Source of the DNA: Archaeoglobales archaeon
Lineage (GTDB): Archaea; Halobacteriota; Archaeoglobi; Archaeoglobales; Archaeoglobaceae
Length of the DNA: 34,703 nucleotides
Assembly: GCA_003662995.1 (NCBI GenBank)
Contig: QMZC01000016.1
Location: 1 to 34,703, forward strand
Direction of reading: 5' to 3'
The notes under the pieces are model-generated. The model did not search any database. It was not told where the DNA came from and saw only the letters and a list, made by a program, of their open reading frames with translations. The position numbers and the translations under genes are program-made. This document shows, piece by piece, positions 1 to 34,703 of the stretch; the first letter of the stretch is position 1; every line of letters starts with the position of its first letter.

Positions 1-184
1 ACAACATGCCTTTTGAAGATTTTTATTATATATCCTTGAAAGTCTGGAAGAACACAGGCTGGTTGAAGCCAGCTATGATTGGGATGAAATCTATGAGGAT
101 TTTGGGAAGTGGGTTGAGGCTGCGAGAAAGCTTGGAAAGTTGAAGAGGGTTGATGAGGAGATGTGGAGGAGAGTGTTTCCTTAG
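1..184 (+). pseudogene. 3' part of an unrecognised gene, frame broken at a T5 run
   Basis: The window opens inside a coding stretch. One frame reads NMPFEDFYYI and then goes out of register; the next frame continues as YILESLEEHRLVEASYDW and runs to the TAG at 182-184 as an acidic, helical tail ending in EEMWRRVFP. Adding one T to the T5 at 20-24 joins them smoothly into MPFEDFLLYILESLEEH, which has a clean amphipathic pattern. I do not recognise the family. After the stop, 185-307 holds only a 17-codon frame (241-294) that may be more debris. The 5' end lies outside the window. Confidence 0.4.
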
Positions 185-307
185 TTTTTATTCCTGTGTT
201 TTGTAAAATTCGTTCTTGGAGATGAGATATAGATTTGATTATGGGTTGGTGGTCTAGAGTTTATGAGGATGTGGCATTTTTGATTAAGAAGTAATCTAAG
301 ACACTGT

Positions 308-469
308 TTAGTCCATCCCAATTTTAGCCTTAATCCTCTCAATTTCCTTCTCTATTTTGTTGAATCTCTGATCCATGTATGTTTTGAGGTCTAAGCGGAG
401 GAGGTCGATTTTCTCGCCAATGTGGTGTCTTGTCTTTTCAAAATCTTCTTTAACTTCATCTCTCAGATT
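308..469 (-). pseudogene. Coiled-coil tail of the acylphosphatase-like gene, out of frame
   Basis: Frame shifted by +1 relative to the preceding entry, this segment encodes NLRDEVKEDFEKTRHHIGEK followed by a charged helix with heptad spacing (LLRLDLKTYMDQRF, EKEIERIKAKI), ending at a TAG/TAA-type stop near 308. Joining the two frames at the A7 (plus-strand T7, 468-474) by loss of one A gives a protein of 164 residues: acylphosphatase-like domain plus coiled coil. The alternative is a separate 71-residue protein starting at 523, but its first 17 residues look like out-of-frame text and have no ribosome-binding site I can see. Confidence 0.5.
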
Positions 470-803
470 TTTTTGCTTCTTCAATAAACTTTCTTGATTG
501 TCCCACATTGAAAACCGATGCAAAAGTCTCTATTTTGGGGACATAACCTTTATAGTCCTCTATTTTTACCTCATCGACAATGGCATCTGGTGGATAGTTG
601 GTTTTTACAAATTCTGAGAACTCTTTGACTGCCTCATCTTCGCCATCCACAAAAACGATTACAGTTTGCTTTTCATCTTTAACGTTAATAGTCCTAAATT
701 TTTCAATTCCAAAAGCTAAGGCATTCTCCATCAAATAATAGTGATAACCTATGTCATGGACTTTCTCGCCTGAGATCGTGATTTTAAGCCCCATGATCAG
801 CAT
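456..803 (-). CDS. Acylphosphatase-like domain protein, N-terminal part
   Basis: This 115-residue reading has the alpha/beta sandwich pattern of the acylphosphatase family: a first strand LKITISGEKVHDIGYHYYL, where the family has GxVQGVGFR, a helix, the strand TVIVFVDG, a helix DEAVKEFSEFVK and the strand VDEVKIEDY. The phosphate-loop arginine of true acylphosphatases is not evident (Y or H stands there), so enzyme activity is doubtful. Start could be ATG 803 or ATG 794; a TATA-like ATATTTAAG lies about 20-25 bases upstream, which suits a leaderless message. The reading ends soon after an A7 run, where another frame takes over (next entry). Archaeal relatives with a long coiled-coil tail exist, so I infer that this is the front half of one gene. 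Confidence 0.6.
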   Translation of the reverse strand: MLIMGLKITISGEKVHDIGYHYYLMENALAFGIEKFRTINVKDEKQTVIVFVDGEDEAVKEFSEFVKTNYPPDAIVDEVKIEDYKGYVPKIETFASVFNVGQSRKFIEEAKKSER

Positions 804-1276
804 TACGTTTCAACCTTAAATATGTTTTCTTTGAAGTTTTAAATTTATTTATAAATTTTTTCTACATTACACGCTTCGTTTCCTTGATTTAGAAAAATTT
901 GGAGGAGCATTGGGAAAGGGAGAGAAGAAGAGGGGAGAGAAACAACGTCAAAGGTGAAGGGAAAGATGACTACTTAATAAACAGATTAAGTATAATTTAT
1001 CTACACTTATATATTATAAAACTCTATATATCATAAACAAACCGACTAACGATAGTAACCACATTCGAAAGAACTAAATGTAAACCATGTGCATCAAGAT
1101 ACATTGAAAAGCTTGGAAAATTACCTAAGTATTAAGAGAGCTTGGGAAAAAGATGGCAATCTTACGAAATGGGATGAGCTTTATTATTGCAATTATTATT
1201 GCCTTGATTATGGGGATGATTTTGTGAGGATAAGAAAAGACGATAAACGTAAACAAGAACAAAAACAAAAAAGGAG
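804..1276. other. Gene-poor stretch with debris of a small membrane-protein gene
   Basis: No intact gene is convincing here. 912-942 is a 31-base uninterrupted purine run. 1000-1035 is rich in TATA-like sequence. From about 1058 three frames carry protein-like text in turn: a CxxC segment (KCKPCASRYIEKLGK, frame of 1079), then LRELGKKMAILRNGMSF plus a strongly hydrophobic helix FIIAIIIALIMGMI (frame of 1153, closed by TGA 1225-1227), then a basic tail RIRKDDKRKQEQKQKRR (frame of 1089) whose TGA at 1278-1280 overlaps the next start. Adding one T to the T4 at 1220-1223 joins helix and tail. A 63-codon GTG-started frame (1089-1280) covers the stretch but its middle is not protein-like. Confidence 0.45.
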
Positions 1277-1798
1277 ATGATTCGAGATTGGGTTCTTTTA
1301 GGATTGGTTTTGATTGTTGCTGTAGTTCTCGTGTCAATCTTTCCAAATAAACAGGAATTGGTTATTAGCACTTTGTGGGAGTTTCTTGTTGAGATGATGT
1401 CAATACTTCCTGCTGTCATGGTTATACTGGGAGTATTTGCAGTTTTTGTGTCAAAGGAGATGGTTATAAAGTATCTTGGAGAAACTTCTGGACTGAAAGG
1501 CATCTTCTTTGCTGTAATTATTGGTACGCTACCGACAGGACCACTTTACGTTGCTTTTCCATTAGCCGCTGTTCTACTTAAAAAAGGTGCTAAGATATCC
1601 AATATCATCGTTTTTCTTTCAGTGTGGGCATGTATAAAAATACCGCAAGAGATGGTAGAACTTCAGTTTCTTGGACTGAAATTCATGCTGTTACGATTGT
1701 TCTTAACAATCATTTTTGTCGCAATTATGGGCTTTATTATTGAAAAAGTGATTGAATGGGGTGGAGACAAAAAATCTGAATACGCTCTTCGTACATAA
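1277..1798 (+). CDS. Half-length membrane permease (COG0701/DUF318 type)
   Basis: A 173-residue integral membrane protein with about five hydrophobic helices (roughly residues 5-22, 36-60, 72-97, 103-122 and 135-158). The segment GTLPTGPLYVAFPLAAVLLK in the centre, followed by KGAKISNIIVFLSVWA, is the conserved core of the DUF318/COG0701 permeases, here in the half-length form seen in archaea, which presumably pairs with itself or a second half. Substrate is unknown; relatives have been linked to metal or metalloid export. The ATG overlaps the stop of the upstream frame as ATGA with GGAG immediately before it, so translation is probably coupled to that (damaged) small gene. No partner half is visible nearby. 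Confidence 0.65.
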   Translation: MIRDWVLLGLVLIVAVVLVSIFPNKQELVISTLWEFLVEMMSILPAVMVILGVFAVFVSKEMVIKYLGETSGLKGIFFAVIIGTLPTGPLYVAFPLAAVLLKKGAKISNIIVFLSVWACIKIPQEMVELQFLGLKFMLLRLFLTIIFVAIMGFIIEKVIEWGGDKKSEYALRT

Positions 1799-1867
1799 GC
1801 TTAAGGTTGCACCAATGATAGCATTTGGTTTCGAAATTGTTATAAATTAAACAACAAATGCCTGCCA

Positions 1868-2473
1868 ATGAAGTTCAAATGTCATCAATACACTTGGGAG
1901 GACATTAGAGAGCTTTGCAGAGTGTTGTCCAAGAAAATTAGAGGTGCTGGTTTTAAGCCTGATGCGATAGTTGCAATTGCCAGAGGAGGGTGGGTGCCAG
2001 CAAGGATTCTGTGCGACTTTTTGAATATTAGAGATTTGTACAGCGTTAAAACGGAGCATTGGGGAATGGTTGCAACGGAGACGGGAGAAGCAAGAATTAC
2101 ACATCCGTTAAATGTTGATTTTAGTGGAAAGAACGTTCTGGTTGTGGATGATGTTGCAGACACTGGCGAGACTGTAGAATTAGTTGCTGAACACGTCAAA
2201 AGCTTGAATGCAAGGGAAGTAAAAATAGCGGTTATTGATTTTAAGCACACCTCAAAGTTTGAGCCAGACTTCTTTGCCAATGAAATGAAGGAGTGGAAGT
2301 GGATCGTTTATCCTTGGAGCTTGCGAGAAGATTTAAGGGATTTAATTATTAAAATTGGGATTAAAGATGTGAAAAAGCTAAAAGAGATTTTGGAGAAAGA
2401 GTATGAATTTTTTGTTGATGAAAACCTAATTGAAGACGTATTGAATGATGAGTGGTATGAATGGGATTGGTGA
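1868..2473 (+). CDS. Purine-type phosphoribosyltransferase (COG2236-like)
   Basis: A 201-residue type I phosphoribosyltransferase. It transfers a base onto PRPP to make a nucleotide; hypoxanthine or guanine is the likely substrate given the neighbour, but xanthine is possible. The PRPP loop VLVVDDVADTGET sits near the middle, preceded by the IVAIARGGWVPARIL motif that binds pyrophosphate. The C-terminal third (KWIVYPWSLREDLRDLI and the long helical tail) matches the archaeal COG2236 form rather than classical HPRT. Start ATG 1868 has AT-rich TATA-like sequence (TTATAAATTAA, about 1840-1850) at leaderless distance. The last 29 bases overlap adenine deaminase, so the two form a purine salvage operon: adenine to hypoxanthine to IMP. 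Confidence 0.82.
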   Translation: MKFKCHQYTWEDIRELCRVLSKKIRGAGFKPDAIVAIARGGWVPARILCDFLNIRDLYSVKTEHWGMVATETGEARITHPLNVDFSGKNVLVVDDVADTGETVELVAEHVKSLNAREVKIAVIDFKHTSKFEPDFFANEMKEWKWIVYPWSLREDLRDLIIKIGIKDVKKLKEILEKEYEFFVDENLIEDVLNDEWYEWDW

Positions 2474-4178
2474 AGATGGGATTAAACGAGAGTTGGAATT
2501 TTTAAAAAACCTGATTGATGTTGCCGCTGGCAGAAAAAAGGCTGATTTAGTAATTAAGAGTGCAAACATCGTTAATGTTCTGACTGAAGAGATTTACGAG
2601 GCAGATGTTGCAATATTTAAAGATAAAATTGCTGGTATTGGCAGTTACGATGGAATTGAGGAGTTTGATGCCAAAAACTTGTATGCTGTGCCAGGGCTAA
2701 TTGATGGACACACCCACATTGAAATGTCAATGCTCAGCGTTACAGAGTTTGCAAGAGTCGTTGTGCCAAGGGGAACGACAAGCGTTGTTGAAGATCCGCA
2801 TGAAATAGCAAACGTTTTGGGCAAAGAAGGTATTAAGGTGTTGCTGGAGGGGGCAAAAACAACCCCGCTAAAGGTCTTTTGCATGGTTCCATCATGTGTG
2901 CCATCTTCGCATTTGGAGACTTCAGGGGCTACAATAGAAGCCGAAGATGTTCGCGAATTGCTTAATCTAGCAATCGGGTTAGCTGAAGTCATGAACTTTC
3001 CTGGAGTAATAAACAAAGACGAAGAGGTTATTAAAAAAATAATCTATTCAAAAAACCATCCGATTGACGGGCATGCGCCTTTGCTGAGTGGTAAAGCGTT
3101 AAACGCATATGTTTGTGCTGGAATCGGTTCAGATCACGAGAGCATTTCTTACGATGAGGCGTTGGAAAAGCTTAGGTTAGGTATGAGAGTGATGATTAGA
3201 GAAGGCTCAGCAGCAAAAAATCTCTCTAATTTGATCAAAATTGCTGGCAAAAGATACACAATGCTCGTAACCGATGGAGATAGAACCGTTAAGGATTTGA
3301 TTGAGCAGGGATACTTGGATTATGTTTACAGGAGGGCTGTTGAAGAGGGATTAGATCCAATCAAAGCTTTGCAAATGTGTACGATAAACACTGCTGAATG
3401 GTTTGGAATTGATGCTGGGTTGATTGCCCCCGGAAGGTATGCTGATGTGGTTTTGCTTAAAAATCTGGAGAGATTTGAGGTTGTAAAGGTTGTGGCAAAT
3501 GGTAAGATTGTTGGAGAGGTAAAAAGAAAGTTTGCGTATCCTGAATTTGTTAAAAAGAGTGTAAAAATCAAGAAGTTGACTAAAGAGGATATTAAGATTG
3601 AGGGTAAGGGAAAAGCGAGGATAATTAAAGCAATAGAGGGCGAAATCGTGACCGATGAAGAAGTTGAGTACATTGAAGGGGTTGATGTCGAAAGGGATAT
3701 ATTAAAAATCATCGTCGTTGAAAGGTACGGGAAGGGTAACATTGGTAAGGCCTACGTTAGGGGATTTGGGTTGCAAAGGGGAGCTCTCGCCTCATCAGTG
3801 GCACACGATGCCCACAACATCGTTGCTGTGGGAACCAACGATGATGACATTTGCTTAGCAGTAAACAGAGTTGCCGAGCTAAATGGTGGAATAGTTGTTG
3901 TCGATAAAAGCGTTAAAGCTGAATTACAACTGAACATAGCTGGATTAATGAGTGAAGAGGAAGCTGAGGTTGTAGCTGAAAAGTTTGACAAAATAAACGA
4001 TGAATTGAGGAAGTTAGGGTGTAAATTGTCCTCGCCTGTCTTCACCCTATCTTTCATGGCTTTGCCCGTAATCCCAAAGCTCAAGATTACTGATTTGGGA
4101 TTGATAGATGTGAAGAAATTTGAGGTTGTTGATGTTTTTGTAGATAGTTTGAGCAGTAGCCCCATATTCAAAAATTAA
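2445..4178 (+). CDS. ade: Adenine deaminase
   Basis: Cytosolic metal-dependent amidohydrolase that converts adenine to hypoxanthine and ammonia. At 577 residues it has family length. The metal-binding DGHTHIEMSM is near residue 87, followed by VVPRGTTSVVEDPHEIANV, the VMNFPGV segment, DGHAP and GSDHES, all typical Ade signatures; the C-terminal half (RGFGLQRGALASSVAHDAHN, GGIVVV) is the Ade-specific domain. Several in-frame ATGs lie close together (2445, 2448, 2457); none has a strong ribosome-binding site, so the exact start is uncertain by four residues. It overlaps the upstream phosphoribosyltransferase, which would use its product. Confidence 0.93.
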   Translation: MMSGMNGIGEDGIKRELEFLKNLIDVAAGRKKADLVIKSANIVNVLTEEIYEADVAIFKDKIAGIGSYDGIEEFDAKNLYAVPGLIDGHTHIEMSMLSVTEFARVVVPRGTTSVVEDPHEIANVLGKEGIKVLLEGAKTTPLKVFCMVPSCVPSSHLETSGATIEAEDVRELLNLAIGLAEVMNFPGVINKDEEVIKKIIYSKNHPIDGHAPLLSGKALNAYVCAGIGSDHESISYDEALEKLRLGMRVMIREGSAAKNLSNLIKIAGKRYTMLVTDGDRTVKDLIEQGYLDYVYRRAVEEGLDPIKALQMCTINTAEWFGIDAGLIAPGRYADVVLLKNLERFEVVKVVANGKIVGEVKRKFAYPEFVKKSVKIKKLTKEDIKIEGKGKARIIKAIEGEIVTDEEVEYIEGVDVERDILKIIVVERYGKGNIGKAYVRGFGLQRGALASSVAHDAHNIVAVGTNDDDICLAVNRVAELNGGIVVVDKSVKAELQLNIAGLMSEEEAEVVAEKFDKINDELRKLGCKLSSPVFTLSFMALPVIPKLKITDLGLIDVKKFEVVDVFVDSLSSSPIFKN

Positions 4179-4189
4179 AAAATAACCAC

Positions 4190-4243
4190 CATAAGATAAA
4201 CTTCACATAAGATAAACTTTAAAAGCATAAAACAGATAAAACT
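4190..4243 (+). promoter_or_regulatory. Tandem repeats and TATA box upstream of hemA
   Basis: CATAAGATAAACTT occurs at 4190-4203 and again, identical, at 4206-4219, a 16-base period; a degenerate third copy, AGATAAAACTT, sits at about 4233-4243. TTTAAAAG at 4218-4225 is a TATA candidate that would start transcription near 4247, leaving a short leader with GAAGGGA before ATG 4265. Repeats abutting a TATA box suggest a regulator site for the heme operon; this is inference. Confidence 0.5.
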
Positions 4244-4264
4244 TAGAAAAATTGAAGGGATACA

Positions 4265-5572
4265 ATGGAGATTGCATGCGTTACAATTTCACACAAGAAG
4301 GCATCGATTGAAGAACTGCAAAAGGTTTGGTTTGAGAATTACGAAGACTTGTTAAACAGTATTTTAGCCGATTCGAGAATATGTGAATGTGCCATTTTAA
4401 TGACCTGCAACAGAGTAGAGCTTTACGTTGTTGGGAGCAACACAAAGAGTTTTGCGGAAGATTTTATAAAAAATTTGGGTGTTGATAGTAGCATCGTTGA
4501 TGTTTATTTTGATGATGAATGTTTAGAGCACTTGCTTAGAGTTTCTGCTGGTTTGGAATCTATGATCGTTGGTGAAGACCAAATCCTTGGTCAGTTAAAA
4601 GATTTTTATCATCTTAGCAAGAAATGTGGGACTATTAAGGAAATTTTGGATGTTGTGTTTAGCAAGGCGATTCAGGTTGGCAAGAAGGTTAGGAATTTAA
4701 CGAACATCAACAAAGGCTCAGTGTCTATTGGTTCTGCTGCTGTTGAGCTTGCTGAGAACAAATTGGGCAGTTTAAAGAAAAAGAAGGTTTTACTTATTGG
4801 TGCAGGAGAAATGGGCAGTTTAGTAGCAAAAGCCATAGCCAATAAGGACGTTGATGCCATTTTAATTGCCAACCGAACGTTTTCTAAAGCAAAAGAGTTG
4901 GCTGAGCAGTTAGGTGGCATAGCTGTAAAATTTGATAGACTTGAGGAGTTCATGCTTCAATGTGATGTCGTTATTTCCGCCACATCAGCTCCACATTACA
5001 TCATAACCAAAGATCTAATAAAGAAAGTTGTGAAGCAAAGAAAAGAGCCAATACTGCTGATAGATATTGCACTACCGAGAGATATTGAAGATGTTGAAGT
5101 TGAAAAAGCAAGCATACACACGATTGATGACTTGAGGGAGATTAGCGACAAGAATTTGAGAAAGAGGTATGATGAAGCTAAAAAGGCTGAAAAGATAATA
5201 AAAGAGGAGTTGGAGCATTTAAAACAGATGTTGAAGGATTTAAGGGCTAACACAGCAATAAGCTCGATGTACATGATTGCTGAGTTGGTGAAGAGGGATG
5301 AGATAATCGAATTGTACAACAAGCTTAAGTCAAAATACGGTGTTGATGAAGGTGTTATTCCAATTTTAGAGGACTTTGCAAACTCATTCATTAAAAAATT
5401 CTTAAGACAACCAACTGTAAGACTAAGAATTGCTGCGAGAGATGGGAAGCCGTACGTTATTGATGCCGTTGAATATCTCTTCGGAGGTGAATGTGATGTT
5501 TCCGATATTTCCGCAAACAAGAATGAGGAGGTTGAGGAAACAAAATCTGAGGTTTTTGATACGAGAAACTAA
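4265..5572 (+). CDS. hemA: Glutamyl-tRNA reductase
   Basis: First committed enzyme of C5-pathway tetrapyrrole synthesis: reduces glutamyl-tRNA(Glu) to glutamate-1-semialdehyde with NADPH. The 435-residue protein has the catalytic domain with nucleophile Cys48 in [10 protein letters not shown], then [13 protein letters not shown], the NADPH Rossmann domain with [17 protein letters not shown] and the following [17 protein letters not shown], and the C-terminal dimerisation helices. The C-terminal 40 residues are acidic and of low complexity ([12 protein letters not shown]) and overlap hemB by 77 bases. The length and motifs are complete. In an archaeon of this type the pathway would feed siroheme, heme or F430/cobalamin-type products. 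Confidence 0.95.
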
Positions 5573-6464
5573 ACTAAGCGTTGATGATTTAATCGTCCCA
5601 ATTTTTGTGGATGAAAACATAAAAAAACCCCTTGAAATCTCATCAATGCCCGATTACTTTAGAGTTCCGTTGGATGGAGTGGTAAAGGAGGTTGAAACTT
5701 GCCTTGAAAAAAATCTGAAAGCGTTTATTCTGTTTGGCATTCCCGCATATAAAGATGAAATTGGTACATCAGCCTATGATAAAAATGGGGTGATACAAAA
5801 AGCTTTGAGGAACATTAGAAGTGAATTTGACGATGTTGTTTTAATCACAGACGTTTGTTTGTGCGAATACACCACTCACGGACACTGTGGTGTTGTGAAA
5901 GACAATCTAATTTTGAACGATGAAACTTTGCCACTGCTTGCAAAAATAGCAATAAGTCATGCTGAGGCTGGTGCAGACATAGTTGCACCTTCAGCAATGA
6001 TGGACGGAATGGTTAAGGCGATTAGAGAAGGTTTAGATAGGGAAGGCTATCAAGATGTGGTGATAATGTCCTATGCTGCTAAATATGCATCGAATTTCTA
6101 TTCACCATTCAGGGAAGCAGCAGAAAGCGGTTTTAAGTTTGGAGACAGAAAAGGCTACCAGATGGATTTTCACAATGCAAATGAGGCTTTGAGAGAAGTG
6201 GAGTTGGACATTAAAGAGGGAGCAGACATTGTGATGGTCAAGCCAGCTTTGGCTTACTTAGATGTTGTTTATAGAATCAAACAGCAATTTAAGATGCCTA
6301 CTGCTGCATACAATGTTAGTGGAGAATACAGCATGGTAAAAGCAGCAATAAAACTTGGTTGGTTGAATGAAGAAGTGATATACGAAATTTTAACAGCAAT
6401 AAAGAGAGCTGGGGCAGATTTGATTATTACGTATCATGCGAAGGAGATTGCGGATTTGCCGTAA
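5496..6464 (+). CDS. hemB: Delta-aminolevulinic acid dehydratase (porphobilinogen synthase)
   Basis: Condenses two 5-aminolevulinate molecules to porphobilinogen. I place the start at ATG 5496 because GGAGGTGA sits just upstream at the right spacing and the family begins near [15 protein letters not shown]; a longer frame opens at 5430 but its extra 22 residues are hemA read out of register. With this start the protein has 322 residues, the zinc cysteines are C121, C123 and C131 in [14 protein letters not shown], and the two Schiff-base lysines are K196 (SYAAKYAS) and K249 (VMVKPA). So it is the Zn-dependent class. It is co-transcribed with hemA, overlapping its end. Glutamate-1-semialdehyde aminotransferase is not in the window. 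Confidence 0.94.
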
Positions 6465-6482
6465 TTTTCAGAGTTCAATGAA

Positions 6483-6677
6483 TTAAATTCTGCTTTCGAT
6501 GTTTTCTATATATTCTCTTAAACCTTCGTTCTTCTTTAATAAATCCAGTACTTCTTTGTAGTTTGTATCGTTTATCTCTGTCAATCCAAGAGCATTCATA
6601 ACTCTATCAAGGAAAATCTTTGCTATCGGACCTATTTCCTTCTTCATTTCCTCAAGCAAAAAGTCATAGCTCATCAT
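6483..6677 (-). CDS. Small helical protein, last gene of a signalling-type operon
   Basis: A 64-residue acidic, all-helical protein (DFLLEEMKKEIGPIAKIF, then a short loop and EVLDLLKKNEGLREYIENI). I do not recognise it. It has no membrane segment and no cysteine. The AAGGT of the ribosome-binding site overlaps the stop of the upstream HAMP gene (TAA at 6682-6684), and two ATGs (6677, 6674) follow, so it is plausibly the third gene of an operon running 7552 to 6483. It could act as a soluble partner of the HAMP protein. Confidence 0.6.
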   Translation of the reverse strand: MMSYDFLLEEMKKEIGPIAKIFLDRVMNALGLTEINDTNYKEVLDLLKKNEGLREYIENIESRI

Positions 6678-6681
6678 AGTC

Positions 6682-7050
6682 TTACCTTAGGGCCTCCTCC
6701 AAACTGTCAATTGCTATTTTTAAACTCCTTCTCAACCTCTCAATGCTCTTAGCCAGCAATCCAATCTCGTCATCCCTATCTTGGTGCGGCACTTCTGTCT
6801 CTAGTTCACCCATACTTACTCTCTCTGAGATCATGCTTAGCTCAACAATAGGTTTTGAAATACTGTTTGAAACAACAAACGCTAACACAATTACCATTAC
6901 TAGTGCAATAATTATTGCAGTGATTGCATAGAAAAGAAATGTAGATTTATCATTTAAAGTAGAAACCATTATATAACTGAAAAAAACGATTGACAATGGT
7001 ATTAGAGTTGCCATTATGATCAATATTAAAACCTTGGACGTTAGCCTCAC
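6682..7050 (-). CDS. Two-TM HAMP-domain membrane protein without output domain
   Basis: A 122-residue protein with two adjacent membrane helices (about residues 6-29 and 37-64, ITAIIIALVMVIVLAFVV) and then a HAMP domain: the first helix begins after SNSISKPIVEL, with the conserved proline, and the connector and second helix follow as MGELETEVPHQDRDDEIGLL. The protein ends about 20 residues after HAMP, so it has neither the extracellular sensor loop nor the kinase or methyl-accepting domain that HAMP usually feeds. Start is GTG 7050, preceded by GGGGGTGA that overlaps the stop of the upstream gene. A signal relayed from the membrane to separately encoded soluble partners (7552 and 6677 genes) is an inference. 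Confidence 0.75.
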   Translation of the reverse strand: MRLTSKVLILIIMATLIPLSIVFFSYIMVSTLNDKSTFLFYAITAIIIALVMVIVLAFVVSNSISKPIVELSMISERVSMGELETEVPHQDRDDEIGLLAKSIERLRRSLKIAIDSLEEALR

Positions 7051-7054
7051 AAAA

Positions 7055-7552
7055 TCACCCCCTAAACTTTCTAACCTTCACTATATCTTTTATTTTTGCA
7101 TTTATTTTATTTTTTGCCCATGTAGGTATAATAACAAAGTTCGGTTTGGAGTAACTTATGGCTTTCAATTGTACTACATCATCCTTTTCAATCATCACTT
7201 GGTCCCCCTCTTTAATTCCGAGATCTTTCATTATGTTTTTTGAAACAAAAGCAACGTTGCTATTATTGAAATCGTACTTTTGAGTAAATGCCAAATCAAT
7301 GTTTACTATCGCCTCACCAACGCCAAGCGCAGCCTCTTTTTTTCCAATAACGGTTCTCTTTTTATCTTCTTTAAGTAATTTTCCAATCTCTATAACAATC
7401 TGCTCTGGAGGTAAGTTAACAATCCTTTCAAGCTCCTCGTCCTCTATTATGTCCTGATAGGTCAATTTCAATTCGTAGAACATTATTTTTTTCTTTAGCT
7501 TCTCTATTTCCTTATCTTTTTCTGCCAAAAGTTTTTTACACTCTTCATCCAT
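7055..7552 (-). CDS. Coiled-coil plus small beta-barrel protein, function unknown
   Basis: 165 residues from ATG 7552. I prefer this to GTG 7561 because AGGTGATT sits at 5-8 bases from the ATG. Residues 1-30 are a coiled coil (KDKEIEKLKKKIMFYELKL). The rest contains alternating strands, ending in a domain with AFVSKNIMKDLGIKEGDQVMI, DDVVQLKAI and NFVIIPTWAKNKI; the LGIKEGDQVMIE turn resembles AbrB/double-psi-barrel proteins, such as the N domain of proteasome-associated ATPases. No ATPase follows. A TATA-like CTTATATAGA on this strand (about 7618-7628) would leave a leader of roughly 35-40 bases. First gene of the operon with the HAMP protein. Confidence 0.6.
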   Translation of the reverse strand: MDEECKKLLAEKDKEIEKLKKKIMFYELKLTYQDIIEDEELERIVNLPPEQIVIEIGKLLKEDKKRTVIGKKEAALGVGEAIVNIDLAFTQKYDFNNSNVAFVSKNIMKDLGIKEGDQVMIEKDDVVQLKAISYSKPNFVIIPTWAKNKINAKIKDIVKVRKFRG

Positions 7553-7664
7553 ACGAATCACCTATGCACTACCAAAATAACATAATCAATCAGTTTTACC
7601 GTTACTCCTGTATTTAATCTATATAAGAGTTACTGTGATTAATTAAAACTTTTTAGCAAGAAAT

Positions 7665-7686
7665 ATTAGTCTACAAATTTACTAAT
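7665..7686. promoter_or_regulatory. Inverted repeat in the divergent promoter region
   Basis: ATTAGT (7665-7670) and ACTAAT (7681-7686) are perfect inverse complements ten bases apart, in the 194-base divergent gap between the genes starting at 7552 (minus) and 7747 (plus). TATATA at 7725-7730 is close upstream of ATG 7747. The spacing would suit a dimeric regulator covering one turn of DNA. Six-base arms can arise by chance in AT-rich DNA. Confidence 0.3.
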
Positions 7687-7746
7687 GTAGTCATTCATAA
7701 AAACGGAGAAAAAAATTAAAATAGTATATATGCATTAAACTTTATA

Positions 7747-8313
7747 ATGAAACCAATAAGGGTTTTTGAATGTAATTTAGATGAGGGAGTTTACGATTTA
7801 TCGTTTAATTACTTATTAGAGCTTAGGTACAAAGGAAGTAAAAATTTCGTTTTTCAGGGGGAAGTCGTGCATGGTGAGGAAATACCGAAAGGCGTCAAAG
7901 TTATCGTCAGTGTTTATCCGCTAAAAGAGATTGAAATTGATGATAAAAAACTGAAAGCAGCAAAAATAATGACGATGAAGGTAAAAGAAAATCCCTACGC
8001 TGAAATTCAAAATATCATAAGCAAATTTACTCGTTCCTTACTCAGAATATACTATCAAAAAAGAAGTGCCAAAATTTTGAACATAATTGTTGAGGATGGA
8101 TCAATTGTGTTTATTGATGGTGAAATAGATGAACTGAAGGATGTAAAAAAGGCGATTATTGATGTGTATGTAGTGCTGGATGACAGGAAGCAGTTGAGAG
8201 AGGAAATACTTAAAAAATATAACATACGTTTAATGAGTGAGGAGGAGGTTGATGAACTAATTAAAAACGTTCTGGGTGAGGATGTATGGAAGAATTTGTT
8301 GCCAGAAAAATAG
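7747..8313 (+). CDS. Unrecognised archaeal alpha/beta protein paired with roadblock-like gene
   Basis: 188 residues, soluble, no cysteine pair and no transmembrane helix. The N-terminal 70 residues are strand-rich (DLSFNYLLELRYKG, NFVFQGEVVHGEEI, VKVIVSVYPLKEIEI). The middle is a basic helix (NIISKFTRSLLRIYYQKRSA) and a strand pair (ILNIIVEDGSIVFIDGEI); the C terminus is helical with LKKYNIRLMSEEEVDELI, which faintly recalls the tail of archaeal DUF2226 proteins (low confidence). ATG 7747 follows TATATA at 7725-7730 and AATTAAAATAG, so the message is probably leaderless. It overlaps the next gene by 28 bases, which argues that the two products work together. Confidence 0.6.
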   Translation: MKPIRVFECNLDEGVYDLSFNYLLELRYKGSKNFVFQGEVVHGEEIPKGVKVIVSVYPLKEIEIDDKKLKAAKIMTMKVKENPYAEIQNIISKFTRSLLRIYYQKRSAKILNIIVEDGSIVFIDGEIDELKDVKKAIIDVYVVLDDRKQLREEILKKYNIRLMSEEEVDELIKNVLGEDVWKNLLPEK

Positions 8314-8600
8314 TGGATGATGTATTAGAATTGGGTGCAAGATCTTGCTTTGTTTTTGATGGAGACAAGCTGATTATGGCTGGTGGTGATGAGAGCGTAA
8401 GCAGTTTGGTTGAACTGTTGTTCGGTTTTGCAGAAGATATACATGAAAATTTTGAATTGATGACTGTTTATAGCAAAGATTGGTCTCTTGCTGCTGTGAA
8501 AGTTGATAATGTGGCTGTTTTGGCGTTTTTCGATTCAAAGGAGAACGTGGAGATTATGGCTATGAATATGAAGAACATTGTAAAGGAATTGGAAATGTGA
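8286..8600 (+). CDS. Roadblock/LC7-like small protein
   Basis: A 104-residue protein whose predicted order of elements, helix (EFVARKIVDDVLELG), two strands (RSCFVFDGDKLIMAGG), helix (SSLVELLFGFAEDIHE), three strands (FELMTVYSK, SLAAVKVD, VAVLAFFD) and helix (VEIMAMNMKNIVKELE), is the topology of the roadblock/LC7 fold (MglB-like). Such proteins dimerise and act as GTPase-activating or scaffold partners of small Ras-like GTPases in bacteria and archaea. No GTPase gene is in this window. The call rests on topology, not on a conserved motif. GGGTGAGGAT precedes ATG 8286, inside the previous gene. Confidence 0.5.
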   Translation: MEEFVARKIVDDVLELGARSCFVFDGDKLIMAGGDESVSSLVELLFGFAEDIHENFELMTVYSKDWSLAAVKVDNVAVLAFFDSKENVEIMAMNMKNIVKELEM

Positions 8601-8636
8601 GCAGAAGTTTTTTAAATTTGTTATCGTTTTAAAAAT

Positions 8637-9407
8637 ATGAAAGTTTTGCTCAGTAGAAAAGACACTGTAAAATTACTCATTCTTTCTGAGTTGGCTATAA
8701 ACAAAGAATGCAATCAGAGGGACATTGCGAAAAAACTGAAGCTAACTCCACAGGCAATTTCTGAACATTTTAAGGAGTTGATTTCAGAAGACTATGTAAA
8801 GGTTATTCATAAGGGGTACTATGAGTTGACTGATAAAGGTATTGACTGGCTAACGAAAAACTTACTTGATTTACATTTATATTCCGAGGAGTTGGTCAGA
8901 AAGCTGTATTCAAGGTCAATTGTGGCGATAGCCGATGGTAAAATTGTAGAGAATGACAAGGTGAAATACTGGTTTCAAGATGGCTTCATATTTGCAAAGA
9001 AGAGCAAAGATGCGAATGGTATTGCAATGACTTCCGCTAAGGATGGAGAAGATGTGCTGATTAAGCCCACAAGCGGTTTTGAACCTCCAAAAAAGGGCGA
9101 AGTCGTTGTTGTTAAAGTCCCAGACATTGCGGAGGGTGGTAGTAGAAAGGTTGACGTAAAAGCCTTTAGAGATTTTGTTAAATCCAAGCCAAGAAGCATA
9201 GTTGTGGCCATAGGTGTTGAAGCGTTGGTCTCTTGCAGAAAAATTGGTGTGGAGCCAATATTTTTTGGATCAAAAGATGTTTGCATCGAAGCATCGCACC
9301 ATGGAAGTGGGGTTATTGTTGCATGTACGGAAAGCTTGGTTGATGACTTGTTGAGGAGGTTGATTGAAGAAAACATAAAGTTTGAGATTAAGGAGTTTGC
9401 CGTTTGA
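8637..9407 (+). CDS. Winged-helix transcriptional regulator (COG1497-like)
   Basis: 256 residues. Residues 1-80 form a MarR-type winged helix-turn-helix: the recognition region is NQRDIAKKLKLTPQAISEHF and the wing is VKVIHKGYYELTDKG. The rest is an alpha/beta domain with PKKGEVVVVKVPDIAEGGSR and repeated hydrophobic strands (SIVVAIGVEALVSCRKIG, GVIVACTESLVDDLL), the arrangement of the archaeal COG1497 predicted regulators; its ligand is unknown to me. TTTTTTAAATTT at 8608-8619 stands 24 bases before the ATG, giving its own leaderless promoter, so it need not be part of the roadblock operon directly upstream. Confidence 0.72.
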   Translation: MKVLLSRKDTVKLLILSELAINKECNQRDIAKKLKLTPQAISEHFKELISEDYVKVIHKGYYELTDKGIDWLTKNLLDLHLYSEELVRKLYSRSIVAIADGKIVENDKVKYWFQDGFIFAKKSKDANGIAMTSAKDGEDVLIKPTSGFEPPKKGEVVVVKVPDIAEGGSRKVDVKAFRDFVKSKPRSIVVAIGVEALVSCRKIGVEPIFFGSKDVCIEASHHGSGVIVACTESLVDDLLRRLIEENIKFEIKEFAV

Positions 9408-9472
9408 GCATAGCGGTAGTAAAATTAAACTTACAAATAACACAAAGCTGCGCAAAGGTTTAGAGCGAGAAG

Positions 9473-9616
9473 ATGAGAAGCATGAATTATGGCTATCGCA
9501 ATTTTATCGTTTTTCTCAATCATTTTGTACTTGTTTACAGCGTACTTTACCCTTTTCTCAAAATCCTTTATGAAGTGTTTTTTACAGAGATGCCTGTACT
9601 ATTTGGATACTCATAA
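9473..9616 (+). CDS. Possible 47-residue membrane peptide
   Basis: ATG 9473 opens a 47-codon frame whose middle is hydrophobic (FIVFLNHFVLVYSVLYPFLK) and could span the membrane once. A second overlapping frame from 9489 is also hydrophobic (MAIAILSFFSIILYLF), so the signal may only reflect T-rich DNA. There is no ribosome-binding site of note; the end overlaps the convergent nuclease-domain frame by six bases. The gap 9408-9610 otherwise shows nothing. Confidence 0.2.
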   Translation: MRSMNYGYRNFIVFLNHFVLVYSVLYPFLKILYEVFFTEMPVLFGYS

Positions 9617-10294
9617 TTCGATCCCTATCGGATATGCTTCAATAAATCCCTCTCTCCAAAGTTTTGCTGGATTAGGAATCTTTTCTAGCTTTACTTCTTC
9701 TGTCCCAGCACCGTAAACTCTGTATATATAAAATTTATCTCCCTTTTCTTTCATGAGTTTCCATTGATCTTTTGACATTGTGAACCATGCTTTTCCATAT
9801 TCTTTCGTGGATTTTACCTCGATAAAAATCTCTTCTCCGTTTTCTATAACTTTTATATCGTAATGCTCTCCACTTTCTCCATTTTTATTTAACCAAATGA
9901 TTTCCACTACTATGTTCCCATTTTTTTGCAATTTAAACCCTTGGTCAGTTTCCAAGATAATACTGGAGTATTTTCCAAGAAGGTCCTCAAAGGTTATGTC
10001 ATCTTCAATTTTGAAGCCAAAGCATTCTAATTTTTCCTTTAAAATACAATACAAAGCATACTTTTCCCCCTCTCGCCCAATGTCTCTTCTTGCTTTTTCA
10101 CTCAAAATTTCTGTAGGTTGTGCCCCACTCTTTGATGTTCTTGTAGCATGTACTTTCCCTGCTGAAGCTCCATCTTCGTTAATTTCTTTTTTGGCCTCTT
10201 GCTTTGGCAAATATTCTTTTATCCGGATGGGAACTTTTTCAGCGGGAATTTCTGGAGTCCATTCTTTCTCTTTTATTTTATCAAAACATCTTCG
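9611..10294 (-). pseudogene. C-terminal NOV/DUF3883 nuclease-like domain, cut off from its ATPase
   Basis: This 227-codon segment follows the stop at 10295-10297 in the same frame as the upstream giant gene. It begins with a proline- and lysine-rich linker (WTPEIPAEKVPIRIKEYLPK), then an alanine/serine-rich stretch, and then a DUF3883 (NO VEIN C-terminal) domain: ARRDIGREGEKYALYCILKE, later HYDIKVIENGEEIFIEVKST. The D...EVK pattern is that of PD-(D/E)xK nucleases. No ATG or ribosome-binding site starts it; the first usable codon is TTG 10210 in the middle of the linker. I infer that it is the natural end of the 10295-14368 protein, separated by a nonsense codon or by two compensating indels. 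Confidence 0.7.
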
Positions 10295-13200
10295 TCAGTT
10301 TCGGTTACTCCTTGCTCTCCTGCTAATTCTGTTAGCGGTTTGAGGAGTGGTTTCTGTGGCCATTGAAGATGATATTTTTCCAGCTCTTTCATCTTCTCTT
10401 TTAAATGAAGTTTTTTCTGATTCCTCTTCTTTCTTTTCTTTTTGTTCTATTTTCCTAATTTCAGAGACTTTCTTCAAAATAATCATCTCAGTTTCAGGTA
10501 GTTCGCCTATATTTTGGATTTTCATAATTTGCTCTATTTTGGAAGTGTCTGTGTTCATAACTAGCAATAAAAACGAATCAAGACCCTTGATTTTGCCAAA
10601 CAGTTTAGAAAATTCTATTGCAAGGTGATTTATATTTGTACTATCTTTAATGATATATATACTATTATCATAGAGAATACAATTTTTCTTAGTAACCTTA
10701 TCAATCTTTTTCCATTCATTAACATTTATTGAATATTTAACTTTTAGATTGTCAGTAACATAAACTTCAATTGCCCCAATTTTCTCAAGTATCCCGCTTT
10801 TCTTAAGTTCTTCATATACCGGATTCTCTCTCCAGTAAAGATATCGTAAAACATACGGTACAACAGTTTGGATGAGTTGGGTAAGTTTTTTATCCTTTGA
10901 GTATTTCGTCTCTTCGAGTACTGGCTTAGTCTCAACACTTTCAGATAGATAACGGGGGCCACAAGCTTTAATGAAGAATTTAATTCTATCTGGATGATAA
11001 CCCTCTGGTAACCAGAGAAAACCGATATCTTCTTCATCCTTAAATAATTCATAAAGCTCATTATTATCGTTTATGAAAACAGCTCCATCGTTGGACCAGA
11101 ACTCACTTTTATTAGTGAGAAAAATCGGTTTTTTGATGAAATCATTCCACCAATCTTCCTGAGATATAGGATTTTCAACTTTATCGGGATTTAAGTTACG
11201 GTTCAGTTCTTCGTATATTCTTATGATTATCTTTTTATCTTCGTTTGATATCTCGCTCTTTTCAGAGATAGAGCATAAAACATCCGCATAATCTTTGGGG
11301 ATTGGTTTCTCACTTATTCCAAGTTTTTCTACGAAGAATTTCTTAAGTTTTGGATAATGCTTTTCTAAATATATCCTATTTTTACCGAAGATATTGCTTA
11401 CATCTCTCCACAAAACTTCATTTTCCCGATAATATTTCTTATCTGTGTCAGGAACAAAAATTAGAGGACTATTGGTAAATTCTTCTTTGATTCTCTCGCT
11501 ATCTTCTTCAAAATGCTCATCTAAGAATTTATATAATTTCTCAAATTTTTGTTCATCTTCACTTTTTCGCTCAATGAGTGCTTTTAAATAATTTAACACA
11601 CCCTCTACATTTGCTTCTGTATTGATGCCTAAAGTTTTGATGAAGTCTTCATTTTTAATCTCTACTGCCAGATACGGAACAGTATCCCCTAAAACTTCTC
11701 TATTTTCGTTAGAATCTAAAAATACTTCGCAAGGTCTGCATAAACCTTTGGTAGTGGGAACCCATCGAAGATTTTGTAGCAACAATAAGAATGTGGACTT
11801 CGTCTCCCTTTTACTCCATGCCGGTTGACTTTGACCAGTATACCTATAATAATAATTACATTTTAAGTATTTCTTATACTTTTCCCAATCTTGTTCAAAA
11901 CCATTAAATAACCTCTTGCAGGTCTCTATTTTTCTTGTTTCATCATCGCAGTCCTCTATTTTTTCGATAATTTTTTGAAAATCTTCACTTATCCAGTCAT
12001 CACCAATGTAATAACCTTCGTGGGCATCGACCCAATCTTCATCTTTCCATAATGTATCTTTCTTTTTCCACTGAGGTATATATTTCCGAGTAACTTGTCC
12101 AACATACCAATAACTCGGATTTTCAGTCTCTGGATCCTTCTCAACTCTTAGAAAGGTATTTACTCCTATACGCTCAAAAAAGTTCCTCCACTCTGCTATA
12201 ACCTTTTCCTTATCTTCTTTAATTTCTTTTAACCGTTCTTCAATTTTTCTGACCTCTTTCCTATGTTTCTTTTTCCATTTCTTACTCTTTTCCTTTAATT
12301 TATTTTCTAATTCAGTTACCTCTTTATCGAGTCTCTCAAGGATGTCTTTGATATAACAAGGATGTACAAAACTTACATCTATGCCCTTAAATAATTCTTC
12401 TAAATTATTCTCGTTTCCGTAAATCTTTGGCAAGTATATGTTCTCTGGATAATCATACCCTTCTTTTCCTTCATCATCTTTGTTAATACGAATGAGAAGC
12501 GATTTTTTAAGGCGTTTTAATGGATCGTCTTTAGTTTCCCAAGATGCTTTACTGGCATTTAGCCTTCTATCACTTTCTCTTTCGTATTTGTCTATATTAT
12601 CTTTGATGTACCTAATATATCCAATCAAAGTCCTTGAGTCCTTCTGTTTCCAGTCTTCAGCTTCATAAACAGGTAAGACATGGTTTTCAATAATTTCGTA
12701 AGGGTCTGCTTGTTTAAGCCCTAATCTTTTGAGAAATTCTAAAATCTTATCCCTCTCTTCTCTCTCTCGTTCTAAAATGACATCTATAATGTCCTTTTTA
12801 ATCACTCTAAGTTCACTCTCAAAGCCGTACATTGTTTTCTTTTCCAATGGGAAGAATATGGCTCCCTCATTTATAGAAGTCAGTTTCCCATTTTCCAATT
12901 TTATAATACAAAGATTTTTTAGCCGTTCTAATTGCTCGTCAGACAACTTTTTCTTGCTAAGATATCTAAATAGATTTGCAAACCATTCATCATTCTGCTT
13001 TTTAACCCACTCAGTTTTTTCTAAACACTCAATCAAGTTACCAATTGAAAAATCTCTAACTCCCAACTTGTGAAGGATCGATTTTTTAGCTTTTATTTTC
13101 TCTGATAAGTACTCTTTTTCGAAGAATTTTTGCAAATCTTTATTCGGTACAATTTTCTTTATTTCTTCATCCCCTATCCAAACTTCTGAAGGTTTTTTCC

Positions 13201-14368
13201 ATTTATTCGCTTCTGTTAAAATGCACTCTTCTTCTCTGAGTCTTTCATATATTTGTTCCACTAGTAGTATGAAGAATTCGTCTTTAACTTCATCGAGGGC
13301 GAGATAGTCATAAAAGCTGTACTTTAGTTTTTCATCGTTTTTAAATTCCTTGACAGCATCTAAAAACACTTCTACAATGGAATCTCTAATCCACTCATTC
13401 CATTTATTGTCTTTGATTATATCTTCACGAGTTATTGGTAGGAGGAAGTCGGCTTGAATGATAAACTTAAATCCATACTTGCGAACTGGAAGGAATGCAA
13501 AGACAAATTGTTCATTGGAAGTGTCAGGAGAGCGATCTTCATTTAAGGGAAATGCCAAGACGATCTCTGTCTCACTAATATCCTTTCGTCTTTCTTCATC
13601 TATATCCTGCGGAATCCCAAATAACTTTTTAATTACTTTCCAATAACTTTTTCTTTTACCATAAATAACCTCAACTATTCCATCTTTTTCATATCTCTCT
13701 ATTTTTACAACCCTATTCTTATTTCTCTCTTCTATCTCAATTATCTTCAATTTTTTAAGGAATAACAAAAGTGATGGATGGATTTCTTCAATATATTTGC
13801 TAATCTCGTTTTTTAGTTCAGGTTTAAGATAAAGAACAATATTTGTTTGCTTTGGATCGACGAAATCCGGAACATTATCAATCCATTTTGGGACAATCAT
13901 AGATATCGGATTGTTTTCCTCATAGCTGAAACCAAATTGAAATCCATTTGAATATATCTGGACTTCATTTGCCACCATAAAAACAGATTTAAATCCAATA
14001 CCTTTTTCACCTACGTACCCGAGAGCTTTTGTTTTTCGGCTACTGCCCACACCACATAAGTCTTTAACATCCTCTTTATCAAAGCCACTCTCGTTGTTTT
14101 GAATTATTAAACGATCAGAATCTACGATAAATCTAATTTTAGGTTTGATATCCTCCTCGTATTTATTGTCTTCAGCATTCTGGATTAACTCGAAGATAAA
14201 ATGAGGGTTTCGTGTATGAATTTCTTTGGCAAGTTTAGCAGCATCTTTCAAAATCTTCTCTTTATCATCTAACATACGCTTTTGTTCGATCGTCCAATCT
14301 TTAGTATCAAGTCCTATTCCAAATCTGATTTTTCGAATATCATCAATAACTTTTTTAGGAGATTGCAT
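10295..14368 (-). CDS. Giant sacsin/NO VEIN-like Hsp90-type ATPase, probable defence protein
   Basis: 1357 residues from ATG 14368, chosen over GTG 14377 because AGGTGA sits 5-6 bases before it. The N-terminal 200 residues are a Bergerat-fold (Hsp90-like) ATPase: FIFELIQNAEDN near residue 60-68, NNESGFDKEDVKDL, then GVGSSRK and YVGEKGIGFKSVF, matching the N, G1 and G2 boxes of sacsin-type ATPases. The middle 1000 residues are helical and highly charged, including a coiled coil around ENKLKEKSKKWKKKHRKE, with no motif I can name. Relatives often end in a DUF3883 nuclease domain, and that domain follows directly downstream in the same frame. Proteins of this type are common in archaeal and bacterial defence islands; that role is inference here. 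The gene is AT-rich and stands alone between housekeeping genes. Confidence 0.72.
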   Translation of the reverse strand: MQSPKKVIDDIRKIRFGIGLDTKDWTIEQKRMLDDKEKILKDAAKLAKEIHTRNPHFIFELIQNAEDNKYEEDIKPKIRFIVDSDRLIIQNNESGFDKEDVKDLCGVGSSRKTKALGYVGEKGIGFKSVFMVANEVQIYSNGFQFGFSYEENNPISMIVPKWIDNVPDFVDPKQTNIVLYLKPELKNEISKYIEEIHPSLLLFLKKLKIIEIEERNKNRVVKIERYEKDGIVEVIYGKRKSYWKVIKKLFGIPQDIDEERRKDISETEIVLAFPLNEDRSPDTSNEQFVFAFLPVRKYGFKFIIQADFLLPITREDIIKDNKWNEWIRDSIVEVFLDAVKEFKNDEKLKYSFYDYLALDEVKDEFFILLVEQIYERLREEECILTEANKWKKPSEVWIGDEEIKKIVPNKDLQKFFEKEYLSEKIKAKKSILHKLGVRDFSIGNLIECLEKTEWVKKQNDEWFANLFRYLSKKKLSDEQLERLKNLCIIKLENGKLTSINEGAIFFPLEKKTMYGFESELRVIKKDIIDVILEREREERDKILEFLKRLGLKQADPYEIIENHVLPVYEAEDWKQKDSRTLIGYIRYIKDNIDKYERESDRRLNASKASWETKDDPLKRLKKSLLIRINKDDEGKEGYDYPENIYLPKIYGNENNLEELFKGIDVSFVHPCYIKDILERLDKEVTELENKLKEKSKKWKKKHRKEVRKIEERLKEIKEDKEKVIAEWRNFFERIGVNTFLRVEKDPETENPSYWYVGQVTRKYIPQWKKKDTLWKDEDWVDAHEGYYIGDDWISEDFQKIIEKIEDCDDETRKIETCKRLFNGFEQDWEKYKKYLKCNYYYRYTGQSQPAWSKRETKSTFLLLLQNLRWVPTTKGLCRPCEVFLDSNENREVLGDTVPYLAVEIKNEDFIKTLGINTEANVEGVLNYLKALIERKSEDEQKFEKLYKFLDEHFEEDSERIKEEFTNSPLIFVPDTDKKYYRENEVLWRDVSNIFGKNRIYLEKHYPKLKKFFVEKLGISEKPIPKDYADVLCSISEKSEISNEDKKIIIRIYEELNRNLNPDKVENPISQEDWWNDFIKKPIFLTNKSEFWSNDGAVFINDNNELYELFKDEEDIGFLWLPEGYHPDRIKFFIKACGPRYLSESVETKPVLEETKYSKDKKLTQLIQTVVPYVLRYLYWRENPVYEELKKSGILEKIGAIEVYVTDNLKVKYSINVNEWKKIDKVTKKNCILYDNSIYIIKDSTNINHLAIEFSKLFGKIKGLDSFLLLVMNTDTSKIEQIMKIQNIGELPETEMIILKKVSEIRKIEQKEKKEEESEKTSFKREDERAGKISSSMATETTPQTANRISRRARSNRN

Positions 14369-14473
14369 ATTTTTCACCTGATCTAAACCTCTTCATCTTT
14401 CCTATTTACAAACACGAGAGAGACTAGATACTTCCTTTGTATGGATATCAGATGAGGTGTCATTAAGTTAAAT

Positions 14474-14490
14474 TACATATTTTGTATGTA
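14474..14490. promoter_or_regulatory. Inverted repeat upstream of the giant ATPase gene
   Basis: TACATA (14474-14479), five bases, TATGTA (14485-14490): perfect six-base arms, about 105 bases before ATG 14368 on the minus strand. A possible operator; AT-rich composition makes chance likely. Confidence 0.3.
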
Positions 14491-14532
14491 TTTTTGAAAA
14501 GTATTAAGGTTTACGTCATGAAGATACTACAA

Positions 14533-14548
14533 GTCTATTTGCATAGAC
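14533..14548. promoter_or_regulatory. 16-base palindrome GTCTAT-TTGC-ATAGAC
   Basis: Perfect six-base arms around TTGC, in the 261-base divergent gap between the giant ATPase gene and rio2. It lies 53 bases upstream of the rio2 TATA candidate (TTAAATAA, 14601-14608, which is 25 bases before ATG 14630). The rest of the gap shows no gene. Confidence 0.35.
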
Positions 14549-14620
14549 ACCTATTCATTGAATAAATTAGGTACATTAGAATCACATTTAATTGTAACCC
14601 TTAAATAATCCTCCACTTAA

Positions 14621-17367
<2,747 letters not shown>

Positions 17368-17492
17368 GCGAGTTGATGGTCGTCAGGGTAACGGGAAAGC
17401 TTGAAGGTTTGCAATGGTAAAAAAAGTTCCCGGTTTCATTCCTCATCTCCTACTGAACGTAACTAAAAAACTAAATTCAAAACACTAAAAGA

Positions 17493-17500
17493 TTTTATAA
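17493..17500 (+). promoter_or_regulatory. TATA box of hisI
   Basis: TTTTATAA centred 26 bases before ATG 17523, the archaeal leaderless spacing. It makes hisI and the genes behind it a transcription unit separate from rio2. The intergenic stretch 17368-17492 shows only an imperfect inverted repeat (AACGGGAA with TTCCCGGTT). Confidence 0.5.
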
Positions 17501-17522
17501 CGCCCTTGGAGATTTTAACATC

Positions 17523-17846
17523 ATGCAACTCAAGTTCAAAGATGGATTGATACCAGTAGTAACGCAAGATGTTGACACGAAGGAAGTCTTAATGCTAGCT
17601 TACGCCAACGAAGAGGCAATCAAAAAAACGGTTGAGAGTGGTTACGCTCACTACTGGAGCAGGAGTAGAAAAAAGCTGTGGATGAAAGGAGAGACTTCGG
17701 GTAACACCCAGGAAGTTGTAGAGATTAGGGTTGATTGTGATAATGACGCTTTACTGTATTTGGTTAAACAGAACGGTAATGCATGCCATACTGGCAATTA
17801 CTCATGCTTTTATAGGAGGTTAGATTTAAATGAAATACGTGATTGA
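17523..17846 (+). CDS. hisI: Phosphoribosyl-AMP cyclohydrolase
   Basis: Third step of histidine synthesis: opens the ring of phosphoribosyl-AMP in the cytosol, using zinc. At 107 residues it is the stand-alone cyclohydrolase without the HisE pyrophosphohydrolase domain. Signatures are [20 protein letters not shown], the metal-binding DCDNDALLY, and the cysteines of [15 protein letters not shown]. No other his gene is in the window. Its last 17 bases overlap the start of the PIN-ATPase-KH gene. Confidence 0.95.
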
Positions 17847-19611
17847 TACGAGTGTTTTGATCGAAGGAAGAATTTCCGAAATGGTTGAAAAAGGAGAGAT
17901 AAAGGGCGATATAATAATCCCTGAAGCTGTGTTGGCTGAGTTAGAAGTTCAGGCTAATTTTGGGAAAATGAGTGGTTTTAGAGGATTGGAGGAAATCAAA
18001 ATTTTGAGGAGGATTGCTGAAAAGAGAGGCATTAAAATAGAATTTAAAGGTGAAAGACCAACAATTGAGCAGATAAAGCTTGCCAAGGGTGGAGAGATTG
18101 ACAATCTGATCAGAGTGTTGGCTGAGAAGGAGGATGCTACCTTAGTAACATCCGACAGAGTTCAACACACGGTAGCCATAGCAAGGGGGATAAAATCGAT
18201 ATACGTAAGGCATGAGAAGATTACACCGGAAAAGACCAAGATCATGTCATTCTTTACACCAGACACGGCAAGTGTGCATTTGAGAGAAGGGGTAAAGCCA
18301 TACGCAAAGAGGGGTAAAATTGGAGATCTAAAGCTGGTTGTTTTGAGAGATGAGCCGATGAGTTTGGACGAATTACATGACATAGCCCACGAGATATTGG
18401 AGGCTGCGAGACAGGATGAGGATAGTAGCATAGAAATTGAGCGGAAAGGTGCTACTGTAATACAGCTCAGAGACTTGAGAATTGCAATAGCTGAGAGACC
18501 ATTTGCAGATAAAATGGAGATCACAGCAGTAAGACCAATAGCAAAGGTTACAATTGATGAATACGGAGTTAGTGAAGAATTAAAGAGAAGAATCGTTGAG
18601 AGGCAGAGGGGAATTTTGATTGCTGGGCCTCCGGGAGCGGGAAAGTCAACTTTCGCAGCGAGTGTTGCCAATTACTTAATGGATAACGGTTACTTAGTAA
18701 AAACAATGGAAAGCCCAAGAGATCTGATGGTTAGGGATGAGATTACGCAGTACGCACCACTTGAAGGCAACATGGTTTTAACAGCAGACATACTGCTGTT
18801 AGTCAGACCAGACTACACTATTTACGATGAGGTTAGAAAGACAGCGGATTTTCAGGTTTTTGCAGACATGAGGTTGGCTGGAGTGGGGATGATAGGCGTT
18901 ACACACGCTACAAGAGCGGTTGATGCCATACAAAGGATGATTGGAAGGGTTGAGTTGGGAATGATTCCCCAAGTCGTTGACACTGTAATTTTCATAGATG
19001 CTGGCAGAATCACTAAGGTTTACACGTTAAAGTTTACTGTTAAGGTTCCTTATGGCATGGTTGAAGCTGATTTAGCAAGGCCTGTAATAGAGATAGTTGA
19101 TTTTGAAAGCAAGAAGGTTGAATACGAGATATACACCTACGGCGAACAAGTCGTTGTTATGCCTGTGGGCGAGGAAAAGGAGGAATACGAGGTTTTAAAA
19201 AATGCGATTGAGAACAAAGTTAAGAATTACGTTGACGTTTGCGATGTTGAGGTTTTGAGCAACAAAAAAGCTGTTGTTAAAATTCCAGAAGAGTACATAC
19301 CCCATTTGCTCGGCAGGAAGGGAAGAAGGATAAAGAGGATAGAGGATGAATTGAAGGTTAGTATTGACGTGCAGCCTTTAAAGGGTAAACTTGGCAAAGT
19401 TGAAGCAGAAATCAGTGAGACAGCAAAACACTGGATAATCAACGCTAAGGGTTTAGAGGGTAAACAAGTCGATATCTTCGCTGGAGAAGAGTACTTGTTT
19501 ACAGCGTCAGTTGGCAGGAAGGGAATTATAAGGGTTAGAAAAGACAAAGACGTTGGAAAGGCGATAAGACTGGCATTGATGAAAGGTGAAAGGATATACC
19601 TGCATTATTGA
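17830..19611 (+). CDS. PIN domain-ATPase-KH domain protein (COG1855)
   Basis: 593 residues in three parts. Residues 1-130 are a PIN-type ribonuclease domain with the acidic set D6 ([11 protein letters not shown]), [16 protein letters not shown] and TSD. Residues about 240-420 are a PilT/VirB11-like ATPase with P-loop GPPGAGKS at 266-273 and the acidic segment [10 protein letters not shown]. Residues about 480-520 are a KH RNA-binding domain ([20 protein letters not shown]). The combination is typical of archaeal COG1855, proposed to cut or process RNA in an ATP-dependent way; the substrate is unknown. ATG 17830 overlaps hisI, with AGGAGG at 17814-17819 ten bases upstream, so coupling to hisI is likely positional rather than functional. 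Confidence 0.92.
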
Positions 19612-19617
19612 TTGATT

Positions 19618-20418
19618 ATGTTGAGATACGCATTCGTTCTGATTTTTTTAACGACGTCAACAATAGCTTTAGCAACAACACCAAGCTATAAACAAGCGGG
19701 AATTGTTGTTTTTGAAAACCCAAGTGACGTTTCGAATTCCATCTACTACATCCTGCTGATTATTGGCTTCACGGCATTCATACTTTTGATTTCCAGATGG
19801 AAAAATTTGTTGAGGCATATATTATACTTTCTCGTTTTTATTTCGATATACTACGTTTTGATACCTTTTTTGTCAATTTACGGAATGATAGTGGCTGCTT
19901 TACTAACAATTTTACTTGCCGTAAAGCCAAATTGGATAGTTATTGATATCTCTGCATTGTTACTTGCTGCAGGTATAGCTTCGATATTTGGTATTAGCCT
20001 TGAGCCTTTGCCCGCTATTGTGCTGTTAGGCATTTTAGCAATTTACGATGCCATCTCCGTTTACAAAACAAAGCACATGCTGAGTTTGGCTGACTCGATA
20101 ACCGATTTAAAAATACCGATGTTGTTTATCGTACCGATGAAGGGTTTTGATTTTGAAAAAGCAAAGGATAAGGCTGCATACATGGGTGTTGGAGATGTTG
20201 TGATGCCAAACATATTAATTGTATCAGCCCAATACTTTTCCAATGCTCCAATGCTTTACTTTATAAAGTATCCTGCATTGTTTGCAATGCTCGGAAGCAT
20301 AATTGGTATGATAGCGTTGATTTACCTCGTTGAGAAAAAATCCGGAGGGCATGCTGGGTTGCCTTTCTTAAATGGGGGAGCTATTGTTGGTTACTTGATT
20401 GCTAAGTTGTTATTTTAA
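19618..20418 (+). CDS. Presenilin/signal peptide peptidase homologue (intramembrane aspartyl protease)
   Basis: About nine hydrophobic helices over 266 residues, with the two aspartates of family A22: D144 in IYDAISVYKT and D193 in GVGDVVMP (the GxGD motif). The protease cuts single-pass peptides inside the membrane, such as leftover signal peptides. The third signature, PAL in most members, reads GLPFLNGG here. I start at ATG 19618; TTG 19612 is possible. The N terminus (FVLIFLTTSTIALA) may be a first membrane helix or a signal peptide. It follows the PIN-ATPase-KH gene by six bases and is probably in the same transcript. Confidence 0.85.
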   Translation: MLRYAFVLIFLTTSTIALATTPSYKQAGIVVFENPSDVSNSIYYILLIIGFTAFILLISRWKNLLRHILYFLVFISIYYVLIPFLSIYGMIVAALLTILLAVKPNWIVIDISALLLAAGIASIFGISLEPLPAIVLLGILAIYDAISVYKTKHMLSLADSITDLKIPMLFIVPMKGFDFEKAKDKAAYMGVGDVVMPNILIVSAQYFSNAPMLYFIKYPALFAMLGSIIGMIALIYLVEKKSGGHAGLPFLNGGAIVGYLIAKLLF

Positions 20419-20441
20419 TTCCAACTTTTGTGATTAAAAGT

Positions 20442-20963
20442 TCAGCGGTTTTTCTCCTCCAACAACTCCAAGTAAGATTTCCTTATGCTGTCCTTAACAT
20501 CAAACCCCATCTGCTTGGCAATCTCAAACACCTTTTGCTTTGCTGCATCAAAATTCTTCGCATCACTTTCAACCTCAATCTCAACGAAATTGCCCAATCC
20601 TTCAACTTCGTCGTAGCATATTATCGCATCTCCAATTCTGTAAATTTTTCTAAGCTTCACAACTTCCCTAACTGCTCTAAACCCCAACTTCTCAAACAAC
20701 TTCACAGCTTTACCAAAATCATCAACCTTCAGCTTTATCTCTTCCCTGCTCTTAGTTTCCTTATCAACCTTTGCCCCCTTGTAAGTTATCTTGATTCCTT
20801 CTTTATCTTTTCTAACTCTCAAAGCCTCATCTGTCTTCTTAAAATCCTTACAAGGATGATTGAAGTATAAATCTTCCTCCAACTTCTCAATGACAAAGTT
20901 GGCTATTTGCTTTATCTTGCTCTCCACACCATCGTAAGCCCTGAACTTAACCTCAACTTCCAT
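20442..20963 (-). CDS. CYTH-domain protein (class IV adenylate cyclase/triphosphatase type)
   Basis: 173 residues with the diagnostic ExExK at the N terminus (MEVEVKF) and the row of charged strands that line a triphosphate tunnel: ALRVRKDKEGIKITYKG, SREEIKLKV, VVKLRKIYRIG, ICYDEVEGLGNFVEIEVE. The family hydrolyses or cyclises triphosphates, as CyaB adenylate cyclase, thiamine triphosphatase or inorganic triphosphatase; the sequence does not tell which. ATG 20963 stands 25 bases after a TATA box read on this strand (TATAAAAA, 20991-20984), so the message is leaderless. It converges with the presenilin-type gene. Confidence 0.85.
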   Translation of the reverse strand: MEVEVKFRAYDGVESKIKQIANFVIEKLEEDLYFNHPCKDFKKTDEALRVRKDKEGIKITYKGAKVDKETKSREEIKLKVDDFGKAVKLFEKLGFRAVREVVKLRKIYRIGDAIICYDEVEGLGNFVEIEVESDAKNFDAAKQKVFEIAKQMGFDVKDSIRKSYLELLEEKNR

Positions 20964-20983
20964 GCAACTAATTTACACCAACC

Positions 20984-20991
20984 TTTTTATA
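20984..20991. promoter_or_regulatory. TATA element between the CYTH and FKBP genes
   Basis: The only TATA-like element in the 68-base divergent gap. Read on the minus strand (TATAAAAA) it is 25 bases before the CYTH start. Read on the plus strand (TTTTTATA) it would start transcription near 21013 and leave a leader of about 19 bases containing GGGGTGAT before the FKBP start at 21032. Confidence 0.45.
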
Positions 20992-21031
20992 CCTACGCTT
21001 GGTTGTGTTTCAATCTTAACGGGGTGATGTT

Positions 21032-21838
21032 ATGGGCGAGACTAATGAAGATGTCAATAAAATTAGCAGTAATAATGTGATAAACAAAGGAGACTTTATT
21101 AGAGTAAGTTACACAGCCAAACTCGAAGATGGGACGGTGATAGATTCAACGGATGAAGAAATTGCAAAGGAGCATGACATATACAATGAGAATGCGAGGT
21201 ATGGTGATATATACGTAGTTGTTGGTGAAGGGCACGTTGTAAAGGGATTGGATGAGGACTTTGAGGGAAAAAAGGTTGGATACAAAGGAGAAGTAGTTGT
21301 TCCGCCAGAAAAGGGGTTTGGAGAGTACGATGAGGATAACAAGGAAGTTGTTAGCGTTACAAGGTTCAAGGAAAAGCCATATGTTGGGCAGAGGGTAAAG
21401 ATTGGGGAAAAGGTAGGAACAATTGAGAGGATAATTGGCAGGAAAGCCATAATAGACTACAATCATCCCCTAGCCGGAAAGAACATCGTGTTTGAATACG
21501 AAATAAAGGAAAAGATTGAGGATGACGCTGGTAAGGTAAAGGCTTTGTTTGTAATACACACTGGCAAGGATGTTGAGGCTAAATTGGAGGACAAAAAGGC
21601 TATCGTTGATGTACCAAGAGATGCATACTTCAGCCAGCTCTTCTTAATAGGAAAATACAGAGCCGTTACAGACATATTCAAATACTTGGATGTTGAAGAG
21701 GTCTTGTTGGTTGAGAAGTTTGAGAAAGAAGCTCCAATAAAGAAGACGGTTGAGGAAGTGAAGAAGAAGGCAGAAGAGGGAGGAGAAAAAGAAGAAGAGA
21801 AAAAAGAAGAGAAAGAAGAGACAAAAGTTAAAGGATAG
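21032..21838 (+). CDS. Long FKBP-type peptidyl-prolyl isomerase
   Basis: Cytosolic protein-folding helper that isomerises proline bonds. After an 18-residue extension comes the FKBP domain (GDFIRVSYTAKLEDGTVIDS, VVGEGHVVKGLDEDFEGKKVG, with the inserted flap between), of SlyD-like form, then DYNHPLAGKNIVFEYEIKE closing the domain near residue 155. A second domain of about 75 residues follows, as in the archaeal 26-30 kDa FKBPs. The last 35 residues are almost only E, K and G. GGGGTGAT lies before ATG 21032. The gene shares its upstream region with the divergent CYTH gene. Confidence 0.92.
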   Translation: MGETNEDVNKISSNNVINKGDFIRVSYTAKLEDGTVIDSTDEEIAKEHDIYNENARYGDIYVVVGEGHVVKGLDEDFEGKKVGYKGEVVVPPEKGFGEYDEDNKEVVSVTRFKEKPYVGQRVKIGEKVGTIERIIGRKAIIDYNHPLAGKNIVFEYEIKEKIEDDAGKVKALFVIHTGKDVEAKLEDKKAIVDVPRDAYFSQLFLIGKYRAVTDIFKYLDVEEVLLVEKFEKEAPIKKTVEEVKKKAEEGGEKEEEKKEEKEETKVKG

Positions 21839-21839
21839 T

Positions 21840-22448
21840 TTAACTATCTTTGGCAAAGATATCCTTAATCCTAACTTTTTTGAAATTCCCGTCGTAAATT
21901 TCAACTTCAATATCGTTTACATCCAACCTCACACCTAACTGCGCCAAAGCCCAAGTGGCATAACCTCTGACCTCCGCGTTTTTCTCCAAGAATAGCATCA
22001 GTTTCTCAACTGGATTCGGATACGCATCCTTTACATTTTTTGCAGCTCTGCCGATTGCATAAATAACGTACTTTTTCTCAACCTCCTCATTATCCAACAA
22101 CGAAACCATCATGTTTTTAAAACCCTCAAAAGCCTTTGAGGCGTTTCTACCAATTTCCCCAATTGCTACCGGTGCACCCTTACAGTATGCTCCAGACTCA
22201 TCACTCAAATGCCAAAAGAGCCTCCTCAGAACATTTTTTACGAACTCCAAATCCTCCTTTTCCAACTTACCACAAACAACTCCTAAAGCCTCAGATGCCC
22301 TAAAGATTAGCAGCTCATCCCCATAGAGGAATGAGATTAAATGCGATGCTACCCTCTTCAAATTCATGTGCAGAAGGTTGCTGTAATCTCTGTTTACCAA
22401 TGCTTTTTTTATTTCATCTTTCATTTTACTCTTTGTCTTACTTCTCAT
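21840..22448 (-). CDS. HEAT-repeat-like helical protein
   Basis: 202 residues of paired helices in the HEAT style: LLIFRASEALGVVCGKL, APVAIGEIGRNASKAF, KYVIYAIGRAAKNV, EVRGYATWALAQLG. No catalytic motif, so it is likely a binding scaffold. The C-terminal strand pair VNDIEVEIYDGNFKKVRI closes the repeat stack. ATG 22448 or ATG 22424 could be the start; a TATA-like TATAAAG is immediately upstream of the former and better placed for the latter. The gene converges with FKBP with one base between the stops. Confidence 0.72.
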   Translation of the reverse strand: MRSKTKSKMKDEIKKALVNRDYSNLLHMNLKRVASHLISFLYGDELLIFRASEALGVVCGKLEKEDLEFVKNVLRRLFWHLSDESGAYCKGAPVAIGEIGRNASKAFEGFKNMMVSLLDNEEVEKKYVIYAIGRAAKNVKDAYPNPVEKLMLFLEKNAEVRGYATWALAQLGVRLDVNDIEVEIYDGNFKKVRIKDIFAKDS

Positions 22449-22481
22449 CCTTGTTCTTTATACTCTACTTACTTTATTTTT

Positions 22482-23987
22482 TTATTTTAACTTTTTAACA
22501 ACCCTCTCCCTCACTTTCATCCTCATCAAATGCTCTCTTCCACTCAAGAACAGTGAAATTACGAATAAACTGCATATAGGTAAAATCACAAGTTGTACAA
22601 AGAGGTGGTGGAGGCTTTCCATAAATGCATTTACCATCAACACCAATGGCTCAGAAAAGCCCCTAATCGACAAAGTTTTAAGCATCATGATTTTACCTGG
22701 ATCAGGGAGCTGGTTTCCATAGCCCGGAACAAGATCATTCATTTTTCCCGTAAGTATAACCCCTCCTATTGCCACTCCCATCGTCCTGCCAAGTGAATTA
22801 ATTGTTTGAACGACTCCATTAGCCATTCCAGCTTTTTGGGGAGGGATAGCAGACATAATAACGTTGAACGAAGGCGATACAACCAGTCCTAAGCCGATCC
22901 CCAAAAAGGAAAGAATCAGGAACATCTCCCAAAATCCAACGTTAATGTCAACATCGCCGAGCATCAGAAGACCCAATATAAAGAATAGAGGCCCAATACA
23001 CATCGTGTACTTTGGATTAATCATGTCACTCAACCTTCCAGCAACTGGTGCAACAAAGGAGTTCATGATTGGGATTGCAATAAGCCAGTATCCAGATTCT
23101 TCAGCCGTCAAACCCTTTATTCCCTGTAGGAAAAACGGGAGGATAAAGAGTGCCGCTGTAACTCCCGTGAACATAAAAAAAATTCCTAAAATTCCGATAC
23201 TGAAGTTTCTGATTTTGAATAGATTAACGTCTAACAACGGATGGTGGTAGGTAAATTCCCTTACAATAAATGCAAAAAGGTAAGGGAATGCTATAATGAA
23301 TGAGGCAATAGTTTTTTGTGAGTCCCATCCCCAGTCCTGACCTTTAATCAATGCAAGGGTTAAAAAGCCAAGACCAATTGTTAGTAAAGCCAATCCCACG
23401 AAGTCAATCGGTTCTTTTATTTTTTTACCCAATGGCGGTAGTAAAACGACACCACAGACAACACCAATAATTCCTACCGGTATGTTTATGTAAAAAACCC
23501 AGTGCCAGCTTAGGTGTGTTGTTAGCCAGCCACCTATTATTGGACCTAGGCTGAAGGCTGAGGATATTAAGATTGCATTAACGCCCATTGCAGTTCCCCT
23601 TTTTCCGGGGGGAAACAGTTCAACCATGATTGCAAGGGAATTTCCAAGCATTATTGCCCCACCTATAGCTTGGAATGCCCTGAATGCGATGAATGGCAGA
23701 ATGCTCCACGATTTTGCACATAGATAGCTACCGATTGTGAATACAGCCATACCTGCCGAGTAATAGTAGTTCCTACTTACCATGTCGCCTATCTTCCCTG
23801 CCAAAACAAGTAACACCACAAGTGTGATCGTGTATGCATTGAGTATCCACTGAACATCGGAAGCGGTAGCATTGAACTCCTCAGCAATCCTTGGTAATGC
23901 AACGTTGAGTATACTGACGTCTATCATAACCATGAAGACTCCGATGATGACTGGTATTACTGAAATCCAAGGGTTTCTATCCTTCAT
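22482..23987 (-). CDS. MFS exporter of the DHA2 (EmrB/QacA, 14-TM) family
   Basis: 501 residues, about 14 membrane helices. The first helix carries the DHA2 feature VFMVMIDVSILNVALPRIA with its acidic residue; LAGKIGDMVSRNYYY is the loop 2-3 MFS motif, and GNSLAIMVELFPPGKRGTAMG and ALGPIIGGWL-like text (SLGPIIGGWLTTHLSWHWVF) are the proton-antiporter motif C region and helix 5-6 junction. Such pumps expel drugs, lipids or small organic molecules using the proton gradient. The ATG overlaps the stop of the upstream exported-protein gene as ATGA, so the two are made together; that protein may be its external partner. Confidence 0.92.
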   Translation of the reverse strand: MKDRNPWISVIPVIIGVFMVMIDVSILNVALPRIAEEFNATASDVQWILNAYTITLVVLLVLAGKIGDMVSRNYYYSAGMAVFTIGSYLCAKSWSILPFIAFRAFQAIGGAIMLGNSLAIMVELFPPGKRGTAMGVNAILISSAFSLGPIIGGWLTTHLSWHWVFYINIPVGIIGVVCGVVLLPPLGKKIKEPIDFVGLALLTIGLGFLTLALIKGQDWGWDSQKTIASFIIAFPYLFAFIVREFTYHHPLLDVNLFKIRNFSIGILGIFFMFTGVTAALFILPFFLQGIKGLTAEESGYWLIAIPIMNSFVAPVAGRLSDMINPKYTMCIGPLFFILGLLMLGDVDINVGFWEMFLILSFLGIGLGLVVSPSFNVIMSAIPPQKAGMANGVVQTINSLGRTMGVAIGGVILTGKMNDLVPGYGNQLPDPGKIMMLKTLSIRGFSEPLVLMVNAFMESLHHLFVQLVILPICSLFVISLFLSGREHLMRMKVRERVVKKLK

Positions 23988-26077
23988 ACTTGTTTATCTT
24001 TATTGCCCTGTTTTCTTTTTTTTCTAACGAATCTTGTCGCCAAAATTATGGCTATTAAGGCTAAGAGAATCGCAATAGCTATTGGTAGAGTTATCAATGG
24101 CTTCTCTTTAACTTCTACGGACGCAATTATGGGGTTTGAGGTGTGTAAATAGCCTTCATCATCGTAGTAGTCTATCTTGATTGTCACAGGATAATTCCCT
24201 GCTCCAGCATCCTTATCAACATCAACTCTGAACTTGGCGATGGCAACCTCGTCGGGCTTTAGCGTTCCAATAAAGTACAAGCCGGGTTGGGATTGACCGA
24301 CGAGGCTACTCAAAGCACTTCCTCCCGCAATTGTTAGTGGAGAAGATAACTCAAGCTTTACAACTGCATTGTGGATGGCTAAATTTCCAGCATTCTTGAT
24401 TTTAATCGTTACATCTCCCGTTTCATCTGGGTAAAGGTTACTTTCTATCGATAAAACTTCGAAGTAAGCCATCTTTGGCTTTATTATTACTGGAAATTCA
24501 GCAATGCTAACCAAACCCTCTGCATCACCCAAATTGTACCTTTCAACCAAATACAGCTTGTATGAGCCGCTTACAGCCTCATCAGAAACTTGTAATCTGA
24601 ATCTAATTTCTCCCGATTCTTCAGGCTTAGCTTCATATAGGTAGGATGAGGAGCTTAAAGGAGTTAGTGAAGAATCGGGGGATATGATAAGGAACATTGC
24701 ATTGTGTACGTTTTTATTTAAACTGTTCTTCAAAATGACGTTTACATTACCCTTCAACCCGACTGCGAGGTTCTCTGTCTCAACCTTCTCAATTTTTAGT
24801 GGTGTGATCGACTTAATCTCAACCTCAATGTAGTGTTTTTTGCTCATTTCATCATCGCCAAGCTCGTTTTTGTATTTCAACATCACAACCCCTCTATATT
24901 TTCCCGGCGGTGCTGTGGATTTAATGTAAAACAGGACATCTTTTACATCGTTTTTCCTGAAGTAACCGATGTATGGCATATTTTCAGCTTGGATGAGGGG
25001 GTTACCAAAGGATAGAATTGCAACAGCATCATTTACATCCTTACCAACGTTCTTGATGCTGAGCAAAACAAAACCCCTTGAAGGTATCGTTATCACAGAC
25101 TGAATCTGTTTAATTTGCTGTTGCTGCGACTGTTGCTGTTGACTCATAAACATTGGTAATGAGGGTATTGAAGGTATCGAAGCTTGCTGCTGCTTTGGAA
25201 TTGTTTTTGGTGAAGTGATAAAGCTCTGTGCATCTATAATTAAAAATGCATCTTCATCTTCAACACCCAAGCCTATGGACTGGGTGAGCTTATACGGCTT
25301 TCCTACAGACGTCTTAAACTTTAAAACAAGCGTTGCTGGATATGAATTGTTTAAAGCTCCCTCCATCACATAAACCTTAAACGTTGCTTTTACCTCCTCA
25401 TCAACCCCAATGTTGCCCAAGTAAGCAGACATAGCTTTGGGATTTGGTTGCAGTGGCGGTGTTGTGTTTATTAATAACGTAGCATCGTAAATTTCATTAT
25501 TTCCCGTGTTTTTGATTGTTACTTCTACTACTCCTTCTTGATTCGTTTTTAACGTTGAACTGACAGATTTGACGCTAAAATCGTAATCTTTTTTTACTAT
25601 CTCAATTTTCAGATAATCGACATCGAACTCATCTTCGTGGTAGTTGAGGATTACGTTGGTTCCTGACATTGTGTACGTTACTTTTGTGTACTTCAATCTA
25701 ACTGGAATGCTGTATTCTCCAAGCTTTGCATCTTCATCAACCTTAACCCTGAACACAGCTTTGGCAATTCTTCCCGAAGGTAGATCACCGATTAGTTGTG
25801 GATTAACAGTCTTAACCTCAATTGGTAACCAACTGTCGTCAATCTCAACCCTAAGGTCTTTGGCTGTAGTTACCAATTGTAAAAGCTGTGAAGTATTCTC
25901 ATTTAACATAAAATTATCCGCTTTACCCTCATTTTCTATCAACAGCGTAATTGCCGTGTCATCTCCTGGATGCAGTTTACCGTCTCCCAAAACAGAAACG
26001 TGGAAATCGATTTGAACTGCATTCGCAACACCTTGTAACAATGTTAGAATTAATAGAGAAACCAGAAACTTCCTCAA
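23984..26077 (-). CDS. Exported, C-terminally anchored multi-beta-domain protein (COG1361-like)
   Basis: 697 residues. A signal peptide (KFLVSLLILTLLQGVANA) opens it, and a C-terminal helix (LPIAIAILLALIAIILATRF) followed by RKKRKQGNKDKQ anchors it, so nearly all lies outside the cell. Between are about five related beta-sandwich units of CARDB/NEW3 type, each with a phrase like VTIKNTGNNEIYDATLLI, SIKNVGKDVNDAVAIL, VILKNSLNKNVHNAMFLI or TIKIKNAGNLAIHNAVVKL. A glutamine-rich linker (SQQQQSQQQQIKQ) splits the protein near residue 315. COG1361 proteins often accompany membrane transporters. Start is TTG 26077 with GGGGTGA, which contains the stop of the DUF169 gene, at five bases' spacing. Confidence 0.85.
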   Translation of the reverse strand: MRKFLVSLLILTLLQGVANAVQIDFHVSVLGDGKLHPGDDTAITLLIENEGKADNFMLNENTSQLLQLVTTAKDLRVEIDDSWLPIEVKTVNPQLIGDLPSGRIAKAVFRVKVDEDAKLGEYSIPVRLKYTKVTYTMSGTNVILNYHEDEFDVDYLKIEIVKKDYDFSVKSVSSTLKTNQEGVVEVTIKNTGNNEIYDATLLINTTPPLQPNPKAMSAYLGNIGVDEEVKATFKVYVMEGALNNSYPATLVLKFKTSVGKPYKLTQSIGLGVEDEDAFLIIDAQSFITSPKTIPKQQQASIPSIPSLPMFMSQQQQSQQQQIKQIQSVITIPSRGFVLLSIKNVGKDVNDAVAILSFGNPLIQAENMPYIGYFRKNDVKDVLFYIKSTAPPGKYRGVVMLKYKNELGDDEMSKKHYIEVEIKSITPLKIEKVETENLAVGLKGNVNVILKNSLNKNVHNAMFLIISPDSSLTPLSSSSYLYEAKPEESGEIRFRLQVSDEAVSGSYKLYLVERYNLGDAEGLVSIAEFPVIIKPKMAYFEVLSIESNLYPDETGDVTIKIKNAGNLAIHNAVVKLELSSPLTIAGGSALSSLVGQSQPGLYFIGTLKPDEVAIAKFRVDVDKDAGAGNYPVTIKIDYYDDEGYLHTSNPIIASVEVKEKPLITLPIAIAILLALIAIILATRFVRKKRKQGNKDKQV

Positions 26078-26081
26078 ATTC

Positions 26082-26903
26082 TCACCCCATGTATTTCAAC
26101 AACTTTGTCCAAGTTCCCACTTCCAAAAAACTTCCTTCAACGTTGTTTTCCATTTCCTCAAACATGTTGTATGGCACTGCAAACGTAAAAACATCATCTC
26201 CAAGCTGTCTTCTAACGTTAAGCCTCGCATCCAAATCTGTCATCCCTATAACGGCTTTTGGATTCTTAGATTTTGCTTCTCTGTATGCGTAAATTCCGAT
26301 TTGCTGACATCCAGCACCCATAGGAACAACAACATTATCAACAGTCTCTCTGCCGTAGTTTGCCAAGATTATCAAGGCGGAAAGCTGATGTGGATTTGCA
26401 ACGAAAACGATAACTTTTGGCTCCTCCTCAACCTTGCTTAAAGGCTTAAAAATAACGTATCTGTTTGGAATATCAATTATTGGCAGTTGTTCAACGAATT
26501 TTTTAACGAGTTCGGGAGACTTGACGTATCTCTCTCCATACATCAACTTCTCAAACCTATCCTTTCCAACTTCCCCGCTCAACCTTTCTATCAAGTCTTT
26601 TCCACCTTCCCATTGTCCGTATCCTGTTGACAAAAAATGACAAAATCCCTCCATTCCGCCTATGAAATTTAAATACTGATTTCCAAATCCTAATCCAACT
26701 CCTCCACCCGGACAACCGAAAGTTTCTCTATCAAAAACTGCAGTTTTGCCCTTAGCAGCCCTTGCAAACATCCACATCACACATCCCCAACGTTGTTTCT
26801 TGAATTGAATGGCATTTTCAGGTTTTTCATCACTCCAGAGAATTGCAACAGGCTCGTATTTCAGCTTTAAAGCCTTAGCAATCTTGCTTTCCATGAATTT
26901 CAC
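26082..26903 (-). CDS. DUF169 protein
   Basis: 273 residues, cytosolic. Conserved cysteines in WGCVMWMFARAAKGK, TFGCPGGGVGLGFG and GAGCQQIG suggest a metal or cofactor site; the family (DUF169, COG2043) is common in methanogens and Archaeoglobales and has no proven function. PVAILWSDEKPENA near the start is the usual DUF169 opening. ATG 26903 is 27-28 bases from the TATATA at 26928-26933, fitting a leaderless start; ATG 26894 with AGGTGA ten bases upstream is the alternative. It heads an operon with the exported protein and the MFS pump. Confidence 0.85.
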   Translation of the reverse strand: MKFMESKIAKALKLKYEPVAILWSDEKPENAIQFKKQRWGCVMWMFARAAKGKTAVFDRETFGCPGGGVGLGFGNQYLNFIGGMEGFCHFLSTGYGQWEGGKDLIERLSGEVGKDRFEKLMYGERYVKSPELVKKFVEQLPIIDIPNRYVIFKPLSKVEEEPKVIVFVANPHQLSALIILANYGRETVDNVVVPMGAGCQQIGIYAYREAKSKNPKAVIGMTDLDARLNVRRQLGDDVFTFAVPYNMFEEMENNVEGSFLEVGTWTKLLKYMG

Positions 26904-26927
26904 CTGACATTAAAATTAATAACAAAG

Positions 26928-26935
26928 TATATAAG
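26928..26935. promoter_or_regulatory. Shared bidirectional TATA box between DUF169 operon and trmB-like gene
   Basis: TATATA at 26928-26933 reads the same on both strands and lies midway between the start codons: about 28 bases to ATG 26903 on the minus strand and about 28 bases to ATG 26959 on the plus strand. Both would give leaderless messages. It is the only TATA-like element of good quality in the 55-base gap. Confidence 0.55.
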
Positions 26936-26940
26936 ATTGT

Positions 26941-26959
26941 TGTCACCGCCATAGTAACA
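26941..26959. promoter_or_regulatory. Imperfect inverted repeat, candidate TrmB-type operator
   Basis: TGTCAC (26941-26946) and GTAACA (26954-26959) match as inverse complements at five of six positions with a seven-base spacer. The element covers the expected start of transcription of the regulator gene, a place where binding would block transcription. Its fit to known TrmB sites was not tested. Confidence 0.3.
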
Positions 26960-27651
26960 TGATTGATAAATTGAAAAAGCTTGGTTTGAGCGAATACGAG
27001 GCTAAGGTTTATGTATCTCTGGTGGGCATAGGAAAAGCAACTGCCAGAGAAGTTCACGAAGTAAGCGGAGTTCCAAGGGCGAGAGTTTATGATGTACTTA
27101 ACAGATTGACGTCTAAGGGATTTGTAGATGTAGAGGAGGGGGAGCCGAAGCGTTTTAAGCCTGTTGAACCAAGAAAAGTTATAGAAAAATTAAAACTCGA
27201 ATTGATTAAAGCGGCAGATGATTGTATAATAGAACTTGAGAGTTTGAGGATGTCAAAGCAAAAAGATTTCTCTCCCGCACTTGTTATACGAGGAGAGTGG
27301 AATATTTTGGAAAAAATAAGGGACGCAATTTTTGAGGCTGAAGAAGAGATACTTATCATCTCAGCAAATTCGGAGTTAATTTTATCTTTGCATGATGACT
27401 TAAGGGAACTGAAAAAGAGGGTCGTGTGTGTTTTGCTGCAAGTCGATGACAGTTTAAAGAAAAAGTTGCCCAATGTTGAGTTTAGAGAGCTTGTAGAAAA
27501 GGATGAAGTTGCAGAGAGTTACCTCAAGGGCATAGTTGTGGATGGCGTTAGGGTCAGAATGGGGGCTTTTTTCATCTTCGATAGCAGGAAGAGCATTGCG
27601 GTAATTGACGAGGGGGAAGACGTATTGGATTGGTCATTTCCCTTCCAATAG
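26959..27651 (+). CDS. TrmB-family transcriptional regulator
   Basis: 230 residues. The N-terminal winged helix is typical TrmB: LGLSEYEAKVYVSLVGIGKA, then VHEVSGVPRARVYDVLNRL as the recognition region and KGFVDVEEGEPKRFKPVEP as the wing. A coiled helix leads to a C-terminal ligand or dimer domain with PALVIRGEWNILEKIRDAI, IFEAEEEILIISANSELI and a final hydrophobic strand set of the phospholipase D-like type seen in TrmB proteins. Divergent from the DUF169 operon over a shared TATA box, so it most likely controls that operon and itself. The effector is unknown; a sugar, as in the founding TrmB, need not apply. Confidence 0.9.
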   Translation: MIDKLKKLGLSEYEAKVYVSLVGIGKATAREVHEVSGVPRARVYDVLNRLTSKGFVDVEEGEPKRFKPVEPRKVIEKLKLELIKAADDCIIELESLRMSKQKDFSPALVIRGEWNILEKIRDAIFEAEEEILIISANSELILSLHDDLRELKKRVVCVLLQVDDSLKKKLPNVEFRELVEKDEVAESYLKGIVVDGVRVRMGAFFIFDSRKSIAVIDEGEDVLDWSFPFQ

Positions 27652-27726
27652 TTGCATTCATTCAAAGCAGGGTTCTAAAAGACAGGTTAATCGATAAAAC
27701 AAAGTTAAAGTGATTGTGGTGGTTCA

Positions 27727-27918
27727 ATGGCTTTTATAGCCGTTGATGTTGAAAAATGTATGGGATGTGAAGAATGCGTAATCATCTGCCCAAAAGATGT
27801 GTTTGAAATGCACAACGAAAAGGCTGAAGTAAGAAATGCTGGGAGATGTAATGGTTGCTGTTCGTGCATCGAGGTTTGTCCAACCAACGCAATATACGTC
27901 GATGTTTGTTTGGATTGA
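27727..27918 (+). CDS. 2[4Fe-4S] ferredoxin
   Basis: 63 residues, a cytosolic low-potential electron carrier. Two classic cluster motifs are present: C11, C14, C17 and C21 (CMGCEECVIICP) and C41, C44, C47 and C51 (CNGCCSCIEVCP), with an extra C45 and a late C61. The spacing between motifs is shorter than in ferredoxin subunits of larger complexes. GGTGGTT precedes the ATG. The neighbours give no partner enzyme. Confidence 0.92.
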   Translation: MAFIAVDVEKCMGCEECVIICPKDVFEMHNEKAEVRNAGRCNGCCSCIEVCPTNAIYVDVCLD

Positions 27919-27942
27919 ATTTCTGCATGTAAAATCGATGGA

Positions 27943-28551
27943 TTATAGCAATTTCTCCAACAAGTACCAGTACCTTTGCCCAAAATACTTCTCAGCGTAC
28001 TTGCTATCGAGCATCTTTGCTATATTAAAACTTCTTTTCATAAAAAAATCTATAGCTTCATCGTTCTCCACGGACACCCAAACCCTAATTCTGTTCTTGT
28101 TGTTTAACCTTGCCAACTCCTCCACTTTGCTGTACAAAGCCGAACCAACCCCCATATTTCTGTAAAATTTTGATACTGCCAAGTAGTCGATACAAACATC
28201 GTTCTTCTTCGGTTTCTCCTTAAAAAAAGATAAAAGCAGCTTTGCTCTCGTACCTTTGGTAAAACCAAGGCTTTTTACTGCTTCCCTACCAATCGGTATT
28301 TTGTTGTCAATTTCTTTTGCCAAAATACCTACACAACCTAAAATTTTGGATGATTCTGCTACATAAATTCCTTTTAACTCATTCAAACTCTCCAAAGCTC
28401 TTTTCAGTATTTCCCTACCTTCATGAGCATCACCAAAAATTTTTTCTATTTCCCTTTCAAAAGATGAGGACAAAATTCTTAAAATGTCGTTTAAATCCTC
28501 TTTTTCTGCCTTTCTAACTTTTATATCTGTGTTTACAATCTTTTCACTCAT
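27943..28551 (-). CDS. GNAT-family N-acetyltransferase
   Basis: 202 residues. The acetyl-CoA loop is FYRNMGVGSALYSKVEELA (R-N-M-G-V-G-S), preceded by the strand DVCIDYLAV and followed by RIRVWVSVENDEAIDFFMKR, the usual GNAT core; the N terminus VRKAEKEDLNDILRIL is also typical. The substrate is unknown. Its ATG overlaps the stop of the aminotransferase (ATGA, 28548-28551), so the enzymes are made together and may act on related amino compounds. Confidence 0.87.
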   Translation of the reverse strand: MSEKIVNTDIKVRKAEKEDLNDILRILSSSFEREIEKIFGDAHEGREILKRALESLNELKGIYVAESSKILGCVGILAKEIDNKIPIGREAVKSLGFTKGTRAKLLLSFFKEKPKKNDVCIDYLAVSKFYRNMGVGSALYSKVEELARLNNKNRIRVWVSVENDEAIDFFMKRSFNIAKMLDSKYAEKYFGQRYWYLLEKLL

Positions 28552-29651
28552 AACTCTTCCAATCTATCCATAGCTTTTTCTAAGTTTTCCATTGATGTGG
28601 CATAAGAAATCCTTACATATTCTTCATTGCCCTCTCCAAAGGGTAAACCGGGAGTTAAAGCCACACCCTTGCCCAAAGCTCTCTCAACAAAATCCATACA
28701 ATTCTCATTTACCTTAACAAAGAAGTAAAACGCCCCCTCTGGCTTAACAACATCAAACTTTGATTTCAAACGATTATATACAAAGTCCCTTCTCTTTCTG
28801 AATTCCTCAACCATTTTTTGTACAATTTCTTTGTCTTTCCCTTCAGCAATAATATCTGCAACTGCCTTTTGGGCAAATGCTGGAGCACAAACACCGTTAA
28901 CTTGGTGCACTTTGAGCATCGAATCCATCAATTCATCATTTGCAACAACGTAGCCCATCCTCCAACCGGTCATCGCCAAAGACTTTGAAAAACCATTAAC
29001 AACAATTGTGTTTTCATATCCAGCCAGTGTTGCCGGTCTTTTATCGTAAAATATACTGTCGTAAATTTCATCACTCAAAACGATTGCGTTAACGTCTTCA
29101 GCAATCTCTACAATAGCTTTTAAGTCCTTCTCACCCATCACCACGCCAGTGGGATTGTTTGGATAGTTCAAAAAAATCATGCTCACATCTCTGTCAACAA
29201 TCTCATTTAACCTTTCAACATCAACCTCGAAGCCGTTTTCGTGCGTCAAAATCTGGATCGTTTTTGCTTCACACAGCTTTGCATAGGTGAAGTATGAGAG
29301 GAATGATGGGGAAGGAATTACAACCTTGCTACCTCTCTCAATGAATGCTAAGCTTGCATTTAACAAAGCTTCGCTACCACCAGCAGTGATCATCACATTG
29401 TTTGCATCTAGATCGTATTTGGATGCTATTGCCTCCCTCAAATCCTCCAAACCAAAGTTTGACGTGTAGTGTGTGAATCCATTTTTCATAGCCTCACACG
29501 CTTTATTTATTATAATCTCGTCTGTATCAAAATCTGGCTCACCAATTGTAAGGCTAACAATATCCTTTCCCTCCCTCTTAGCCCTTTCAACAATCTCGAA
29601 CATCCTTCTGATCATCGATGTCGAAATTTGAGAAACTCTCAAAGCCTCCAT
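28548..29651 (-). CDS. Class I pyridoxal-phosphate aminotransferase
   Basis: 367 residues, slightly shorter than aspartate aminotransferase of about 390. Family signatures are VSLTIGEPDFDT, MITAGGSEALLNASLAFI, YPNNPTGVVM, VLSDEIYDSIFYD and VVNGFSKSLAMTGWRMGYV, with the PLP-binding lysine in FSKS. It moves amino groups between amino acids and 2-oxo acids; aspartate or aromatic specificity cannot be read off. ATG 29651 starts it; no other in-frame start fits. First gene of a pair with the acetyltransferase. Confidence 0.92.
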   Translation of the reverse strand: MEALRVSQISTSMIRRMFEIVERAKREGKDIVSLTIGEPDFDTDEIIINKACEAMKNGFTHYTSNFGLEDLREAIASKYDLDANNVMITAGGSEALLNASLAFIERGSKVVIPSPSFLSYFTYAKLCEAKTIQILTHENGFEVDVERLNEIVDRDVSMIFLNYPNNPTGVVMGEKDLKAIVEIAEDVNAIVLSDEIYDSIFYDKRPATLAGYENTIVVNGFSKSLAMTGWRMGYVVANDELMDSMLKVHQVNGVCAPAFAQKAVADIIAEGKDKEIVQKMVEEFRKRRDFVYNRLKSKFDVVKPEGAFYFFVKVNENCMDFVERALGKGVALTPGLPFGEGNEEYVRISYATSMENLEKAMDRLEEL

Positions 29652-30241
29652 TGTCTTTATTTTTCCGTGACGATATAAAAGTTAATCGAAAAGTTGGGGC
29701 TTCACAAATTGTGGTGAAAAATACTGTGCAGAAAAAGCAAGTTTTGTGAGAATAATTATGAATGAGAAAATCGAATTTTCAAATATAAGGGCAAATCAAT
29801 GTAACCCAAGAGTTGATTAGCATGACTGCTACTACACGATGTATATGGGCGAATTAAGGTAGTTGAGAACATGACTATTGGAATTATTTGTATACGTGTG
29901 GTGAAGAGCAAAATCCTTATTTCTGGTATTCAGTCGACTGAGTTACAGGGAAAAAATAACCAACAACTTGCTGAAAATTAGAAGGTATAGGGCTGCCATC
30001 AAATATTGAAGGTATTAAAAAGATTTCAAAGTTAAAAACATCAAATGAATACAGACTGCATCAGTAAGGCAACTTTTAAAAAGTGGTTGATAGACAACTT
30101 AATTTAATGAAGATAGTAAAAGGGAAAAGTGTTCTGGATGGTTTACCAAACTGGAAAATACTAAAAATAACAATAACAGCGAACCTAAATTAGTTAATAT
30201 GGTTAGTGCTGTATTAAAAAAACACTTGAAAGTTATATTTT
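29652..30241. other. 590 bases without a gene
   Basis: Only short frames of about 20 codons occur (for example 29758-29820). Composition is AT-rich and stop-dense on both strands. No tRNA, CRISPR or terminal inverted repeat was found. The only positive feature is TATTAAAA at 30212-30219, 26 bases before the next ATG. It may be decayed accessory DNA. Confidence 0.5.
30212..30219 (+). promoter_or_regulatory. TATA box of the PRTase-DprA-like operon
   Basis: TATTAAAA centred 26 bases before ATG 30242, leaderless spacing. There is no ribosome-binding site before that ATG, which agrees with a leaderless message. Confidence 0.5.
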
Positions 30242-31273
30242 ATGAGTCAAAGCTCTAAAAACCAAAATCCCATAATCCTTTTCATAAAAATTTATGTTAG
30301 CATATTGATTCTTTTATTCATTGTGAGCTTTATATCGACAGGTGGTCAAATTATTAATTTATTGATTAAAAATGACATACACACCATACAGGGCCTCGCT
30401 ATTTCGACTCTAATTTTAACAATACTTGTGTTCACAATTTTTGTCATAATCCAAACTCAAAAAAGCAAAAAAAGAAATGATATTGGGTTTAAATCCATAA
30501 ACCAAAAAAATAAAGAAGAATTGATTCTTGAATTGGAGGATTACAATCAAACAAATCATTCAGAACTGAGCGACGTGTTAGATTTGGAAAGGTGGAGCTT
30601 AGCTGAAGACTCCTTCTATGATTTGGGGTTCAACTACTACAGCAATAGCAATGATACAAAGGTTTTAAGCTATCAAAGTGATGCGGCGACACATTATAAG
30701 ATTGACCCAATAGAGGCTCAAAATAGAGCTTTTTCAGCTCCACATTATTACCTCGGTGATTACATTCCAAAATGGACGAACGCTCAAGATGAGTTTTCTC
30801 AGTTAATACTTTTATTCAAGAATTTGACACAGTTACCTTATGTTACACAAAAAGATTTAATTGAGTATTTTGTTAACAAACTCGTTTCGGTAATTAAAGA
30901 GAAAGAAATTAACGCCAATGTGATTATACCTATTCCTTCTAGTAGAGCATATGTTATCGGTAAAGGACACATTGAACTCTGTCGTCAAGTTGCTAGATTA
31001 TTAGGTATTGAAGATGGTACTGGAATCCTTAATAGAATTAAAACAATTCAGAAATCTTCAATATCTCCCTCAAAGAGTAGACCATCATATAATGAACACT
31101 ATGACTCAATCAAAGTAGCTCCTTGGACTAATTTAGAAGGCAAAAGAGTTGTATTGTTCGATGATGTTTATACGACTGGAAATACTGCACGTGCTGCAGC
31201 CCATAAAATTTTTGAAGCCGGAGCAGAAAGAGTTTGGATAATCACACTTGGAAAGACAAAGGTGATATTTTGA
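30242..31273 (+). CDS. Two-TM, membrane-anchored ComF-like phosphoribosyltransferase
   Basis: 343 residues in three parts. Residues about 10-32 and 47-70 are two membrane helices (LFIKIYVSILILLFIVSFI; GLAISTLILTILVFTIFVI), so the rest hangs in the cytosol. Residues about 75-205 are an acidic region I cannot assign (EELILELEDYNQTNHSELSD, LGFNYYSNSND). The last 130 are a ComF-type phosphoribosyltransferase: NVIIPIPSSRAYVIGKGHIE, QVARLLGI, NRIKTIQKSSISPSKSRPSY, then the PRPP loop VVLFDDVYTTGNTA and GAERVWIITLGK. Enzyme activity is plausible since the two aspartates and TTG are kept. ComF is known from DNA uptake, but a two-TM anchor is not part of that protein. The stop TGA overlaps the TTG start of the DprA-like gene. 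Confidence 0.8.
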   Translation: MSQSSKNQNPIILFIKIYVSILILLFIVSFISTGGQIINLLIKNDIHTIQGLAISTLILTILVFTIFVIIQTQKSKKRNDIGFKSINQKNKEELILELEDYNQTNHSELSDVLDLERWSLAEDSFYDLGFNYYSNSNDTKVLSYQSDAATHYKIDPIEAQNRAFSAPHYYLGDYIPKWTNAQDEFSQLILLFKNLTQLPYVTQKDLIEYFVNKLVSVIKEKEINANVIIPIPSSRAYVIGKGHIELCRQVARLLGIEDGTGILNRIKTIQKSSISPSKSRPSYNEHYDSIKVAPWTNLEGKRVVLFDDVYTTGNTARAAAHKIFEAGAERVWIITLGKTKVIF

Positions 31274-31923
31274 CTCAGAAAAAACTCCTTGACTACGGTG
31301 AGAGTAAAGATTCCATCCATCAAAATATTAAAAAGATTGATATAATTTCGACAGATTACCCCTATCTTTTGAGACATATTAGGGATCCCCCAAAGATTCT
31401 ATATGCTTTAGGAAATATAAAATTGCTCAATGAACCATCAATTGCAATTGTTGGTACAAGAAAACCAAGCCAAAAAGGTAAGGAATATGCTAAAATTATA
31501 GCAGAATTTTACTCAAAAAAAGGCTTTGTAATCGTTTCTGGACTTGCACAAGGAATCGACACTTTAGCTATAAAGACCACACTGAATAATGGTGGAAAAG
31601 TAATTTGCGTTATTCCATCTTTAAGGAATATCACACCAAAGAAGAACGTAGAATTAGCTAATGATATCCTAAAGGATAATGGGCTACTTATTTCTGAGTC
31701 CCTAGATGAAAGGATAAAAAAGTATCAATTTGTAAAAAGAAATCGGATAATAAGTGGTCTGTCTTTTTGTGTTGTTGTAGTTGAATCAAACATTAGGGGA
31801 GGGACTATGCACACAGTTGAATATGCAAAAAAACAAAGAAGACTAATTATCGTAGCAGATTTAGACGCTATAGGGAATGAGTCTCTAAAAAAAGAGGGGT
31901 TTCCCGTTTTTCGAATACATTGA
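31270..31923 (+). CDS. Minimal DprA/Smf-like Rossmann protein (SLOG fold)
   Basis: 217 residues from TTG 31270. I choose this because GGTGAT stands three bases upstream and TTGA overlaps the previous stop; a longer frame begins at ATG 31234 inside the PRTase gene. The DprA core is clear: SIAIVGTRKPSQKGKEYA, FVIVSGLAQGIDTLAIKTTL, GGKVICVIPSL, GLLISESLDE, VKRNRIISGLSFCVVVVES and GGTMHTVEYAKKQRR. There is only a short N-terminal region (DIISTDYPYLLRHIRDPP) instead of the SAM-like domain and no C-terminal winged helix. DprA loads RecA on incoming single-stranded DNA in bacteria; related SLOG domains bind nucleotides in conflict systems. Co-expression with the PRTase suggests a shared nucleotide ligand. 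Confidence 0.8.
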   Translation: MTQKKLLDYGESKDSIHQNIKKIDIISTDYPYLLRHIRDPPKILYALGNIKLLNEPSIAIVGTRKPSQKGKEYAKIIAEFYSKKGFVIVSGLAQGIDTLAIKTTLNNGGKVICVIPSLRNITPKKNVELANDILKDNGLLISESLDERIKKYQFVKRNRIISGLSFCVVVVESNIRGGTMHTVEYAKKQRRLIIVADLDAIGNESLKKEGFPVFRIH

Positions 31924-31989
31924 CATTAATAACATCGATAGTAAAAATCATTGCAAGTTATTAATAACTATTTTGAAAAACAAATTTTG

Positions 31990-32541
31990 TTAACAATTTT
32001 TTTCAACCACCTCTCTGGCATCTTCCTGCACCAACTCAATATCGACATCAAGAATGTCAAATGTGTCTCCTACAATAGACTTAATTCTACTTATTTTATC
32101 AAAAAAAGCTTTATCTTCTACTAATTTTGAAAATTCCTTAGCTAAATCCATTATCGATACTTCCACAATTCTACAACCTTTTGATATTAAACCGTAAGCT
32201 TTTAAAGAGTAAATTATGCTTCCCCAGAATGACTTTATCGCCTCTTCAAACTTGCCATTCTCAATCAGATTGTCGGCTTTTTCAAGTTCTTTAAGAGCAG
32301 AGTCAACATAAACAACATGCATGGGAACTCTTCTAAGATTTTCCAGTTTTTCGATTGTTATCTTATCCCCAAATATTAATTCTACTCTGCATGGGTTAAT
32401 TTGATCTTGATAAATTATGCATTTAACATGCCATTTCCCATTGTAATAAAAGCTTTCAATCCCTATCCAAGTATCAATTTTGCTTGCATCGATTTTGCTT
32501 TTTGCAGCTTTTCTTAATTCTTCAAGTATTTCGAGTTTCAT
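31990..32541 (-). CDS. Hypothetical protein with PaREP1/HEPN-like helical part
   Basis: 183 residues. The first 80 form strands (WIGIESFYYNGKWHVKCIIY, RVELIFGDKITI) of no family I know. Residues about 85-120, LEKADNLIENGKFEEAIKSF then WGSIIYSLKAYGL, match the helix pair of PaREP1/HEPN-type small proteins, common in thermophilic archaea next to nucleotidyltransferases or in toxin-antitoxin and defence settings. The HEPN catalytic RxxxxxH is not evident, so RNase activity is not supported. ATG 32541; it converges with the DprA-like gene, 66 bases apart. Confidence 0.55.
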   Translation of the reverse strand: MKLEILEELRKAAKSKIDASKIDTWIGIESFYYNGKWHVKCIIYQDQINPCRVELIFGDKITIEKLENLRRVPMHVVYVDSALKELEKADNLIENGKFEEAIKSFWGSIIYSLKAYGLISKGCRIVEVSIMDLAKEFSKLVEDKAFFDKISRIKSIVGDTFDILDVDIELVQEDAREVVEKNC

Positions 32542-32655
32542 GTCCCATTGTTACGTTGTTATTATTTTTGTTAATTATTTTGGTTAGATGAAAAACATCT
32601 TTAACTCAAGCTTCAGCAAATCTCCCAGACACACGTATTTCTTCAATAACATGTA

Positions 32656-32716
32656 TGTTGCCCGCCTTGTGGAATTCCCCTCACTGTTCAGGGAACGCAT
32701 GGCTGGCGGGCAAGAT
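32656..32716 (+). ncRNA. GC-rich long hairpin, candidate structured RNA
   Basis: TTGCCCGCC (32658-32666) and GGCGGGCAA (32705-32713) are perfect inverse complements; the next positions allow two further pairs after one mismatch. Inside, TTGTG (32667-32671) can pair with CATGG (about 32698-32702) using G-U pairs only if the plus strand is the RNA, and TTCCC (32675-32679) pairs with GGGAA (32691-32695). The stretch is clearly richer in GC than its surroundings, the usual mark of structured RNA in AT-rich hyperthermophiles. It could also be a terminator behind the thioesterase gene, which ends at 32740 on the other strand. No H/ACA or C/D-box layout fits. Confidence 0.4.
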
Positions 32717-32739
32717 GTTTTTACACATTATAGCTAAAA

Positions 32740-33126
32740 TTATTTTCGGTCAGCCTCAAGCACCCTTCTAACGTCATCGGGTATTGGCATCTTCCTGTTC
32801 CGCTTTAAATCGTACCAGACCTGAACAGTTTTAGCCTTGACAGCCAACCGATTTGTTTCCTTTTCCATCACCTCATAAAAAAACTCCCAACTTGTATTTC
32901 CGATTTTGCCAACCCAAACGTTTATGGTAACAGTTTCTCCCAAAAATAAGGGCGCCAAGTAATCAATTTCTGCCCTTGCTAGCACGAAAGTTGCCTTAAA
33001 AACTTTAAATCTGTCTTTGAAATATTTAAAACGTGCAGTCTCCAGATAACTGCAGATTGCCGCATTGTTTACATGTCCGAAAGAATCAACATCCCTAAAC
33101 CAGACTTCTATATCGAACGAATACAT
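32740..33126 (-). CDS. Acyl-CoA thioesterase, hotdog fold (4HBT, YbgC/FadM type)
   Basis: 128 residues from ATG 33126; GGGGGAT lies before it, and a TTG four codons further up is less likely. The active-site region FRDVDSFGHVNNAAICSYLE has the D-x-x-GHVNN signature of 4-hydroxybenzoyl-CoA-type thioesterases, followed by the long hotdog helix ARFKYFKDRF and the strands AEIDYLAPLFLGETVTINVW and NTSWEFFYEVMEK. It frees acyl groups from CoA in the cytosol; chain preference unknown. Confidence 0.9.
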   Translation of the reverse strand: MYSFDIEVWFRDVDSFGHVNNAAICSYLETARFKYFKDRFKVFKATFVLARAEIDYLAPLFLGETVTINVWVGKIGNTSWEFFYEVMEKETNRLAVKAKTVQVWYDLKRNRKMPIPDDVRRVLEADRK

Positions 33127-33186
33127 TTTATCCCCCAAGCATTTGTAAAAGCGATGAAATAAAAATTATCGGATTTGGTCAATCAA

Positions 33187-33810
33187 CTAATCAAGGTAAT
33201 CAAACAGGGTAGAATTTGTCATTTTTTTTACTTTTTCATTCTTTCCAATTAAACTACCTATAATCGCAAAGTCCATCTCATATTTCTCCCTAAGCTGAGG
33301 TCTGTAAAGGATTGCTGCTGGATGATACAATGCTATTATACTAACATCCTTCCCCCACGCTTTCACCTTGAACACTCTCCCTTTAACCCTCGAAATGCTT
33401 GTGAATTCTAAGCCAAACAACTCAAAAATGAAGGATGCTGAAAATCTGCCTAAACAAACTATAATCTCGGGCTCAATAACTTCAAGTTGCCTAATTAAAT
33501 ACGGACTACAAGCTTCGATCTCCTCAGGTAGTGGATCTCTGTTGTTTGGTGGGCGACACTTTAAAACATTACCAATAAAAACGTCTTTCCTTGATAACCC
33601 AATTTTTTCAATCATCTCAGTGAGCAACTTACCAGCATTGCCAACAAAGGGCTTGCCTTGTAGATCCTCCTCTCTTCCAGGAGCCTCACCAATAAAAACT
33701 ACATCAGCTTTTTCACTGCCTTCTCCGGGAACGTAGTTTGTTTTGCTCCTCCACAACTCACACTTTTTGCACCTTTTTATCTCCTTCTCAATTGTCGCAA
33801 GGGAGTTCAT
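33187..33810 (-). CDS. udg: Family 4 uracil-DNA glycosylase
   Basis: Removes uracil from DNA after cytosine deamination, which is frequent at high temperature. 207 residues. The [4Fe-4S] cluster cysteines are C14, C17, C85 and C101 (RCKKCEL, NVLKCRPPNNRDP, EIEACSP). The active-site motifs are GEAPGREEDLQGKPFVG and ALYHPAAILYRPQ. Length and spacing match the thermophile family 4 enzymes. ATG 33810 is the first residue of the family start (SLATIEKEIKRCKKC). A perfect palindrome lies 55 bases upstream. Confidence 0.95.
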   Translation of the reverse strand: MNSLATIEKEIKRCKKCELWRSKTNYVPGEGSEKADVVFIGEAPGREEDLQGKPFVGNAGKLLTEMIEKIGLSRKDVFIGNVLKCRPPNNRDPLPEEIEACSPYLIRQLEVIEPEIIVCLGRFSASFIFELFGLEFTSISRVKGRVFKVKAWGKDVSIIALYHPAAILYRPQLREKYEMDFAIIGSLIGKNEKVKKMTNSTLFDYLD

Positions 33811-33864
33811 GGTTTAATTACTAAATACAAAATAAAATCCTTTTTGAATTTAATCTGCATCACT

Positions 33865-33884
33865 ATCTCATATAATAATGAGAT
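33865..33884. promoter_or_regulatory. Palindrome ATCTCAT-ATAATA-ATGAGAT upstream of udg
   Basis: Seven-base perfect arms around an AT core that itself looks like a TATA box on the minus strand (ATTATTATATGA). It is 55-74 bases before the udg start and 100 bases after the winged-helix gene's stop. Operator of udg is the favoured reading; without a T-run it is not a clear terminator. Confidence 0.45.
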
Positions 33885-33983
33885 CTCCACCCCTCGCTTG
33901 GAAATTTTTTCCTTCTATCTATTGTACTATACTATTTTTATCAACCTTTGTTATCCTTACGTTTGTTCGGGTGCAAAGTTGTG

Positions 33984-34382
33984 TTATAGGGTTTCTGGAT
34001 CATAGCCCAAAACAGCACTCCACCACCAGCGAGCCATGTCAACTAAATCCCTGCTAAAAACACCTGAAAGTCTGTATTCACCATTCTTTATCGAGATTAG
34101 TCCAGCACCCAACAACTTGTTCCTCATTGAATAGAAAGAGGAGCGAACCATTTCCAATTCTTCCATTGTTTTTTCCCATTCATCAACCCTCAACGGCTTT
34201 CCACTTTTCTGCCTCTCTTCAACAATGCTGATAAACTTTATCGCCTTCATTGCAACTTCTTCCTTCCTAAAAATCCTCCTCATCAACTCAAGCATCGGGT
34301 TTCTTGATTGGGATATTCTGGCGTTTGAGGCAGATCTAACAACAATAGATGTTGCAGTTTTTGGAGCATCCTTGATCTTCAT
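33984..34382 (-). CDS. Winged-helix-type small archaeal protein
   Basis: 132 residues. The C-terminal half, from [38 protein letters not shown], is a helix-turn-helix with a wing, followed by [20 protein letters not shown], a phrase I associate with a paralogous family of Archaeoglobus-type genomes. The N terminus is basic and polar ([18 protein letters not shown]). It may be a DNA-binding regulator; its target is unknown. ATTAAATATCT on the minus strand, about 25-30 bases before ATG 34382, is a TATA candidate. Confidence 0.65.
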
Positions 34383-34590
34383 ATTTCAAAATATGTGGAA
34401 TAGATATTTAATGTTTTGTGTTATTATTTAGAGGCATTGGAGTCGAACATCACGGTAACTAAATTATATCCCTCATCCAACTATTTTGCTTCACCAAAGT
34501 TAATTCGAGATATTACACCTTTGAGTCGGTGAGTTAAGAAGGATACACTGCGTTAACACACAGACTAAACGATATAACTCGTGACATCCT

Positions 34591-34610
34591 CCACAGGCTA
34601 AAGCCTGTGG
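34591..34610. repeat. Hairpin CCACAGGC-TAAA-GCCTGTGG
   Basis: Eight paired bases and a four-base loop (a ninth T-A pair is possible). It starts five bases after the stop of the partial frame on the minus strand. Subterminal hairpins of this kind are what the IS200/IS605 transposase recognises. Confidence 0.75.
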
Positions 34611-34614
34611 CTTC

Positions 34615-34703
34615 CTAACCGTATTGAGAGAGCTTAGCCTGATGGATTTCCTCCTGCCTCTGAACATAGCTCTTTGTTGTCTCTAAATCAACATCTCCGA
34701 CGC
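34615..34703 (-). CDS. C-terminal 28 residues of a TnpB-like protein (partial)
   Basis: The frame enters from the right edge and reads VGDVDLETTKSYVQRQEE and then IHQAKLSQYG before TAG. The tail after a GD pair, rich in polar residues, and the hairpin beginning right after the stop resemble archaeal tnpB ends. The zinc finger and RuvC core would lie outside the window. The phrase DLETTKSYV also recalls the catalytic-tyrosine end of tyrosine recombinases, which is the main alternative; the hairpin favours TnpB. Confidence 0.45.
   Translation of the reverse strand, partial: VGDVDLETTKSYVQRQEEIHQAKLSQYG

Follow-up and report, generated by a model that had tools for sequence, protein, structure and literature searches.

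We describe a two-gene unit in an archaeal genome that very probably constitutes a ShosTA-type toxin-antitoxin module, in a membrane-tethered variant lacking the HAD domain; we infer its function, and the toxin and antitoxin roles are predicted. The observations behind this reading are a phosphoribosyltransferase (PRTase) fold with an intact PRPP site, overlapping genes, conserved pairing, fusion of the two parts in a relative, and the lack of a ComEC match in the genome. The unusual part is the N-terminus of the predicted toxin, where two transmembrane (TM) helices and a disordered acidic linker stand in place of the HAD domain found in E. coli-type ShosT. None of the other ShosTA members examined has its predicted toxin fixed to the membrane by two helices. 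The matches are strong, which rules out chance as the origin of the sequence observation. A preliminary description of this DNA had treated the pair as an unassigned system; the name that fits it is instead ShosTA, for which phage defense (PMC9122126) and solved structures have been published. Its broader proposal, that a DprA-like protein and a PRTase are coupled in a module directed against invaders, is still the best reading.

Layout and sequence context of the two-gene unit

The window, i.e., the whole stretch of 34,703 nucleotides analyzed, is an entire contig of a draft assembly (187 contigs, 97% complete). Genes 1 and 2 of the unit overlap by a TTGA at the stop of gene 1 (Table 1). This overlap, the two TM helices, the acidic middle region, and the PRPP loop, all noted in the preliminary description, were confirmed, as were the 590 gene-free bases ahead of the pair. 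Gene 2 has an alternative TTG start at 31234; the start at 31270 is favored because a probable ribosome-binding site ends four bases 5' of it.

Table 1. Features of the two-gene unit and its leader in the window
Feature	Coordinates	Strand	Basis
AT-rich leader, 590 bases	29652..30241		Without a convincing gene
Gene 1, ShosT-like PRTase, predicted toxin	30242..31273	+	ORF with ATG start, 343 aa; ShosT profile; structure matches
TM helix 1 (aa 11-29)	30272..30328	+	Hydropathy 2.84; helix at aa 10-43 in AlphaFold model
TM helix 2 (aa 52-70)	30395..30451	+	Hydropathy; model; alignment to the single TM helix of L071
Acidic linker, largely disordered (aa 85-150)	30494..30691	+	14 D/E versus 4 K/R; pLDDT <50 at aa 105-149
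PRTase domain (about aa 155-343)	30704..31270	+	pLDDT mostly >88; Foldseek to ShosT
PRPP-binding loop DDVYTTGNT (aa 307-315)	31160..31186	+	D307, D308, and T311 invariant in 17 aligned toxins
Probable ribosome-binding site AGGTGA for gene 2	31260..31265	+	Read in the sequence
Gene 2, ShosA-like minimal DprA, predicted antitoxin	31270..31923	+	217 aa from TTG; ShosA and DNA_processg_A profiles

GC content is about 27-35% across positions of about 29850-32600, versus about 36-42% on the flanks. Practically nothing in 39 other genomes matches the leader, and a search of the locus for an Rfam family, a tRNA, or a clear insertion repeat found none. Comparison with a same-genus genome revealed no matching empty site; its best aminotransferase matches are just 39% identical, and the counterpart of the HEPN-like flanking gene lies there at an unrelated place. 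This convergent neighbor (31990-32541, minus strand) has a weak HEPN match (0.017, below the cutoff) and is 60% identical to its same-genus relative, which occurs without the pair.

Two further genes of the window were recorded. About 16 kb from the pair, a Tiamat-like defense gene (9611-14377, minus strand; TmtA, 4.7e-227) combines a sacsin-type ATPase part with a NO VEIN C-terminal part and is split by a TGA into two same-frame ORFs. Another PRTase gene (1868-2473, plus strand), with a weak ShosT match (7.5e-5), probably specifies an ordinary nucleobase enzyme.

A ShosT-like PRTase behind a membrane hairpin

The PADLOC ShosT model matches aa 139-340 of the gene 1 product (4.8e-24), and a PDB sequence search with the family profile placed ShosT entries among the best matches. 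Foldseek comparison of the gene 1 model with PDB structures returned ShosT in all top three positions (8zvc, with PRPP-Mg; 8zvd, with phosphate; and 8zvb, a third ShosTA entry), at 2.3 Å over about 153 columns, followed by PurF, OPRT, HPRT-type enzymes, and Helicobacter pylori ComF. Other profile matches were to the ComF family (1.2e-11), PsyrT (2.9e-6), and, weakly, PRTase-CE (8.7e-4); profile searches for a helicase in gene 1 gave no match. Mutated PRPP sites across the family had been named beforehand as evidence against the pair's proposed role; the acidic pair of the loop proved invariant in the aligned toxins. Plasmid and phage searches with gene 1 gave no match at 1e-5, and a viral structure library yielded just weak, generic PRTase matches.

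Ahead of this domain, hydropathy identified two strong hydrophobic helices, and the AlphaFold model, built on a 17-row alignment, folds the region into a helical hairpin (aa 10-43 and 47-104) followed by a disordered acidic linker (aa 105-149) and a confident PRTase from about aa 155. A basic KSKKR stretch directly after TM helix 2 suggests that both ends of the hairpin would lie in the cytoplasm. Among the recovered PRTases, an N-terminal anchor is clear in only the window and its nearest relative, L071, whose single TM helix aligns to TM helix 2. L080, L083, and L085 contain hydrophobic stretches of lower score, those of L080 and L083 within long toxins of 795-844 aa, and the toxins of other relatives begin with a HAD domain, helicase-like or other long parts, a cysteine-rich start (L074), or no such addition. 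The two-TM feature is thus real and, within the data at hand, confined to the window's lineage. Absence of the two-TM part from the closest relatives, which the preliminary description had held to count against it, is found in part: a single TM helix remains in the closest relative, and most of the relatives lack TM helices altogether.

These helices raise the question of whether the hairpin itself kills, with the PRTase acting as a sensor or gate and the two-TM part, once freed from the DprA-like protein, perforating or depolarizing the membrane like PycTM or SLATT-type effectors. Besides the strength of both helices, weak matches of aa 1-153 to PycTM (1.9e-4) and RT-SLATT (3.6e-3) speak for such an effector, although they perhaps reflect hydrophobic composition only. 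We regard it as improbable: the PRPP site is intact, and the PRTase is retained in the closest relative, with its one TM helix, and in the many relatives without any.

A locus in the window's genus (L147:668-2639, minus strand) carries three same-strand genes. One encodes a PsyrT/ShosT-like PRTase (PsyrT, 1.1e-18), another a coiled-coil protein whose TM helix is C-terminal, and the third a 274-aa protein, SLOG-like by eye, with no family match. The locus may represent a parallel design in which the membrane protein is separate.

The DprA-like partner and the distribution of the pair

Gene 2 matches Pfam DNA_processg_A (1.6e-57), the ShosA model (7.8e-64), and PsyrA (8e-34). Its match to the ShosA model is limited to positions 76-267 of 303, so that the domains to either side are missing, which bears out its initial reading as a DprA core stripped of flanking domains; the predicted antitoxin is pared to the Rossmann core. 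In a quick tree with weak deep branches, gene 2 joins, with full support, three proteins from the same archaeal family, apart from canonical DprA. All four proteins are short (206-229 aa), and the trimmed antitoxin is therefore a trait of this clade. The window's genome also holds a second, partial DprA/SLOG-like match (G000:C60:91-354; L002 and L088) of 30 bits, near a contig end.

Two ways of telling ShosA from DprA were discarded. Percent identity does not separate them (38% between gene 2 and ShosA, 40% to canonical DprA), and a match to the ShosA profile was rejected as proof on its own, as canonical DprA scores similarly. The NCBI dprA equivalog cutoff (191.15 bits) performs better than both: three canonical DprAs score above it (267-279 bits), and gene 2 (171 bits), two archaeal sisters (167-176 bits), and a ShosA from a Pseudomonas phage and a homologue from a Hymenobacter plasmid (184-186 bits) score below it. 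This dividing line is imperfect, with one Altarchaeum homologue slightly above the cutoff (199 bits).

The same scores bear on a function in DNA uptake and processing, in which ComFC and DprA would serve natural transformation. The ComF family match, the DprA core, and the presence of H. pylori ComF among the structure matches are what such a pair would offer. Both curated cutoffs are nonetheless missed (for comF, 45 versus 233.55 bits), ShosT fits gene 1 better than ComF, and the spread is patchy. No uptake gene appears in the ORF list of the window, as already remarked in the preliminary description, and no Pfam Competence (ComEC) match was found in the 97% complete draft genome. This lack of a ComEC match makes DNA uptake unlikely, and on the evidence as a whole we consider a ComFC-DprA transformation pair extremely unlikely.

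Relatives were sought with the GGTMHT signature of the antitoxin in genome and viral scans, because scans of both with a two-row toxin alignment had found no relative. The signature recovered 30 loci in species genomes of archaea and bacteria and 3 from viral contigs. Among 394 genomes surveyed in the phylum, 49 contained ShosA-profile matches, the weakest of which are probably other SLOG proteins. A gene 2 match was found in 8 of 60 relatives and was absent from the same-genus genome, a patchy distribution.

Pairing was assessed in 68 distinct relatives from archaea, bacteria, plasmids, and phages, picked by ShosA-like signatures, so that the fractions describe that family and not all DprA proteins. 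A PRTase adjoins the DprA-like gene in 54 of them, upstream in 46 and downstream in 8. Among the 14 without a detected PRTase neighbor, one is a fusion (L105) and at least two (L064 and L078) border on a contig end, which would remove a gene upstream of them; the rest look solitary, e.g., three from Peptostreptococcaceae and one from Methanoperedens beside a gyrase-like gene. Homologues are thus mainly paired, where constant solitary occurrence would have spoken against the initial proposal, and no competence context was found, in line with its view of a conserved unit independent of competence genes. The fusion, from Altarchaeum (L105:4515-6152, plus strand), joins PRTase and DprA-like parts in one protein of 545 aa, and at its sister locus L101 these two parts are encoded separately, by two genes. 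On plasmids and phages, bacterial homologues show the toxin-then-antitoxin order of the window, and one is annotated as ShosT/ShosA.

In G030, a genome of the window's own archaeal family, the ShosT-like PRTase (L069/L145) is broken by four TAA stops next to an intact DprA-like gene. This asymmetry, a single case in a draft genome, is expected of a toxin-antitoxin pair. It also weighs on the alternative of a housekeeping pair for nucleotide salvage or DNA repair, in which a membrane PRTase would work with a DprA-like helper outside defense. In keeping with housekeeping, L005 and L006 hold the pair at a shared chromosomal position, with an NTPase gene on one side and a tRNA methyltransferase-like gene on the other (names assigned by eye). 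The stop-broken PRTase, however, belongs to one of these two genomes, the window copy has different neighbors and lower GC, and the patchy distribution and the homologues on plasmids and phages also argue against it; we judge a housekeeping role highly unlikely.

Two other arrangements were observed. A separate clade from the same taxonomic order as the window (L059, L060, L061, L062, and L067) has the reversed gene order, DprA-like first and PRTase second, with the PRTase loop DDIVTRGHT where complete; in L059, the two parts each match ShosA/ShosT. L078-L084, from a single other family of the phylum, form a clade of closely related DprA-like proteins, several of which stand behind long PRTase-bearing genes (431-844 aa), an arrangement reminiscent of PsyrTA.

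Working model and comparison with known systems

The proposed mechanism is carried over in outline from the bacterial relatives, by analogy with which toxicity, neutralization, trigger, and a role in defense are predicted. The two-helix hairpin and flexible acidic linker would hold the gene 1 product, a predicted PRPP-binding PRTase toxin, at the inner membrane face, and the DprA-like protein may keep it harmless while sensing DNA. A virus or replication damage would then occupy or remove the antitoxin, and the freed toxin would act on PRPP, disturb the nucleotide pool, and stop growth of the infected cell. The anchor may confine this action to the vicinity of the membrane, which is a guess. 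The preliminary description had instead linked the two proteins by a nucleotide-made or nucleotide-sensed signal; no nucleotide second messenger is indicated, and in published work the DprA-like protein serves as an antitoxin. A further, rather doubtful idea is that a ShosT enzyme became a membrane-tethered effector in this archaeal lineage through the change at its N-terminus. Killing would then depend on membrane location, either because the enzyme acts locally on a substrate associated with the membrane or because the two TM helices form a pore that PRPP and the DprA-like partner gate.

Published work supports the outline. An E. coli DprA-PRTase pair protects against T7 and lambda (PMC9122126). 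In RqlHI, the DprA-like RqlI interacts with RqlH, whose PRTase is genotoxic when RqlI is missing; mutating the RqlH PRPP pocket largely abolishes toxicity (PMC4670107). According to a review (PMC12593503), ShosT combines PRTase and pyrophosphatase activities and disturbs purine metabolism, leading to DNA duplications and filamentation, ShosA binds DNA, and T7 Gp0.7 triggers ShosTA. The pyrophosphatase activity was not transferred to gene 1 because the HAD domain suspected to carry it is absent. ShosTA has been counted in archaea before and is commoner in Asgard archaea than in other prokaryotes (PMC11291487); therefore, its archaeal occurrence is not new. A toxicity or defense test of such a pair was not found in the literature for any archaeon.

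The presence of a predicted PRTase toxin and DprA-like antitoxin in an archaeon whose genome has no ComEC match supports the view of DprA-like genes outside competent bacteria as possible parts of immune systems. That one PRTase core carries such varied N-termini (HAD, helicase-like, cysteine-rich, and TM helices) suggests modular effectors. With the membrane-tethered HAD-less form, one can ask directly whether the PRTase domain is toxic by itself, and the natural Altarchaeum fusion lends itself to structural studies of the toxin-antitoxin complex.

Compared with known systems, the pair has in common with ShosTA the PRPP site and an operon in which the PRTase toxin precedes a DprA-like antitoxin; it differs in lacking HAD, in its two TM helices and acidic linker, in an antitoxin reduced to the Rossmann core, and in its archaeal host. 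The missing HAD, the about one-fifth of relatives without a PRTase neighbor, and the scoring of DprA by the ShosA model count against the assignment. Toxins with HAD domains are present among the relatives; HAD was not treated as defining ShosTA because short HAD-less PRTases, e.g., in Hymenobacter, also pair with DprA-like partners. In PsyrTA and RqlHI (RecQ-like helicase-PRTase), a C-terminal PRTase toxin is likewise restrained by a DprA-like partner, whereas the window pair has no helicase domain and matches these systems more weakly. ComFC and DprA have related folds (ComF-type PRTase and DprA Rossmann core), in contrast to a window pair that forms one operon, misses their curated cutoffs, and has no ComEC match in its genome. 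PRTase effectors of retrons and conflict systems (PRTase-CE) also use a PRTase in defense; the partner in the window is DprA-like, and no reverse transcriptase was seen beside the pair. The kind of system is thus already known, as ShosTA is experimentally anti-phage and reported in archaea; the membrane-tethered HAD-less form is new.
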